From an uncultured Methylobacter sp. (GTDB taxonomy: Bacteria > Pseudomonadota > Gammaproteobacteria > Methylococcales > Methylomonadaceae), in assembly GCA_903832775.1 (NCBI GenBank), contig CAILCX010000071.1, forward strand, positions 41,056 through 105,055: DNA of 64,000 nucleotides, written 5' to 3'. The first letter of the stretch is position 1. Each line of letters starts with the position of its first letter. The notes below the pieces were generated by a model that was not told the origin of the DNA, made no database searches, and saw only the letters and a program-made list of their open reading frames with translations. Below, piece by piece: positions 1-64,000 of the stretch. The translations under genes and the position numbers were made by a program.

Positions 1-1497
1 TTTATCCAAAATATCTGCTTCCCAGCCACCACCTAATGCTTTATATAAAGCGGTCAGCGAAGTCGCAGTGGCGGTTTCACTTTGAGTCAAACGCTGTTGA
101 TCTTGTAATAAGCGCAATTCGGCATCCAGTACTGTCAGAAAATCACTGACACCTTCCTGAAAGCGCAGATGAGCTAATTCAACGGCCTTTATACTGGCTT
201 GAGCTGCCGAAGCCAGTAGTTCTTGTCGACTTTTTTCACGATTGTAATTCACCAACGCATTTTCTGTTTCTTCCAAAGCGTTCAGCACCGTTTGCTCATA
301 TTGAGCCAGACTGGCTTCGGCGCGAGCGTCGGCGGCTTTTATTCGTGCATAGACCCGGCCCAGATCCAGGGCCGCCCAGCTAATTCTTGGGCCTAAGGAA
401 TATGAATCTGACCGCGCTGCGCCAACGCCTGAAAAAGTAGTGGCCTCAAGCGCAATAGTGCCGACAAAAGTGACTTTTGGAAACAGATCAGCGGTCGCTA
501 CGCCAATACGGGCGGTAGCCGCTGCCAACGAGCGTTCGGCAATGCGAATGTCAGGACGTCGACGCAGAAGTTCTGCGGGCTGACCGATTTGAATGGTCTT
601 GGGAATTGAAGGAAACGGCGCGGGTTGCGACAATTTGCCTGTCAGAGCGCCCGGCAGTTGTCCGGTAAGTACGCTGAGCCGGTGCATGGCTTGAATAATA
701 GCGCTTTCCAAAGGTGGAACTAGAGCGAGAGTGGTATCGAGTTGAGCGGTCGCCCTGGCTGTATCGAGTTCCGTCCCACGGCCGCCCTCAAGTCTGAGGC
801 GAGTGATTTCCAATGTTTGGTTTTGGTTTCTGGCGTTCTTTTTTGCCACTGCCAACTGGTTTTGTGCGCCCCGTAATTCGAAATAATTTCTGGCCACTTC
901 CGCGACCAAGCTTACACTAAGATCACGAAGACTGGCTTCCTGGGCATCCACTTCATCACTGCTTGCTTCTACGTTACGGCGCACCCGACCAAATAAATCG
1001 ACTTCCCAAAAAGCGTCAAAACCGGTGTTGTAAAGTTTAAGTTCACGCGGTGCGTAATTCAGGTTGTTCAAGGCACCGATACTGCGTTTTTGCTCGGTAT
1101 AATTGGCATGCGAAGTGATGGTAGGCGCTAAATTCAGTCCGGCGTCCATGTACAAAGCTCGCGCTTCATGGAGATTGGCGTGGGCAACCTTAAGATCTCG
1201 GTTATGCTGTAACGTTTGTTCGACAAGTTCAGTCAGCTCACGATCTTGAAATAACTTCCACCAGGTAGTTTCTATTCCTTGCCCGGAGAATTCGGCTAGC
1301 CCCGCGTTTGAGTAAGTAGCACCGATCTCATTAGCCGGCGTTTTATAGTCAGGTCCGACTGCACAACTACTAAGTGTTACTATACAAACCAAGGGCAGGC
1401 CCAAGATTTTTACTTTTTTTAAAACTACGGTTTTTAAACTAAGGCGTGGCTTTCCCCAAGCCCCTTGTGAAATTTTTTTGAATAATAAATATTTCAT
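1..1497 (-). CDS. Outer-membrane efflux lipoprotein (OprM/NodT family), 3' end beyond window
   Basis: This is the outer-membrane channel of a tripartite RND pump. It is missing from the ORF track because no stop codon falls inside the window, but the minus frame is open for 499 codons to base 1. The start ATG overlaps the pump gene's stop by four bases (ATGA). An N-terminal hydrophobic segment ends in the lipobox LSSC, followed by AVGPDY, typical of NodT/OprM lipoproteins. The two repeated outer-membrane-factor halves are visible, with ELLRRRPDIR in the middle and LYKALGGGW at the end. That C-terminal motif normally lies close to the stop, so only a few residues should be missing. Last gene of the tetR-adaptor-pump-channel operon. 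Confidence 0.93.
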   Translation of the reverse strand, partial: MKYLLFKKISQGAWGKPRLSLKTVVLKKVKILGLPLVCIVTLSSCAVGPDYKTPANEIGATYSNAGLAEFSGQGIETTWWKLFQDRELTELVEQTLQHNRDLKVAHANLHEARALYMDAGLNLAPTITSHANYTEQKRSIGALNNLNYAPRELKLYNTGFDAFWEVDLFGRVRRNVEASSDEVDAQEASLRDLSVSLVAEVARNYFELRGAQNQLAVAKKNARNQNQTLEITRLRLEGGRGTELDTARATAQLDTTLALVPPLESAIIQAMHRLSVLTGQLPGALTGKLSQPAPFPSIPKTIQIGQPAELLRRRPDIRIAERSLAAATARIGVATADLFPKVTFVGTIALEATTFSGVGAARSDSYSLGPRISWAALDLGRVYARIKAADARAEASLAQYEQTVLNALEETENALVNYNREKSRQELLASAAQASIKAVELAHLRFQEGVSDFLTVLDAELRLLQDQQRLTQSETATATSLTALYKALGGGWEADILDK

Positions 1498-4400
1498 AAG
1501 TCGTGCCCCGAAGAAATTTTATGGGGTGATTTGGCTCTCGAAGCTTGCCAACGTTGAGCCAGTCCCTGCGCGATGACATAGAACACCGGCGTTAACACCA
1601 AGCCAAACAAGGTCACGCCCAACATACCGCTAAATACCGCAGTGCCCAACAGTTGGCGTGATTCTGCTCCAGCGCCCTGGGCGATGACCAAGGGAAACAC
1701 GCCCATAATAAAAGCAAATGAGGTCATCAATATAGGTCGCAAGCGGATACGTGATGCTTCGATCGCCGCGTCGAAGCGATTAAGACCGGCTTCTTGTCGC
1801 CGTTTTGCAAACTCAACGATCAAAATGGCGTTCTTGCTGGCCAATCCCACCAGTACAATAAAGCCGACCTGGGTAAAGATATTGTTATCCATATCGCGTA
1901 ACCAAACTCCGGCCAAAGAGGACAGAATGCACATGGGTACAATCAAGATCACGGCAAAAGGTAAAGACCAGCTTTCATATTGTGCGGCCAATGCCAGGAA
2001 CACAAATATCACGCTTAACGGAAAAACCAGCAGGGCGACGTTTCCGGCCAGAACTTGTTGCAGACTGAGTTCTGTCCATTCAAAATCGAAGCCAGGTGGC
2101 AGTTCTGCATTGAGAAGTTTATTCATCACCGTAATCGCCTGACTGGAGCTGACACCGGGTAAAGTACTGCCGTTAATTTCCGCAGCCGGATACATGTTGT
2201 AGCGCGTTATCTTGTCAGGTCCAGAGATTTCTTTGACCGATAACAGTGAACCCAACGGCACCATTCCGCCTTGTAGATTTTTGGTTTTTAGCTCGCTTAT
2301 GTCCGACGGTTTCATCCGAAACTCAGAATCAGCTTGCGCGACCACCTGATAGTTCCGTCCAAAGCTACTAAAGTCATTTATGTAAAGTGAACCCAGATAA
2401 ATCTGTAAAGTATCAAAAACATCTTTCAAAGCTACATCCATAGCCTTGGTTCGGGTACGATCAACATCCAGAAAAAGTTGTGGCACGCCGGCACGAAAGG
2501 TCGTGAACAAACCGACCAGACCTGGTTGTTGACTGCCCTTGGCGATGAACTCGTTGGTAGTAATCTGCAAAGCCTCAATACCGGCATTTGACCGATCCTG
2601 AATTTGTAGTTTGAAACCGCCCACCGAACTCATGCCGCGAATTGGCGGTGGGGCAAACACGGCTATATTGGCGCCCTCGACCTGGGCGAGACGCTGCCCC
2701 AGATTTTTAATCACCGCATTGGCATGAAGTTCGGGGTGACTGGCGCGTTCATCAAAGCCATCAAGTCTCGCGAACAAGGTGGCAACATTCGATTGGCTGG
2801 AACCGCTCAAAATGGAAAAACCGGCGTAGGCATTAACATGCTTAACACCCTCTGTTTCCATAATAATTCGGGTCGCTTGTTGCACCACTTCTTGTGTCCG
2901 CGCCAGTGACGCTGCATCTGGTAATTGGGCATACATAATCAGATAGCCCTGATCCTGTTGCGGAATGAAACCGTTAGGCACTTTTTCAAAGGCCAGAAAA
3001 TTGAGCCCATTAAGTCCGGCATAAAGAATCAGCACAACTGCCGTCATGCGTATCAGTTTACCAACCAGTTTTGCATAACCCTCGCTAAACGCATCGAAAA
3101 AGCGATTAAAGCGGAAAAAAAACCAACCAAACAAACGATCAAACAAGCGCGTGAAACTGTCTTTATCGCCATGCGCTCTATCCAGCAACAGTGCGCACAG
3201 GGCAGGGCTCAGGGTCAGCGAGTTGAATGCCGAAATGACCGTGGAAACCGCGATGGTGAGCGCAAACTGTTTATAGAATGCCCCTGAAACACCAGTAATA
3301 AAGGCAGTAGGTACAAACACGGCGACCAACACTAACGCTGTGGCAATGATGGGACCAACCACTTCTTCCATAGCTTTACGTGTGGCATCTCTGGCCGACA
3401 ATCCCAAAGTGATGTGTCGCTCGACATTCTCAACTACCACGATGGCATCATCGACAACAATACCGATAGCCAACACCAGACCAAACAAGGATAAGGTGTT
3501 TAGCGACAGACCCAAGGCTGCCATGACAGCAAAAGTCCCAATTAATGAAACCGGAACCGCCAGCAAAGGAATAATTGTGGCACGCCAGTTTTGCAAAAAT
3601 ATCACCACCACCAGCACCACTAACAGAAGCGCCTCGAACAGGGTTTTAATAACTGCGTCGATGGACTGCTGAACAAACACAACTGTATCGTAAACTAGCA
3701 GATAATCAAGGCCTTGCGGAAAGTGTGGCTTAAGTTTTTCCATGGCGTCAACCACAGCTTTTTTGGTTTCAAGCGCATTGGAACCCGGCAACTGAAAGAT
3801 AGCGAGACCAACAGTTTGTTCACCATCCAGAAACAATCCGGAATTGTAGTCTCTAGCGCCCAGTTCAATTCGGGCTACGTCCTTAAGGCGGGTAACCTGT
3901 CCCTCTTTGCCTTTTTTAATCACAATTTCAGCAAATTGCTCAACTTCGGAAAGTCTGCCCGTCGTGCTGACCGTGTACTGGAAATCCGTATTTTTCTGGG
4001 TTGGTTGTTGCCCCACCACGCCAGCCGCGACCTGCACATTTTGTTCTCGAATGGCATTGATCACATCATTGGCGGTCAAATTGCGGGCGGCGATTTTGTC
4101 CGGATTTAACCACAAGCGCATACTGTAATCACGGGCACCAAAAACAATAATATCACCGACTCCCGGCAATCGGGCCAGCGTGTCTTTAAGTTGCAGAACC
4201 GCGTAATTGCTTAAATAAACGCTATCATAGCGCTTATCGGGTGAGATCAGATTGACGACCAGGCTCAGATCAGGACTGCGTTTTTTTACGCTGATACCTT
4301 GCCGACTGACTTCCTGAGGCAGTCTGGGTTCGGCCAAAGCCACCCGATTTTGTACCAACACCTGTGCCTTATCCAGATTTGTGCCTGGCCTAAAGGTAAT

Positions 4401-4682
4401 TGTGAGGGCCATGTAACCGCTATTGGTCGATTGTGAAGACATGTACAACATGTCCTCGACGCCATTAACTTCCTGTTCGATTGGCGTTGCAACAGTTTCA
4501 GCCACTACCTGCGCATTGGCACCTGGATAAGTGGTACTCACTACCACGGTAGGCGGTGCAATTTCCGGATATTGGGCGATAGGAAGTCCAATCAGTGCAA
4601 GAGCCCCGACAATAACGATAACTATCGATAAAACCGAGGCAAAAATTGGCCGATCAATGAAAAAATGGGTAAAACGGTTCAT
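1494..4682 (-). CDS. RND multidrug efflux permease, HAE1 family (MexF/AcrB-like)
   Basis: Inner-membrane proton antiporter of a tripartite efflux system. At 1062 residues it has the usual length for the HAE1 family. The N-terminus MNRFTHFFIDRPIFA is the standard first helix. The proton-relay region appears as GIVVDDAIVVVENVER (two adjacent Asp in TM4) and as GLASKNAILIVEFAKRR (TM10 Lys). Two large periplasmic loops separate the two six-helix halves. The start overlaps the adaptor's stop by four bases and the stop overlaps the channel's start by four bases, so translation is probably coupled. Motifs resemble MexF/TriC-type pumps more than AcrB, but substrates cannot be read from sequence. Confidence 0.96.
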   Translation of the reverse strand: MNRFTHFFIDRPIFASVLSIVIVIVGALALIGLPIAQYPEIAPPTVVVSTTYPGANAQVVAETVATPIEQEVNGVEDMLYMSSQSTNSGYMALTITFRPGTNLDKAQVLVQNRVALAEPRLPQEVSRQGISVKKRSPDLSLVVNLISPDKRYDSVYLSNYAVLQLKDTLARLPGVGDIIVFGARDYSMRLWLNPDKIAARNLTANDVINAIREQNVQVAAGVVGQQPTQKNTDFQYTVSTTGRLSEVEQFAEIVIKKGKEGQVTRLKDVARIELGARDYNSGLFLDGEQTVGLAIFQLPGSNALETKKAVVDAMEKLKPHFPQGLDYLLVYDTVVFVQQSIDAVIKTLFEALLLVVLVVVIFLQNWRATIIPLLAVPVSLIGTFAVMAALGLSLNTLSLFGLVLAIGIVVDDAIVVVENVERHITLGLSARDATRKAMEEVVGPIIATALVLVAVFVPTAFITGVSGAFYKQFALTIAVSTVISAFNSLTLSPALCALLLDRAHGDKDSFTRLFDRLFGWFFFRFNRFFDAFSEGYAKLVGKLIRMTAVVLILYAGLNGLNFLAFEKVPNGFIPQQDQGYLIMYAQLPDAASLARTQEVVQQATRIIMETEGVKHVNAYAGFSILSGSSQSNVATLFARLDGFDERASHPELHANAVIKNLGQRLAQVEGANIAVFAPPPIRGMSSVGGFKLQIQDRSNAGIEALQITTNEFIAKGSQQPGLVGLFTTFRAGVPQLFLDVDRTRTKAMDVALKDVFDTLQIYLGSLYINDFSSFGRNYQVVAQADSEFRMKPSDISELKTKNLQGGMVPLGSLLSVKEISGPDKITRYNMYPAAEINGSTLPGVSSSQAITVMNKLLNAELPPGFDFEWTELSLQQVLAGNVALLVFPLSVIFVFLALAAQYESWSLPFAVILIVPMCILSSLAGVWLRDMDNNIFTQVGFIVLVGLASKNAILIVEFAKRRQEAGLNRFDAAIEASRIRLRPILMTSFAFIMGVFPLVIAQGAGAESRQLLGTAVFSGMLGVTLFGLVLTPVFYVIAQGLAQRWQASRAKSPHKISSGHDL

Positions 4683-5860
4683 GGTCTTAACTCTTTGGCA
4701 CTGTCTACCAGAGTAATGTGTTCAGGAACCACCTGGATTCCTGGTCTGAGCTTATTGATGCCTTCGACGACAATCCATTCTTCAGATTTTAAACCCTGTG
4801 TAATTACCCGAGATTCACCAATATGAGCGCCTAGCTCCACTTTGCGATATTCCACTTGATTATCCTGAATGACCATCCATACAAAACGTTGCGCCTGATC
4901 AGTTCCGATAGCTCGATCCGGAATCAGGATGGCTTGATAAGGCGCGCTAGCTCGAACCCGCATCCTGGCAAAAAAACCGGGACTTAATAATTCATCCGGA
5001 TTGGCAAATACGCCACGCAAACTGAACGTTCCAGTGGTTGAGTCTTCACGCGGAGCAATGTAATCTAGATGGCCCTGATGCGGAAAATCAAGCTCATCTG
5101 CTATTGCCAATTCAGCTGGCGTTTTTTCATCACCCAGATTTCCGTGGCCGCCTTTTTTTGCCTGACGTCGGTATTTCAGTACTGAGCGTTCATCAGCATC
5201 AACGTAAACATAAACAGGATTGATTGAAACGATGGTGGTAAGTAAGGTGGCATCTGTTCCAGTACTGTTCACCACGTTACCAGCGGTGATCAATTCACGA
5301 GCAATTCGCCCGTCAATCGGAGAGCGGACCTTGGTAAACTCGAGATTTAATTTTGCAGCATAAACGTTGGCTTCGCCAGATTGAACTGCTGCCAAGGTTT
5401 CTCTTAATCCTTTGTTTCGGGAATCGTGTTCTTCCTCGGAAATAGCTTTGGCTTTAAACAATCGCTCCGCACGTGATAGATCATTTTTAGCTAATTCGTA
5501 CTTCGATTTGGCACGTTCCAGTTCCGCTTCGGCATAGTTAAGTTGGGCAGTAAAGGGTTTGGGATCAATCAAAAAAAGGAGATCGCCTTTTGTAACTTTG
5601 TCACCTGCCTTAAAGTTCACCTTTTCAAGATAGCCGCTAACCCGTGCTCGAACATCGACTGTATTGACCGCTTCAACTCGACCGGTATATTCGTCCCATT
5701 CGGTAACCGTTTGCGAAAGGGGCTGGGCAATTTTGACATTAGGCGCTTTAGGCGAAGCCGGTTTGGAGCCAGAGTCGGCATGATTTCCACACCCGCTCAA
5801 CGCCATTAGGGTGAAAGCGATCAATAAAGACATTGGTATTTGATGCATTAATGTTCTCAT
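4679..5860 (-). CDS. RND efflux periplasmic adaptor lipoprotein (MexE/AcrA family)
   Basis: Periplasmic adaptor that links the RND permease to the outer-membrane channel. The 393-residue product starts with a signal peptide ending in the lipobox LSGC (near residue 24), so it should be lipid-anchored. The lipoyl-like/barrel-sandwich halves are visible (VSGYLEKVNFKAGDKVTKGDLLFLID and the returning half VRSPIDGRIAREL). A helical hairpin lies between them at about residues 100-165, with beta-barrel and membrane-proximal domains after it. It follows tetR by 48 bases and overlaps the permease by four. High confidence for family, none for substrate. Confidence 0.95.
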   Translation of the reverse strand: MRTLMHQIPMSLLIAFTLMALSGCGNHADSGSKPASPKAPNVKIAQPLSQTVTEWDEYTGRVEAVNTVDVRARVSGYLEKVNFKAGDKVTKGDLLFLIDPKPFTAQLNYAEAELERAKSKYELAKNDLSRAERLFKAKAISEEEHDSRNKGLRETLAAVQSGEANVYAAKLNLEFTKVRSPIDGRIARELITAGNVVNSTGTDATLLTTIVSINPVYVYVDADERSVLKYRRQAKKGGHGNLGDEKTPAELAIADELDFPHQGHLDYIAPREDSTTGTFSLRGVFANPDELLSPGFFARMRVRASAPYQAILIPDRAIGTDQAQRFVWMVIQDNQVEYRKVELGAHIGESRVITQGLKSEEWIVVEGINKLRPGIQVVPEHITLVDSAKELRP

Positions 5861-5908
5861 CCTTTTAATACTCTGTTTTTGGATTGGGTGACTTGCATTT
5901 TGCCTAAG

Positions 5909-6517
5909 TTAGCGACGAAGCATAGCTGGCATGAAGAAAGTGATAACTTTTGATACCAGACGTTTTTTGTCTTCAACGGAAGGTCGTAAGGTTTTGCTTA
6001 ACAGGCAGCGCAAATGCAGATCGCCTTTTAACATGCTGAAAAAAGTATCTGCTGCAAAAGCCGGATCAGTAATAGTAAATTTTCCACTTGCATTTAAGCG
6101 CCGAAAATAATCTTCCATTTGTGTCAAGGTCGCTTGCGGTCCGCTTTGGTAAAACAATTGTCCCAATTCCGGAAAATCGGGACTTTCTGCTATCACCAAC
6201 CGGTAAATGGCAAGCGCATCTTCAGTAAAAATCAAATCCACTGCCGAGTTTGCGATCTGGGTCAGGTTGCTTTCCACATCGTCAGGTTCAATACTGATTT
6301 GGGTCATGGTTTGAAGTAAAGAGTCACAAAGTTCTGAAATAACCGCTGCCAGCAAGGCATTTTTACTGTCAAAATATTTGTAAAGTGTAGCCTTCGATAC
6401 CGGCGCAGCCTGGGCAATTTTCTCCATACTCACATTTCGATAACCGAGTGCAAGAAACATGCGGCTAGCACCATTAAGAATGGCCAGTCGTTTAGAATCG
6501 GCGGGTTCTGGAGTCAT
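5909..6517 (-). CDS. TetR/AcrR-family repressor of the efflux operon
   Basis: Transcriptional repressor of the TetR/AcrR type, 202 residues. The N-terminal helix-turn-helix is clear: ILNGASRMFLALGYRNVSME, then KIAQAAPVSKATLYKYFDSK (about residues 13-55). The remainder is a helical ligand-binding domain like those of RND-pump regulators. It is the first gene of the operon, so a ligand released by or exported through the pump would plausibly relieve both autorepression and pump repression. A perfect 9-bp palindrome lies about 65 bp upstream of its start. No strong ribosome-binding site precedes the chosen ATG, so the exact start is less certain than the identity. Confidence 0.93.
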   Translation of the reverse strand: MTPEPADSKRLAILNGASRMFLALGYRNVSMEKIAQAAPVSKATLYKYFDSKNALLAAVISELCDSLLQTMTQISIEPDDVESNLTQIANSAVDLIFTEDALAIYRLVIAESPDFPELGQLFYQSGPQATLTQMEDYFRRLNASGKFTITDPAFAADTFFSMLKGDLHLRCLLSKTLRPSVEDKKRLVSKVITFFMPAMLRR

Positions 6518-6576
6518 TTGAATATAATGCTAAGAAGTGATTTCATAACTTGTTGCGGGATGATCAAGGATAAGCA

Positions 6577-6605
6577 AGACTAAACTAAACCGTTTAGTTT
6601 TTCAA
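6577..6605 (-). promoter_or_regulatory. Promoter with TetR operator palindrome in the -35/-10 spacer
   Basis: A perfect inverted repeat AAACTAAAC-C-GTTTAGTTT occupies 6582-6600. Read on the minus strand, TTGAAA (6600-6605, five of six matches to the -35 box) is followed after exactly 17 bases by TAGTCT (6577-6582, a weak -10 box), so the palindrome fills the spacer. A repressor bound here would block RNA polymerase directly. It lies upstream of tetR and is the only promoter candidate I see for the four-gene efflux operon. Binding by the adjacent TetR protein is inferred from position. Confidence 0.72.
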
Positions 6606-6700
6606 GATCAATTTATTTCCAGCTTCCGTAACGTATTAATGATTTTATTACTTGCGGTTTTGCTTTTTACAGGAAATGGTTATTTTAAACGTAAGCTAAA

Positions 6701-6847
6701 TTGATTGGATTTGATGAGGGACAGGCTGAAGCAGTTGATGATGTTCCCCTCGATATGAGAGAAATAGAAGAGCGACTAGTAATAAAAATGGGTATTTTTA
6801 TTTTCGTTGCTATTGGCGTTGTAGCGGTTTTGGTTAAATTGCTATGA
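6701..6847 (+). CDS. Possible small single-span membrane protein or gene remnant
   Basis: A short plus-strand frame, 48 codons from TTG (or 30 from the internal ATG at 6755), ends in a hydrophobic helix (GIFIFVAIGVVAVLVKLL) after an acidic and charged stretch (DVPLDMREIEERL). The amphipathic-then-transmembrane layout is protein-like and it is the only sensible frame in the 465-bp gap between tetR and pilQ. There is no convincing ribosome-binding site, and the frame is open a little further upstream without a good start. It could be the tail of a decayed gene. No family recognised. Confidence 0.25.
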   Translation: MIGFDEGQAEAVDDVPLDMREIEERLVIKMGIFIFVAIGVVAVLVKLL

Positions 6848-6939
6848 GCGATTTTAATAGAGCTAAAAATTTTGGCAAACTACAGGCATAATTCATATTT
6901 ATGTCTGCTTTTTTATAAGGCATGATTTTTAGATACAAA

Positions 6940-6964
6940 AAAAGGGGGCATAATGCCCCCTTTT
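6940..6964 (-). terminator. Rho-independent terminator of the pilMNOPQ operon
   Basis: An 11-bp perfect stem AAAAGGGGGCA / TGCCCCCTTTT with a 3-base loop lies 18 bp beyond the pilQ stop. On the minus strand the stem is followed by a run of seven T. The right arm ends in four T on the plus strand, so it may also stop plus-strand transcripts. Confidence 0.85.
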
Positions 6965-6982
6965 CGCTTCAAGTAGACGTAA

Positions 6983-9397
6983 TCAATCGCTGGTTAGATT
7001 ATCCTTCATTATTTTTGGGGTGACAAAAATCAATAATTCTTTCTTGATTTTATTAACCGCGGAATTGGTAAACAAAAACCCGATACCTGGCAAATCCGCG
7101 AAAAACGGAATTTTATTCTTGTTAATAGATTCAGTACCTTCATAAACCCCTCCTAAAACAATCGTTTCTCCATCTTCAACAAGAACCGAAGTTTTAATCT
7201 GCCGTTTATCAATCGCAGGACTGAGTAATTTAAGTGATGTGTTCTCATTGTCTTTTTTAACGAGCAAATTCATGATAACTGATCCATTTGGAGTGATCTG
7301 CGGCGTCACGTTTAATTCAAGGGTTGCATCTACATAAGTAGTTGTATTTACAGCCCCACCACCTGCTGACTGGGGAGTTACCACCGGAATCTGGATACCT
7401 TGCGTCATCACTGCCGTACAACGATCCATAGTCATTACTCTTGGATTAGATACTATTTCGCCTTTACCCTCAATTTGTAATGCCTGAAGTTCAAGATTCA
7501 ACACGTAATCTGCTCCTCTGGCCAGCGTCATTGCTAATGCTCCCGGGGGTGTTGTTGATAAGGCAGATACGCCCAAATCAACCAGCATATCAGTTGGTTT
7601 TCTTGTGTTTATAGTTGGGTCTCCCCCAGTTGATGGAGTCGCAGTTCCGCCCACACCAAATTTTTGATTGCTTCCAAAAGCGGCCTCTTTTGCCGCACCA
7701 AACTTGACACCTAGGTTTTCGGTGAAATTATCATCGGCAATAACCACCCGCGCCTCAATCATTACCTGACGGACAGGTACATCAAGCTTTCGGATCAATT
7801 TTCGGATATCATCCAAACGATTGCCAGTCTCACGGACAATTAAGGTGTTGGTTCTGGCATCAACCACCACCGAACCACGAGGAGATAGTAAGCCAAATTT
7901 TTCTCCACCAGCACCCTGAGTTTGTCCAGTTTGCTGGCCACCCATCGCAGCGCCGCCGGCAGCGGAAGGCGAACCTGCTGAGGAACCACTGGTTGAACCT
8001 GCGCCCGTTGTCGCTGTAACGCCGCAAGTTCCAAAAATACCGCTAGACATACCATTTAACAAATTACTAAAATCCTGCGCCTTGGCGTAATTGATTTTAA
8101 TGTATTCAGTGACCAGTGGGTCGAGCTGCTCAACGACTTTGGCCGTTTCTTCCTGTTTCTTTTTGTAGTCTTTTATTTTATCCAAAGGCGAAATCAAGGT
8201 GACATTGCCGGTTTCATACTTGCCCAATTCCTTGGTCATCATGATAAAGTCCAGCGCTTCGTCCCAAGGCACATCGTCCAGTTTTAAGGTAATAGTACCG
8301 GTAACATCATCGCCGGCGACCACATTTTGGCCGGTAAATTCGGCCAAAATCGCGATTACACTGCGTACTTCGATGCCCTGAAAATTGAGCGATAAGCGGT
8401 CGCCAGTGTATTTGGTACGCGATCTGTCCAGCGCGTCTTTTTCTTCATTGCTTAACGGTCTAAACTCGATAGTCAATAAACCATCGGCCTGAAATACCGA
8501 ATAATCGTAAAGATCGTTTTGTGTTGCAACAGTAATGGTGGTTTCCTGACGGGTCGAAACCGTATCGATAAACTTAACCGGCGTCGCAAACTCGGACACG
8601 TCCAGACGTTTAGCCAGGCTTTCCGGCAAACGGGTATTTAAAAAGCTGACCACCACTTTGCCGCCGACTTTTTTGGAATTAACCATGGTGTTGGGTTTGG
8701 CCAAAGAAACCAGAATGCGGCCTTCACCTTTATCGCCACGCTTAAAATCAAAACCGCTGATGTCTTGTGCGGGCACTAAGGCTGCCAGCTTTGCTGTCGT
8801 TGTGGGAACGGAAGGGGCGACAGGCATGAACGGTTTTACAGCAACCGGTTTCAGATCCGCTGGCATGGCAGTTTTGGCGCGCGTCAAGGTAAGCAGGACT
8901 TTATTGCCCACAATCTTGGTTTCAAATGGCGTTGCTTCAATCAGGTTGACCACTATCCGAAGCCGGTCGGAGGTTTCAACAACAAACACACTGCTGGCAG
9001 CGCCTTGATTGATCGAGTACATTTTTTTAGGCAAAGTGCTTTTTACGCCAGCAAAATCCAAAGCGATACGCGCCGGGTTATCGGTTTTAAATATTTTGGG
9101 CGCGACCGCTGCACCGGTCATTTGCATTTCAATTTGCAATTTATCGCCTGACTGTGAGGCAAAGTCGATACCTGATATTGCCAAATCTTCTGCTAGTACC
9201 GGGGCAGTTTGGAACAGGAATAAGCTTAAGCCCAAGGCACAGTGTTTAAAGAGTGATGATGCGTTTATAGATTGCAGTTTTTCGCATTTTCTCTCGCCAA
9301 TCCGCACCAGCAGGAGCTGCGACCAGGTTAATGTGTGTATTAGCTTTATTCTAAGGCTGTGAGTGTTTACCATAACGGCACCTTGATTATTGTTCAT
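6983..9397 (-). CDS. pilQ: Type IV pilus outer-membrane secretin PilQ
   Basis: Forms the outer-membrane pore through which the type IV pilus is extended and retracted. The 804-residue product has a long N-terminal leader before the signal segment (cleavage probably after APVLA, near residue 68). Two AMIN peptidoglycan-binding regions follow (about 70-170 and 215-310), then the short secretin N-terminal domain (VRSVIAILAEFTGQNVV), an N1 domain, and the C-terminal secretin barrel ending VNKIKKELLIFVTPKIM. A Gly/Ser/Gln-rich insert lies near residues 470-510. GAGGAT seven bases upstream supports the 9397 start although the leader is unusually long. Last gene of pilMNOPQ, terminator follows. Confidence 0.96.
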   Translation of the reverse strand: MNNNQGAVMVNTHSLRIKLIHTLTWSQLLLVRIGERKCEKLQSINASSLFKHCALGLSLFLFQTAPVLAEDLAISGIDFASQSGDKLQIEMQMTGAAVAPKIFKTDNPARIALDFAGVKSTLPKKMYSINQGAASSVFVVETSDRLRIVVNLIEATPFETKIVGNKVLLTLTRAKTAMPADLKPVAVKPFMPVAPSVPTTTAKLAALVPAQDISGFDFKRGDKGEGRILVSLAKPNTMVNSKKVGGKVVVSFLNTRLPESLAKRLDVSEFATPVKFIDTVSTRQETTITVATQNDLYDYSVFQADGLLTIEFRPLSNEEKDALDRSRTKYTGDRLSLNFQGIEVRSVIAILAEFTGQNVVAGDDVTGTITLKLDDVPWDEALDFIMMTKELGKYETGNVTLISPLDKIKDYKKKQEETAKVVEQLDPLVTEYIKINYAKAQDFSNLLNGMSSGIFGTCGVTATTGAGSTSGSSAGSPSAAGGAAMGGQQTGQTQGAGGEKFGLLSPRGSVVVDARTNTLIVRETGNRLDDIRKLIRKLDVPVRQVMIEARVVIADDNFTENLGVKFGAAKEAAFGSNQKFGVGGTATPSTGGDPTINTRKPTDMLVDLGVSALSTTPPGALAMTLARGADYVLNLELQALQIEGKGEIVSNPRVMTMDRCTAVMTQGIQIPVVTPQSAGGGAVNTTTYVDATLELNVTPQITPNGSVIMNLLVKKDNENTSLKLLSPAIDKRQIKTSVLVEDGETIVLGGVYEGTESINKNKIPFFADLPGIGFLFTNSAVNKIKKELLIFVTPKIMKDNLTSD

Positions 9398-9412
9398 GTT
9401 CTATCCTCGAAA

Positions 9413-10021
9413 TTACTCTGCCAACATTATGGAAGTCGGTTGTTCACGCCACGTCCCCGGCTTATCGGAGACTATTTCCATTAATTCAATTTTGTCGCTG
9501 ACTATCCGTATAATTTTTCCGTAATTTTTACCCATATAATTTCCAACCTTAACGCGATAAACGGTGCCGTCACTCGCTTTTATCAATCCCCACAATCCCG
9601 ACTTCATATTTACCGTTCCTACCATTCTGAGTCCATCCAAAGGAAAACTCTCTAATTCTTCTTTACGCCGGTTAAAATCTGGCTTGATGCCGCTACCGGT
9701 TGAGGTATCTATGCCTTGTGTCTGCTCAGGTTGCTCTAGTGCTTTAAACGGATCGCGGAGATTTTCCGGTTTAAATATAAACGGTTCAACCAATTTCATT
9801 TCAGGCAAGGGCTTAATCGGTTCTTTAGGTTTTCGTTTAACTTCGGCGAGATAGCGGTTCAAGTCGGAAAAATCATCATTACCGCAGCCGGCCAGTAATG
9901 CCATAAGCACAACACAGCCCAGTTGCAGACTTACGCGTGCATTAAAATGCAGCGGAGATTCAAGTCGCATGGAGCGACTAAAATTATTCCTGTATGAGGA
10001 CAAAATTTTAGAGTAGTCCAT
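9413..10021 (-). CDS. pilP: Type IV pilus inner-membrane lipoprotein PilP
   Basis: PilP connects the PilMNO inner-membrane platform to the PilQ secretin. The 202-residue protein has a signal segment ending in the lipobox LAGC (near residue 46). It continues with NDDFSDLNRYLAEVKRKP, a typical PilP opening, then a Pro-rich linker and the small beta-sandwich domain (LDGLRMVGT..., VGNYMGKNYGKI) that contacts the secretin. The cytoplasmic lead of about 25 residues before the hydrophobic stretch suggests that a later start is possible. The start shares one base with the pilO stop (TAATG). Position fourth of five in pilMNOPQ. Confidence 0.94.
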   Translation of the reverse strand: MDYSKILSSYRNNFSRSMRLESPLHFNARVSLQLGCVVLMALLAGCGNDDFSDLNRYLAEVKRKPKEPIKPLPEMKLVEPFIFKPENLRDPFKALEQPEQTQGIDTSTGSGIKPDFNRRKEELESFPLDGLRMVGTVNMKSGLWGLIKASDGTVYRVKVGNYMGKNYGKIIRIVSDKIELMEIVSDKPGTWREQPTSIMLAE

Positions 10022-10647
10022 TATTTTTGCCCCCGTCTCTTTTTAGCGACGGCCGTGGTTGCTTCATCGCCGCCTTCATTATAGGTTTTTACCAAAGCCG
10101 TCATTTTCATTTTTCCGGACTTATCTTCTTTGCCTTGGGGAGTTATATTGACATCATGGACTGTAACAATTCGTGGCAGGGAGGCTAAGCCGCTGACAAA
10201 TAGTGCCAATTCATCGTATCTGCCCAACACTTCAATATTGATAGGTAGCTCCGAGTAAAAGTCCTTACGAACCGGCGCTCCCGGCTTGAACAATCTGAAT
10301 TCCAGGCCGCTGGCCAGACCGGTTTGGGAAATATCAATCAACAGACTTGCTACCTCTTCTTGGGTAGGCATTTGTCGAATCATGTCTTCCAGTTGAGTTT
10401 CAATTTGGGTCAGTTGATTCTCGTAGTCAGGGAGGTTGATTGATTTTTTTTGTTTTACTTCAAAGGTTTGCTTCAATTCTGTTTCTTTGGCTTTGGATAA
10501 ATCAAGCTCTGCCAGTTGGCCAAGCGTATCAAAATACACGCCGGCTCCAAATACCAAAGCGCATATTACAGAGATAGTTGCAGCTTGAATGGGTAAGGGC
10601 CACGCGCCGGCCTGATTAGGATCCCAATTGATTTCTGATAAATTCAT
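10021..10647 (-). CDS. pilO: Type IV pilus assembly protein PilO
   Basis: Inner-membrane partner of PilN in the pilus alignment subcomplex. The 208-residue product has a short cytoplasmic tail, one transmembrane helix (about residues 22-42), a coiled-coil stretch (LDLSKAKETELKQTFEVKQK onward, to about residue 95) and a periplasmic ferredoxin-like domain containing PINIEVLGRYDELALF. The N-terminus NLSEINWDPNQAGAWP is characteristic of the family. It overlaps pilN and pilP by one base each. The C-terminus is a Lys/Arg-rich tail. Family assignment is secure. Confidence 0.94.
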   Translation of the reverse strand: MNLSEINWDPNQAGAWPLPIQAATISVICALVFGAGVYFDTLGQLAELDLSKAKETELKQTFEVKQKKSINLPDYENQLTQIETQLEDMIRQMPTQEEVASLLIDISQTGLASGLEFRLFKPGAPVRKDFYSELPINIEVLGRYDELALFVSGLASLPRIVTVHDVNITPQGKEDKSGKMKMTALVKTYNEGGDEATTAVAKKRRGQK

Positions 10648-11216
10648 TATTTACCCCCGGCTGCTTGTTTGGTTTTATTACCCTGTTTTGTGCGCATCGT
10701 AAAATCGCTAAGTTGCTCGGGATTTACTTTGTTAGTCGATTGAATAACATCAAGGGTTGGCACTTTAAACCAGACTGAAGCTTCAATGGCTCTCATGAAC
10801 GCCGAAATACGCGCATTCGATTGCGATTTGCCCTCAAAGGTAAGGTCACTTCCTATTTGGGTGAATTTGGTCAGAAACACGCCGTCTGGCGTAACCCTGG
10901 GCAACTCGTCAAACAAATGTACAATTTCCGGGCGACTTTCCTGTAGATTGTGAATCAGATCAATTTTGGTTAACAATTTCGCCTTCTGTTCCTCAATGGT
11001 TTTTATTTGGGCGATTTTTATATCCAGTAAGGCTATTTCATCCTGAATTATTTTGTTTCTTTGTTCCTGATATGCTTTGAGGCCTTCAATATATAAATGA
11101 ACACCGCCAAAAATAAGGGCGGTAAATAATAAAGCCACACCTATGGCATTGACAAAATCTTGTTGTTTTTGTGCCCGAAGTTCTTCACGCCAGGGGAGTA
11201 AATTTATTCTTGCCAT
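10647..11216 (-). CDS. pilN: Type IV pilus assembly protein PilN
   Basis: Bitopic membrane protein that binds cytoplasmic PilM through its N-terminus and PilO through its periplasmic part. The 189-residue product opens with MARINLLPWREELR, the conserved PilM-binding motif (INLLPWR). A transmembrane helix (about residues 24-43), a coiled coil (about 48-80) and a small periplasmic domain follow. It overlaps pilM by one base and pilO by one base, as is common in this operon. Confidence 0.95.
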   Translation of the reverse strand: MARINLLPWREELRAQKQQDFVNAIGVALLFTALIFGGVHLYIEGLKAYQEQRNKIIQDEIALLDIKIAQIKTIEEQKAKLLTKIDLIHNLQESRPEIVHLFDELPRVTPDGVFLTKFTQIGSDLTFEGKSQSNARISAFMRAIEASVWFKVPTLDVIQSTNKVNPEQLSDFTMRTKQGNKTKQAAGGK

Positions 11217-12277
11217 TAGTCAAAACTCCTCATGGCCAAGCCACAGGCAATCATCATTGAGGATGCGTCATTACTCAAAGCCTGCGGTCTTACTTTATTG
11301 GACAAGGACATGTTAATGAAGGGGTTGGCTATCACAACAGGTACATTCACTGCGTTTTGCGTCAGTTTGTCTATTCCAGCGATGGAGGCACAGCCACCAG
11401 CCAAAATAAGGCTATCGATACGTCTATTGGCGGCGGAGGAAATAAAAAACTGAATTGACCTTTGAACCTGCTGAACCATTGATCTCTTAAAAGGCTCAAG
11501 TACATCACTGGCATAATTGTCCGGCAAACCACCCAGTTTTTTTGCCATGCCGGCCTCTTCATAGGTCAAACCATAGCGCCGTTGAATTTCCTCGGTCAAC
11601 TGTTTACCACCAAAGCTCTGTTCTCTTGTATAGATGGCGCGAGAATTATACAGAACATTTAAGGTGGTCATGGTTGCCCCGACATCCACTATGGCAACGG
11701 TCTGACCTTCCAACGCTTCGGGTAATTGATCGATCAGCAGGGAAAAAGCATTTTCCATTGCAAAAGCTTCAACATCGACGATTTTGGTTTTTATACCTGC
11801 TTTAGTAAGGGCTTCAACACGATCGAGGATAATTTCTTTTCTTGATGCCGCGAGTAGGACGTCGACCATTTCTGGATTGTTTTCATTTTCACCGATGACT
11901 TCAAAGTCAAAATTCACCTCATCCAGTGAATAAGGAACGTACTGATCAGCTTCGATCATGATTTGTTCTTCCATTTCATCATCAGGCATCCCTGCAGGCA
12001 TAGGTATAACCTTGGTCATGACTGACGACCCAGCAACAGCTACTGAAGCTTGCTTCAATTTTGAACCGGAATGTTTTAAAGCGATTTTTAATGAATCCGC
12101 TATAACATCAATATTTGCAATATTTTTATCAATGACTGCGTCTTGCGGCAAAGGTGTTACCGCATAACTTTCAACCCGATAACGCGCGCCAACTTTACTC
12201 AATTCGAGTATTTTAATCGCTGCCGTACTGATATCGATACCAAGAACAGCACTTTGCTTTTTCCTAAACCAACTCAT
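11216..12277 (-). CDS. pilM: Type IV pilus assembly actin-like ATPase PilM
   Basis: Cytoplasmic actin-fold protein of the type IV pilus machine. It begins MSWFRKKQSAVLGIDISTAAIKILEL, with the phosphate-1 motif GIDIS, and later shows VAIVDVGATMTTLNV (phosphate 2) and LILAGGCASIAGI (adenosine motif). Length 353 is normal for PilM. First gene of the pilMNOPQ operon, divergent from the penicillin-binding protein 1A gene, which is the common gammaproteobacterial arrangement (ponA beside pilM). Confidence 0.96.
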   Translation of the reverse strand: MSWFRKKQSAVLGIDISTAAIKILELSKVGARYRVESYAVTPLPQDAVIDKNIANIDVIADSLKIALKHSGSKLKQASVAVAGSSVMTKVIPMPAGMPDDEMEEQIMIEADQYVPYSLDEVNFDFEVIGENENNPEMVDVLLAASRKEIILDRVEALTKAGIKTKIVDVEAFAMENAFSLLIDQLPEALEGQTVAIVDVGATMTTLNVLYNSRAIYTREQSFGGKQLTEEIQRRYGLTYEEAGMAKKLGGLPDNYASDVLEPFKRSMVQQVQRSIQFFISSAANRRIDSLILAGGCASIAGIDKLTQNAVNVPVVIANPFINMSLSNKVRPQALSNDASSMMIACGLAMRSFD

Positions 12278-12703
12278 GAATTAATCCTTGAGAAACTTGA
12301 TGAACATTGTTAAATGTACCGACTGATTTGCCTGAGTGCCTGATTTTCGATAGCTTTCCAAGGCATTAATTCAACTTTTATTTTCTGCATAATGGATATT
12401 AATAATGGTTAATAACCCAGGAAAAAGGATTTTAAGTAAGAGGTTCTTAAAGCAACGAATAGATTTTCGGCTAAAGTCATTCCTGCAAAAAATGTAAATG
12501 CCCAAGGTTGAATGCAGTAAATTGCATTGAAAAAATTCCCCATGCAGTCGCTGGTAACAATCAATCGTCATAAAAACGTATTTACAGGCGAAAGTATAGT
12601 AGCCTTTTTTATTTTGATGCTTAAAATGTTTGTTTTATTTGTCTGAACTGTTGTTTTTTATCTACAGTGCTTCTTATCATTACATTGTTATCTTGGATCA
12701 CTT
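12278..12703. other. Divergent intergenic region pilM / ponA
   Basis: This 426-bp AT-rich gap must hold the promoters of pilMNOPQ (minus) and of the penicillin-binding protein gene (plus). The 66-codon minus ORF listed by the track here has no family features or ribosome-binding site and I regard it as chance. I see no clear -35/-10 pair, repeat or RNA gene. Confidence 0.5.
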
Positions 12704-15067
12704 GTGGCTGGAATTTTAAAATGGTTGGCAATTTGTTTTATGACCTTCAATTTGGGCATAGCCATTTCAGGTTATTTTTTATATAACAAGCTTGCTGCTG
12801 ACCTGCCTGATGTTAAGACGTTACATAATGTTCAATATCAGACTCCTTTAAGTATTTATACCAAAGATAATCGGTTGATTGCCCAATTTGGGGAGAAAAA
12901 ACGTACCCCGGTCAATATAGAGCAAGTCCCTCAGCAACTTATTTATGCGTTTATTGCCGCAGAAGATGACAGTTTTTACGAACATTCCGGTGTTGATTTC
13001 AAGGGTTTGCTTCGAGCCGCCATACAGCTGGTCTTGACAGGCAAGAAAAAGCAGGGCGGCAGTACGATTACCATGCAGGTTACCCGTAGCTTTTTATTAA
13101 GTAGTGAAAAGACCTACACCCGCAAGTTAAAAGAAATCATGCTGGCGTTAAAAATAGAGCATGAGTATCCGAAAAACAAAATTCTTGAACTGTATTTAAA
13201 TCAGATTTTTATGGGGCACCGTGCTTATGGCATTGCCGCTGCCGCTCAGGTTTATTATGGTAAAAATCTGGATGAGCTTAGTCTTGCCGAACACGCCATG
13301 ATTGCTGGCTTGCCTAAAGCTCCGTCACTCTACAATCCGATCACTAATGAAGCGCGAGCCATTGAAAGGCGTAATTATGTGTTGCACCGGATGTTTGAGC
13401 TTAACTATATCACACAGCAAGATTATGAGCTTGCCTCTAGTCAAGCCTCCAGCGCAAAACTTCAAACGATAACTCCTGAAATTTCAGCGCTTTATCTGGC
13501 CGAAATGGTTAGACAAAAGATTCTGGAGTTATATGGCGAGCAAGCTTACACCTCTGGTTTTAAGGTCTATACAACTTTGGACGGCACGCTGCAAACAACT
13601 GCAAATCAAGCGCTAGTCAATACTTTGCATGCCTATGATGAACGTCATGGTTATCGTCATTGCAAGAATGATACTAAGCGCTCAGGATGTCAAAAAGATA
13701 ATAAAATCATTGGCGATACCTTTCCGGCCACGGTTATGAGTGTCAAAAATGGTGTTGTTACGGCTCGTCTTGCTTCTTTTCAAGCGCCAGATGCGTCAGA
13801 TTTTCTCAAGACAAATCTTCAGGACAATATCAGCATTGAATTGCCTTGGGAAAATATTAAATGGGCCGGTGGGAGTATTTCCAGCATACTTAAAATCGGC
13901 GAGACTATTCGGGTGCGGGAACTGGCTAATCATAGTTGGGCTTTAACGCAAGTGCCTGAAGCGGAAGGCGCTTTTGTTTCTTTAAACCCAAAAGATGGCG
14001 CCATTCTCGCGCTAACCGGTGGCTTTGATTTTTTTCGCAATAAATATAATCGGGCGACTCAATCAAAAAGACAGCCCGGTTCAGGCTTTAAGCCGATTAT
14101 TTATACTACAGCGCTGGAGCAGGGTTATACCCCCGCCAGTATGATTAATGATGCGCCTATTGTCATTGATAATCCCGGTCAGGAAAACGAGTGGCGTCCT
14201 GAAAATTATAATAAGAAATTTTACGGCCCGACCAGTATCCGCTCAGCTATAACTCATTCAAGAAACATTATTTCTATTCGGCTGTTAAAAGAAATGGGTG
14301 TTGAAAAGGCGGTCGAAACAGCGTTGCGTTTTGGTTTTACCGAAGAACAAATTCCTAAAACGTTGTCTTTAGCCTTAGGCAGCGGTTATGCAACTCCTCT
14401 TCAAATGGCCAGGGTTTATGCGACTTTTGCCAATGGCGGGTTCTTGATCAAACCCTATTTTATTGAGCGTATTGAATCTAACGAAGGTGAGGTTATTTAT
14501 CAGGCCAAACCCAAACTAGCCTGTCCAACCTGTAATAGTGAGGAGGTAACTAAACGGGTTTATGCACCCAGGATTATCTCGCCGCAAATCTGTTTTCTTA
14601 TGAATTCCTTGTTAAGAGATGTTGTTCAAAATGGTACAGCTACCGGTGCTAAAGTTTTGGGCAGGCAAGACCTTGCTGGAAAAACAGGTACGACCAATGA
14701 ACAGCGTGACGCTTGGTTCAATGGCTTTACAGTGTCAAATGTAGCCACTGCCTGGATTGGCTTTGATGATTTTTCGCCATTAGGAAACCTTGAAACCGGC
14801 GGTGTAGCGGCTTTACCAATGTGGATTGACTTTATGCGGGTTGCTTTAAAAGACATACCCGAAACACCACTTGAAATACCTGAGGGGATAGTAAAAGCGT
14901 ATATCAGTCCTTGGACTGGATTATTAGCTGAAGCCACTAATAAGGGTGGAATATGGGAGTATTTTCAGACAGCAAATGCACCGACCCAATATACACTTAA
15001 ATCTGGAGGAGGGGCGGCAAGCCATGTCGATCAAGCAGAGGAAAAAGCTACGGAAGAACTATTTTGA
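12704..15067 (+). CDS. mrcA: Penicillin-binding protein 1A (bifunctional class A PBP)
   Basis: Polymerises and cross-links peptidoglycan. The 787-residue product starts at GTG. An N-terminal anchor helix is followed by the GT51 glycosyltransferase with EDDSFYEHSG (catalytic Glu near residue 87), QGGSTITMQ and KILELYLNQIFMG. The transpeptidase has RQPGSGFKP (SxxK nucleophile Ser), the SRN motif in THSRNIIS and the KTG triad in AGKTGTTNEQRDAWF. An inserted outer-membrane/OB-like domain lies between about residues 315 and 410, as in PBP1A. Also known as ponA; the location beside pilM matches Pseudomonas. The end is convergent with secA. Confidence 0.96.
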   Translation: MAGILKWLAICFMTFNLGIAISGYFLYNKLAADLPDVKTLHNVQYQTPLSIYTKDNRLIAQFGEKKRTPVNIEQVPQQLIYAFIAAEDDSFYEHSGVDFKGLLRAAIQLVLTGKKKQGGSTITMQVTRSFLLSSEKTYTRKLKEIMLALKIEHEYPKNKILELYLNQIFMGHRAYGIAAAAQVYYGKNLDELSLAEHAMIAGLPKAPSLYNPITNEARAIERRNYVLHRMFELNYITQQDYELASSQASSAKLQTITPEISALYLAEMVRQKILELYGEQAYTSGFKVYTTLDGTLQTTANQALVNTLHAYDERHGYRHCKNDTKRSGCQKDNKIIGDTFPATVMSVKNGVVTARLASFQAPDASDFLKTNLQDNISIELPWENIKWAGGSISSILKIGETIRVRELANHSWALTQVPEAEGAFVSLNPKDGAILALTGGFDFFRNKYNRATQSKRQPGSGFKPIIYTTALEQGYTPASMINDAPIVIDNPGQENEWRPENYNKKFYGPTSIRSAITHSRNIISIRLLKEMGVEKAVETALRFGFTEEQIPKTLSLALGSGYATPLQMARVYATFANGGFLIKPYFIERIESNEGEVIYQAKPKLACPTCNSEEVTKRVYAPRIISPQICFLMNSLLRDVVQNGTATGAKVLGRQDLAGKTGTTNEQRDAWFNGFTVSNVATAWIGFDDFSPLGNLETGGVAALPMWIDFMRVALKDIPETPLEIPEGIVKAYISPWTGLLAEATNKGGIWEYFQTANAPTQYTLKSGGGAASHVDQAEEKATEELF

Positions 15068-15085
15068 GTGGTTTGTGAACCTATT

Positions 15086-15127
15086 TTAGCCACAGATAAA
15101 ACACTAATCAGTTTTATCTGTGGCTAA
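15086..15127. terminator. 17-bp perfect inverted repeat between convergent mrcA and secA
   Basis: TTAGCCACAGATAAAAC and its exact reverse complement flank an 8-base loop. It lies 18 bp after the mrcA stop and 24 bp beyond the secA stop. The stem is long but AT-rich with no adjoining T run on either strand, so it may be a shared factor-assisted terminator or a transcript-end stabilising hairpin. Confidence 0.6.
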
Positions 15128-15150
15128 ACGAGTTTTCCAGACTTATGAAA

Positions 15151-17877
15151 TCAGCTTAATTTGCCGTGACATTGCTTGAATTTCTTGCCTGAACCGCAAG
15201 GGCATGGGTCATTGCGACCGACTTTATTGCCTTCTCTGGTAAAGGGTTGAACTGCTGAAATTCCTTGTTCCTGCTGATCCTGGTCAACTAAAGATTGCTC
15301 GTAAGCATCCAGGGTTGGAGCTTGTGCATGTTCAAAATGCATTTCTCTGGGCGCTTGTCTTTGTTCATCAATCGCCCGGACATCTTCTTCTTGTCTGACC
15401 TGAACTTTAAACAGGATTCCGATTACTTCATATTTGATATGCTCAAGCAGACTGGTGAACATTTCAAACGCTTCACGCTTGTATTCCTGCTTGGGATCTT
15501 TTTGCGCATAGCCTCTGAAATGAATGCCCTGACGTAAATAATCCATCGCTGCCAAATGCTCTTTCCAGCTGTTATCAAGCACTTGCAACATGACTGATTT
15601 CTCGAAATGCTGTAGCACTTCTTTGGACATTTGTTGTTCTTTGTCTTTATGATTTTGTTCCAGGATGGCAATAATACGCTTGCGCAAAGATTCTTCCTGC
15701 AAGGAATGATCTTCATCCAACAGTTTGCGAACCGGAACTTCAACGTTAAATTCCTGATGCAAATGCTCTTCGAGGCCTTTGGTATCCCATTGTTCGACCA
15801 TGGTTTTGGCCGGGATATATTGGGTTATCACATTATTGACAACGTCTTCACGTATCGCAGAGATGATTTCGGATATTTCCTCGGCAGCCATTAGTTCATT
15901 ACGCTGCGAGTAAACAACCTTACGTTGGTCATTGGCAACATCATCATAGGCCAGGATTTCTTTACGCACATCAAAATTGCGACCTTCAACTTTGCGTTGA
16001 GCACTTTCAATAGAGCGGGTGACCCAAGGATGCTCGATAGCTTCGCCGTTGCCCATGCCTAATTTCTGCATTAAGCCCGCGACGCGATCTGATGCAAAAA
16101 TACGCATTAAGTCATCTTGAAGCGATAGATAAAAACGGGTTGAACCAGGATCGCCCTGACGACCTGAGCGACCACGTAGCTGGTTGTCTATCCGGCGTGA
16201 TTCATGTCGTTCAGAACCTATGACATGCAAACCGCCTGTTGCAATAACCTGTTCATGTCTTTCCAGCCAAGCACCACGAACTTTGGCCTTGTCTGCATCA
16301 CTGGCTTCCTCACCCAACGCTGACAATTCGGCTTCCAAATTACCACCAAGCACAATATCGGTTCCCCGGCCGGCCATATTGGTCGCGATGGTGACAGCTC
16401 CCGGCATACCGGCTTGTTCGATGATATGCGCTTCGCGTTCATGTTGCTTGGCGTTAAGGACTTCGTGTTTAATGCCCTGTTTATTCAATAATTCTGACAA
16501 TCTTTCGGAGTTTTCAATTGAGGTGGTTCCGACCAACACCGGTTGTCCGCGACTGACACATTCTTTAATATCATCGGCAACAGCGATATATTTCTCGTCA
16601 GTAGTCAGGAAAACTACGTCACCTAAATCTCTACGTATCATGTTGCGATGCGTAGGAATGACGACTACTTCAAGACCATAAATTTTGTTTAACTCGAAGG
16701 CTTCAGTATCGGCAGTTCCGGTCATGCCCGAGAGTTTTTCGTACAAACGGAAATAGTTTTGGAAGGTTATCGAGGCTAGCGTCTGGTTTTCATTTTGAAT
16801 GGCGACATGTTCTTTCGCTTCAATTGCTTGATGCAAACCTTCAGACCAGCGACGTCCCGGCATAATGCGACCGGTAAATTCGTCGACGATAACTACTTCA
16901 TTGTTGGCGACGATATAATCAACGTCTTTTTTGAACAAAACATGACCACGCAAAGAAGCCGTCAGATAATGCATCAGGCGAATATTGGTCGCATCATACA
17001 AACTGCTTCCTTCCGTCATCAAGCCATGATCAACCATTAAACGCTCTACACGTTCGTGGCCTGCTTCGGTCAGATATAACTGACGTATTTTTTCATCGAC
17101 CGAGTAATCACCAGGTTCGTCTTCTTTTTCCTGTTTGGTCAGGAAGGGGATGATTTTGTTGACCTTAGTATAAATTTCGGTACTTTCTTCGGTAGGTCCG
17201 GAAATGATTAGCGGTGTTCTGGCTTCATCGATAAGGATTGAATCAACCTCATCTACAACAGCAAAACATAAATCGCGCTGGACTTTTTGTTCCAGGCTAA
17301 AGGCCATGTTGTCGCGCAGGTAATCGAAACCGAATTCGTTGTTGGTGCCGTAAGTAATATCGGAGGCATATGCCTGACGCCTTTCGTCGCTTTCCATCTG
17401 ACTGATAATGACGCCGGTAGTCAAACCCAGAAAGCCATAAAGCCTGCCCATCCATTCGGAATCGCGTTTTGCCAGATAGTCATTGACTGTGACGACATGA
17501 ACGCCACGTCCTGGTAAGGCATTTAAATACGCAGACAAGGTTGCCATCAAGGTTTTACCCTCTCCGGTTTTCATTTCGGCAATCTTGCCGTCATGAAGTA
17601 TCATCCCGCCGATCAATTGCACATCAAAATGACGCATACCAAAGACTCTGGTCGACGCTTCCCTGACGGTTGCAAATGCTTCTGGAAGCAGATTGTCCAG
17701 CTTTTCACCCTGTGCCAGACGATCACGAAACTCCTGAGTTTTTGCCTTTAATGCATCATCAGATAATTTTTCGTATTCAGAAGATAGTACATTGATCTTT
17801 TTGACCAATGATCTTTTCTTCTTGATCAGCCTGTCATTACGGCTCCCTATAACAACTCTAACCAACTTACCCAGCAT
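15151..17877 (-). CDS. secA: Preprotein translocase ATPase SecA
   Basis: Motor ATPase that drives post-translational export through SecYEG. The 908-residue protein has Walker [34 protein letters not shown] (DEAD-like box and preprotein region) and the second nucleotide-binding fold with [14 protein letters not shown] and [15 protein letters not shown]. The C-terminal zinc-binding tail has the CxCxnCH pattern in [15 protein letters not shown], which binds SecB. The linker before it is Gln/Glu-rich. Monocistronic and convergent with mrcA. Confidence 0.98.
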
Positions 17878-18110
17878 GATTTATTCCGGTTTGAATTTAG
17901 TAAATGATTGAATAAAAGCCTAGGATTATATACTGTCTACTATTTTAGGGACAGTTAAAAACACTCTTTAAGCCCTAAAGGTAAAAAGCATTAACTTTCA
18001 GCAAAGTGTATATTTTCGATTTTTTATGCGGTTCTTTGCGTATTCGTTTTTTTGGTATTTGAAGTAAATCTGTAACAAAGCTATAACATAGCCGGATTAC
18101 CTTGTTGATG

Positions 18111-18116
18111 TATAAT
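18111..18116 (+). promoter_or_regulatory. -10 box (TATAAT) immediately before the flippase gene
   Basis: A perfect TATAAT ends eight bases before the ATG, followed by a GC-rich TTTCGCGCC stretch. There is no good -35 box at the right distance and no Shine-Dalgarno sequence. If used, transcription would begin within a base or two of the ATG. Confidence 0.4.
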
Positions 18117-18124
18117 TTCGCGCC

Positions 18125-19588
18125 ATGAGTATTATTAAAAAACTTGCATCGCAAACTGCGGTCTATGGCTTAAGCAGTATTTTTGGCCGCTTCCTCAACT
18201 ATCTGTTGGTGCCGCTTTATACTTATTACTTCACTGCATCGGAGTACGGCGTGGTGTCGGAGTTTTATGCTTATGCCGGGTTCTTTTCGGTAGTGCTGTT
18301 GTTTGGCTTTGAAACAGGTTATTTCCGGTTCCGCGATAAAGACATGCCGGGACGTGATGTCGCCTACTCGACGGCCCTGTTGTTTGTGGTTTTGATCAAT
18401 GTTGTTTTCTTTGCCTTGATAGTACTGGTCAATTCGCAGCTTTCTGCCGCCTTAAATTACGCAAACCACCCCGAATATGTATTGTGCTTTAGCCTGATTT
18501 TAATTTTGGATGCTGTTGCTGCAATTCCGTTTGCACGACTGCGAGCTGAAAATAAGGCGTTCCATTTCGCTGGAATTAAGGTGATTGAGATAGGCATTAC
18601 GATCCTGCTAAGTCTGTTCTTTATTATTTATTGTCCAAAAGTTTATGAAAAAACCCCCGAAGCTTGGGTGGCTCTGGTTTACAATCCTGCTATAGGCGTA
18701 GGCTATATTTTTATAGCGAATTTAATGGCCAGCGTTGTTAAATTTGTATTGCTTGCGCCTGAGTTATCAGGACTTGCCTGGGGTTTTGACCTGGCATTAT
18801 TCGGCCGTATGTTACGTTATTCCTTGCCGATGGTAGTGATTGGTTTCGCCGGAATTATCAACGAAATGCTCGATCGGGCTTTGTTAAAGCACCTTTTGCC
18901 CTATGATCTGAACACCAACATGAAAATGCTGGGGATTTATAGTGCTTGCTACAAGTTGTCGATTTTAATGTCATTATTTATTCAGGCCTTCCGTTTCGCT
19001 GCCGAACCTTTTTTCTTTGCTTATGCCGGGAACAGCGACGCACGAAAAATCTATGCGCTGGTTTTGAAGTTCTTTGTCATTTTTTGCGTATTCATTTTCT
19101 TGCTGGTTACTTTATTTATCGATGTCTTTAAATATTTTGTTGGCGAGGAGTTCCGTGCTGGCCTTGAAGTCGTGCCTATTCTGTTGCTGGCTAACCTGTT
19201 TCTGGGTATTTATGTTAACTTGTCCATCTGGTATAAATTAACCGACCGAACTTTTCTGGGTGCCGGGGTGTCTTTAGCCGGCGCCTTACTGACCGTGGTT
19301 CTTAATATCTGGTGGATACCAACGCTCGGTTATATAGGCTCGGCTTGGGCAACTTTAGCCTGTTATTCGGGCATGGCTGTTGTTTCGTATTTCCTGGGGC
19401 AAAAATATTATCCGGTAGATTACGATGTAAAACGCGTTATCGGTTATATTGGGCTTGGACTGGGCTTGTATTTTGCGCACGAATACTTGGTGACAACGCT
19501 AAGCTGGCAGTCGTGGCTGTTGTCCAGCGCCCTAATGTTGCTGTATATGCTGATTGCCGGACTGTGCGAATGGCGTCATCACTATTAA
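18125..19588 (+). CDS. Wzx/MATE-like polysaccharide flippase
   Basis: Predicted membrane exporter of the MOP superfamily, 487 residues, with about 12-14 hydrophobic helices over its whole length. The N-terminus SIIKKLASQTAVYGLSSIFG is typical of lipopolysaccharide or exopolysaccharide lipid-linked repeat translocases. These flip undecaprenyl-linked sugar units across the inner membrane. No glycosyltransferases accompany it, so the polymer is unknown. The two following plus-strand genes also concern the envelope. The start is fixed by the first ATG after a TATAAT box. Confidence 0.85.
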   Translation: MSIIKKLASQTAVYGLSSIFGRFLNYLLVPLYTYYFTASEYGVVSEFYAYAGFFSVVLLFGFETGYFRFRDKDMPGRDVAYSTALLFVVLINVVFFALIVLVNSQLSAALNYANHPEYVLCFSLILILDAVAAIPFARLRAENKAFHFAGIKVIEIGITILLSLFFIIYCPKVYEKTPEAWVALVYNPAIGVGYIFIANLMASVVKFVLLAPELSGLAWGFDLALFGRMLRYSLPMVVIGFAGIINEMLDRALLKHLLPYDLNTNMKMLGIYSACYKLSILMSLFIQAFRFAAEPFFFAYAGNSDARKIYALVLKFFVIFCVFIFLLVTLFIDVFKYFVGEEFRAGLEVVPILLLANLFLGIYVNLSIWYKLTDRTFLGAGVSLAGALLTVVLNIWWIPTLGYIGSAWATLACYSGMAVVSYFLGQKYYPVDYDVKRVIGYIGLGLGLYFAHEYLVTTLSWQSWLLSSALMLLYMLIAGLCEWRHHY

Positions 19589-19610
19589 ATCTAAATATTA
19601 AATAATTCTT

Positions 19611-20750
19611 ATGCCAAACAACATGGAAATCAAAGCCCGCCTTATCGGCGGACTCATTTTGGTCTTGCTGGGTGGCTGGGTTCTCCATAGCTATATTCCC
19701 TTGCTGGCTTGGGCTGTCGTTCTTGCTATCACCACCTGGCCTGTTTATATGCGCTTGCTTGTTAGCAAGGAATTGCATGGCAAAGTGACCTGGGGTGCCG
19801 TCGGACTCACTTTACTGATCGGTACAATTATCCTCGCACCAATTGGTTACGGTCTTCATCGCTTGATTAATGAAGCGCAAATGATGGGGCAATTTCTCAA
19901 TGACGCGCAAAATTTAGGTATTCCTGCACCAGCCTGGTTGGACACCATTCCAATGATCGGTCAGGCCGCCAAAGATTTCTGGATTGATAATTTGGGCAGC
20001 GCTGAAGCAGCCAAAGAATCTCTGCATTGGCTGGGTACTGGCAGCGCGGTCACTTACACAAAAGATTTTGCCGGCCAGTTGGTGCATAGTTTTTTTAGTT
20101 TTCTGATGATACTGCTGGTACTTTTTTTTATATATCAGCACGGTCAGGGTTTGAGCCGCCAGGTTTTGGCCAGTAGTCGAAAATTGTTCGGCGATACTGG
20201 CGTTCGCTATGTTTTGCATGCCACAACCGCAGTGCGTGGTACGGTTAACGGTATGGTGTTGATTGGTTTAAGTAAAGGCCTGTTGCTGGGTATTGGTTAT
20301 GCCTTTGCCGGCTTAAGTCATCCTGCCATGCTGGGTGCTTTAACCGGTATTTTTGCAATGATCCCCTTCGCTGCTAAAATTATCTTTGGTGCCTGTTCTC
20401 TGGTATTGGTTGCCCAGGGGCATGCTGGTCCTGCGGCTGGACTTTTTATTTACGGCATGGTTCTTACCATGATAACTGACAACTATGTGCGACCGGCTTT
20501 AATCGGTGGTGCAGTTAAATTACCGTTTCTCTGGACCTTGCTGGGAATTTTTGCGGGGATGGAATCCTTGGGTTTTCTGGGTTTGTTTCTCGGGCCAACG
20601 CTCATGGCGGTTTTGATGTCAATCTGGCGCGACTGGATTATTGATATTGATAATCCATCTGTCAAAATTATCAGTCCCAAGCCAGAAATACAAATTGACG
20701 ATGAGCCTTTAGCTACTCCATCAGCAACTGAATTCGATGACGGACAATGA
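19611..20750 (+). CDS. AI-2E family transporter (PerM/YdiK-like)
   Basis: Polytopic inner-membrane protein, 379 residues, with about seven or eight hydrophobic helices and the layout of the AI-2E/PerM family. Conserved stretches are visible (LPFLWTLLGIFAGMESLGFL and GLFLGPTLMAVLMSIWRDW). Despite the family name, transport substrates vary and export of autoinducer-2 cannot be assumed. It follows the flippase by 22 bases and its stop overlaps the cis/trans isomerase start by four bases, suggesting coupled expression. The C-terminal tail is acidic and cytoplasmic. Confidence 0.85.
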   Translation: MPNNMEIKARLIGGLILVLLGGWVLHSYIPLLAWAVVLAITTWPVYMRLLVSKELHGKVTWGAVGLTLLIGTIILAPIGYGLHRLINEAQMMGQFLNDAQNLGIPAPAWLDTIPMIGQAAKDFWIDNLGSAEAAKESLHWLGTGSAVTYTKDFAGQLVHSFFSFLMILLVLFFIYQHGQGLSRQVLASSRKLFGDTGVRYVLHATTAVRGTVNGMVLIGLSKGLLLGIGYAFAGLSHPAMLGALTGIFAMIPFAAKIIFGACSLVLVAQGHAGPAAGLFIYGMVLTMITDNYVRPALIGGAVKLPFLWTLLGIFAGMESLGFLGLFLGPTLMAVLMSIWRDWIIDIDNPSVKIISPKPEIQIDDEPLATPSATEFDDGQ

Positions 20751-23074
20751 ATAATAAAAGTGCTCTTTATTTATTTGCTATCGTTTTTTGTAGCTTTTAC
20801 GATTCCACGTTACTGGCGGCAGAGGCGATTTCATATGTCAAAGATGTTAAACCGATTCTGGATTCGCGCTGTGTTACTTGTCACTCCTGTTACGATTCTC
20901 CTTGCCAGCTCAAATTAAACTCTTTTGAAGGCTTAAGCCGAGGCGCTAGCAAGAATCCTGTCTATGATCATCAACGTATTAAAGCCGTGGAACCCAGTCG
21001 TCTTTTTATTGATGAAACCACGACAGCAGATTGGCGAAAAAAAGATTTCTTTCCCGTTATCAATGAACAAACCCCATCGCCTGAGGCTAATGTCGATAAT
21101 TCACTGATTGCAAAACTGCTTAGTTTAAAGAGCGAGCAACCTTTGCCTGTCTCGGGGAAATTACCCAAAGCGATTGACTTGGCACTGGAGCGGACGTTGC
21201 AATGTCCATCGCCAGACGAATTTACTGAACATAAAAAAAACCACCCGCTTTGGGGAATGCCTTATGGCTTACCACCGTTAACTAAGGCTGAGGAAGACAC
21301 GCTGGTCAATTGGCTAAAAGCTGGCGCTAAGAATGACGCTTTTCAATCGTCATTATCACCTGAGGCAAGTGCTGAAATCAGAAAATGGGAGCAGTTTTTT
21401 AACGGTGAATCGTTAAAACAGCAGTTGAGCGCCCGCTATATGTACGAACATTTATATATCGGCGACCTGCACTTCAAAGGCCATCCCAATAATGAGTTTT
21501 ATAAAATTACTCGTTCTGCAACACCTCCAGGTCAGCCAATTGAAGAACTTAAAAGTGTGCGGCCATTTGATAATCCTGGCATACCCAAGTTTTATTATCG
21601 ATTACGTCCGATAACGTCCACCATAGTCGATAAGGATCATTTTGTTTACGAATTAAGCGATAGCAGAATGCAACGTTATGAGGCATTGTTCTTAAATCCG
21701 AAATACAGTATCAGTCATTTGCCGGGATATGACTTGCATGCAGCAGCGAACCCTTTTAAAACTTTCAGCCAATTACCGGCAGCGTCCCGATATCAATTTC
21801 TTCTGGATGATGCACAATATTTTTTTTCGGGCTTTATCAAAGGGCCAGTTTGTCGGGGGCAGGCTTCACTGAATGTAATCAGAGACCAGTTTTGGGTTGC
21901 TTTTATAAAACCTCAGTTTGAATTTAATCAGCAAAACACCGAGTTTCTGGCTGAAAACAGTCAATACTTGCAAATGCCCGCCTCTGATGGTGAAAATATC
22001 GGCTTTCTGGAATGGCGGCAATATAACCAGTTGCAAAGCCATTATTTACAACATAAAGAATTTTTAATCAATAGTTTACAGCCGCAACACCCGATTGATT
22101 TGAACTTGATTTGGGATGGCGAGGGCTATAACGAGAATGCCTTGTTAACGGTATTTCGCCATTTTGACAGCGCCACGGTTGTTAAGGGCTTGTTGGGTAA
22201 GCCGCCATTAACGGCTTGGGTGGTTGATTATCCGTTGTTTGAAAGAATACATTATTTGCTTGCCGCCGGTTTCAATGTGTCCGGTAGCATAGAACATCAA
22301 CTCACCACACGTCTGTATATGGACTTCTTACGTATGGAAGCTGAAAACAATTTTCTTAAGTTTATTCCGGTTAATCAAAGAAAAGCCATGCATGACAGTT
22401 GGTATGAAGGCATTGATCTGAAGATTTTCAGTTTTTTTGAAACTCCGGCTTTTAATACAGATACGAATCTGGGAATCCGCTATCAAACTTTTGATTATAA
22501 AAATGAGTTTTTCTTAAGCCTCCAGCAACAACTCGGGCGGGCCGGTGGTAAAGCGGATTTAATCAATCATTGTCTGCAAGCGCAATGCAATAATGCTGAT
22601 ACTCCGCAGGAACAACAACAAATTGATACTATGATGCGCAGTCTTGCTGATTTAAAGGGCGAAGAAATTGCAGTCTTGCCTGAAGTGTCATTTTTAAGGG
22701 TAAAAACAGTTAATCCTGAAAAAGATAGAGTTTACTCATTGATTCGTAATCAAAAATTATTGAATGTGTCGTTTATTTTTGGCGAAAATTTAAGACGTGA
22801 GCCCGATAAAGATACGCTGACCGTTGTGCCGGGCTTTATTGGCAGTTATCCCAATATCTTTTTTGGCGTGACCCAGCAGCAATTATCGGGATTTATTGAG
22901 CATTTAAAACGCAGTTCAAGTAGTGCTGATGCTGATTTATTTTATAGTGTCTATGGAATTCGCAGAACCAATCCTGAGATATGGTCATATTACGATTGGT
23001 TTAATAAAAAATATCACGAGGATCATCCTGAAAGTTCGGGTGTTTTTGATCTGAATAGGTATGAAAACCTATAG
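20747..23074 (+). CDS. cti: Periplasmic fatty acid cis/trans isomerase (haem protein)
   Basis: Converts cis to trans unsaturated acyl chains in membrane phospholipids, a rapid response that stiffens membranes under solvent or heat stress. The 775-residue product has a signal peptide (cleavage near LLAAEA) and close to the N-terminus the c-type haem motif CVTCH, followed by the Cys-containing SCYDSPCQLKL, as in Pseudomonas Cti. A second conserved patch is YYDWFNKKYHEDHPESSGVFD at the C-terminus. Length matches the family (about 760-790). It overlaps the AI-2E-family gene by four bases. Confidence 0.9.
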   Translation: MNNKSALYLFAIVFCSFYDSTLLAAEAISYVKDVKPILDSRCVTCHSCYDSPCQLKLNSFEGLSRGASKNPVYDHQRIKAVEPSRLFIDETTTADWRKKDFFPVINEQTPSPEANVDNSLIAKLLSLKSEQPLPVSGKLPKAIDLALERTLQCPSPDEFTEHKKNHPLWGMPYGLPPLTKAEEDTLVNWLKAGAKNDAFQSSLSPEASAEIRKWEQFFNGESLKQQLSARYMYEHLYIGDLHFKGHPNNEFYKITRSATPPGQPIEELKSVRPFDNPGIPKFYYRLRPITSTIVDKDHFVYELSDSRMQRYEALFLNPKYSISHLPGYDLHAAANPFKTFSQLPAASRYQFLLDDAQYFFSGFIKGPVCRGQASLNVIRDQFWVAFIKPQFEFNQQNTEFLAENSQYLQMPASDGENIGFLEWRQYNQLQSHYLQHKEFLINSLQPQHPIDLNLIWDGEGYNENALLTVFRHFDSATVVKGLLGKPPLTAWVVDYPLFERIHYLLAAGFNVSGSIEHQLTTRLYMDFLRMEAENNFLKFIPVNQRKAMHDSWYEGIDLKIFSFFETPAFNTDTNLGIRYQTFDYKNEFFLSLQQQLGRAGGKADLINHCLQAQCNNADTPQEQQQIDTMMRSLADLKGEEIAVLPEVSFLRVKTVNPEKDRVYSLIRNQKLLNVSFIFGENLRREPDKDTLTVVPGFIGSYPNIFFGVTQQQLSGFIEHLKRSSSSADADLFYSVYGIRRTNPEIWSYYDWFNKKYHEDHPESSGVFDLNRYENL

Positions 23075-23167
23075 ACTTAAACCCTGCGAAGTCGAATAAT
23101 ACCCCTGTTGTATTCTGATTTTTCAATCAAAATAATCCAAACATCATATTGGGGGGAGGGTAAGGAA

Positions 23168-23476
23168 GTGAGTATTTATGATTTTCGGCGCAATCCACGT
23201 CGCTCGACAGCGAGTCGAAGGATAGATGACCGGAGAAAAATCCCTTATCCTTTCGGTTCGCTGGAATGGCAAAAAAATATTGAAAATTATTATCTCGCTT
23301 GGCCAAAATCTAATCGTCGTAATATGGACAGGCGCAATGATGAGCGACGAGCACCGGATCGTCGGCATCAGCAACTTTCTGAGCAACTTCGCTCGGCAAA
23401 AAAATTTTCTCCGATTTTACTTACGCAAGAAGAAAAGAAATTGATTGAGGAATTGTATTTTAGTGAACTGGATTAG
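23168..23476 (+). CDS. Small basic protein with two blocks of arginine doublets
   Basis: The track starts this ORF at TTG 23108, but GTG at 23168 is better placed, seven bases after GAGGG. The 102-residue product (from the GTG) has no signal peptide. It carries two runs of four Arg-Arg pairs: FRRNPRRSTASRRIDDRR near the start and RRNMDRRNDERRAPDRR near residues 55-72, spaced mostly every five residues. Between them lies an aromatic segment (YPFGSLEWQKNIENYYLAW). Similar RR-periodic stretches occur in PilZ- and GGDEF-associated bacterial proteins, but I do not recognise the family. Nucleic-acid, lipid or nucleotide binding are all possible. It is 93 bp after cti, same strand. Confidence 0.6.
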   Translation: MSIYDFRRNPRRSTASRRIDDRRKIPYPFGSLEWQKNIENYYLAWPKSNRRNMDRRNDERRAPDRRHQQLSEQLRSAKKFSPILLTQEEKKLIEELYFSELD

Positions 23477-23531
23477 AATGGCTTTAAATCAATTTGCTTA
23501 AATTGATTTTGTTTTTAAATATTTATAAGCT

Positions 23532-24188
23532 TTAGCCATCGCCATTCATCAGCATTGCGCCATATTGTTCTGGTGTAATTGAGCCTCCCATCTTTTCTGC
23601 TAGTCCCTGGTCGCAAGCAGGGAGAGCGTCTTGTATCGCGTCAATCCGCTTCCATTGAGGTGCCGGGGTTTCTGTATCTGCTTGGGGCACGTATTTTGAA
23701 GACTCTATACGTTGCATGCGGTGAATATATCGAGGGCAGTTCATAAAAATCTCAGTTATCTTTATCCTGACGATCATGTCTGCACCCTGATATTCAGGTA
23801 GCAATGGATCATCCTTGTCAATAATAGCGTCTCCGTGAACTCGAACGCGATGCGGAGTTTCAAAATCTATAAATAGCATGCCTATTTTAGTGTTGCCTTG
23901 AATGTTGCCCATAGACAGAAACATCCCATTGCCATCGTAACTGGGGAAGGCCAGTGTCTCTGGATCTATGACGCGAACCAAGCCGATGTTGCCGCCTTTG
24001 TAAGAGCAAGTGGGATAGCCGCGATGATCTAGCGTGGTCAGAAAGAAAAAATCCCTGCTTTCAATGAAGGCTTGATGTTGCTCATTTACCTGATTTTCAA
24101 CGATGATTTCGGTGACCCTGTTAGCCAGGTTCCGAGTGTCATGCTGGTCTTGTAATTGTCGATGCTGGGTACTGAATAGATTACTCAT
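23532..24188 (-). CDS. Pyridoxamine 5'-phosphate oxidase-like flavin-binding protein
   Basis: FMN-binding split-barrel protein of the PPOX-related class, 218 residues. Visible family elements are FFLTTLDHRGYPTCSYKGG, LAFPSYDGNGMFLSMGNI and IGMLFIDFETPHRVRVHGDA, the last resembling the FMN/F420-binding region. The C-terminus is an extension of about 50 residues with MNCPRYIHRM, seen in the subgroup acting as general flavin reductase-like or oxygen-sensing proteins. The substrate is unknown. Transcribed alone and convergent with the preceding gene. Confidence 0.8.
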   Translation of the reverse strand: MSNLFSTQHRQLQDQHDTRNLANRVTEIIVENQVNEQHQAFIESRDFFFLTTLDHRGYPTCSYKGGNIGLVRVIDPETLAFPSYDGNGMFLSMGNIQGNTKIGMLFIDFETPHRVRVHGDAIIDKDDPLLPEYQGADMIVRIKITEIFMNCPRYIHRMQRIESSKYVPQADTETPAPQWKRIDAIQDALPACDQGLAEKMGGSITPEQYGAMLMNGDG

Positions 24189-24350
24189 GAAATAGTCCTT
24201 TTAATGTTCTTGAAAATACAAAACGTAAAAATCCACTGTGGACGATATTAGCATAGACTTCGCCCATAAAATGATAGATCAATTAGCTTGTTGGTCAGAG
24301 ATTTGAAAAAAATATCTGGTTTCGTTTATGTTTTATTGCCATCAGAAAAA

Positions 24351-24647
24351 TTACTGTACTAAAATCCAGGGCTTGACTACCACCGCCCAAACGTCGGCAT
24401 CCGAATCAAGCCAGTTAAGTGCTTGTTGATCCGTCACTAGGGTAACTTGGTTATTTTGCATCCATAGCGAAACCTGATCTTTGTTATCAAGGTAAAACTG
24501 GTAAGCCACATCGACCAAATCCAGATCAGGGGCAACAAATACTGCAGTGCCGCTGGCAAAAAACCGTTGTAATTCTTTCCAGGGGATTTGTGAGGTTTCC
24601 AGATTTACTTTTTCTTTGGCAATATCGTAACGGTTTGATTCGGGCAT
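24351..24647 (-). CDS. DUF2288 family protein
   Basis: Small protein of the DUF2288 family, about 98 residues from the ATG at 24647. The track's longer start lies in sequence with no family similarity, whereas GAGAGA precedes the ATG at 24647. Conserved features are YDIAKEKVNLETSQIPWKEL, FASGTAVFVAPDLDLVDVA and the C-terminal VWAVVVKPWILVQ. The family is found mainly in gammaproteobacteria and cyanobacteria and has no assigned function. Probably cytosolic, with no signal peptide or membrane helix. Confidence 0.78.
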   Translation of the reverse strand: MPESNRYDIAKEKVNLETSQIPWKELQRFFASGTAVFVAPDLDLVDVAYQFYLDNKDQVSLWMQNNQVTLVTDQQALNWLDSDADVWAVVVKPWILVQ

Positions 24648-24768
24648 GTTTTCTCTCTTGAGCGGTTGCCTGTGAGTGGCGATCAGCACATTTGCATGGC
24701 ATCGTTAGCAAGTCAGCTGGTATTCTATAGCGTGAGATTATAAATTACTAAATTAAGAGAGTTAAATT

Positions 24769-25560
24769 ATGTCGTTTTTCGAGTCAATAACCAAAAAATC
24801 CAAGTTGAAAGCCGCCATCAAGCAAACAACCGAGGCAAGGAGCAGTGAAGGCGTAATTGCCGATCAATTATTCACCAAGGTTTATCATGATTACGCAGAG
24901 GTTGTTTCCAATGAACTGTTGATTGCCGAGGCTTTATACAACTGGGGATTTGCTTTGTTGCATCAGGCTAAAACCAAGTCAGGTGAGCCGGCGGTAAAGC
25001 TTTATGAGGAAGCGATTTCAAAGTTTTCTTTTTGCCTGACGCTAGAGCCGGCTTATCTTGGCGCAGCAATAGACGGGGGCGTTGCTTTTATGGAATTGGC
25101 CAGAATTAAGGCAGTATCTCCTGGCGATGCGCTTTATGGAAGTGCGAAAAGTTATTTTGAACAGGCCAATGCTATTCAGGCAGGATCTGCATCTTATAAT
25201 CTGGCTTGTATTTATGGTTTACGGGGCGACAAAGAGGCTTGTTTAACAGCATTGGAAATTTCTAAAGGAAAGGGCAGTTTGCCGGATTCTGAAGATATTC
25301 TTAATGATCCCGATCTGGGTGGCGTTAAGGATCAGGTTTGGTTTTTGGATTTTATGGAGTCTTTAAAACAGAAACCTGAAGTTGCTGCCATTGCTGCTCC
25401 CACAAAAGCAAAAGCCGAGGCGGTTGTTAAAGAAGATGAGCCTGAAGTTGTTACTGAATCAGACGTCATTATCGAACCTGAAACAAAAATAATTAAAAAC
25501 CTCGCAGAATCCGAAAAAACCAGTGACGAAGCCTGTTTGGCTGTCGAGGATTTTAAGTAG
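24769..25560 (+). CDS. Tetratricopeptide-repeat protein of unknown role
   Basis: 263 residues, no signal peptide. TPR-like helical pairs are visible: LLIAEALYNWGFALLHQAKT, KLYEEAISKFSFCLTLEPAYLGAAIDGGVAF, YFEQANAIQAGSASYNLACIYGLRG and a final unit ending at about residue 200. The C-terminal 60 residues are acidic, Ala/Glu/Val-rich and probably disordered. The pattern NLACIYGLRGDKEACLTALE matches the TPR end-of-group module. The start at 24769 follows AGAGAG. Likely a scaffolding or protein-interaction factor; partners cannot be inferred from neighbours. Confidence 0.75.
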   Translation: MSFFESITKKSKLKAAIKQTTEARSSEGVIADQLFTKVYHDYAEVVSNELLIAEALYNWGFALLHQAKTKSGEPAVKLYEEAISKFSFCLTLEPAYLGAAIDGGVAFMELARIKAVSPGDALYGSAKSYFEQANAIQAGSASYNLACIYGLRGDKEACLTALEISKGKGSLPDSEDILNDPDLGGVKDQVWFLDFMESLKQKPEVAAIAAPTKAKAEAVVKEDEPEVVTESDVIIEPETKIIKNLAESEKTSDEACLAVEDFK

Positions 25561-25582
25561 TTTTTTTGTTGGTTCTGAAAAA

Positions 25583-26149
25583 TTAGCGGTTGGGGTGATG
25601 GCACGCCGCTAATAAAGTCTGCATTTTGACCAGTCCTAGTTTTCGGGTAAGTTCAATATTATGTTGCGGAATGTTTTCCGGATTCGGGTGGCTTTCTAAG
25701 GCCTTATCTATACTGGTTTCGCGAAGTAGATGTACCATGGGGTAGGGGGAACGGTTGGTGTAATTTGCAGCATCATCTTTTTTTGCGTCTTGAAAGCAAT
25801 AGTCGGGATGGAAGCTGGCCAACTGGTAAATGCCTTCATAGCCCTGCTCAATTAACAAGGTTTCGGCGATTTCAATAAAATCCAGATAGTCTTCGAAGTC
25901 TGTAAATGCCTTGGCAAAGATAAGGAGAGTGGTTTCAATGTCCGAGTCTGAATCCAGTCGATCACATTCAAGTATCAGCTTTAATAAGCATTGATCGATT
26001 TGAGTGTCGTGATTGACATTGAAAAAAATACTGCCTCGTTCCAGTTCGCGTTTTGCGAACGGACAAATACTGTACTCGACGATTATTGTTTTCAGCCAGG
26101 TGCGTGTAACTGCTTCAATGTCTTGGTCTGATAGTGGAGTTTCTGTCAT
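25583..26149 (-). CDS. DUF1415 family protein
   Basis: 188 residues from the ATG at 26149. The track's longer version begins inside the terminator of the next gene, so the shorter start is preferred. Family hallmarks are VTRTWLKTIIVEYSICPFAK near the N-terminus, LASFHPDYCFQDAKKDDAAN and the C-terminal RSPYPMVHLLRETSIDKALE. DUF1415 is a widespread gammaproteobacterial family of unknown function. It has invariant Cys and His positions that could bind a metal. Soluble, no signal peptide. Downstream of the CBS-pair gene on the same strand but separated by a terminator. Confidence 0.82.
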   Translation of the reverse strand: MTETPLSDQDIEAVTRTWLKTIIVEYSICPFAKRELERGSIFFNVNHDTQIDQCLLKLILECDRLDSDSDIETTLLIFAKAFTDFEDYLDFIEIAETLLIEQGYEGIYQLASFHPDYCFQDAKKDDAANYTNRSPYPMVHLLRETSIDKALESHPNPENIPQHNIELTRKLGLVKMQTLLAACHHPNR

Positions 26150-26170
26150 GATAGCTAGCCGGGGAAAACA

Positions 26171-26197
26171 AAAAAGCCCCAAATACTGAGGCTTTTT
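26171..26197 (-). terminator. Rho-independent terminator after the CBS-domain gene
   Basis: AAAAAGCC and GGCTTTTT arms enclose a short loop, with a T run on the minus strand, 21 bp after the CBS-gene stop. It separates that gene from the DUF1415 gene. Confidence 0.7.
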
Positions 26198-26217
26198 GAA
26201 GCAAAAAAGAGGTAGCG

Positions 26218-26694
26218 TTATTTATGTCCAGAGCCGGCAGCGATTCTTTTTTCCCTGTCTTCACTGGCCTTTTCAATTTTCGAAAAGACCCGAAGAATGT
26301 CAGTGGCCGAAATGATGCCAACCAGTTTGTTGTCTTTATCAACGACAGGTAAAGCGCCAATTTTATTTTCTGCCATCTTTGAAGCTGCTTCTGAAGCGAA
26401 AGTTTCCGGGTTTACGGTGATAACGCCACGGTGCATGATATGTTGTACTTTTTTGGGAACAACATGCAGTTCAGTAGTGCCTGTTCCGGTCGCAGCTTCA
26501 ATGGCATTCGAGTTGCTTTTGGGGCCCAGTGCTTTGTAAAGGTCACGATCGGATACGATTCCGATGACCTTACCTTTTTCAACGACAGGTAAGTGACGAA
26601 TTCTTTCGTAATGAATCAAGAAAAAAACACGATCAATTAAATCATGTTGCTCGACTGTAAATACTTTTGAAGTCATTAAATCTTCAACTCGCAT
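26218..26694 (-). CDS. CBS-pair domain protein
   Basis: 158-residue stand-alone pair of CBS domains (about residues 1-60 and 82-145). Conserved CBS patterns are visible twice: RIRHLPVVEKGKVIGIVSDRDL and KIGALPVVDKDNKLVGIISATDIL. Such proteins bind adenine nucleotides and act as energy or redox sensors regulating other proteins. A spacer of about 20 residues (SNSNAIEAATGTGTTELHVV) separates the domains. The C-terminus is a short charged tail. Divergent from adk, whose product sets the AMP/ADP/ATP balance; that may be coincidence. Confidence 0.88.
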   Translation of the reverse strand: MRVEDLMTSKVFTVEQHDLIDRVFFLIHYERIRHLPVVEKGKVIGIVSDRDLYKALGPKSNSNAIEAATGTGTTELHVVPKKVQHIMHRGVITVNPETFASEAASKMAENKIGALPVVDKDNKLVGIISATDILRVFSKIEKASEDREKRIAAGSGHK

Positions 26695-26856
26695 TTTTAT
26701 TCTCCTTAAGGTAAAAACTGACTAAGAATAGGGAATTAAATGTATTTTTACAAGAGATAAAATTTGATGTGTTATAAAATACCCAGTTATGGTTTTGTTT
26801 GGCTTTGTAGTTGGGGTTAAGCTAACTCAAGCTACACGAGTGTTATGTAAGTTTAA

Positions 26857-27525
<669 letters not shown>

Positions 27526-27614
27526 TCTCCCAAGAGTCGGTACTCTTAATTTAAGTAAAAAGGTTTAAAAGTTAATGATAAAGAAAGTTTTAATGGTTCA
27601 AGGGAGAGGCAAAG

Positions 27615-28637
27615 ATGACCAAGTTATTTAACATTGCCGTAGTCGGCGCCACAGGTGCGGTTGGCGAAGCCATGCTGTCCATTCTCGAAGAACGTAATTT
27701 CCCTTGTGGTGAGGTTTATGCTTTAGCTAGCAGCAATTCAGTCGGCAAAAGAATTCCTTTCAAAGGCGGGTCTTTAGTCGTAAAAGATTTGGCTACTTTT
27801 GATTTTTCAACAGTGCAAATCGGTTTGTTTTCGCCAGGCGCTTCGGTTTCTGCAGAATATGCACCAAAAGCAGCGGCTGCTGGCTGCGTAGTGATTGATA
27901 ATACCTCGCAATTTCGCTATGACGAAGATATTCCGTTGGTAGTGCCAGAAGTCAATCCTGAAAGAATTGCCGATTATAAAAATCGCGGCATTATCGCCAA
28001 CCCTAATTGTTCAACCATTCAGATGTTGGTGGCTTTAAAGCCTATCTACGATGCAGTAGGGATTACGCGTATCAATGTCTGCACTTATCAGGCGGTTTCC
28101 GGTACAGGAAAAGAAGCCATTGAAGAGTTGGTTAAGCAAACGTCCAGTCTGCTTAGTATGCAACCTATCAAGACTAGTGTTTATCCAAAACAGATTGCTT
28201 TTAATGTTTTGCCGCAGATTGACGTATTCATGGAGAACGGTTACACCAAGGAAGAAATGAAAATGGTCTGGGAAACGCAAAAAATTCTGGGTGATGATAG
28301 TGTTATGGTGAATGCAACCGCGGTGCGGGTTCCTGTATTTTATGGGCACTCCGAGGCCGTGCACATCGAAACGCGTGAAAAAATTGACGTAGCCACAGTA
28401 AGAGCATTACTTGAGAAGGCGCCCGGTGTGACCGTTATGGATGAACGTAAAGATGGCGGCTATCCAACGGCGGTCACTGAGTCTTCAGGTAATGATGATG
28501 TGTTTGTAGGTCGGATTCGTGAGGATATTTCGCATCCTCTGGGACTCGATTTGTGGGTAGTTGGCGATAATGTTCGTAAAGGCGCTGCTTTAAACAGTGT
28601 GCAAATAGCAGAAGTGCTGGTAAAAAATTACATGTAG
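27615..28637 (+). CDS. asd: Aspartate-semialdehyde dehydrogenase
   Basis: NADPH-dependent enzyme of the aspartate pathway leading to lysine, diaminopimelate, threonine and methionine. The 340-residue product has the Rossmann motif VVGATGAVGEAM and the active-site Cys in ANPNCSTIQML (near residue 132). The substrate-binding Arg/His region is in VPVFYGHSEAVHIET. Length and the ANPNCSTIQ form fit the subgroup shared by Pseudomonas and Gram-positives. GGGAGAGG precedes the ATG. The order asd-fimV matches Pseudomonas. Confidence 0.96.
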   Translation: MTKLFNIAVVGATGAVGEAMLSILEERNFPCGEVYALASSNSVGKRIPFKGGSLVVKDLATFDFSTVQIGLFSPGASVSAEYAPKAAAAGCVVIDNTSQFRYDEDIPLVVPEVNPERIADYKNRGIIANPNCSTIQMLVALKPIYDAVGITRINVCTYQAVSGTGKEAIEELVKQTSSLLSMQPIKTSVYPKQIAFNVLPQIDVFMENGYTKEEMKMVWETQKILGDDSVMVNATAVRVPVFYGHSEAVHIETREKIDVATVRALLEKAPGVTVMDERKDGGYPTAVTESSGNDDVFVGRIREDISHPLGLDLWVVGDNVRKGAALNSVQIAEVLVKNYM

Positions 28638-28679
28638 TCTAAGCTTGTCTACATATTTGACTGGACGCGGTAAGAGACT

Positions 28680-31412
28680 GTGGTAACTATTGTGAAGAAA
28701 AGCAACGTGCGTTTGTTAACTAAAACTTTAGCGGTTGTGTCGTTACTTGCTCCGACAAGTGGACATTCCTTAGGTATAGGCGAGATTAGGTTACATTCCG
28801 CGCTTAATCAAAATCTGGACGCTGAAATTTCGTTGACGTTGTCAGGAGAAAGTGTCTCTGACATTAGAGTGAGTTTAGCGCCGCCAGAAAAATTTGATAA
28901 GGCGGGTGTGGCCTGGAGTTATTTTCTTTCGAAAATTAAATTTGAAACGATCACTCTTTCAAATGGATCTACGGTTATCAGGCTGACTTCAAAGGAAGCT
29001 TTAAAAGAACCTTTTTTGGATTTTTTGCTGGAAGTTAGTTGGCCTAAAGGTAGCTTATACCGTGAATTCACTGTTTTGGTTGACCCGCCATCTGTTTATA
29101 ACCCGACAGCACTTTCTTCTGTCAATCAAAGTTATTCACAGTCTTCAGTTGCCCCGAATCAACGTCAAACTTATGCAAGTGGGCAAATAAGCAACGATGA
29201 ATATGGTCCGATATTGGCGAATGATACGCTTTGGAGTGTTGCTGAGCGTATAATAGGTAAAGATGATGTTTCTGTAGAGCAAATGATTCTTGCGATTTAT
29301 GAAGCGAATCCAGATGCTTTCTATAAAGGAAATGTTTACGCCTTAACCACTGGAAAAATCTTAAAGATTCCTTCAAGAGACTTGGTGCTAAAGTTATCAA
29401 AAAATCAGGCTTTGGTAGAATTTAACCGGCATACCAAAGCTTGGAAAGTTCGAGCTGCGCCTTCTGCACATGTGGATACGGCAAAACAAAAGTCTGTTCT
29501 AAATAAAATTGAAGAGGTTGTTCCAGGCAAAGTTGAAAGACCTGTTGAAAATCAATTAAAACTGACCGCCCCGGCATCTAAAGCCGAAGTCGAAGGTCAA
29601 GCTGTTAAAGGTTCAGGTAAAGATCAGGTTAATGGTAAGCAAAGTTCAGTTAAATCGGAAGTTGTCAAAGGCAAATCTGCTCCAGGTTTGGTTGAGACTC
29701 TAGAGCCGGCACTAGGAGATGCATTGCCAGAAGGTTCTATACAAAATCGTTTAGCGGAGCTGGAAAAACAGCTCGCGCTTATGCAGCAGTTGATTAATCT
29801 CAAAGATCAACAGCTTGCTGATTTGCAGTCTCAGCTTAAAGCAAGTACTGTTGTTCTTGTGCCGGCAGCGACAACTAATCCAACTCCAGTTGCTAGTCCC
29901 GTTGTTGAAGCCCCCTCTGTTGTGAAGCCGCCAGTTATTGAGCAGCCTATACAGACGTCTCAACCACGGATAGCGCAGATTCAATCTTCTCCCCAAGTCG
30001 AACCTGAAACTTTTGATTCTTACTATTTAAAAGTGGGCGTGGCAGGGACGGCAATTTTGTCGTTATTAGGATGGCTATGGTGGAGAAAACGTAAGGTCGA
30101 CGAACAAACTAATACTGAAAGTATGTTTGCTTCATCAACAATGATTAAAGTGTCTGATGATTTTACGCTGGTAGAACCTAAGAGCGAAACGAGTCCGGCC
30201 GCTGTTGAGACAGGAATGACCCATGATTTGGGGACTGTTGGTGAAAGTTCATTTTTAAGTGAGTTTACGCCTAGTGATTTCGATTCGTTCGATACTGATC
30301 AGGGGGAAATCGATCCGATTTCTGAAGCTGACGTATATCTTGCGTACGGTCGGTATCAGCAGGCTGAAGAGCTAATACGGCAGGCTATTAAAGATCAGCC
30401 GGACCGTGATGAGTGTAAATTGAAGTTGTTGGAAATCTTTTACGCTAATGAAGATAAAGCGGCTTTTGAAAGTTACGCTAATGAGTTGCAAAGGGCAGGG
30501 AAGTCTGCAGACTTAGGTTTTTGGGGGAAAGCTGCCGAAATGGGCCAGGAAATATGTCATGATTCACCATTATTTTCAGCCAAGGTCCACGACTCCTTTG
30601 GGGGTGAACAGCAAAATAATCAAGATATTGATTTTGATTTGACTGGGATGGCTATTGGATCAAATAAAATCGGGCAAGAAATAATTTCGTCCGATTTTGA
30701 AACCAGTAAGTCCGAAAAAATATCGCCAGCTAATCTTGATTTTGATTTAAATTCATTCTCTATTGATTTGAATGAAGCAGAACCAGTAGATTTGGCTTCC
30801 AGTCCTGAGGTGATTGACCCGTTAGAATCAGAAAAGAATGATCTTGATGTTGTGTTTAGCATGAGTTCAGATGGCGAAGAATCAGATGATATTTCATCTG
30901 CTATTCAGGAAGATGTTATCGATTTTGACCTGAGTTCATTTTCAATCGTTGAAGAAAATACGGGGGAAATTAGTGAAGACTCCAGTTATTCTAACGCTCC
31001 GTTGGACTTGGCGAAAAAAGTAACTGCGGGTAAGGAAGAGCAGGAGTTTGAATCTTATGAATTTGATTTTAGTTCCAGTAATGCTGAAACAATAGACATT
31101 GACAGTCTCGATTTTAGCGATTTGGAAAATGTCGACAAGACTGCAGAAGCGGTTGATTTTTCGGGGGATAAGTCACTCGATATGGGTGATGATTTTAACT
31201 TCGATTTTGATATGTCCAAGATATCAAGTAATGCTTTTGGTGTTTCTGATCTTACTGATATGGACGAACTGGAAACGAAACTTGATTTAGCGAAAGCGTA
31301 TGTTGATATGGGAGATTCTGTTGCGGCCATAGATCTTGCCAGAGAAGTTCTTGAGCAAGGCACAGATGATCAAAAAAAGGCAGCGCAAGCGTTACTTGAT
31401 GAGTTGGGGTAG
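28680..31412 (+). CDS. fimV: FimV/HubP polar landmark protein
   Basis: Large pole-organising membrane protein needed in other gammaproteobacteria for type IV pilus and polar flagellum placement. Domains in the 910-residue product are: signal peptide, conserved N-terminal domain (LGIGEIRLHSALNQNLDAEI), LysM (about 180-235, NDTLWSVAERI...GKILKIPS), coiled coil (about 350-385), Pro-rich linker, one transmembrane helix near residue 450-468 ending WLWWRKRK, a very acidic cytoplasmic region with repeated DFDLxSFSI-type units, and the FimV C-terminal TPR-like helix pair (LAKAYVDMGDSVAAIDLAREVL). Start GTG 28680, or GTG 28692 close by. In Pseudomonas truA follows; here it does not. Confidence 0.93.
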   Translation: MVTIVKKSNVRLLTKTLAVVSLLAPTSGHSLGIGEIRLHSALNQNLDAEISLTLSGESVSDIRVSLAPPEKFDKAGVAWSYFLSKIKFETITLSNGSTVIRLTSKEALKEPFLDFLLEVSWPKGSLYREFTVLVDPPSVYNPTALSSVNQSYSQSSVAPNQRQTYASGQISNDEYGPILANDTLWSVAERIIGKDDVSVEQMILAIYEANPDAFYKGNVYALTTGKILKIPSRDLVLKLSKNQALVEFNRHTKAWKVRAAPSAHVDTAKQKSVLNKIEEVVPGKVERPVENQLKLTAPASKAEVEGQAVKGSGKDQVNGKQSSVKSEVVKGKSAPGLVETLEPALGDALPEGSIQNRLAELEKQLALMQQLINLKDQQLADLQSQLKASTVVLVPAATTNPTPVASPVVEAPSVVKPPVIEQPIQTSQPRIAQIQSSPQVEPETFDSYYLKVGVAGTAILSLLGWLWWRKRKVDEQTNTESMFASSTMIKVSDDFTLVEPKSETSPAAVETGMTHDLGTVGESSFLSEFTPSDFDSFDTDQGEIDPISEADVYLAYGRYQQAEELIRQAIKDQPDRDECKLKLLEIFYANEDKAAFESYANELQRAGKSADLGFWGKAAEMGQEICHDSPLFSAKVHDSFGGEQQNNQDIDFDLTGMAIGSNKIGQEIISSDFETSKSEKISPANLDFDLNSFSIDLNEAEPVDLASSPEVIDPLESEKNDLDVVFSMSSDGEESDDISSAIQEDVIDFDLSSFSIVEENTGEISEDSSYSNAPLDLAKKVTAGKEEQEFESYEFDFSSSNAETIDIDSLDFSDLENVDKTAEAVDFSGDKSLDMGDDFNFDFDMSKISSNAFGVSDLTDMDELETKLDLAKAYVDMGDSVAAIDLAREVLEQGTDDQKKAAQALLDELG

Positions 31413-31421
31413 TCGATTTTG

Positions 31422-31459
31422 AGCATAAAAAAAGCCCTTTAAGGGCTTTTTTTTATGCT
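31422..31459. terminator. Bidirectional terminator between fimV and the receiver-HPt gene
   Basis: A long hairpin with the GC core AGCCCTT/AAGGGCT is flanked by A7 on one side and T8 on the other, extended by AGCAT/ATGCT. It serves fimV on the plus strand and the opposing gene on the minus strand. The last bases of the opposing gene, including its stop codon, lie inside the right arm. Confidence 0.9.
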
Positions 31460-32187
31460 GAATACATTTTATCAAGATGAGTCATGATGGCTGTATGATA
31501 GCTTGTGAAGCTAACAGTACGCTGTTGCAGCAATAGAAACTGTTGATTTACGTCTGCATAATTCTTGTTTAGCAGACAGTTTTCTAATGTCTTTGCTGGG
31601 TGCTGAATATCAATCAAGCCACAGAAACTTACAGAGCCATTAAGTTTGTGTGTGGTGTCCTGGGCAATGTCGTATTGGCCATTTTCGATTGCCTCTTTAA
31701 TTTGAAGAATTTGTAAGGGTAATTCTTCAAAGAGTTTTTCGAAAATGGTTTTGGCAAGTTGTTGGTTGTTTTTTGTTTTGCTTAAAAGTATTTGAATATA
31801 ATCTAGTGCCAAATATTTTTTTTGGCAACAGGCTATGATCGTATCAAGTTTTTGTTTTGTTATCGGTTTATTGAGTCTGTCATCGCATTCCAAAAAAGAA
31901 TCAGCATCACTGTGTTGGATTTCATTATCATTAAAAAGAGCGATGATTGGAGTTTTGTTGTTATTGCCCTTGGAGTTTTTGATCTGGGTGATGAAATCCA
32001 AGCTCAAACGATTAAAATCCATTAGTATCAAGTCGAATTGAATTGTCGACAAGAGTTTCAAAATATCATTAAGATTGATAGCTGTAATAATATTTGGATA
32101 GCTCTTGGTTAATATTGTAGAGACAGAGTCGCTGGCATCAATTATTAATATCATGCGGTGTTCGGGTCTTACGGATTCGGTGTACAT
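31453..32187 (-). CDS. Response-regulator receiver domain fused to a histidine phosphotransfer (HPt) domain
   Basis: Phosphorelay protein of 244 residues. The N-terminal half is a receiver (ILIIDASDS, phospho-acceptor Asp in LILMDFN near residue 58, Lys in LNKPITK). The C-terminal half is an HPt domain with the phosphorylatable His in AQDTTHKLNGSVSFCGL (near residue 182). The receiver's usual acidic pair is reduced, because the second acidic residue is Ala in IIDASDS. No DNA-binding or kinase domain is present. GGAAG precedes the ATG. It lies between fimV and the flagellar operon on the opposite strand, so a role in motility or pole signalling is possible but unproven. Confidence 0.82.
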   Translation of the reverse strand: MYTESVRPEHRMILIIDASDSVSTILTKSYPNIITAINLNDILKLLSTIQFDLILMDFNRLSLDFITQIKNSKGNNNKTPIIALFNDNEIQHSDADSFLECDDRLNKPITKQKLDTIIACCQKKYLALDYIQILLSKTKNNQQLAKTIFEKLFEELPLQILQIKEAIENGQYDIAQDTTHKLNGSVSFCGLIDIQHPAKTLENCLLNKNYADVNQQFLLLQQRTVSFTSYHTAIMTHLDKMYSA

Positions 32188-32531
32188 ATTACTTCCGTGG
32201 CAGTTTTTTTGCAGTTCATTTTACATGAGTCTTCATTTGATCCATTGTTTCTGGCCAGTATTTAAAAAATTCATAGACTTTAATCGCGTCAGTTTTGTGA
32301 CGGCTATAATAAACGCATACTTGCTTATTCGATGCGGTAACAATATACGATGCAGTTAATTATTAGCATTTACTAGTATTCCTATCTTATTCTTTTAAAA
32401 GGATCTTTTTTCTTGTATGATTTGCTGCTTGATGTGGATCGAAGATGGTGTTTTGAAGTTTGTTAGTTTTATTAAAACTTACTCTAAAATTGTTTAATTT
32501 AACTCATTGCTACTTAAATATTTTTTCATTG
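32188..32531. other. AT-rich intergenic region upstream of the flagellar operon
   Basis: No gene is supported here; the 84-codon plus ORF of the track overlaps the receiver-HPt gene in antisense and looks like chance. This is where enhancer sites for a sigma-54 activator such as FleQ would be expected, but I cannot identify one with confidence. Confidence 0.5.
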
Positions 32532-32547
32532 TGGCCTTTAAATTGCT
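32532..32547 (+). promoter_or_regulatory. Sigma-54 promoter of the fliL operon
   Basis: TGGC-CTTTAAA-TTGCT matches the RpoN consensus TGGCACG-N4-TTGCW, with GG (32533-32534) and GC (32545-32546) separated by exactly 10 bases. Transcription would start near 32558, leaving a leader of about 18 bases that contains AAAAGGA before the fliL ATG. Confidence 0.8.
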
Positions 32548-32575
32548 AGTTTATTAAAAACAAAAGGATTGCGAT

Positions 32576-33076
32576 ATGGCTGAGATTGAGCAAGAAGGGG
32601 TGAAAAAGTCCCCTAAAAAACTTATCATTATTATTGTCGCTGTGTTAGTTTTATTGGCCGGTGCGGGTGGTGGTGCTTTCTTTTTTATGAAGGGAGGCGA
32701 TGCTGCTAAAGAAGAAAAAGTCGAACAGGCTACTGAAGATGAGTCTGCAGCGCATGCGGAAAAGATTTATTTTGAAATGAGCAAGCCTCTCGTTGTTGAT
32801 TTCCCTAAAGGCTCGGCCGTCAAACACGGGCGAATTACGATATCAATGTTGGTTGAAGGCGCGGAGACAACTGAAATTTTGAAAAAAAATGAACCCATGA
32901 TACGAAACAACCTTTTAATGCTTATTGGCGCCCAAGATAGTAATGTTTTAAATACCTGTGAAGGAAAAGAGGCGTTGCAAAAAGCCATGTTGGATGATGT
33001 GATGGTTGTCATCAAGAAAATGGCTGGTAAAGGCCAAGTTGAAGAGGTTTTTTTTACGTCATTTGTAATGCAATAA
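32576..33076 (+). CDS. fliL: Flagellar basal body-associated protein FliL
   Basis: Bitopic inner-membrane protein around the stator that supports motor torque. 166 residues: short Lys-rich cytoplasmic tail, one transmembrane helix (LIIIIVAVLVLLAGAGGGAFFF, about residues 16-37), an acidic linker, and the periplasmic FliL domain (YFEMSKPLVVDFPK..., ISMLVEGAET, MIRNNLLMLIGAQ). First gene downstream of a sigma-54 promoter; AAAAGGA precedes the ATG. The stop is one base from the fliM start. Confidence 0.94.
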   Translation: MAEIEQEGVKKSPKKLIIIIVAVLVLLAGAGGGAFFFMKGGDAAKEEKVEQATEDESAAHAEKIYFEMSKPLVVDFPKGSAVKHGRITISMLVEGAETTEILKKNEPMIRNNLLMLIGAQDSNVLNTCEGKEALQKAMLDDVMVVIKKMAGKGQVEEVFFTSFVMQ

Positions 33077-33077
33077 C

Positions 33078-34073
33078 ATGAGTGATTTACTCTCCCAGGC
33101 AGAAATTGATGCGCTTTTAAATGGTGTCAGCGATGGAGATATTGAGACAGAGGACGAATCTGATTTCTATACGGAAGCTGATGATCAGGAGTTTCATGAT
33201 AAAGGTGCTGTTAGGGAGTATGACTTCGCGAGTCAGGAAAGGATCGTTCGTGGGCGTATGCCGACGCTGGAAATGGTCAATGAAAGGTTTGCCCGCTTTA
33301 TCCGCATTTCGTTATTCAATTTTTTACGTCGCTCCGCAGAAATCTTTATCTCAGGTATTCAGGTCCAAAAATTTTCCGAATATATTCAGGGATTACTTGT
33401 TCCCAATAATTTAACAATTATTCGATTTAATCCCTTGCGCGGCAAAGCTTTGATCGTGATTGATCCAAGATTAGTCTTTACTGTGGTTGATAATTTTTTT
33501 GGGGGGGCCGGACAGTTTTATAATCAGACTGAAGGCAGGGAGTTTACGCCAACCGAAATGCGGGTGGTAAGAATCATCATTGATATGATTTTTAAGGACT
33601 TGAAGGAAGCCTGGAAGCCGGTTATGGAGATTGATTTTGAATATGTCAGTTCCGAAATTAATCCGCGCTTCGCAAATATTATTGGTCCCGGTGAAATTGT
33701 TGTCATTTCCACAATCCATATTGAATTGGAAGGTGGGGGAGGTGATGTGAATATTGTTATGCCCTATGCGATGCTTGAACCGATCAGGGAGTTATTGGAT
33801 GCTATCAGTAGTGACAGTGGTGAAGTAGACGGTGGCTGGCAAATGGCCTTGCGTGGCGAAGTGCTCAGGGCAAAAGTTACAGTAAACAGTCTGTTGGTAG
33901 AAAAAAACATGACTATCAGAGACGTTATGCGGTTAAAAAAAGGTGACGTAATTCCGATTGATATGCCTGAGACAGTAATTCTTAAAGCGGAGGGAATTCC
34001 AGTGTTTGAAGGTAAAGTCGGTATATCAGATGGCAATTATGCAATACAAATTATTGATAAGGTAAGCTCTTGA
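33078..34073 (+). CDS. fliM: Flagellar motor switch protein FliM
   Basis: C-ring switch component that binds phospho-CheY. The 331-residue protein begins MSDLLSQAEIDALLNGV, which contains the canonical CheY-binding N-terminal motif. An acidic linker, the middle domain (GGAGQFYNQTEGREFTPTEMRV, containing the conserved GGxG region) and a C-terminal SpoA domain complete it. Because the CheY-binding motif is intact, chemotaxis proteins must be encoded elsewhere even though none are in this cluster. Confidence 0.97.
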   Translation: MSDLLSQAEIDALLNGVSDGDIETEDESDFYTEADDQEFHDKGAVREYDFASQERIVRGRMPTLEMVNERFARFIRISLFNFLRRSAEIFISGIQVQKFSEYIQGLLVPNNLTIIRFNPLRGKALIVIDPRLVFTVVDNFFGGAGQFYNQTEGREFTPTEMRVVRIIIDMIFKDLKEAWKPVMEIDFEYVSSEINPRFANIIGPGEIVVISTIHIELEGGGGDVNIVMPYAMLEPIRELLDAISSDSGEVDGGWQMALRGEVLRAKVTVNSLLVEKNMTIRDVMRLKKGDVIPIDMPETVILKAEGIPVFEGKVGISDGNYAIQIIDKVSS

Positions 34074-34127
34074 ACCAATCTGCTGGGGCATCGGGTTTGA
34101 CTATGATAACTAAGGTTGGTAAATAAG

Positions 34128-34508
34128 ATGAGTGAATATTCAGACACACATGACGGGCCAGAAACGATTGATGATTTTGAAGCGGCCGCATTTCAGGAAT
34201 TTAATGAGCAAGTCGAAGATAAGAAATCGTCATCAGCATTAGGTGATGAAGTTAATCTTGATGTGATTTTGGATGTCCCCGTGACGATTTCAATGGAAAT
34301 TGGTCGGACACAAATTAATATCAGGAATCTTTTGCAGTTGAATCAGGGGTCTGTTGTTGAATTGGAGCGATTTGCCGGTGAGCCGCTTGATGTCATGGTG
34401 AATGGTACTTTGATTGCGCATGGTGAAGTGGTAGTGATCAACGATAAATTCGGGATTCGCTTGACTGATGTTATCAGTCCCTCCGAGCGGGTTAAAAGAT
34501 TAGCCTGA
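34128..34508 (+). CDS. fliN: Flagellar motor switch protein FliN
   Basis: C-ring protein, 126 residues from the ATG at 34128; the track's four-residue extension begins at TTG. The N-terminal 45 residues are acidic and variable. The C-terminal SpoA domain is textbook: VNLDVILDVPVTISMEIGRT, LLQLNQGSVVELERFAGEPL, GEVVVINDKFGIRLTDVIS. It follows fliM with a 54-bp gap and shares one base with fliO (TGATG). Confidence 0.95.
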   Translation: MSEYSDTHDGPETIDDFEAAAFQEFNEQVEDKKSSSALGDEVNLDVILDVPVTISMEIGRTQINIRNLLQLNQGSVVELERFAGEPLDVMVNGTLIAHGEVVVINDKFGIRLTDVISPSERVKRLA

Positions 34509-34954
34509 TGTTAGAAAGAATGTTAGCCGCATTATTTTTTATCGGCTGGTTTCCAAGTTGTTTCGCCGTGCAGGATTCGGACTCGCCCAAACAGGCAGCA
34601 AGAGTAGTTTCCTCGGGAGATATGCTGCATTGGACTGTCGGGTTGCTGATAGTTTTGGCGATTTTTTTCTTTTGTGTTTGGGGCATGCGAAAGTTAAATG
34701 GTGTCGCGGTCAGTAGTGCAGAAAAAATGCGCGTTGTGGGCGGTTTGTCGTTAGGCATACGGGAAAAAGTTATCTTGCTTCAGGTTGGAAAAAAGCAGTT
34801 GGTTTTGGGTGTGACACCGGGGCGTATTGACACCTTACATGTTCTCGAAGGAGATGATTGTTTAAATCAGGGTGAACTGTCCACATCCAAAAACCTAGAT
34901 AACGGCTTTGCGTATCACTTAATGCAAGTGATGAAAGGGCGGGTTGATGGTTAA
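34508..34954 (+). CDS. fliO: Flagellar biosynthetic protein FliO
   Basis: Small membrane protein that helps assemble the FliP ring of the flagellar export gate. 148 residues: N-terminal signal-like helix, a second hydrophobic helix ([20 protein letters not shown], about residues 43-62), then a cytoplasmic domain with [29 protein letters not shown], the conserved FliO core. It overlaps fliN by one base and fliP by several bases. Confidence 0.92.
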
Positions 34955-35702
34955 AATGATAGTGTGCAGGATGCTTTTTATAGGTCTGGTATTTTTGTTG
35001 GTGGATACCCCGGCCTTTGCAGCCGGAATTGAAGCAGTGACTGTTACCACGGGCAAGCAAGGCGCCCAGACTTATACGGTAACGATTCAGATCCTGGCGC
35101 TGATGACTTTGCTAACGGTGTTGCCTGCATTGTTACTGACCATGACTTCCTTTACCAGAATCATGATTGTGCTCAGTTTGTTGCGGACGGCATTAGGCAC
35201 GGGGCAGGCTCCCAGTAATCAGGTATTATTAGGATTGTCTTTGTTTTTGACTATTTTTATTATGATGCCGGTTTTTGAGAAGGTGAATACAGACGCTATT
35301 CAACCTTACATGGAAGAAAAAATTGATGTTAAGGTCGCCATTGAAAAAGCCTCAGAGCCTTTCAGGCAATTCATGCTAAAACAAACCAGAGAGGCCGATC
35401 TTGAGTTATTTGTCCGTATCTCCGGTAATGCAGAGATTCAATCAATGGACAACGTGCCGTTTTCTTTATTGTTGCCAGCTTTTGTAACCAGTGAACTGAA
35501 AACAGCTTTCCAAATTGGATTTCTGATTTTTCTGCCTTTTTTGATTATCGATTTAGTGGTTGCGAGTGTACTGATGTCTATGGGGATGATGATGTTGTCA
35601 CCGATGATTATTTCGCTTCCTTTTAAAATAATGTTGTTTGTTCTTGCAGATGGCTGGTCTTTAATTATGGAAATGTTGGCTGCAAGCTTTTATGTTAGTT
35701 AG
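34947..35702 (+). CDS. fliP: Flagellar export gate protein FliP
   Basis: Core subunit of the flagellar type III export channel. About 251 residues from ATG 34947, eight bases after GAAAGGG. A cleavable signal peptide ends near FAA. Conserved stretches are [39 protein letters not shown] and the final helices [27 protein letters not shown]. The start overlaps the fliO end. It probably assembles with FliQ and FliR encoded next. Confidence 0.96.
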
Positions 35703-35737
35703 CACGATATTGTTTTATGGTGTCTATGAGGTGAATA

Positions 35738-36007
35738 ATGTTACCTGAAACGGTTTACATGGTTGGACAGGAGGCCATGATTGTTGCAATCAAACTAACT
35801 GCGCCAGTGTTGTTACCGTCTTTAGCCGTTGGTTTGATAATCGCGATGTTTCAAGCGGCTACCCAGATTAACGAAGCTACCTTGACCTTTGTGCCCAAGG
35901 TGATTGTCATAGGAATTGTTATGATGATTATGGGGCCGGCAATGTTGCAAATGTTCCTTGATTATTTTCAGGGATTGATTAGGGATATTCCACATTTAAT
36001 TGGTTAA
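35738..36007 (+). CDS. fliQ: Flagellar export gate protein FliQ
   Basis: Two-helix membrane subunit of the flagellar export gate, 89 residues, normal length. The sequence MLPETVYMVGQEAMIVAIKL and IAMFQAATQINEATLTFVPK are diagnostic. GAGGTG precedes the ATG. Its stop codon is immediately followed by the fliR ATG with no intervening base. Confidence 0.96.
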   Translation: MLPETVYMVGQEAMIVAIKLTAPVLLPSLAVGLIIAMFQAATQINEATLTFVPKVIVIGIVMMIMGPAMLQMFLDYFQGLIRDIPHLIG

Positions 36008-36784
36008 ATGTTGAACTTTACCGAAGAGCAAATTCTCAGTCAGGTGGCTTTGTTTATCTGGCCCTTAATGCGAATAAGCGCCATGTTTGTGTCCATACCA
36101 CTCTTTAGCATTCGGGCTGTACCGGCCAGAGTCAGGCTGATTCTTTCCGTAGCGATTACGCTGGTTATCATGCCTTTGCTCCCTCCCTTGCCATCTGTCG
36201 AAATGTTCAGTTATACCGGCTTTATGATGGCTCTGACGCAATTAATGATTGGTCTGACCAGTGGATTTATTCTTCAATTGGTTTTTGCTGCAGTTGTTTT
36301 TGCGGGTCAAGGTGTTGCCTTGAGTATGGGGTTGGGTTTTTCAATGATGGTCGATCCACAAAACGGGCAACAGGTTCCTGTGATTGCGCAACTGTATACG
36401 GTGACTACTACCTTGATTTTTATCAGTTTAGATGGGCACCTCATGTTGATTCAAATGCTGTTGGATAGTTTTAAATCGTTGCCGATTGGTATTGAGGGAA
36501 TTGATAAGGCAGGTATCTGGTCTATTCTTGAATGGAGCAGCAGGATGTTTGCAGGTGGTTTATTACTGGCGATGCCGGTCATTGCCAGTTTGTTGTTGGT
36601 TAATATTATTTTTGGGGTGGCAGCCCGAGCCGCCCCGCAATTACAGGTCTTTTCGGTCGGTTTTCCGGTAACCTTGATGTTGGGGTTAATGCTGGTTTGG
36701 AAAACATTACCCGATGCGCTGGATCAATTTTCAGGCATGATGAGTGATGGCTATGATTTTATTGGACAGTTGTTGCGACTGTAA
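36008..36784 (+). CDS. fliR: Flagellar export gate protein FliR
   Basis: Polytopic export-gate subunit, 258 residues with about six helices. Recognisable regions are LFIWPLMRISAMFVSIPLFS, FAGQGVALSMGLGFSMMVDP and the C-terminal AARAAPQLQVFSVGFPVTLMLG. It starts directly after fliQ and ends three bases before flhB. It completes the FliPQR-FlhBA gate set. Confidence 0.96.
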   Translation: MLNFTEEQILSQVALFIWPLMRISAMFVSIPLFSIRAVPARVRLILSVAITLVIMPLLPPLPSVEMFSYTGFMMALTQLMIGLTSGFILQLVFAAVVFAGQGVALSMGLGFSMMVDPQNGQQVPVIAQLYTVTTTLIFISLDGHLMLIQMLLDSFKSLPIGIEGIDKAGIWSILEWSSRMFAGGLLLAMPVIASLLLVNIIFGVAARAAPQLQVFSVGFPVTLMLGLMLVWKTLPDALDQFSGMMSDGYDFIGQLLRL

Positions 36785-36787
36785 CTT

Positions 36788-37918
36788 ATGGCAGAAGATT
36801 CCGATCAAGAAAAAACCGAAGAACCTACCAGTAAGCGTTTAGAAGACGCCCGTAAAAAAGGTCAGATTGCCCGTTCCAGAGAGCTTAATACTTTCGCAAT
36901 GCTGATGGTGAGTGCTGCCTTGTTTTTGATGCAGGGTGGAGCAATTGGCAAGGGTTTGTTAAATATGATGCGGGCAGAGTTTCAGATGAGCCGGGCCACC
37001 ATCTTTGATCCGCACAGTATTATATTGCATTTTAAGCAAGCCATGATTGATGGCTTGATGATGATTAGTCCATTTCTGGCATTAACGGTGTTAGTTGCCA
37101 TAGTGGCTCCGATATCCTTGGGTGGCTGGATATTTAGTTGGGACGCAATTACGCCTAAGCTTGAAAAAATGGATCCCATTAAAGGCATCCCTCGCTTGTT
37201 TGCAATGCGGGGCTGGATCGAGATGCTTAAAGCGTTATTGAAGATTTTATTGATTTTCGCGGTATCGGTTGCTTTGTATCGGTCAAATATTAATGAATTA
37301 TTGAGCTTGGGTGCCGAACCCATGGAGCAGTCGATTGCTCATTCCTTAAAAATCATTGGGATGTGTTTTTTGTTGTTAAGCGCTTCACTGGTAGTGATTG
37401 CGATGATAGATGTGCCTTATCAATTGTGGGATCACAGCAAGAAATTGAAAATGACCTTGCAGGAAATCAAGGATGAACATAAAGAGTCGGAGGGTAGCCC
37501 TGAAGTTAAAGGGCGGCAACGCAGAATGCAGATGGATATGGCGCAGAATCGAATGATGGCGGAAGTGCCTAAGGCTGATGTTATTGTCACCAATCCCAGT
37601 CATTATGCGGTGGCTTTACGCTATGACCAGAATTCAAATAGTGCGCCACGACTAATTGCGAAGGGTGTCGATTTGATTGCTGCTCAAATTCGTAATGTTG
37701 CAATAGGCGCCGAGGTGCCGCTTGTTGCTTCGCCACCGTTAGCCAGAGCTCTTTATTATTCGACCGAGATCGATAAAGAAATTCCACAAGGACTCTATCT
37801 GGCAGTGGCCCAAATACTTGCTTATGTTTATCAGTTAAAAGCTGCCCAGGCAAATGATTGGCGGGTACCTTCCCTACCTGCGGATATTAATGTACCAGAT
37901 GAATTTAAACAGGGTTAA
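36788..37918 (+). CDS. flhB: Flagellar export switch protein FlhB
   Basis: Substrate-specificity switch of the flagellar export apparatus, 376 residues. The N-terminus EDSDQEKTEEPTSKRLEDARKKGQIARSREL is highly typical. Four transmembrane helices lie before about residue 215. The cytoplasmic domain carries the autocleavage motif as VTNPSHYAVALRY, with Ser where most FlhB proteins have Thr (NPTH). The Asn-Pro bond and His are kept, so cleavage is expected. It is preceded by fliR and followed after six bases by flhA. Confidence 0.95.
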   Translation: MAEDSDQEKTEEPTSKRLEDARKKGQIARSRELNTFAMLMVSAALFLMQGGAIGKGLLNMMRAEFQMSRATIFDPHSIILHFKQAMIDGLMMISPFLALTVLVAIVAPISLGGWIFSWDAITPKLEKMDPIKGIPRLFAMRGWIEMLKALLKILLIFAVSVALYRSNINELLSLGAEPMEQSIAHSLKIIGMCFLLLSASLVVIAMIDVPYQLWDHSKKLKMTLQEIKDEHKESEGSPEVKGRQRRMQMDMAQNRMMAEVPKADVIVTNPSHYAVALRYDQNSNSAPRLIAKGVDLIAAQIRNVAIGAEVPLVASPPLARALYYSTEIDKEIPQGLYLAVAQILAYVYQLKAAQANDWRVPSLPADINVPDEFKQG

Positions 37919-37924
37919 TCGGAT

Positions 37925-40024
37925 ATGGATTTTACTAAATTAAAAGCGGCGTTAGGAGTGCTTGGCAAAGCAGAGTTGGGGGCGCCCTTAGTTATCGTCA
38001 TGGTATTGTCCATGCTGATATTGCCCTTGCCAGCCTTTGTACTTGATCTGCTGTTTACCTTTAATATCGCCTTTTCGTTAATCATATTGCTGGTGGTTGT
38101 TTACACCGTAAAGCCTTTAGAGTTCGCTTCATTTCCGACGGTAATTTTACTTGCAACGATATTGCGTTTGGCGCTTAACGTTGCTTCGACACGTATCGTA
38201 CTGATTGAAGGGCATAAGGGCGGTGATGCAGCCGGCAAGGTGATTGAAGCATTTGGCGCTTTCGTTATTGGTGGTAATTTTGCCGTGGGTCTGGTGGTCT
38301 TTGCGATTTTGATCATCATCAATTTTATGGTTGTTACCAAAGGAGCCGGGCGTATTGCCGAGGTAGGAGCAAGGTTTACGCTGGACGCGATGCCGGGTAA
38401 ACAAATGGCGATAGATGCGGATCTAAATGCCGGATTACTGACACAGGATGAGGCGCGCATACGGCGTGCCGAAGTGGCTACCGAGGCCGATTTCTATGGC
38501 TCTATGGATGGTGCGAGCAAATTCGTCAGGGGTGATGCCGTTGCCGGGATTATTATTTTATTTGTCAATATGATTGGCGGTTTGGCTATTGGTGTTCTTC
38601 AACATGACTTAAGTTTTGCCGAGGCGGGAAAAATTTATGTTTTGCTGTCAATCGGTGATGGCCTGGTTGCCCAAATACCTTCTTTACTGTTATCAACGGC
38701 ATCAGCTTTGGTTGTTACAAAGGTCGGCAGCAGTGGTGAAAATATTGGTCAACAGGTTACTTCCCAGTTATTTGCCAATCCAAAAGCATTGACGGTAACC
38801 GCGGTCGTGGTAGGTGCTTTGGGGATTATTCCAGGCATGCCAAATCTGGTTTTTATTTTATTGGCTCTGGTTTTAGCGGGTTCTGCTTATTTAATTGAGA
38901 AGAAGCATAAAGAAATTGAATCTATGACAGTCGATTATCCCCAAGAGTTGGCGCTTAATGCGCCGCCTATGGAAACTAAAGAATTGGGCTGGGATGATGT
39001 GATGCCGGTTGATGTTGTTGGCTTGGAAGTCGGTTATCGACTCATTCCTTTGGTGGATAAGAACCAAGGTGGACAATTGATGGTTCGTATCAAAGGCGTG
39101 CGGAAAAAACTGTCGCAAGAGCTGGGTTTTTTAATTCCTTCGGTTCATATCCGGGATAATCTAGATTTAAGTCCGACAGCTTACCGAATTTCCTTAATGG
39201 GCGTCACTATCGGTGAATCTGAGATTATGCCTGATATGGAAATGGCTATTAATCCGGGGCGTGTATTTGGTACGTTGAAAGGGAATGTCTGCAAGGATCC
39301 GGCTTTTGGTCTGGATGCCGTATGGATAGAGTCCAATCAAAAAGATCATGCGCAAACACTGGGTTATACTGTCGTTGATCCTGGAACCGTGGTGGCGACG
39401 CATCTTAGTCATTTGTTACAGTCACATGCTCACGAATTATTTGGTTATGATGAGGCTCATAAAATCCTTGATAATCTGGCTAAGTCGGCGCCTAAGTTGG
39501 TTGAAGATCTGGTGCCCAAGACCTTGCCGTTGGGTGTGGTCGTTAAAGTCTTGCAGAATCTGCTGCAAGAGCATGTGCCTATTCGAGATATGCGCAGTAT
39601 AGTCGAAACTTTGGCGGAGTACGGGCTAAGAAGTCAAGATCCCGACATCTTGACTTCGGCAGTAAGAGCCTCGTTAGGCCGGTTAATTATCCATGAAATC
39701 AGTGGTATGCAAGATGAATTGCCGGTTATTACACTGGACCATGAATTGGAACAGTTATTGCATAAATCATTGCAGACGGCTGGTGAAAGTGGTGTTGGAA
39801 TTGAGCCGGGTTTAGCAGAACAGATGCATACGTCCTTACAGGAAAGTATGCAGAAAATGGAAATTGAGGGACAAACAGCGGTATTGTTGGTTTCTTCTTA
39901 TATTCGTCCCTGGCTATCCCGATTCGTTCGCCATTCAATTCCCGGCTTACATGTCTTGGCATACAATGAAATACCGGCTGATCGTCAGATTAAGGTAGTT
40001 TCAACGGTCGGACGACGGACTTAG
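37925..40024 (+). CDS. flhA: Flagellar export apparatus protein FlhA
   Basis: Largest export-gate protein, 699 residues. The N-terminal half has about eight transmembrane helices. The FHIPEP signature region is visible (RLALNVASTRIVLI and RFTLDAMPGKQMAIDADLNAG). The C-terminal cytoplasmic domain that docks chaperones and ATPase begins near residue 345 and includes LPKTLPLGVVVKVLQNLL-type sequence and RFVRHSIPGLHVLAYNEIP at the end. Directly upstream of flhF with a 16-bp gap. Confidence 0.97.
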   Translation: MDFTKLKAALGVLGKAELGAPLVIVMVLSMLILPLPAFVLDLLFTFNIAFSLIILLVVVYTVKPLEFASFPTVILLATILRLALNVASTRIVLIEGHKGGDAAGKVIEAFGAFVIGGNFAVGLVVFAILIIINFMVVTKGAGRIAEVGARFTLDAMPGKQMAIDADLNAGLLTQDEARIRRAEVATEADFYGSMDGASKFVRGDAVAGIIILFVNMIGGLAIGVLQHDLSFAEAGKIYVLLSIGDGLVAQIPSLLLSTASALVVTKVGSSGENIGQQVTSQLFANPKALTVTAVVVGALGIIPGMPNLVFILLALVLAGSAYLIEKKHKEIESMTVDYPQELALNAPPMETKELGWDDVMPVDVVGLEVGYRLIPLVDKNQGGQLMVRIKGVRKKLSQELGFLIPSVHIRDNLDLSPTAYRISLMGVTIGESEIMPDMEMAINPGRVFGTLKGNVCKDPAFGLDAVWIESNQKDHAQTLGYTVVDPGTVVATHLSHLLQSHAHELFGYDEAHKILDNLAKSAPKLVEDLVPKTLPLGVVVKVLQNLLQEHVPIRDMRSIVETLAEYGLRSQDPDILTSAVRASLGRLIIHEISGMQDELPVITLDHELEQLLHKSLQTAGESGVGIEPGLAEQMHTSLQESMQKMEIEGQTAVLLVSSYIRPWLSRFVRHSIPGLHVLAYNEIPADRQIKVVSTVGRRT

Positions 40025-40040
40025 CACATGAGGCTTAATT

Positions 40041-41567
40041 ATGAAGATTAAACGATTTTTTGCACCAGATATACGGCAGGCCATGCGCATGGTTAAAGAA
40101 GAATTGGGCGCAGATGCAGTTATTATGTCAAACAAGTCTGTTGATGGCGGTGTCGAGATTGTTGCTGCGCGCGATTTTGATGAGCAGTTGATTCAGAGCA
40201 AGTTGCAAAAACAGGCTTTAGATCAACAAGCTGCTGCCAAGTCTCAGCAATTTTCTGGCGAAGATAAGCATGAGACTAAAAAAATTGATTTGCCTGATTT
40301 TGAAGCAGATAAAAATCGTTTACATGTATTAAGTAGCGAAAGGAAAAGAAGTGCAGAAGGATTTGTTTCTGAGAGAACTTCAGTACAGTCACAACGATTC
40401 TCTGGCGATACCAGTACTTCCACCATACTTGGCCGCCGGAATATTGACGAATATGTAGGTTATGCAGAAAAAATTAATTTGCGGGGTAATCCCGAAACGG
40501 TAATTGCAAAATCTGCTAATGGTTCCGAAAAGATTTCCATGGCAGGATCAGAAAGGTCGAGGACAAACAGTTCAACAAGTCCTTATTCCAGTGTACCTCC
40601 TGTCACAAAAAGACCGATGTCCACTGAAAAGCAGGGAAATCTTTCCGATAATCTATTAATGGAAATGAGCAGGGAACTTAAATCTTTAAGGTCTGAGATG
40701 GATTCCAAATTGGCGAGCATCAGTTGGGGCGGAATCTCTAAAGCCAACCCAGTCAGGACAGAGTTACTACATCGTTTGGGCGGGATGAGTATTTCAAGAA
40801 AACTAAGCGTGAAAATCGCCGATCGTTTTACCAATCAAACTGATGTGGAACTTGCTTTTAATCAGGCTCAAGAGTTGCTCACTAAAGTACTTCCTGTCGC
40901 TGATGATGATTTACTGCAGTATGGTGGCATTGTCGCTTTGGTAGGACCTACCGGCGTGGGAAAAACCACGACGATTGCAAAACTGGCTGCCAAATTTATT
41001 TTAAAGCATGGTCCCAGACAGGTTGCATTGATTACTACAGATAATTACCGTATTGGTGCTCATGAGCAACTCAATACCTATGGGCGTATATTGGATGTCC
41101 CTGTTCGTGTTGCTTCCAGTGCAACGGAGTTGCATAATCTGATTAATGGTTTTTCAGATAAACGGCTCATATTGATTGATACCGCAGGGATGAGTCAGCG
41201 TGATATGAAATTGGTTGAGCAAATTAATACTTTACAGCAGAGCGGACAAACTATTAAATCGTATCTGGTGATGTCCGCAGCAACTGAATATAAGGCGATG
41301 AATGAAATAATCAAAGCGTTTCAAGTATTTGAGCCTCAAGCAAGTATTTTGACTAAACTGGATGAGGCGGCGACTATCGGATCGGCTATCTCCTCAATTA
41401 TTGAACATAACTTACCTATCGCTTTCATTGCCGACGGACAACAAGTCCCTGAAGATATGCATAGTCCTTGTTCCAGAACCTTAATCGCGCAATGTGTGGC
41501 GGAGTTGGAACAGGAAACAGATTATGATGTGAATAATGAAGTTTGGGCGGCGCAAGGCTATGCATAA
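40041..41567 (+). CDS. flhF: Flagellar biosynthesis SRP-like GTPase FlhF
   Basis: Signal-recognition-particle-type GTPase that places flagella at the cell pole. 508 residues. The N-terminal B domain (MKIKRFFAPDIRQAMRMVKEELG ... ADAVIMSNK) is followed by a long low-complexity Ser/Lys-rich linker (about 65-210), then the NG domain with G1 GPTGVGKTTTIAKLAAK, TTDNYRIGAHEQL, IDTAGMSQRD and TKLDEA. The linker is longer than in many FlhF proteins. Followed with overlap by fleN. Presence of flhF and fleN implies polar flagellation. Confidence 0.96.
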   Translation: MKIKRFFAPDIRQAMRMVKEELGADAVIMSNKSVDGGVEIVAARDFDEQLIQSKLQKQALDQQAAAKSQQFSGEDKHETKKIDLPDFEADKNRLHVLSSERKRSAEGFVSERTSVQSQRFSGDTSTSTILGRRNIDEYVGYAEKINLRGNPETVIAKSANGSEKISMAGSERSRTNSSTSPYSSVPPVTKRPMSTEKQGNLSDNLLMEMSRELKSLRSEMDSKLASISWGGISKANPVRTELLHRLGGMSISRKLSVKIADRFTNQTDVELAFNQAQELLTKVLPVADDDLLQYGGIVALVGPTGVGKTTTIAKLAAKFILKHGPRQVALITTDNYRIGAHEQLNTYGRILDVPVRVASSATELHNLINGFSDKRLILIDTAGMSQRDMKLVEQINTLQQSGQTIKSYLVMSAATEYKAMNEIIKAFQVFEPQASILTKLDEAATIGSAISSIIEHNLPIAFIADGQQVPEDMHSPCSRTLIAQCVAELEQETDYDVNNEVWAAQGYA

Positions 41568-42432
41568 TCAACTTGATCAGGCAGCTGGGATAAGGAATAT
41601 GAACAAAGTCAAACCTGTTCGGGTTATTGCTGTCACCAGTGGAAAAGGTGGAGTCGGTAAAACCAATTTGTCGGTTAATATAGGGATAGCATTATCACAG
41701 ATGGGGCAGCGAGTAGTATTGATGGATGCGGACATGGGGTTGGCAAACGTTGATATTTTGTTGGGCGTATATCCCAAGTTTAATCTATCTCATGTTTTGT
41801 CGGGAGAAAAAACCTTAGATGAAATTATGATTGATGGTCCCTCAGGTTTAAGAGTTATTCCAGGTGCATCGGGTATTCAAAAGATGTCCGAGCTTAGCAC
41901 TATTGAGCAGGCCTCAGTAATTCATGCCTTTAGTGAGATTGATCAGAATATTGACGTATTGATTGTCGATACAGCTGCCGGTATTTCTGCAAGTGTGGTC
42001 AATTTTGCTCGCGCCTGCCAGGAAATTATTGTTGTCGTCTGTGATGAGCCAACATCATTAACCGATGCATACGCCTTTATTAAGTTACTTAACAGAGACT
42101 ATGGCTTATCAAGCTTTCATGTCGTAACCAATATGGTTCAAACCGTTCAGCAAGGTCATGCTTTGTTTGAAAAATTAAGTAAAGTGACCGATCGTTATCT
42201 TGATGTTACCTTAAAGTTTGCCGGTGCAGTGCCTTATGACGAATATTTGCGTAAATCAGTTCAAAAGCAAACGCCTGTCGTTGTTGGTTTTCCGCGAAGT
42301 AAGGCGGCGCTTGCTTTAAAAACCGTAGCGGCAAGAATTGATAGCTGGCCAATTAAATCTCAGGCTGGCGGTTATATTGAGTTTTTTATTGAAAGAATGA
42401 TTCAGTACGGTTCCCAAAAGGATGTCGCATGA
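41560..42432 (+). CDS. fleN: Flagellar number regulator FleN/FlhG (MinD-like ATPase)
   Basis: MinD/ParA-type ATPase that limits flagellar number, partnering FlhF and FleQ. The deviant Walker A is VTSGKGGVGKTNLSVN, then DADMGLANVDILLGVYP and LIVDTAAGISASVV. The start is uncertain. ATG 41560 (290 residues) overlaps flhF by eight bases, whereas the track's ATG 41536 adds eight residues. Neither has a strong ribosome-binding site, which suits translational coupling to flhF. The C-terminal helix region (FFIERMIQYGSQ) would be the membrane-targeting helix. Its stop overlaps the fliA start by four bases. Confidence 0.93.
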   Translation: MHNQLDQAAGIRNMNKVKPVRVIAVTSGKGGVGKTNLSVNIGIALSQMGQRVVLMDADMGLANVDILLGVYPKFNLSHVLSGEKTLDEIMIDGPSGLRVIPGASGIQKMSELSTIEQASVIHAFSEIDQNIDVLIVDTAAGISASVVNFARACQEIIVVVCDEPTSLTDAYAFIKLLNRDYGLSSFHVVTNMVQTVQQGHALFEKLSKVTDRYLDVTLKFAGAVPYDEYLRKSVQKQTPVVVGFPRSKAALALKTVAARIDSWPIKSQAGGYIEFFIERMIQYGSQKDVA

Positions 42433-43157
42433 ACGGCGTGGCAATGTATGCTTCGGTTCAGACTGGAGGCACAGATCAACGTGTCATGCAGCATGCACCT
42501 TTAGTTAAGCGCATTGCCTACCATTTAATGAGCAGGCTACCGGATTCTGTTCAGGTCGATGATTTGATTCAGGCTGGTATGCTCGGTTTATTGGAAGCCA
42601 TAAAGAATTATGATGCCTCTCAGGGAGCCAGTTTTGATACCTACGCCGGAATTCGTATTCGGGGTTCAATGTTGGATGAAGTCAGGCGCAGTGATTGGAC
42701 GCCGCGCTCGGTCCATAAAAAATCACGTATGGTTTCCGAGGCGATTCGTACGATCGAAAACAAAAGCGGTCGCGAAGCCAGAGACATAGATGTGGCAGCC
42801 TATTTAGGAATACCGATTGATGAATACAATCATATTCTTCAGGATTCAAGTAGCTGCCATGTTTTCAGTGTCGAAGAATTGTCACAAACCGGTGATAGTT
42901 ACCTTGAGCAAGCATTGAACGAGGAAGAAGACCTGACTGACGGCTTAAGCCGGGAAGGTTTTGAACAAGCCTTGGCAAATGCAATTATGGCCTTGCCTGA
43001 GCGAGAACGGTTGGTTATTTCGCTTTATTATGATGAAGAGCTGAATTTACGAGAAATTGGCGAAGTATTAAACGTCAGCGAATCCAGAGTCAGCCAAATC
43101 AGTACTCAGGCGATATTAAGATTACGTTCAAGACTGTCTGAATGGACAAGTAATTAA
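42429..43157 (+). CDS. fliA: Flagellar sigma factor FliA (sigma-28)
   Basis: RNA polymerase sigma factor for late flagellar genes, 242 residues, the usual size. Region 2 includes HLMSRLPDSVQVDDLIQAGMLGLLEAIKNYD and GASFDTYAGIRIRGSMLDEVRRSDW. Region 4 has LPERERLVISLYYDEELNLREIGEVLNVSESRVSQI. Overlaps fleN by four bases. It ends the fliL-fliA string; a new promoter starts motC 60 bp downstream. Confidence 0.96.
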   Translation: MNGVAMYASVQTGGTDQRVMQHAPLVKRIAYHLMSRLPDSVQVDDLIQAGMLGLLEAIKNYDASQGASFDTYAGIRIRGSMLDEVRRSDWTPRSVHKKSRMVSEAIRTIENKSGREARDIDVAAYLGIPIDEYNHILQDSSSCHVFSVEELSQTGDSYLEQALNEEEDLTDGLSREGFEQALANAIMALPERERLVISLYYDEELNLREIGEVLNVSESRVSQISTQAILRLRSRLSEWTSN

Positions 43158-43215
43158 CGGTTGTTTGATCTTTAATAAATATTAATTATAAAAAATCTTT
43201 TAGTGATTTCACTAT

Positions 43216-43231
43216 TGGAAATCATTTTGCT
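43216..43231 (+). promoter_or_regulatory. Sigma-54 promoter of motCD
   Basis: TGGA-AATCATT-TTGCT carries GG (43217-43218) and GC (43229-43230) exactly 10 bases apart and keeps TTGCT at -12. Transcription would start near 43242, about 11 bases before the motC ATG, so the leader is very short. Confidence 0.7.
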
Positions 43232-43252
43232 GGTCAATTCAATAAGTTAAAA

Positions 43253-43999
43253 ATGGATATTCTAAGCATCATTGGTATTTTAGTCGGCATCTCCGCAATT
43301 CTGACAGGAATTGTGCTGGATGGTGGTCATATTAGCTCTTTGGTAAACTTGCCTGCACTGATTATTGTGTTTGGAGGAACTATCGGAGCAACTTTATTAC
43401 AATTCCCAAAGGTGATATTTGTCCGGAGCATGAAAATGCTTTTATGGGTGGTAAGGCCCAAAGAAATAAATCTTTCGGGGCAAATTGATAAGGTTGTTTA
43501 TTGGAGTCTTTTGGCAAGAAAAGAAGGTTTGTTAGGTCTTGAAAATGCCTTGCCCAAGGAAAAAGATCCGTTTATAAAAAAAGGCCTGCAGCTGTTGGTC
43601 GATGGAAATGATCCTGATGCCATTCGTGAAATATTGGAACTTGACATGTATTCTAAGGAAAATATGGGGTTTCAGGCAGCAGGGCTCTACGAGGCAATGG
43701 GTGGTTATGCACCGACCGTAGGCATTCTCGGCGCAGTGATGGGCTTGATTCATGTTATGCAGAATCTGACTAATCCAGAGCTATTAGGCCAGGGCATTGC
43801 TACGGCTTTTGTAGCGACAATTTATGGTGTAGGTTCTGCTAATCTGATTTTTTTACCGGTTGCCAATAAATTAAAGAGTCATGTTATGGCACTAACTGAA
43901 GCACGTGAAATGCTGGTTGAGGGTATTATTGCGATTGCCGATGGCGAAAATCCCAGGAATATTAAGTTGAGATTAAGCGGTTATTTGCATGACAGTTAA
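43253..43999 (+). CDS. motC: Flagellar stator protein MotC (MotA/PomA family)
   Basis: Proton-channel stator subunit, 248 residues, four transmembrane helices. Helices 1-2 (about residues 2-22 and 32-52) include ALIIVFGGTIGATLLQFPK; helices 3-4 include GGYAPTVGILGAVMGLIHVM and ATAFVATIYGVGSANLIFLP. The cytoplasmic loop carries the charged torque-generating segment (RKEGLLGLENAL). The sequence fits the second, MotC-type stator known from Pseudomonas. A sigma-54 promoter precedes it and motD follows after 13 bases. Confidence 0.92.
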   Translation: MDILSIIGILVGISAILTGIVLDGGHISSLVNLPALIIVFGGTIGATLLQFPKVIFVRSMKMLLWVVRPKEINLSGQIDKVVYWSLLARKEGLLGLENALPKEKDPFIKKGLQLLVDGNDPDAIREILELDMYSKENMGFQAAGLYEAMGGYAPTVGILGAVMGLIHVMQNLTNPELLGQGIATAFVATIYGVGSANLIFLPVANKLKSHVMALTEAREMLVEGIIAIADGENPRNIKLRLSGYLHDS

Positions 44000-44012
44000 T
44001 AAAGTCTAAGTT

Positions 44013-44879
44013 ATGGCAAGACGAAAAAAAGGCGTTTTAAGGATGGCTGGTAGGCCGCCGAATACCAGTCATGAGCGTTGGATGGTCTCTTACGCTGATT
44101 TTATAACTTTGTTATTTGCATTTTTCGTAGTGATGTATTCAATTTCTTCAGTTAATGAAGGTAAATACAAAACACTTTCTGATTCAATAGGCGAAGCATT
44201 TTCAAATAAAGCACAACAGGGTAATGAGTCGGATACCCTTCAAGAAGGTAATTTACCTACGACTATCCAACCAATAGCATTGGAAAATCTCGCAACCGAA
44301 GATCTTGAAAAAAGACGTGAATTAAGTGATGAGATTTTGAAAGAAAGAAAGCAGTTAATTCAGGTGTCTGAGCAGTTTGAACAGGTATTATCTCCTTTTA
44401 TTGATGAAAAATTGGTTTCGGTTAAGAAAAATGATTATTGGATAGAGCTGGAAATGAATAGCGAAATGTTATTCTTGAGTGGTGAGGCAGAATTATCTAA
44501 AAAAGCCATACCCGTGTTAAAGAAAATTGCAGAAGTTATTAAGCCATTGCCGAATATGATTAATATCGAAGGCCATACCGATGACATTCCCATCGAAAAT
44601 TTAAAATTCAGATCGAATTGGGATTTGTCTTCAGCAAGGGCTACCAGCGTTGTTCATGAGTTCGTAAAAGAGGGGATTAACCCGCCTCGGTTGGCGGCAA
44701 TTGGTTATGGAGAGTTTCACCCGATTGGTGATAACAAAATAGCTGAAGAGCGCTTTAAGAACAGGCGAGTTGTTCTGGTTTTAATGTCACAAGCTTTTGC
44801 GCGATACGGTGCCAATGATGAAGAGCGGGCTAAATTATTAAATTTGGCTCCGACAGTGCCTTCTCTTGATCGGCATTGA
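44013..44879 (+). CDS. motD: Flagellar stator protein MotD (MotB family)
   Basis: Stator subunit anchored to peptidoglycan, 288 residues. One transmembrane helix with the proton-carrying Asp29 in VSYADFITLLFAFFVVMYS, a plug/linker region (about 60-140) and the C-terminal OmpA-like domain (NIEGHTDDIPIENLKFRSNW, LSSARATSVVHEFVKEG). It pairs with MotC. The residues around the helix are compatible with a proton motor, but ion choice cannot be settled from sequence alone. Confidence 0.93.
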   Translation: MARRKKGVLRMAGRPPNTSHERWMVSYADFITLLFAFFVVMYSISSVNEGKYKTLSDSIGEAFSNKAQQGNESDTLQEGNLPTTIQPIALENLATEDLEKRRELSDEILKERKQLIQVSEQFEQVLSPFIDEKLVSVKKNDYWIELEMNSEMLFLSGEAELSKKAIPVLKKIAEVIKPLPNMINIEGHTDDIPIENLKFRSNWDLSSARATSVVHEFVKEGINPPRLAAIGYGEFHPIGDNKIAEERFKNRRVVLVLMSQAFARYGANDEERAKLLNLAPTVPSLDRH

Positions 44880-44897
44880 TGTCGTCAATTAACGGGT

Positions 44898-44912
44898 TGG
44901 CATAGGCTATGC
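44898..44912 (+). promoter_or_regulatory. GGCATAG/CTATGCC palindrome, possible third sigma-54-type site
   Basis: TGGC-ATAGGCT-ATGC has GG and GC 10 bases apart, 40 bp ahead of the 52-codon gene. It is also an exact 7-bp inverted repeat with a one-base centre, so the match may be fortuitous; the -12 element is ATGC rather than TTGC. Either a weak RpoN promoter or a small operator/hairpin after motD. Confidence 0.3.
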
Positions 44913-44951
44913 CTACCTAAATCTCAAAAGTTATACTTAGGGTAGAGCCGA

Positions 44952-45110
44952 ATGATAGAAATTGAACCTATAAAAAATTCTTTTCCAGTCGTAAAACCAA
45001 AAAAAATTAAAACGGAAGACAATCGACAGGAAAAACAGTCGCCTGGAAAAAGACAACAAGATCAACAGACGAAAGCTGAACCCTTAAACCATATTGATGA
45101 AATTGTTTGA
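44952..45110 (+). CDS. 52-residue protein of the motility cluster, coupled to the DUF2802 gene
   Basis: Too short for the ORF track. ATG 44952 follows AGGGTAGAG and the frame encodes 52 residues: IEIEPIKNSFPVVKPKKIKT, a Lys/Gln-rich middle and the ending NHIDEIV. The stop overlaps the next gene's ATG as TGATG, a classic translational-coupling junction. I recall short Lys-rich proteins ending in HIDExV beside DUF2802 genes in other gammaproteobacterial flagellar clusters, but I cannot verify this here. Probably soluble and disordered; function unknown. Confidence 0.65.
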   Translation: MIEIEPIKNSFPVVKPKKIKTEDNRQEKQSPGKRQQDQQTKAEPLNHIDEIV

Positions 45111-45529
45111 TGAATAATCCTTTGATGGTTGCTCTTGTCATTGAGAGTGCAGTAATTGTTTTTATGCTTGTACTGCTATTTTGGTTGGTGCGCTCGCAGT
45201 TGAAATTAAAACATGATTACCGGAATCTGAATGATATTGTTCAGGGACATGGCAATGATATTGCCGGTTTGTGTTCTGCTGCCTTGACGGTTGATACTCG
45301 AATAGCTTCAGTTGACAGGCAATTGGCCGTCACTGAAGATTATGTTAATGAGCTGGCAGTAAAGTTGGTCGAGGCAGAGCAAAACGAACAGTCGTCGCAT
45401 CCTTATAGTGGAGATATTCGCAAAGTAAGAAGTGGCGCCAGCGTAAATGAGTTAATGCAAAACTCGGGTTTGAGTCATGACGAGGCGGCTTTATTGATTC
45501 GATTGCACGGCTATAAAGAACAGTCCTGA
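45110..45529 (+). CDS. DUF2802 family protein of the flagellar/chemotaxis cluster
   Basis: 139 residues from ATG 45110. One N-terminal transmembrane helix (ALVIESAVIVFMLVLLFWLV), then a coiled-coil region (about 30-85, KLKHDYRNLNDIVQGHGND onward) and a C-terminal helix-turn-helix-like part (VNELMQNSGLSHDEAALLIRLHG). DUF2802 genes sit at the end of the motCD-parC-cheW block in Pseudomonas. Here the block has lost parC, parP and cheW but this gene remains, so its role may lie with the stator or pole instead of with chemoreceptor arrays. Confidence 0.82.
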   Translation: MNNPLMVALVIESAVIVFMLVLLFWLVRSQLKLKHDYRNLNDIVQGHGNDIAGLCSAALTVDTRIASVDRQLAVTEDYVNELAVKLVEAEQNEQSSHPYSGDIRKVRSGASVNELMQNSGLSHDEAALLIRLHGYKEQS

Positions 45530-45540
45530 AAAGAGCAATA

Positions 45541-45575
45541 AAAAAAGCCCGGCTAACAATTAGCCGGGCTTTTTT
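45541..45575. terminator. Bidirectional terminator ending the motility cluster
   Basis: A 16-bp perfect stem AAAAAAGCCCGGCTAA with a 3-base loop and T tracts in both directions. It is shared by the DUF2802 gene (plus) and the Bax-inhibitor-like gene (minus). Confidence 0.95.
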
Positions 45576-45598
45576 TATTGTAGTATTTGAAAAGTTAT

Positions 45599-46267
45599 TT
45601 AGTCATCTCCGCTGAATACACCGAGTAATTGTAACAAGCTTAAGAATAAGTTGTAGATCGTGACATATAAGGAAACAGTTGCCAAAATATAGTTAGTTTC
45701 ACCGCCATGAATGATTTGACTGGTTTGGAATAAAATCATTCCTGACATCAATAAAATAAACATGGCTGAAACAGCTAAAGATAAAGCAGGGATTGTGAAT
45801 ATCATTGCGCCAAGACCCGCCAGAAACGCAACAAGTACGCCAACCATTAAAAAGCCGCCCATAAAGCTGAAATCTTTTTTGGTTGTTAATGCATAGCCTG
45901 AAAGTCCTAGGAAAATAACGCCTGTGCCGCCCAATGCCATCATGATTAATTCATGACCATTACTGAACGCTTTAATGTACATGGTTAAAATTGGTCCGAG
46001 AGTCAGTCCCATAAAACCGGTCAAGGCAAAAACAAAAACAATACCCATGGCGCTGTTGCTGAATTTCGTAGTTAAGAAAAGCAGACCGAAATAGCCGATT
46101 AAGGTAACGATTGGGTTAAAATGCGGGAGATTCAGCATCATGGCAGCGCCCGCTGTTATTGCACTGAAAATCAGGGTCATTGATAATAATAAATAAGTGT
46201 TTTTCAGTACTTTATTGGTTGCCAGAATATTGGCTTCCGAATTGGAAATGGCGGTATTTAAGCTCAT
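45599..46267 (-). CDS. Bax inhibitor-1 / YccA family membrane protein
   Basis: Seven-helix membrane protein of the BI-1 (TMBIM) family, 222 residues. Members act as pH-sensitive calcium leak channels or modulate FtsH protease; the bacterial role varies. Visible family features are the short N-terminal soluble tail ending in NKVLKNTYLLLSMTLIFSAIT, GLLFLTTKFSNSAMGIVFVFALTGFMGL and the final Asp residues near the C-terminus (GVFSGDD). Monocistronic, sharing a terminator with the motility cluster. Confidence 0.92.
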   Translation of the reverse strand: MSLNTAISNSEANILATNKVLKNTYLLLSMTLIFSAITAGAAMMLNLPHFNPIVTLIGYFGLLFLTTKFSNSAMGIVFVFALTGFMGLTLGPILTMYIKAFSNGHELIMMALGGTGVIFLGLSGYALTTKKDFSFMGGFLMVGVLVAFLAGLGAMIFTIPALSLAVSAMFILLMSGMILFQTSQIIHGGETNYILATVSLYVTIYNLFLSLLQLLGVFSGDD

Positions 46268-46492
46268 TTTATTTTGAATCCTAAAAAAATGGTTAACAGA
46301 AGATTTAACGGTTTAATATTACAAGAGTTTGACTGACTTGGTAAGTCTATTTAGTTAAGTTTGAAGTTATAAAGAATTAATTTTTACAAAAGGAAAGTTT
46401 GCCAAAGTTAAAGTGATTGTCAATCGCGGATTAATTAGCAAATTACACGATGAGCCTTAAACATTAAAACATCATTTTCACACAATTAGATT

Positions 46493-46888
46493 ATGACAGA
46501 AAATATTTTAAAAACACCTTATGAATTGATGGGTGGAGAAGCAGTATTGCATGAGCTGGTAGACCGGTTTTATTTTTTTATGGACACCTCGCCTGATACA
46601 TGGACAATTCGAGCTATGCATGCAGAAGATTTATCGGTAGCCAATGCTAAATTATTCAAATTTTTGTCAGGTTGGTTGGGCGGGCCGGATTTATTTATTC
46701 AGGAATACGGTCATCCAAGGTTGCGTCAACGACATTTCCCGTTCGCGATAGATATAGAAGCAAAAGATGAGTGGATGTTATGTATGAATAAAGCTTTAAA
46801 TGAAATAATCACTGATTTAGGTTTTCGTGAATACTTATGTCAGGCTTTGCAACAACTGGCAACTCATATGATTAATCAGGATTCCTAA
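46493..46888 (+). CDS. Group II truncated haemoglobin
   Basis: Small haem protein of the 2-on-2 globin class, 131 residues. Signatures include PYELMGGEAVLHELVDRFYFFM (B-helix Tyr), LFKFLSGWLGGPDLFIQEYGHPRLRQRHFPF (proximal His in RHFPF) and DEWMLCMNKAL (Trp G8). Group II proteins bind oxygen tightly and take part in nitric oxide or peroxide detoxification or in oxygen delivery to oxygenases. No dedicated partner is adjacent. Confidence 0.9.
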   Translation: MTENILKTPYELMGGEAVLHELVDRFYFFMDTSPDTWTIRAMHAEDLSVANAKLFKFLSGWLGGPDLFIQEYGHPRLRQRHFPFAIDIEAKDEWMLCMNKALNEIITDLGFREYLCQALQQLATHMINQDS

Positions 46889-46968
46889 AGGTTGATGGTC
46901 GATTAAATTTATAAAACACATAAGCTTAATTAAATTCTGTATCCAAAAGTCAGCTGAAGAGAAATCTC

Positions 46969-47688
46969 ATTTCTAATTTAACATTTTCCTACCAAATTCG
47001 CCGTAGCGCTAAAGCCAGGCAAACACGAATTGTCGTGACTCCCGGTAAAGTTGAAGTTGTTGCTCCGGTTAAGGTTTCCGAGCATAAAATCGAGCTTTTT
47101 GTTCGAGCCAAGCAGCAATGGGTTATTGATGCTTTAGCTAGAATTCATACTAAAAGTCAACAACATAAATCGTTGGCCCCGGCTGTTTATGAACACGGCG
47201 CTGAAATTCCTTATCAGGGAACAACTTATAAATTAGCTATTAAGCCAACAAAATTAAAAAGGATAAAAATTGAGTTTGTTCTCGAGTTTATTGTTCATGT
47301 TCCTGAAATATTAATTAATAAAGATCAAAGTGCAGTAATAAAAGACGCCTTAATTCGCTGGATGAAAAAAGAGTCAATGACTCAAGTAGAAAAGCTGGTA
47401 AACCAGCATGCGGAAAAAAAACAATTGTTTCCTCAGTCAATTAAAATTAAAACTCAAAGAAGCCGCTGGGGCAGTTGCGGCATTAATAATGACATTAATA
47501 TCAATTGGCTTTTATTGATAGCGCCACTTGAAGTTCTTGAATATGTAGTAGTGCATGAGTTATGTCATATACAAATTAGAAATCATTCGGCTCAATTTTG
47601 GGCTTTGGTCGCTGAACATTTGCCAGATTATCAAAGGCGAAGGCAATGGCTGAAAAAGTATGGCAGCAGCTTGATGTTGGGTTTGTAA
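46969..47688 (+). CDS. YgjP/DUF45-type zinc metallopeptidase, probable ATT start
   Basis: M48-like metallopeptidase with the zinc motif HELCH (VVVHELCHIQIRNHSAQFW) and the closing DYQRRRQWLKKYG typical of DUF45. The track starts at GTG 47035, but the conserved N-terminus (SYQIRRSAKARQTRIVVTPG) is encoded upstream in the same frame, which stays open back to 46930. No ATG, GTG or TTG precedes it in frame. ATT at 46969, with AAGAGA 6-12 bases before it, gives ISNLTFSYQIRRS, where families have M; CTG 46954 is an alternative. I annotate 239 residues from ATT. Confidence 0.75.
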   Translation: MSNLTFSYQIRRSAKARQTRIVVTPGKVEVVAPVKVSEHKIELFVRAKQQWVIDALARIHTKSQQHKSLAPAVYEHGAEIPYQGTTYKLAIKPTKLKRIKIEFVLEFIVHVPEILINKDQSAVIKDALIRWMKKESMTQVEKLVNQHAEKKQLFPQSIKIKTQRSRWGSCGINNDININWLLLIAPLEVLEYVVVHELCHIQIRNHSAQFWALVAEHLPDYQRRRQWLKKYGSSLMLGL

Positions 47689-47710
47689 TTTCAAAACCAC
47701 TTGCAATTTT

Positions 47711-48535
47711 TTACAGTGGAGGTTGATTGGGGCCGGTTAATTTAACAGTTATCCTGTCACCTACAGTCAAGTGACCGGTTTGATCATGTAAAGCATTTTG
47801 ACCAAAATAAACTTTATTTTGCCATTTTCGAGTGCGATTAAGCGTGGTGAGCGGTTCTTTGCCGGTTCTGGCGGTTTCGGGGTCGATAGTAGGAACGGAG
47901 CATCGTGAGCAAGGCTTGGGTAGTCTGAAATCTATAGTGCCAATGCTGATTATTCTCCAGCTATCTTCTGCATATTCAGGGCACCCAGAAATGACCAGAT
48001 TCGGTCTGAAGCGGGTCATAGGTAAATTTAACTGCATTTGATTGTTTAATGTAGATAAGGAGTTTTCCGAAACAATCAGGAAAGGAAAACCGTCAGAAAA
48101 AGCAACTTTGTCGCCTGGTTTTGCATAATCGGGATCAACCGGACGTACCAAATCATCAGGCTGGTATACCAGTCGGCAATCTTGTTTTAAAAATTGGCTC
48201 AGCCATTGGTCTGCCTCTTTTGATACGCCAAGGGCATTGCATTGATCATGCCAGATGGTGCTTGAAATAACTTCTCCCTCAAAAGGATCAAGGTCTAAAT
48301 ATAGGTTTTCCATTTCGGGTGCTGAAAGGATAAGGTATTTATCGGTCAGAGCTGTATTAATTAAAGCCATGTCTGCCAAAACCCGTTGGCTAAGGAATTG
48401 CCGGTTGTGGTCTATAAGCATCCATTTTCTGTCATACTTCAGACCTTTTTCGGTCACTGGCCAACTGTTTAAGTTGATGCCCGCTAATGACTTTACTGGG
48501 TAGATGTTTATTTGGCTTAATATAAAATCTGTCAT
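47711..48535 (-). CDS. MOSC domain molybdenum-cofactor protein (YcbX-like)
   Basis: 274-residue protein with an N-terminal MOSC beta-barrel domain (LSQINIYPVKSLAGINLNSW) and a C-terminal MOSC domain with FLIVSENSLSTLN, the conserved FRPNLVISG and the Cys that ligates molybdenum in KPCSRCSVPTID (near residue 215). YcbX-like proteins and mARC reduce N-hydroxylated compounds with electrons from a flavoreductase. No reductase gene is adjacent; the C-terminus lacks the extra ferredoxin domain of YcbX. Convergent with the metallopeptidase gene. Confidence 0.9.
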   Translation of the reverse strand: MTDFILSQINIYPVKSLAGINLNSWPVTEKGLKYDRKWMLIDHNRQFLSQRVLADMALINTALTDKYLILSAPEMENLYLDLDPFEGEVISSTIWHDQCNALGVSKEADQWLSQFLKQDCRLVYQPDDLVRPVDPDYAKPGDKVAFSDGFPFLIVSENSLSTLNNQMQLNLPMTRFRPNLVISGCPEYAEDSWRIISIGTIDFRLPKPCSRCSVPTIDPETARTGKEPLTTLNRTRKWQNKVYFGQNALHDQTGHLTVGDRITVKLTGPNQPPL

Positions 48536-48553
48536 TCGTGCTGGACTAAAGGT

Positions 48554-48889
48554 TTAACCTAATAAGGATTTAACAGAATCAGAAAATATATTGCTGTGTG
48601 CGCCTTGAGCAAGAGACGGATTATTTTGAAAATCAGCGATAAGTTTATTTAGCAACTGTTGGGCTTGGGAACTATTCTCTATGGGGGCAGCAATGTCACT
48701 ACTTTGTACAGGTGTTGATGATGAAAGTTTTATGCCGGAAGAGGATAGGTTTACCGGTTCATTAGCCACTGGTGTAGAGTTTTTTTGTTCATTATTTGAT
48801 TGAGTTTCCAAAGCCGGCTCATTCTTATCTAGAGGTTTTGTTAACTGGGGTGCTGTTAAATTTGACAGTGAACTTTTAATGGCGTCCAT
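48554..48889 (-). CDS. Unrecognised small Ser/Asn-rich protein
   Basis: 111 residues, no signal peptide or membrane helix. The first 75 residues are low-complexity (Ser, Asn, Gln, Pro). The C-terminal 35 residues form a likely helix (AQQLLNKLIADFQNNPSLAQ) ending SDSVKSLLG. The composition resembles small secretion-associated or anti-sigma-like proteins such as FlgM, but I see no FlgM motif. It is 18 bp upstream of the MOSC gene on the same strand, so the two may share a transcript. Confidence 0.55.
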   Translation of the reverse strand: MDAIKSSLSNLTAPQLTKPLDKNEPALETQSNNEQKNSTPVANEPVNLSSSGIKLSSSTPVQSSDIAAPIENSSQAQQLLNKLIADFQNNPSLAQGAHSNIFSDSVKSLLG

Positions 48890-49220
48890 TTTGATGTCCT
48901 TTGAGTTTGGTTGAGGGCCGTAAAAACGGCATCTTTTGTTTACGACTGTTAAAATCGTAATTAATATTTATGGTTCCAATCGTGTGCTTTTTGTTGTTTG
49001 AAGTCAATATTCTAATTTGATTAATTATTCAGGAGAGCGCAAACCCGAATTTCTAATACATGTAAGTGTAAAAACTATTAGTTTAAACCAAAAAAAAATC
49101 ATATTTAGCTCTTATTATTTAATGATATCACTTCAGAATTTGACAAGTTTTGTCGAAAAAAAAACAAAGTTGCCGAATCCCGCTAAAATTAACACTAATG
49201 TACTTTATTTTGTTTAGGAA
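48890..49220. other. AT-rich intergenic region before the PQQ-associated cluster
   Basis: 331 bp with A-tracts. The 66-codon plus ORF in the track starts at TTG, has no ribosome-binding site and no family features, so I treat it as noncoding. A TAAAAT box at 49183-49188 might be the cluster's -10 element but has no good -35 partner. Confidence 0.45.
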
Positions 49221-50417
49221 ATGATGCGGACAATTAATTTCTCTCTCCATGCGATGTTTAATTTATTATTTATTATTCATGTGCTTGGCTTTAATTTTGT
49301 GTATGCCGATGTTAAGCAGAGGATAGAGGTTGCTTATTTATCACAAGAACAAAAAGTCCCGCAGGCGCTCTCAAATCTTGATGTTTTTATTAAAGACAAG
49401 GGTGTTCCAGGTGCTGAGTTGGCGATTGATGATAACAATACCACCGGTCAGTTTACCGGTCAGCAGTTTGCGTTGAAAAAGTTTATTGTTCCGTTGGACG
49501 GTAATGTTTCTGAAACCTTTAATAAAGATATAGTTGATCATTATTCTTATATTATTGTTAATTTGCCAGCCGGTCAGATCAATAATCTTGCTGATATGGC
49601 GGCGGCAAAACAGAAACTGTTTTTTGATGTGAGCACAGTGGATGATGTCTTGCGCAATGAGCAATGTCGAAGTAATGTTTTACATGTTTTGCCTAGCAGA
49701 TCAATGCGCGCAGACGCATTAGCGCAATATATGATGAAAAAACGATGGACCAAATGGTTTTTGGTCATCGGTGCTAACGAGGAGGATCGTTTATTTGCGG
49801 AGGCAATCAGACGCTCAGCCAAACGCTTTGGGATGAAAATAGTTCAGGAAAAAACCTGGGAGCATACTTATGATGCCAGGCGCACTGAGCAGTCTGAGGT
49901 GGCCGTATTTACCCAGGTAGATGATTATGATGTGTTGGTCGTTGCCGATGAGCAAGGTCATTTTGGCGAGTATCTTGAATACAGAAGCTGGAATGCCAGA
50001 CTGGTTATGGGGACACAAGGGTTGATTACTTCGGCATGGCATCCAACTCATGAGCAATGGGGTGCCGTTCAGCTACAAAATCGGTTTAAAGATAAAACCG
50101 GCCGCTGGATGGAGGAACAGGATTATGCTGGCTATTTGGCAGTGAGAGCGATCGGTGAAGCAGCCACCCGAACTCAATCTAATGAAGTAACCCGACTCAA
50201 AGACTATATGTTGAGCCCTGCCTTTGCCTTGCAAGGATATAAGGGCAATCCCTTGTCGTTTCGTTCCTGGGACGGTCAGTTACGTCAGCCAGTTTTGCTG
50301 GCAGCACCTAGGTCATTAGTTGCAGTCGCGCCGATTGAAGGTTTTTTGCATCCCAAAACCGAACTTGATACCTTGGGATATGATCAACCTGAATCTGCAT
50401 GTAAATGGAGCCAATAA
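49221..50417 (+). CDS. ABC substrate-binding protein of the PQQ-dependent alcohol dehydrogenase-associated system
   Basis: Periplasmic binding protein, 398 residues. A signal peptide ends near FVYA. The opening RIEVAYLSQEQKVPQALSNLDVF and GAELAIDDNNTTGQFTGQ are diagnostic for the branched-chain-amino-acid-type receptor found beside PQQ-dependent alcohol oxidation genes (TIGR03863-type). The fold is that of a two-lobed Leu/Ile/Val-binding protein. It heads a four-gene set: receptor, beta-propeller, ATPase, permease. AGGAA directly precedes the ATG; the second Met codon is better spaced. The ligand is unknown. Confidence 0.88.
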   Translation: MMRTINFSLHAMFNLLFIIHVLGFNFVYADVKQRIEVAYLSQEQKVPQALSNLDVFIKDKGVPGAELAIDDNNTTGQFTGQQFALKKFIVPLDGNVSETFNKDIVDHYSYIIVNLPAGQINNLADMAAAKQKLFFDVSTVDDVLRNEQCRSNVLHVLPSRSMRADALAQYMMKKRWTKWFLVIGANEEDRLFAEAIRRSAKRFGMKIVQEKTWEHTYDARRTEQSEVAVFTQVDDYDVLVVADEQGHFGEYLEYRSWNARLVMGTQGLITSAWHPTHEQWGAVQLQNRFKDKTGRWMEEQDYAGYLAVRAIGEAATRTQSNEVTRLKDYMLSPAFALQGYKGNPLSFRSWDGQLRQPVLLAAPRSLVAVAPIEGFLHPKTELDTLGYDQPESACKWSQ

Positions 50418-50421
50418 AATA

Positions 50422-51396
50422 ATGAATAAAACAGTATTAAGCAGGACTGTATTTGCGCTTTTATCTTTAGGGCTGATTGCAGCGGTGCAGGCAGAAACTG
50501 TTTTCATAACATTGGAAAAAGATAATGCACTAGCTGTGGTTGACCCTGGTTCCGGCAAGTTAATCAAAACCGTGGACATCGGTCAGCGTCCACGAGGTAT
50601 TACTATCAGTCCTGATCATAAGTTTTTGTATGTCGCGACCAGTGATGACAATACCATTAAGATCATTGATGCCGAGACAATTAAGGAGGTAGGAAGGCTT
50701 CCCTCTGGAGACGATCCCGAGACTTTTGCGATAAATCCATCCGGCGATCGGCTTTATGTATCCAACGAAGATGATAGCTTGGTGACTGTCATTGATATAG
50801 ATCAAAAAAAAGTAGTTAAGCAGATTAAAGTCGGTGTGGAGCCAGAAGGCATCACGGTGAGTCCGGATAATCAGTGGGTGGTCAGCGCATCCGAAACAAC
50901 TAATATGGTGCATTGGATTGATACAAAAACAAATGCCATTGTTGATAACACGCTGGTTGATCCACGTCCCCGTGCCTTAAGTTTTACAGCCGACAGTCGG
51001 CAACTGTGGGTTACCTCTGAAATGGCGGGCTCCCTGATGGTACTGGATGTTAAAAGTCGTCAGTTGGTTAAAACTGTAAAGTTTGCTGTTCAAGGGGTTT
51101 CAGCTGATAAAATTCAGCCGGTAGGTATTATCATCGATAACGATAATAAACGCGGTTATGTCGCTTTGGGGTCGGCTAACCGGGTTGCTGTGATAAATGC
51201 GCAGACTTTTGAGGTTGAAAAATATGTGCTGGTCGGACAGCGAGTCTGGAATTTGGCATTTTCACCTGATCAAAAAAGACTGTACACAACAAATGGCTCC
51301 AGCAATGACATTTCGATTATCGATCTTGAAACTCAAACTGCAACCAAATCGGTCGGTGTGGGTACATACCCTTGGGGAGTTATAGTAAAGCCATGA
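50422..51396 (+). CDS. YVTN beta-propeller protein associated with PQQ-dependent catabolism
   Basis: Secreted beta-propeller, 324 residues from ATG 50422 (signal peptide ending AVQA); the track's start is 34 codons too far upstream. It consists of about seven propeller units with the YVTN-type pattern, for example GQRPRGITISPDHKFLYVAT, GDDPETFAINPSGDRLYVSN and GVEPEGITVSPDNQWVVSAS. This TIGR03866-like family co-occurs with PQQ alcohol dehydrogenases. Probably a periplasmic binding or scaffold protein. Its stop overlaps the ATPase start by four bases. Confidence 0.9.
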   Translation: MNKTVLSRTVFALLSLGLIAAVQAETVFITLEKDNALAVVDPGSGKLIKTVDIGQRPRGITISPDHKFLYVATSDDNTIKIIDAETIKEVGRLPSGDDPETFAINPSGDRLYVSNEDDSLVTVIDIDQKKVVKQIKVGVEPEGITVSPDNQWVVSASETTNMVHWIDTKTNAIVDNTLVDPRPRALSFTADSRQLWVTSEMAGSLMVLDVKSRQLVKTVKFAVQGVSADKIQPVGIIIDNDNKRGYVALGSANRVAVINAQTFEVEKYVLVGQRVWNLAFSPDQKRLYTTNGSSNDISIIDLETQTATKSVGVGTYPWGVIVKP

Positions 51397-52133
51397 AATG
51401 TTCGGTAGCGTTGTCCGTAGAGGATTTAAGTTTTTCCTATGGTGGAAAGAAAGCACTGAGCGATGTGAATTTTAAGATCCATTCGGGAGAATGCACGATT
51501 TTGTTGGGACCTAATGGCGCTGGTAAAAGCACTTTATTTTCTCTGATTACTCGGTTGTACGACACGCACAATGGGCAGATTGAGCTCTGCGGTTTTGATG
51601 TCAAGCGACAAACGCGGCTGGCGCTTGAAAAGCTGGGTGTGGTTTTTCAGCAGTCTACCCTGGATATGGATTTGACTGTGCTGCAAAATTTACGTTATCA
51701 CACCGCACTGCATGGTATGGGGCGAAAGCTGGCAGAGCAAAGAATTCAGTTAGAGTTGGAGCGATTATCTATGTTCGACAGGCGCTTTGAGAAAATTCGC
51801 CAGTTAAATGGCGGGCACAGGCGGCGAGTGGAGATTGCTCGGGCATTGCTCCATAAGCCTGCGGTGCTTTTGCTGGATGAGCCTACCGTGGGTCTTGACG
51901 TTCCCAGTCGACTGGCAATTGTCGATTATGTCCACTGCCTGGCTGAGGAAGAGAAATTGGCAGTGTTATGGGCTAGTCATTTGATTGATGAGATATATCC
52001 TGAAGATCATTTAATCGTATTGCATCAGGGGTGTGTTAAAGCGAATGGTCTGGTTGATGAAGTTCTTAAGATAACAGAGGCAACAGCAATTAAAGATGCT
52101 TTTTGCCAGCTAACACAAGGAGAGCAAGCTTGA
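51393..52133 (+). CDS. ABC transporter ATP-binding protein, PQQ-associated system
   Basis: 246-residue ATPase. Walker A is LLGPNGAGKSTLFSLI, Q-loop VVFQQSTLDMD, and Walker B VLLLDEPTVGLD with a downstream His switch in LWASHLIDEIYPEDH. The signature is unusual: LNGGHRRRVEIARALL in place of LSGGQ. The ATG at 51393 overlaps the propeller gene stop (ATGA); the track's earlier start is rejected. TIGR03864-type. It ends overlapping the permease start. Confidence 0.92.
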   Translation: MKCSVALSVEDLSFSYGGKKALSDVNFKIHSGECTILLGPNGAGKSTLFSLITRLYDTHNGQIELCGFDVKRQTRLALEKLGVVFQQSTLDMDLTVLQNLRYHTALHGMGRKLAEQRIQLELERLSMFDRRFEKIRQLNGGHRRRVEIARALLHKPAVLLLDEPTVGLDVPSRLAIVDYVHCLAEEEKLAVLWASHLIDEIYPEDHLIVLHQGCVKANGLVDEVLKITEATAIKDAFCQLTQGEQA

Positions 52134-52933
52134 AGATAACGCATTATTGGCGGGCCATGTGGGGCATTATCTGGCGCGAATTATGGCGTTTTGTAACCCA
52201 GCGTGAGCGGTTTATTTCTGCGTTGGTAAGACCTCTGGTTTGGTTGTTTGTTTTTGCGGCCGGCTTTAGGGCGGCCTTGGGACTCGCCATTACACCGCCT
52301 TATGAAACTTATATTTTGTACGAGGTTTATATTACGCCCGGTTTGATTGGCATGATTCAGCTGTTTAATGGCATGCAGAGTTCTTTATCTATGGTCTATG
52401 ATCGGGAAATGGGCAGTATGCGCATACTGATGGTGTGCCCTTTACCGCGCTGGTTTTTGCTGCTCAGTAAATTATTGGCTGGTACTGGCGTATCCATTTT
52501 GCAAGCTTATGTTTTTCTGATGATTGCATGGTTTTATGATATTCAGGCACCGTGGCAGGGCTATTTGTGGGTGATGCCCTCTTTGTTGTTGGCAGGTTTG
52601 ATGTTGGGGGCGCTGGGTTTGTTATTGTCGTCATTTATAAAGCAACTGGAAAATTTTGCCGGTGTGATGAATTTTGTCATTTTTCCAATGTTCTTTATGT
52701 CGACCGCATTGTATCCATTATGGAAGATCAAAGAATCTAGTGCGTTACTTTATCAACTGGCTCAATATAATCCTTTTTCCCAGGCTGTAGAGTTGATTCG
52801 ATTTTCTTTTTATGGCCAGTTTAACAGTCAGGCATTTATTTATACATTGATTGCATTTGTCGTATTTATGGCTGCGGCTATTGTTGGTTATAATCCCTCT
52901 AAAGGGATGATGATGCGAAAAGGCGGGGCTTAA
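52130..52933 (+). CDS. ABC transporter permease, PQQ-associated system (ABC-2 type)
   Basis: 267-residue membrane protein with about six helices of the ABC-2 class, starting MKITHYWRAMWGIIWRELWR. The TTG at 52130 lies six bases after AAGGAGA and overlaps the ATPase stop as TTGA, so it is preferred to the track's earlier TTG. Conserved elements are LVRPLVWLFVFAAGF, MVYDREMGSMRILMVCPLPR and NPFSQAVELIRF. ABC-2 permeases usually export, which contrasts with the import-type binding protein upstream. Confidence 0.9.
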   Translation: MKITHYWRAMWGIIWRELWRFVTQRERFISALVRPLVWLFVFAAGFRAALGLAITPPYETYILYEVYITPGLIGMIQLFNGMQSSLSMVYDREMGSMRILMVCPLPRWFLLLSKLLAGTGVSILQAYVFLMIAWFYDIQAPWQGYLWVMPSLLLAGLMLGALGLLLSSFIKQLENFAGVMNFVIFPMFFMSTALYPLWKIKESSALLYQLAQYNPFSQAVELIRFSFYGQFNSQAFIYTLIAFVVFMAAAIVGYNPSKGMMMRKGGA

Positions 52934-53030
52934 TGGGGCAAATAATGGATAGTGATGCTAATAACACAGGCTTTCGCTATTTCTCTGTGTTTATCGAAGA
53001 GTAAATCACAACAATAAATTCGGTGGATAT

Positions 53031-54617
53031 GTGAAAAACTCTTTTTTTTTGGTAATTCCAGCACAGCAGGATAATCCCCAGCGCCTAAAGGAATTTGAAA
53101 TCAAGGCTCTGGAACAGTGGGTGCATGAGTTACCAACAGCTAATCCTGCGTTAGCCACCCGTTTACTTTATGATTTTCTAATAGATTTTAATGTCATTAA
53201 AATGACGGCCCAGTTAAGGTTGGATGGGCTGGAATTGTTAAGTTCGAGTGTTCATGTTATTGAAGACTATCTTCGATCCAGGCTAATTAGAACGGGTTTT
53301 CCAAAAGAGGAGAATGACAAGAAAATTTTGACCGTATTAGTGTCGATTGAAAAGGAGTTCACAATCGGCTATTGGATGGTTCTTAAAGAGTTAACCCGGC
53401 GAGAAGTTGGCTGGTTTCAGGGGAAAAATGCAGCATTAGCCGTTCATCGGTGCATCAAAGGCTTGGGAAGTATTGTTGTAAGTCATTTTATTATGGGAAT
53501 GCCGATACCCGATTGGGTATGGATAGATTTGCATTCCCTGTATAACCTAAGCGGGACCATAAAAAACAGCACTGCCAAGGTAAGTAATTATTTGGGCTCA
53601 ATCAACAAAACCAGTAGTCCTGAAGAGTGTTATCAACAGATTCTTTTGCTTAGTCTTGCGGACCCCACGGGTCTAATGCAAAAAGAAATTTTGTTGGTTT
53701 ATGATTTCATAGAAACAGTGAGTTCTTTGGTTAAGCTAAGAAAAGAGCCTGTGCCTGACCAAAATATCCAATGTATTGTTCTAACTGACGAGGATAAAGC
53801 CCCGTCCTTCCAACGTGAATCGAGTCTAAAAAATGATTCAGCCATGCTTTATCTGGAGCTTACTAAATTATTCAAGTTCTTTAAGCAGAAAGAAAGATCT
53901 AATAATGCTTTGGGGGCAAGGTTTAGCTCGATGCTTGTGTTGAATAAAAGTTTAGAAAAGCCCAGCGCAGAATTATATGATTACCTTGAACAAAGATGGC
54001 AGGGGGTTGATCTGCATGGCATACCTTTTTTTAGCGATAGGGCTGATAGATATATTGCTGTAGGTTTGGAATCTACTTATGAGTTGCAAAATGCCGTTGG
54101 ATCAATAGGTGATAAAAATCTTGAATTTCTTGTTCAATCTGTCTCTGACAGATTATTGTCGGGTATCTTTAAGCAGACAGGGGTTTTATCGGTAGGTAGT
54201 CTGGTTAGCTTTAGAAAAACAGATAGTCCCGAATTTAAGCGTTCATTAGGTATTGTTAACAAAGTGGTTGTTGATAAACAAAGTGGCAGAATAAATTTCG
54301 GATTGCTTCTGCTGGCTCATCAATCTATGGTCGTTACGTATCTTCAATCAGAAGATGCAGGAAAAGATTCTTTGCAAAAGGGCTTATTCTATAGCGTAAA
54401 AGAATCTGATTACGAAAGAAGCTACATTATTACAAACAGCTTTATGTTGAAAGATGATGATATTATTAGAATGTTTTTGAATAACGAAGATTTTACTGTT
54501 GTTTTGGGGAACAGAAAAAATGTTGGGTTGGGTTACTGGCAGTTTGAATGCCGAAGAGCGGTTGATAGAAATAAGTCGGCTGGACTTCATTCAAAGAAAG
54601 GTTTTGACTTTATTTAA
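53031..54617 (+). CDS. Unrecognised 528-residue protein, possible PilZ-like C-terminus
   Basis: Starts at GTG 53031. No signal peptide or transmembrane helix. The first half is mostly helical (ELPTANPALATRLLYDFLID, LRLDGLELLSSSVHVIEDYL, TRREVGWFQGKNAALAVHRC). The C-terminal 150 residues contain a beta-rich part (GVLSVGSLVSFRKTDSPEFK then SLGIVNKVVVDKQSGRINFG) resembling the barrel of PilZ-type c-di-GMP receptors, but without a clear RxxxR-D/NxSxxG signature. Comparable architectures occur among uncharacterised beta- and gammaproteobacterial proteins. 97 bp after the permease gene, same strand; a link to it is not established. Confidence 0.6.
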   Translation: MKNSFFLVIPAQQDNPQRLKEFEIKALEQWVHELPTANPALATRLLYDFLIDFNVIKMTAQLRLDGLELLSSSVHVIEDYLRSRLIRTGFPKEENDKKILTVLVSIEKEFTIGYWMVLKELTRREVGWFQGKNAALAVHRCIKGLGSIVVSHFIMGMPIPDWVWIDLHSLYNLSGTIKNSTAKVSNYLGSINKTSSPEECYQQILLLSLADPTGLMQKEILLVYDFIETVSSLVKLRKEPVPDQNIQCIVLTDEDKAPSFQRESSLKNDSAMLYLELTKLFKFFKQKERSNNALGARFSSMLVLNKSLEKPSAELYDYLEQRWQGVDLHGIPFFSDRADRYIAVGLESTYELQNAVGSIGDKNLEFLVQSVSDRLLSGIFKQTGVLSVGSLVSFRKTDSPEFKRSLGIVNKVVVDKQSGRINFGLLLLAHQSMVVTYLQSEDAGKDSLQKGLFYSVKESDYERSYIITNSFMLKDDDIIRMFLNNEDFTVVLGNRKNVGLGYWQFECRRAVDRNKSAGLHSKKGFDFI

Positions 54618-54867
54618 AGTGTGATAATAGTCGAAATGAAAGTGTCGTATAAATATTGCTCTTGAAAAGTTTTGTTATCGTGGTAATTTGGCATGCCAAG
54701 TCGATTGTCAGAGAAGAAGTTATCGGCTTTTAAAGATGTGTGTTTAAATGAATTTGAGGGGTGCTGTTTCATAGTTGGATTGTTTGTGTGTATGAGTTAC
54801 AGATTCAATCAGGTAAAATACTTTAGCAAAACCTAAAAATAAAAAATTACAATTATGAGGATAAGAG

Positions 54868-55353
54868 ATGAGTACTGAAGAAAATCTTAATAAATCAACT
54901 GATGCTGCAAAAGAAACGGCTGGCAAGTTGTTTGCTTCAATGATGGAGTTAAAAGAGTCAAATCCAAAAGTATTTTTTGGTATTGTTGGCGGGGTAGTGT
55001 TTTTGCTACTTGTACTTATGATGTCTGGTGGTGATTCTCCTATGGTTTCAGGACCTACCGCCAAGAATTTGGTTTCCGGCCAACGGTACGTCTTGAAAAA
55101 CCCTAATACTTATGAAATTGAATCTCCAATTCAATTGTTGGCAGTTCCTGGCGCTATCGCTGCATTTGATGATAGCGAAGAATTGGAAAAGGGGAAGGTT
55201 GATTCCTGTAGGCGTATTGCCCAAGGTACAGCGGTATCTATTCAGGATTTCCAGGATTTTGCAGGAAAGAAGAATGCGTTTGTTAAGGTTCAGGTTGAAG
55301 ATGGCCAGTGCAAAGACAGTTCAGGTTGGGTTTTGGCAATTGATGTACAATAA
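54868..55353 (+). CDS. Membrane-anchored protein of unknown function
   Basis: 161 residues. Cytoplasmic N-terminus of about 35 residues, one transmembrane helix (VFFGIVGGVVFLLLVLMM, about residues 36-53), then an exported domain of about 100 residues containing LVSGQRYVLKNPNTYEIESP and KNAFVKVQVEDGQCKDSSGW, which has the spacing of an SH3-like barrel. Two Cys (in DSCRRIAQG and DGQCKDS) could form a disulphide. GAGGATAAGAG precedes the ATG. Monocistronic, just ahead of the tRNA promoter. No family recognised. Confidence 0.7.
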   Translation: MSTEENLNKSTDAAKETAGKLFASMMELKESNPKVFFGIVGGVVFLLLVLMMSGGDSPMVSGPTAKNLVSGQRYVLKNPNTYEIESPIQLLAVPGAIAAFDDSEELEKGKVDSCRRIAQGTAVSIQDFQDFAGKKNAFVKVQVEDGQCKDSSGWVLAIDVQ

Positions 55354-55356
55354 AAG

Positions 55357-55384
55357 TTGACCAATCTTATTAATGGCGTATAAT
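55357..55384 (+). promoter_or_regulatory. Promoter of the tRNA-Gly/tRNA-Cys unit
   Basis: TTGACC (55357-55362) and a perfect TATAAT (55379-55384) separated by 16 bases. Transcription would start near 55391, about 12 bases before tRNA-Gly. Confidence 0.85.
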
Positions 55385-55402
55385 GACCAAATAAATTGAA
55401 GC

Positions 55403-55477
55403 GCGGGAATAGCTCAGTGGTAGAGCACAACCTTGCCAAGGTTGGGGTCGCGAGTTCGAATCTCGTTTCCCGCTCCA
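55403..55477 (+). tRNA. tRNA-Gly (anticodon GCC)
   Basis: Cloverleaf with acceptor GCGGGAA pairing with TTCCCGC, D-arm AGCTCAGTGGTAGAGC, anticodon stem-loop ACCTTGCCAAGGT with anticodon GCC, and T-arm CGAGTTCGAATCTCG. The 3' CCA is encoded. Confidence 0.97.
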
Positions 55478-55487
55478 ATTAATTTCA

Positions 55488-55517
55488 AAAAAAGCCGCGA
55501 ATAATCGCGGCTTTTTT
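55488..55517 (+). terminator. Terminator-like hairpin between tRNA-Gly and tRNA-Cys
   Basis: AAAAAAGCCGCGA and TCGCGGCTTTTTT form a perfect 13-bp stem with loop ATAA and a closing T6 run. Only seven bases separate it from tRNA-Cys. It has all the marks of an intrinsic terminator, yet the downstream tRNA has no room for its own promoter except inside this hairpin or tRNA-Gly. Confidence 0.8.
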
Positions 55518-55524
55518 ACTTTTA

Positions 55525-55598
55525 GGCTGCGTAGCAAAATGGTTATGCAGTGGCCTGCAAAGCCATCTACGGCGGTTCGATTCCGCCCGCAGCCTCCA
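55525..55598 (+). tRNA. tRNA-Cys (anticodon GCA), island attachment gene
   Basis: Acceptor GGCTGCG pairs with CGCAGCC, anticodon loop CCTGCAAAG gives GCA, T-arm GGCGGTTCGATTCCGCC, CCA encoded. A P4-type integrase follows 210 bp downstream, so the 3' half of this tRNA is the likely attachment site of the genomic island. Confidence 0.97.
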
Positions 55599-55631
55599 TT
55601 AGTGAATTCAGACAGATACAACGAAGTACAT

Positions 55632-55666
55632 AAACCCGCAAGTCACATGGCTTAGCGGGTTTTTTA
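55632..55666 (+). terminator. Intrinsic terminator after tRNA-Cys
   Basis: AAACCCGC and GCGGGTTT arms enclose a 15-base loop and end in a T run, 34 bp after tRNA-Cys, inside the island. Confidence 0.8.
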
Positions 55667-55679
55667 TTGTCCAATGAAA

Positions 55680-55770
55680 TGCAGTAACATACAATAGAAA
55701 TCAGCGCATTTAGCAGTAATTATGTCAGTAACAGCATTTTTTAAAGTTACCGCAACAAAAGTTACTGCAA
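55680..55770. repeat. Integrase arm-type repeats (GCAGTAAC family)
   Basis: Three direct units TGCAGTAAC, GCAGTAAT and TCAGTAAC (55680, 55713, 55726) and two inverted units GTTACCGCAA and GTTACTGCAA (55746, 55761) lie between tRNA-Cys and the integrase. This arrangement is typical of accessory binding sites recognised by the N-terminal arm domain of P4-type integrases. Confidence 0.6.
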
Positions 55771-55807
55771 GTACTGTATGTTGTTTTCACTTCAAGGACT
55801 TACCACA

Positions 55808-57070
55808 ATGGCTACAAATATTCTTTTTGATGTCTCTATCCGTAATGCAAAGCCCATAGATAAAGACCAGCGTCTTAATGATGGCGGTGGACTGTATCTG
55901 CTGATTAAACCCAGCGGCGCAAAGTGGTGGCGATTTGATTACACCATGGTAGGTAGGCGCAAAACATTATCATTGGGCGTTTATCCGAAAACCTCATTAA
56001 ATGATGCTCGGAAAAAAGCAACAGCAATTGCTAATAAAGTTTCAAATGGGATTGATCCCAGTGCCGAACGTAAAGCTAAAAAAATAGAACAAGTAAAGCA
56101 AAAGGAAAATGACCGGCTTATTGACTTAGGGTTGCCCGTACTTAATAGCTTTGAATATGTAGCGCGTGAGTGGGGGATAAAAAAAGTTAACGACTGGGAT
56201 GATAAAAATAATCGTTCAAAACGGATGCTTGAACGAAACATATTTCCTTGGCTGGGTAGTAAGCCCATAACAGATATTTTACCTAAAGATATTCTGGTTT
56301 GTTTGCGACGTATTGAAGATCGCGGAACAATTGAAACGGCACACAGGACATTGCAAATATGTGGGCAAGTATTCCGGTATGCAGTCGCAACTATTGATGG
56401 CGTTGATCGGGATATAACTCCCGATTTACGCGGAGCATTGCCACCGGCAAAAGGTGAGCACTTTGCCTCAATTACCGAACCAAAACAGGTTGCTGAATTA
56501 CTAAGAGCAATCGACAGTTATCAAGGTTCATTAGCGGTTATTTGTGCGCTGAAACTTGCACCTTTGGTATTTGTGCGTCCTGGCGAATTACGCGCGGCAG
56601 AGTGGGAGCATATTAACCTTGAGTCTAAAGAATGGCGTTACTTTGTATCAAAAACCAAGACAGAACATATTGTTCCGCTTTCGAATCAAGCCGTAAAAAT
56701 ATTGGAAGAACTGTGCCCGCTTACCGGGCATGGGCGTTTTGTGTTTTCGTCGGAGCGTACCCCGCGTGGTGATAGATGTATGAGTGAGAATACTATAAAT
56801 GCAGCCTTAAAAAGAATGGGTTTTGGCAAGGATATAATGACCGGTCACGGTTTTAGAGCAATGGCTAGGACGATACTTGATGAAGAGTTGGGCGTTAGAG
56901 TTGATTTTATTGAACATCAACTTGCACATGCTGTTAAAGATCCAAACGGACGCGCCTATAATCGAACAGCTCTTTTACCGGGACGACATAAGATGATGCA
57001 GCAATGGTCAGATTATCTGGACAATCTAAAGAATGGGGCACAAGTTCTACCATTTAAAAATATCGGTTAA
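55808..57070 (+). CDS. P4-type tyrosine recombinase (island integrase)
   Basis: Site-specific recombinase, 420 residues from ATG 55808 (AAGGA upstream); the track's earlier start is not needed. The N-terminal DUF4102 arm-binding domain covers about residues 1-85 (RLNDGGGLYLLIKPSGAKWWRF and KTLSLGVYPKTSLNDARKKA). The core-binding domain follows, then the catalytic domain with Arg in VRPGELRAAEWEHI, Lys in VSKTKTEHIVPLS, HxxR in TGHGFRAMARTIL, a further His in FIEHQLAHA and the nucleophile Tyr in GRAYNRTALLPGR. All catalytic residues are present, so it should be active. Confidence 0.96.
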   Translation: MATNILFDVSIRNAKPIDKDQRLNDGGGLYLLIKPSGAKWWRFDYTMVGRRKTLSLGVYPKTSLNDARKKATAIANKVSNGIDPSAERKAKKIEQVKQKENDRLIDLGLPVLNSFEYVAREWGIKKVNDWDDKNNRSKRMLERNIFPWLGSKPITDILPKDILVCLRRIEDRGTIETAHRTLQICGQVFRYAVATIDGVDRDITPDLRGALPPAKGEHFASITEPKQVAELLRAIDSYQGSLAVICALKLAPLVFVRPGELRAAEWEHINLESKEWRYFVSKTKTEHIVPLSNQAVKILEELCPLTGHGRFVFSSERTPRGDRCMSENTINAALKRMGFGKDIMTGHGFRAMARTILDEELGVRVDFIEHQLAHAVKDPNGRAYNRTALLPGRHKMMQQWSDYLDNLKNGAQVLPFKNIG

Positions 57071-57220
57071 CATAAAGACTCTGATAAATAACTAATATAA
57101 TAAATCACACTGCTATAATCCAATTTAACCGAATAGCCTTAGCAGGGCAGGTAAGGCAAGCAGCACTTACCCCCTTTAATTTATTTTTTCTAAACAACTT
57201 TACTTAGGCAAGGTGTTATT

Positions 57221-57841
57221 TTGGTTGATGTTTTTTTTCGCGGTTATGGGCAGTGGCGTCTTGATATAGATAAAGAATTATCTGGCCTAGACATGTCTTT
57301 TACTGAGTATCTATCTGATATATATCAAGCTGATGGCGTTTTTCGGCTAAATAAAAATGATGAAACTGCTTATAAGCATACAAAAAGTCTTGAAAACTTC
57401 GATATTAAATATTTATTAAGAAGCGAACATCCAGATTGTGAGTTTTCAAGATATATAAACAGTGGTGGACACATAGTCCAATGCTATCTAATCCCATACG
57501 ATATAGATGACCTTTACTTTTGCCTTGAGTCAAATCAGCCTAAACCAATAATTTTAACAATTGCAGAATCATACGAACCGAACACCAAAGAAGTTCTAAC
57601 TATAAAACCAAATGAGACTAATAAAGGTCGAAGGCCAGCACAAATCAATTTATTACTGTCAACTATTGATGAAATGCAATATGAGCGTCTAAATATCCCA
57701 GTTGGAGGAAAGAAAAAAACACTCGAAATATGTTTAGAAAATAAAAAAGTTTTTTCTACAGAGTCAGTCTTTAACGCAGTATGGTCAGAACTAAGCAAGG
57801 ATGGTCATATATCAATCACAGGGAAAGATAAATATCTTTAA
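57221..57841 (+). CDS. Unrecognised island protein (206 residues)
   Basis: TTG start with AAGG seven bases upstream. No signal peptide or membrane helix. Sequence begins MVDVFFRGYGQWRLDIDKEL; the middle has CEFSRYINSGGHIVQCYLIPYDI and the C-terminus a Lys-rich part then VFNAVWSELSKDGHISITGK. The AT-rich composition differs from the core genes. It sits between the integrase and the AlpA-type regulator. No family recognised, no catalytic motif obvious. Confidence 0.6.
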   Translation: MVDVFFRGYGQWRLDIDKELSGLDMSFTEYLSDIYQADGVFRLNKNDETAYKHTKSLENFDIKYLLRSEHPDCEFSRYINSGGHIVQCYLIPYDIDDLYFCLESNQPKPIILTIAESYEPNTKEVLTIKPNETNKGRRPAQINLLLSTIDEMQYERLNIPVGGKKKTLEICLENKKVFSTESVFNAVWSELSKDGHISITGKDKYL

Positions 57842-57962
57842 AATCAGCACTGTTAACCTGTTACGTTAAAAAAAGGTGAGGTTGTGAGTCTTTACATAAC
57901 ACTACCCTGAATTCGTAAGATAGCCCCAACATCATTAAATAAATGTAACGGGGACTTAACAA

Positions 57963-58229
57963 ATGCAACAAGCAACTATTACGAAAACCAGCGGCACCGA
58001 ATTAAATCAAATTAATATTAGTTCGTTACCTGAAACCGGATTTTTACGAATCTGGCATATCATAGGCAACAAAAAAACCAACATCCCTGCACTTATTCCA
58101 ATAAGTGGAACATCTTTCTTAAATGGCGTCAAATCTGGTAAATATCCGAAGCCAGTTAAGCTTGGAGAAAGAACAACAGCTTGGCGCGTTGAAGACATAA
58201 GAGAGCTAATAACTAATATAAGTTGCTGA
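57963..58229 (+). CDS. AlpA-family transcriptional regulator
   Basis: 88 residues. The C-terminal part is a MerR-like winged helix of the AlpA/excisionase type: ISGTSFLNGVKSGKYPKPVK followed by RTTAWRVEDIRELI. Such proteins activate or direct integrase genes on P4-like islands and serve as excision factors. About 35 N-terminal residues precede the domain. Its pairing with the integrase 0.9 kb upstream is a standard island module. Confidence 0.88.
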   Translation: MQQATITKTSGTELNQINISSLPETGFLRIWHIIGNKKTNIPALIPISGTSFLNGVKSGKYPKPVKLGERTTAWRVEDIRELITNISC

Positions 58230-58602
58230 TATGTTGAATTAAAGCGTAAATAATTTAGATAGCCAGCGTATTTACAGTTAAGAAATATTTAGTATTTAGT
58301 TCTATTGAGTGAAAACAACTAAATTTATTGTAAATTTAAAACTAAATACTAATGATTCTTGTTTATATTTAAGCATATAGAGGTATAGCTTCTATTCCAT
58401 TGTATTAATGATGGTTTTTAACTTCTATCTTTACAACTTCTTACTTGTAAAAAATAAAATTTAGCAGATGGCCGTATTTACTAGGTGTTTATACCTAGTA
58501 TTGCTAAAATCTGAATGAGTGGCGATGAAGCCTATAAGCTTAAGTGCTGCAGGGCAGAGGTAGCTTGTAATCTTATTAAGTTAACGGAAGTAGGTATTTT
58601 AA
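58230..58602. other. Noncoding AT-rich gap with an ACTAGGT inverted repeat
   Basis: 373 bp without a supported gene. It holds the exact inverted repeat ACTAGGT-N6-ACCTAGT at 58480-58499, about 100 bp upstream of the next gene, which could be an operator. No RNA gene is recognised. Confidence 0.5.
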
Positions 58603-59049
58603 ATGAATTCTCATTTTATTGCTTTTTTTATACCAGTTGCTGGTATAGGTATTATTTGTCTTATAAAAAAATTAATAGTTGATCGTATAGAACCTATAAC
58701 ACCTGAAAAAAATATAGAAAATCCAATAGAATCAGTCTTAAATAGCAATCAACCTAAAAGCAATTTGAATATAGTTATTATTCTTGGAATTATCGGAGTA
58801 ATAGGAAGTTTTTTTATGGATACATCAATATCTTCAGGCGATATTAGAGTTAAAAATATTGGGCTAATGCAGCAACAACAGAACATGTTGATTGTTTCTG
58901 GATTAGTCGTTTTAATAGGAGTTATTATGTCAATGATAAAATCAAAAAATATCGTAGACTCATCAGAACTTAAAGCTTGTCCTTATTGCGCTGAATCTAT
59001 TAAAAAAGAGGCTATTTTATGTAGATATTGTGGTAAAGATGTCATATAA
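58603..59049 (+). CDS. Two-helix membrane protein with C-terminal zinc ribbon
   Basis: 148 residues. An N-terminal hydrophobic helix ([17 protein letters not shown]), helices near residues 50-66 and 92-108, then a cytoplasmic zinc ribbon with two CxxC pairs: [25 protein letters not shown]. This tail module is frequent on bacterial membrane proteins of unknown role. TAACGGAAG lies upstream of the ATG. Island cargo, AT-rich; not linked to a pathway by its neighbours. Confidence 0.72.
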
Positions 59050-59184
59050 ATTAGTGCTATAAAAATATTAATAATGTGCGTGCATCTACTTGTAACAGGG
59101 CTATAAAGGAAAGAAGATAATACACAAGCACATTGTGACAATTGCAATTCAACTTGGATTTTTTAAATAATTTTTAGGATTAAT

Positions 59185-59637
59185 ATGAAATATGTTGTCA
59201 TAGTTACCAGTAGATTTTTATGTTTATTTTGGGTCGTTGCACCTACACTTATCAAAGATAAAGTTGTTGGACTAGTTACTTTTTCAAGCACTGATCGTCA
59301 ATGCTTTAACTATTACAAAAATAAGGACAACTACTTCAAAGATCCAGACTCTGCATATATGGAAAGTAGCCTTATCTGGACTAAAACAGATAACCTAGAT
59401 GAGCTAAGAGAGCATCAAAATATTATTGAGATTGATAAAGTTATTAATATTAAAGAATACGATTCTATTGTAAAGGTAAAAGTAAGAGCGCGAAATAGTA
59501 TGGGCGGGTATGCTTCTGAAGACATATATTGTCCGTTGGCTGACAACAACCTCATCAATACACTTGACTCACTAAAGTATGACACACGCTATACATTAAA
59601 AAAACTTATTGAAAGAGATGATTTAATAAGAGAGTAA
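59185..59637 (+). CDS. Unrecognised island protein with N-terminal hydrophobic segment
   Basis: 150 residues. The first 30 form a signal-anchor or signal peptide (YVVIVTSRFLCLFWVVAPTL). The rest is predicted exported: a region DSAYMESSLIWTKTDNL and beta-rich KEYDSIVKVKVRARNSMGGY ending DIYCPLADN. The pattern of a KDPxSAxF-like opening and a short beta domain resembles small exported proteins of phage or island origin. No function can be assigned. Confidence 0.55.
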   Translation: MKYVVIVTSRFLCLFWVVAPTLIKDKVVGLVTFSSTDRQCFNYYKNKDNYFKDPDSAYMESSLIWTKTDNLDELREHQNIIEIDKVINIKEYDSIVKVKVRARNSMGGYASEDIYCPLADNNLINTLDSLKYDTRYTLKKLIERDDLIRE

Positions 59638-60124
59638 TGCACTTCAAATGACTTTTCAAAAATAAACAAAGCATCTTTCTTACGAGTTAACCATGATCAA
59701 AGTAAATAAGTAACTATTAACATCTAGCCACATCTAATAGTAAGTATTGTTAGGTAAAAAGGTACTCCGCAGAGGTTTAACTACTGCGTGATCAATAGAT
59801 GCTATATCTATGCACATATCAAATTTTACAGACCAACTACTTTATAATAAGTAAATACTAAGTATAGGTTAAAGGAGAAGCAACTAAACCTAGTTGTTAA
59901 ATCTTATCATAACTAGGTTAGCTGAATAGATACTAAAGCATCTATTCTAAGTTAACTGCATATTAACATAAGCTACACTAAAATTAATCAAGTAATTGAT
60001 TTTAGCATAATAAATTAATAAATTAGAATGTGTCACTTTTTTACTACAAGAAGGTATTAGTTAAATTTTTGTGTAATTCTTGTAGATAAAAAGTGACACG
60101 TTTTTTCTCTTACTGGAAAAAATA
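59638..60124. other. Dyad-rich noncoding region, possible structured RNA or regulatory locus
   Basis: 487 bp without a supported ORF. It contains at least five inverted repeats in its last 310 bp: ATAGAT/ATCTAT (59795-59811), AACCTAGTT/AACTAGGTT (59887-59919), GAATAGAT/ATCTATTC (59924-59947), AATCAA/TTGATT (59986-60001) and a 23-bp imperfect pair (60030-60099). A GGAG-containing stretch at about 59871-59880 is not followed by an ORF. Confidence 0.5.
60030..60099. repeat. Large imperfect hairpin upstream of the 60125 gene
   Basis: A 23-bp left arm (GTGTCACTTTTTTACTACAA + GAA) pairs with the right arm (60077-60099) at all but two or so positions, with a 24-base loop. The right arm is followed by CGTTTTTTCT, so it could end or attenuate transcription just before the ribosome-binding site of the next gene. 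Confidence 0.75.
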
Positions 60125-60451
60125 ATGAACCATAAATTGGTTAATACCATAACTACTGAAAATATATATTCTGGTTTATTTGTAAAAAACTACCCTTCTT
60201 TATGTAATCTATTAAATGATAAAGTAAAGAAGGGTAAATCAAAAATTTTACAACTAGAAGAATGGAAAAGAATATTTAACTTTGATCGTGAAATAAATAA
60301 TGGTTGCATTGGTAGAGGTTATAAGATAATTGAAGTTTACCTTACAGAAAAGTCTAAGGAACGTAAGCTAGCGATTAAAACTATTATCAGAAATCTAGTG
60401 ATTTTAGAAGATTTACTGAATGAATTAGATGAAACCAAAGAAAAGAATTAA
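60125..60451 (+). CDS. Unrecognised island ORF, N-terminal part of a stop-interrupted frame
   Basis: 108 residues from ATG 60125 (CTGGAAAA upstream). Predicted helical and soluble: YPSLCNLLNDKVKKGKSKIL, WKRIFNFDREINNGCIGRGY, IIRNLVILEDLLNELDETKE. The segment YKIIEVYLTEKSK is beta-like. It ends at TAA 60449-60451, after which the same frame stays open through the next ORF. It may be a small stand-alone protein or the N-terminus of a larger protein cut by a nonsense mutation. Preceded by the large hairpin at 60030-60099. Confidence 0.5.
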   Translation: MNHKLVNTITTENIYSGLFVKNYPSLCNLLNDKVKKGKSKILQLEEWKRIFNFDREINNGCIGRGYKIIEVYLTEKSKERKLAIKTIIRNLVILEDLLNELDETKEKN

Positions 60452-60553
60452 TCATATAGAACAACTAAGGAATTATATTTACTACTTGGTATTTGTAATG
60501 ATGATTTTTTTAAAAATAGACATATAAGTCAGTTAAAGCTAAAAAATAATCCT

Positions 60554-61339
60554 ATGAATTTAGCCCTTTATAATAAAAGTATTTTCTTTAGAATCCCTTT
60601 AAATGATGTCAGGTCATTTTATGAAGATATTGATAGCAAAGGAAGAAGTGTTATTTATGGATTACTGACAACCCTACAAAAACAATGCAATGTTGAAATA
60701 GACAAATCTTATAATATATGTATTGATTTAGTTAATGATATATACAGATATTGTACTGAATATGAATATTCTTTGATTAAGTCGGCTATAGGTAGAACAT
60801 TACCTAAATATTCAAAAGAAGATGAACATGGAGTAATGATAATACCAACAGAGAAAGATATATTTTTATCTAGGAAATTCGATGTATTCTACAAAGATGT
60901 TGCTAATGATAGTATATTACAGGAATCAGGGATAAAAAAATTCTATACTATTTATAAGTTCACATTTACATCTAGCATATTGAAATTTATTGAATTATAT
61001 AACAAAGATATACATGTGTCTGATAAATCAATGTTTTTGAATCAAAGAATGATTAAATCTATTGAACTTAGTACCTGCAAAAGAATAATCAAGCATAGCA
61101 AACTTCTGTGCCAATTACTTATAAAGAATCCAACTATAGATATGGATGAGCTTTGTACTAAATATCGAATTACAGGGTTAAGGGGTAAAGATAATGAATA
61201 TTGGCATGATAGGAAGCTATTGATTAATAAGTTAATTAATCAATATGAAGAGATCAAGGTAAAATCTGAAGTAAAAATAAGAACTGGTCGATGGGTGCCA
61301 CCCGTAGTAAAAATAAATCTAGATGCATGGAAAACTTAA
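60554..61339 (+). CDS. Unrecognised island ORF, C-terminal part of the same frame
   Basis: 261 residues from ATG 60554, which has no ribosome-binding site. The frame is open upstream to 60452, adding RTTKELYLLLGICNDDFF and similar residues that look protein-like, so this ATG may not be the original start. Mostly helical and soluble, with RIPLNDVRSFYEDIDSKGRS, YKFTFTSSILKFIELYNKDI and a basic C-terminus (RTGRWVPPVVKINLDAWK). No recognised family; a DNA-associated island or plasmid function is possible but not shown. Confidence 0.5.
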   Translation: MNLALYNKSIFFRIPLNDVRSFYEDIDSKGRSVIYGLLTTLQKQCNVEIDKSYNICIDLVNDIYRYCTEYEYSLIKSAIGRTLPKYSKEDEHGVMIIPTEKDIFLSRKFDVFYKDVANDSILQESGIKKFYTIYKFTFTSSILKFIELYNKDIHVSDKSMFLNQRMIKSIELSTCKRIIKHSKLLCQLLIKNPTIDMDELCTKYRITGLRGKDNEYWHDRKLLINKLINQYEEIKVKSEVKIRTGRWVPPVVKINLDAWKT

Positions 61340-61565
61340 ATCTAGACACTTTATTAAATTACTATTTACTTCTAACGACACCAGAAAATTTTTCTAAAAA
61401 AATCCGGCCTATATTAACTAAGAGCGTAATCTTTTTACGCTAACTGTTACGGGTTCAGGAAGTACCTTTCTCCAAACACCCAACAGTCAAACATATATCT
61501 TATCAAATAGCTTTGCAACTTGAATTGTTTGTAATAATTAAAATATTGTCATCTACCTTGCTGAT

Positions 61566-61862
61566 TTATAGCCAGCCTAAACGCGTCATACAATCAAGTT
61601 TAAGTCCAACAAAAATACGCCTGCTTTCTGGGTCATCCTGAACAGCTTGCTTCATACCAGCAGGGTTGACTGATTTATTATATATGGAATTCTCACAGTA
61701 AGTTTCTGCTCTAGCCCTATCGGCATACCCTGACCAAGCATGGCGGTCATAAGGTGCGTCTTGTTGACTAAGCTGGGCATATTTTTCTAGACCAGCGCAA
61801 GAAGGTAGGAGTATTAGAAATGTTGTGGCAATGATTATTTTTTTCATAAGAGAGATTTTCAT
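61566..61862 (-). CDS. Small lipoprotein
   Basis: 98 residues (or 93 from the second Met at 61847). Signal peptide with lipobox LLPSC followed by AGLEKYAQL. The mature part has CENSIYNKSVNPAGMKQAVQ and ends KLDCMTRLGWL, with two further Cys that could form a disulphide. Only minus-strand gene of the island. No family recognised. Confidence 0.65.
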   Translation of the reverse strand: MKISLMKKIIIATTFLILLPSCAGLEKYAQLSQQDAPYDRHAWSGYADRARAETYCENSIYNKSVNPAGMKQAVQDDPESRRIFVGLKLDCMTRLGWL

Positions 61863-62539
61863 GTCCTATCAAACAGTGTGTTAGAAAAATAAAGACTGCA
61901 TAATTGTTACGTTATTTAATGTACCCTAAATTCTCCAGTTAATCCGTTCTGGGTTGTATTATTAAAACTGCTAAGCTTTAACTAACACTATATATTTTGC
62001 TTCAAGTATATATCAATTCAAGTTAATGACGGCCATTGTGTCGCCTTTTTTGTTTCTGGCTTATTAGGCTACTTATTTCTTTTAGGCTATGCCAGCCAAA
62101 CTAAATGAATTTATCCAGCACGGGGCTAATTTTAGTCTAGTGGGTTAAGTTGTAAGTTTGGTGCTTGCTTGAATAAATTAATTTTATCTTGTGGCTTGCC
62201 ATTAGCTCAGAAAATAAATTTATAGAGCTGAATAATTTAATGCAACTTTAGAGTGATGACGAAAAGTTAAGGGCTGGAATGATACCAGTGCATTTTGGTT
62301 GAAATTTCGGCAATTGTTGCGGGTGATCGAAAATGAATTTATACACAGTCACGCCGACTTCATGCAGTAACTTTGTCAGTAACAGTTATAATTGAAAAGC
62401 AAATAATGTAGTATTTACGGTGCTTGTAGAGCCTTTTGTGATAGAGCCCGCACCAAAAATAGGGTTAAAATACCCCAAATTAATTAGTAAAAGTGGTTGA
62501 AACCACTTTGAGACGTCTTGGTAGGGGGCTACGCGAGAT
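61863..62539. other. Noncoding stretch at the right side of the island
   Basis: 677 bp without a supported gene. It holds arm-type repeats at 62363-62385, the sequence GCCCGCACCA at 62447-62456 (possible decayed attachment core) and a perfect 9-bp hairpin AAAGTGGTT-GA-AACCACTTT at 62490-62509 just before the broken integrase. I see no RNA gene of known type. Confidence 0.5.
62363..62385. repeat. Second copy of the integrase arm-type repeat
   Basis: TGCAGTAAC then GTCAGTAACAG, nearly the same as the pair at 55713-55734 (GCAGTAAT ... GTCAGTAACAG). In that comparison 19 of 22 or so bases agree. It probably marks the right end of the island. Confidence 0.6.
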
Positions 62540-63559
62540 ATGGCAACAATAAGAAAACGCGCATCGGGAAGCTGGGAAATTATTATTCAGTATAAAGGGG
62601 GTTTGCCTAAGCCGCATTATGCGAGTGCCGATACCGAAGAGGCGGCAAGAGTTTATGCATTGGGTGTAGAGCGGTTATTAGATCAAGGGATATTACCGTT
62701 GAACTACAGGAATCTACTCCAGCGCCCGTTAAATTTGTCGACACTTGGGCTCGGCAATATTTAGTTCAGGTGTCTATTTCTGAATCTGATCGGCTATTGC
62801 TAAATGCTATGCTGCCCAAATTGGCTACGTTTAAGATTTCACAATTGAATAGTGCCTGGGCGCAAGACTGGGTAACTGAAATGAAGCGCATAGATAAGCT
62901 ATCTCCCAGTTCGATTCGGCATAAGGTTGGTGCGCTCGCAAGGTTGCTGGATTGGTGTTTGCGTAATGATTGGCTTGGCTCTAATTCTTTGCGACTGTTG
63001 CCAAAGCGCTATGCAAGTTACACTGATTCAGATGGCGATAAAAAGATTGATACTGAACGGGATCGACGCTTGCATCCTGGTGAATATGAAAAGATTTTGT
63101 GGGTGTTGGCTGGAAATTTCTCTGAAGGTGTTCAGCGCGGCATTACGACAAATGATCGACTTGCGTGGGAGTTGTTATTTACCCTTGCAATTGAAACAGC
63201 TATGCGACTGCGTGAAATGTACACACTGTCAATAGGGCAGGTTGATTTGGGAAAGAAAACGATATTTCTGGATAAAACAAAGAATGGAGATAAGCGGCAA
63301 GTTCCGCTGTCATCAGTTGCCTTAGCTGCATTAACAGGCTGGAATTTCCATAATGATTTAATTTTTCCATTTTGGGATGGCAAACATGAATCGTTGCGTC
63401 ATACTACAATGAAGTTAAGCCGGAAGTGGACAGCAATTGCCAGGCTTGCTGGGTGTGAAGATTTACATTTTCATGATTTTTAGTGGCCATAAGGACTTAC
63501 AAATGCTTAAGCGGTATGTCAATATTAGAGGATCTGATTTGGCAGAAATGTTGTGGTAA
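62540..63559 (+). pseudogene. Broken tyrosine-recombinase integrase
   Basis: The N-terminus MATIRKRASGSWEIIIQYKG starts a phage-type integrase unrelated to the P4-type one. The frame shifts near 62690: reading one base over gives ITVELQESTPAPVKFVDTWA and joins the second ORF (62770). That ORF has the catalytic Arg in ETAMRLREMYTL and Lys in DKTKNGDKRQVPLS but stops after LHFHDF. In another frame SGHKDLQMLKRYVNIRGSDL continues to 63559. About two dozen residues expected between HDLRHE and SGHKDL are missing, including the second catalytic Arg. Two independent lesions make it non-functional. Confidence 0.9.
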
Positions 63560-64000
63560 TTATCCACTGACATTTCCCAGTTTTAGCGGGGATTATCGGT
63601 TATGAGGGTGCATATTTATGGGGTTTGCTACATGTTCGCAAAGCCTATCAATAATGGTCTCGCAATCCAGTACTTACGTCAACTTACCTTCCCAATTTCT
63701 GGGAAACTTCAGTCATCCATACGCCGTAATATTAACTAGGCGATCTTTGCGGGGTCTTCCTCTCTTTATAGGTTTCGTAGTACCAACTCCTTGCACAGCT
63801 TTCATCGCATTATAATGTTGGCGCCGATTGAAAATTGACCAGGATAATTGCTGTATAGCGTAATCTACAGCATTAAAATAGTCGACCAGACTAAGTTAGT
63901 TTTACCTCCCTTTTGCTATTGAACCGTCACTTTGAAATAAAGAAAGATTCATCCTATTCATCTGCATCAACCTCTGCAGTATCTGAGGTTGGAGACACAC
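63560..64000. other. Terminal region without a supported gene
   Basis: 441 bp. The 65-codon plus ORF of the track looks spurious. On the minus strand a 31-codon frame near 63715-63810 encodes KPIKRGRPRKDRL, an AT-hook or transposase-like fragment, suggesting a mobile-element remnant. Nothing else is recognised. Confidence 0.4.

Follow-up and report, generated by a model that had tools for sequence, protein, structure and literature searches.

Translation start of a ygjP-like metallopeptidase gene

The window analysed here, a stretch of 64,000 nucleotides from an uncultured Methylobacter sp., carries a metallopeptidase gene with no obvious initiation codon, and the question that it raises is where translation begins. 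The first-pass annotation had proposed an ATT at 46969. The open frame spans 46930-47688 on the forward strand, and it is bounded on its 5' side by an in-frame TAA; as that annotation had noted, it contains no ATG, GTG or TTG ahead of GTG 47035, which is therefore the first canonical codon. Codons are counted from 46930, which makes ATT 46969 codon 14 and GTG 47035 codon 36, and AUH denotes AUU, AUC or AUA. The principal features are as follows:

46927-46929, forward strand: in-frame stop codon TAA, bounding the frame on its 5' side
46969-47688, forward strand: coding sequence of the ygjP-like metallopeptidase, re-annotated with an AUU start (239 codons plus stop; from the open frame, PF01863 and the AlphaFold2 model)
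46969-46971, forward strand: ATT, assigned as the initiation codon (ATT in 22/22 Methylobacter and in 35/41 AUH-start genomes; sister lineages have ATG or GTG here)
47035-47037, forward strand: GTG, first canonical candidate, rejected as the start (not conserved; its use would remove strand E9-12 and most of E20-24)
47554-47568, forward strand: HELCH (HExxH) zinc-binding motif, then an invariant NHS (alignment invariance)

The product is YgjP-like and matches PF01863 (formerly DUF45) with 186.5 bits against a cut-off of 26 (E 8e-55; profile positions 2-206 of 207). The match opens five codons 5' of GTG 47035, at residue 31 of the frame (profile position 2), and a further block conserved in relatives, FSYxIRRSxRA, is encoded by codons 19-29 and, therefore, lies entirely 5' of this GTG; the conserved N-terminus does indeed precede the first canonical start, as had been claimed. 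His196, Glu197 and His200 of the HELCH motif, together with Asn205-His206-Ser207, are invariant across the 19 rows of our alignment (A1). On sequence grounds, we class the protein among the YgjP-like zinc metallopeptidases; its HELCH motif is intact, and peptidase activity is predicted. An AlphaFold2 model of the 239 residues that follow from the ATT has a mean pLDDT of 91, and its fold opens with strands at residues 9-12, 20-24 and 27-32; the fold of the zinc/catalytic domain resembles those of the minigluzincins/selecase and Wss1. A search by sequence for a solved structure gave a weak match to proabylysin alone, and we found no function for YgjP in the literature.

Conservation of the ATT within Methylobacter

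The gene was located in 22 Methylobacter genomes, counting that of the window, and the codon aligned with ATT 46969 is ATT in every one of them, none of its three bases varying. The flanking codons differ among the genomes, with GTC, ATC, GTT, CTC or GCC at codon 13 and TCT, TCA, TCC, TTT, GCT or ACA at codon 15. Ten columns are invariantly Ile in the 22 proteins, and the start column alone uses a single codon, the other nine mixing ATT, ATC or ATA; on the gene tree, it has undergone no change, versus 1-8 changes for each of these nine. For the 89 conserved degenerate columns, the mean is 4.7 changes, and just one other column has zero. Taken alone, the codon invariance would be modest evidence; the positional evidence is the stronger. 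Upstream of codon 10, no protein-level conservation is seen among the 22 genomes; such conservation sets in at the ATT.

The T-to-G change that would give AUG was seen in none of the 22 congeneric species. One genome (G003; locus L019) has gained an ATG five codons 5' of the ATT, and the ATT is still kept, whereas two others (G011 and G020) have a GTG or TTG 9-10 codons 5' of it; these upstream canonical codons might be usable as starts in the three genomes concerned.

Given that the window derives from a draft assembly (3.86 Mb in 215 contigs), an error that conceals an ATG has to be considered, and a check against relatives had been suggested for this purpose. ATT is shared at this position by 22 separate genomes of Methylobacter, one of which (G019) is assembled into 3 contigs, and by other genera; because independent assemblies of relatives share the AUH codon, we regard a sequencing or assembly error as excluded for all practical purposes.

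The equivalent codon in sister lineages

In all, 138 loci were read, leaving 131 family members after six outgroups and one distant paralog had been set aside. An AUH start is apparent in 41 genomes of these methane-oxidising Methylomonadaceae, from eight genera, being ATT in 35, ATA in 4 and ATC in 2. Sister genera have ATG or GTG at the equivalent codon, and ATT, or ATA/ATC, reappears in genera further removed. ATT recurs in the genera g17, g18, g19, g20, g28 and g31, and in g3 (L024, L138, L163 and L172) the apparent ygjP start at this position is ATA or ATC. ATG takes the place in g14, g30, g32 and most of g29; within g19, the codon is GTG in one genome and ATT in its three congeners. The earlier proposal that the ATT sits exactly where homologs begin is, therefore, upheld, as canonical starts occupy the identical codon in the sister lineages.

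Most AUH-start rows fall in a 53-row clade of the tree (SH-aLRT 96), with g3 and g17 outside it. Parsimony gives 8 state changes, a rough figure because the rows counted include a distant paralog and a mislabelled entry (L005, an internal TTG). AUU may have been the ancestral state, reverting to AUG several times, or it may have originated repeatedly.

In one g3 genome (L172), the AUH start comes directly after TAA TAA GGA (TAATAAGGA); in g28 (L092, L097 and L102), heptamer tandem repeats, (ACTGCTA)n, extend to within about 20 nt of the ygjP ATT.

Alternative start sites

As the first canonical codon of the frame in the window, GTG 47035 is the start that gene finders would be expected to choose; initiation there, or at another downstream canonical codon, would leave the conserved upstream stretch untranslated. 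The relatives argue strongly against this, as the codon is not kept (GTG in 10, GTA in 9 and GTC in 3 of the 22 Methylobacter) and their first canonical codons are scattered anywhere from codon 17 to codon 102. Moreover, codons 15-35 are conserved as protein in the genus, with variation mostly at third positions, and a protein beginning at the GTG (residue 23 from the ATT) would lose strand 1 and most of strand 2 of the model. We consider a downstream start to be very improbable.

A start further upstream would have to use CTG 46954, or to depend on read-through or frameshifting out of an overlapping frame or the preceding globin gene:

46493-46888, forward strand: truncated globin gene, directly upstream, a conserved neighbour (PF01152, E 1.2e-33)

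CTG 46954 is in frame, and CTG is capable of weak initiation, but this codon (codon 9) is not conserved, and codon 10 is a TAG stop in 12 of the 22 Methylobacter, where the sequence reads TAGAGA-N6-ATT and the open frame is left with just three codons ahead of the ATT. The globin stop lies at a varying distance upstream, 30-350 nt or more, and the overlapping frames, in which a small ORF or a frameshift was sought, contain neither a conserved start nor a conserved open frame upstream. An upstream start of any of these kinds is, in our judgement, highly unlikely. More generally, an in-frame canonical codon upstream is absent in 34 of the 41 AUH-start genomes, and in 18 of them, from Methylobacter and other genera, the start follows the opening of the frame by just 3-4 codons, too few to accommodate a second one. 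The three outcomes that had been named in advance as telling against the ATT, namely an N-terminus at GTG 47035, one at CTG 46954 and a hidden ATG, are thus all excluded by the relatives, and the comparison indicates that ATT 46969 is a real and long-conserved start.

The leader and the globin neighbour

The leader contains the following element:

46957-46962, forward strand: AAGAGA, weak Shine-Dalgarno-like element (ends 6 nt before the ATT; duplex energy with the anti-Shine-Dalgarno)

The first-pass annotation had described this as a purine-rich element at normal distance; the spacing stands, but the site is weak, at about -2.9 kcal/mol versus -9.3 kcal/mol for infC of the same genome. An AGA codon occupies this position in 18 of the 22 Methylobacter, and the duplex energy is -2.9 kcal/mol in most of them, close to the mean of -2.5 for random upstream windows; the 3' end of the 16S rRNA, as seen in a congener, is canonical. 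A strong or extended Shine-Dalgarno, which is typical of infC, cvfC1 and ccpN although not required by definition, is not found in ygjP, and compensation for the ATT by a strong site is not seen in most genomes. Where ATG holds the equivalent codon, the site is weaker still (mean -0.19), the groups compared not being phylogenetically independent. A special mRNA fold at the leader can also be set aside, as the region is less structured than its shuffles (z = +1.0).

Much of the family keeps the truncated globin gene and ygjP together as a pair, and at most Methylobacter loci the globin gene precedes ygjP at 30-247 nt from the ATT. We rejected translational coupling to this neighbour as a general explanation: the gap ranges from 19 to >350 nt among AUH genomes, and in g14, where the globin stop and the ygjP start are only 0-13 nt apart, the start is ATG; coupling, therefore, does not explain the ATT.

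A model for initiation at AUU

We think it very probable that AUU initiation at 46969 is genuine, that it proceeds from a weak Shine-Dalgarno with the ordinary initiator tRNA, and that its output is low and probably sensitive to IF3. The 30S subunit would bind via the AAGAGA at its normal spacing, on an mRNA possibly shared with the upstream globin gene, and the ordinary initiator fMet-tRNA (anticodon CAU) would read AUU with a third-base mismatch. This pairing would be disfavoured by IF3, such that initiation would rarely succeed and the protease would be made in small amounts. Selection would keep the weak codon, presumably to limit the dosage of the protease.

Low and IF3-sensitive output in Methylobacter is inferred from the precedents of infC, pcnB, sigR, cvfC1 and ccpN. 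In vitro, the reading of AUU by the anticodon CAU is increasingly disfavoured as IF3 rises (PMC10158994), AUU and AUA reporters in Staphylococcus aureus give about 10% of AUG output (PMC13009471), and in sigR a GTC start is subject to repression by IF3 (PMC5472188). The AUU start of Escherichia coli pcnB limits translation (Binns and Masters 2002, as cited in PMC13009471 and PMC9410913). The ygjP codon is one mutation from AUG yet conserved, suggesting that low output has been selected, as reported for pcnB, and the weak start probably keeps the protein scarce. Conservation is, however, informative about the position of the start and not about the amount of protein. Against this model, the Shine-Dalgarno of ygjP is weak, whereas those of the AUU and AUA starts described so far are strong.

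infC and pcnB as controls, and a possible link to IF3

The same comparison was applied to two genes with known AUH starts. infC starts with ATC, rather than ATT, in all 30 members of the order tested (L193-L222), including the genome of the window, and in Methylobacter its start follows closely on a stop codon and is served by a strong GGAG. In pcnB, an invariant ATT occupies the position of the E. coli AUU start (ATT TTA AAC TTC TTT AAA AAA) in 16/16 Methylobacter (L228-L243, among them L240); about half of these also have a GTG three codons upstream, where most of the others have GTA. Known AUH starts are thus recovered by the comparison, with ygjP as a putative third case in this genome.

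A stronger form of the preferred explanation, and one compatible with it, is that the ATT serves as a dedicated switch, through which ygjP would track the level of IF3 as part of an IF3-controlled set with infC (ATC) and pcnB (ATT). The uniform starts of infC and pcnB are in keeping with this idea, as is the repression of non-canonical starts by IF3 in both E. coli and Streptomyces (PMC5472188). However, ygjP has no known role in translation, and a steadily low output would account for the conservation just as well; a link to IF3 is plausible, but we regard a dedicated switch as doubtful. Going further, Methylomonadaceae might maintain infC, pcnB and ygjP as an IF3-sensitive AUH-start set, in which protease output would follow the IF3:ribosome ratio, and the AUU, AUA or AUC starts would have been held or regained in at least eight genera because this coupling is selected; we offer this as a speculation that is rather unlikely to be correct.

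Comparison with known systems and implications

AUU starts are rare: only two E. coli chromosomal genes are known to have one (PMC9410913), with a few others elsewhere, and a survey of reconstructed ancestral starts found a change to AUU for only 1 of 61,358 AUG starts (PMC5622118). Like ygjP, infC has an AUH start that is conserved across a lineage; it is disfavoured by IF3, as that of ygjP would be, but infC has a strong Shine-Dalgarno, encodes IF3 itself and autoregulates, whereas ygjP has no known feedback. In pcnB, an AUU start limits translation of a non-essential enzyme and the ATT is likewise conserved in Methylobacter; many Methylobacter pcnB genes, however, have a canonical codon nearby upstream, whereas 19 of the 22 ygjP genes have none in the open frame. 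S. aureus cvfC1 (AUU) and ccpN (AUA) also represent conserved AUH starts in ordinary genes, albeit with an extended, strong Shine-Dalgarno in place of the weak AGAGA of ygjP. Finally, the non-canonical start of Streptomyces sigR is conserved within its genus (GTC in 32 of 34, GTT in two; PMC5472188), but it is not AUH, it follows a strong Shine-Dalgarno and it belongs to a stress-response regulator.

Thus, ygjP joins the known genes with a conserved AUU start, and it is unusual in the persistence of this start across the family and in its weak Shine-Dalgarno. Standard gene finders probably truncate ygjP in dozens of genomes, and similar AUH-start cases could be found by the same comparison. 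For the family itself, an AUU that is kept throughout one genus and recurs as AUU, AUA or AUC elsewhere constitutes a natural experiment on selection for a weak start.
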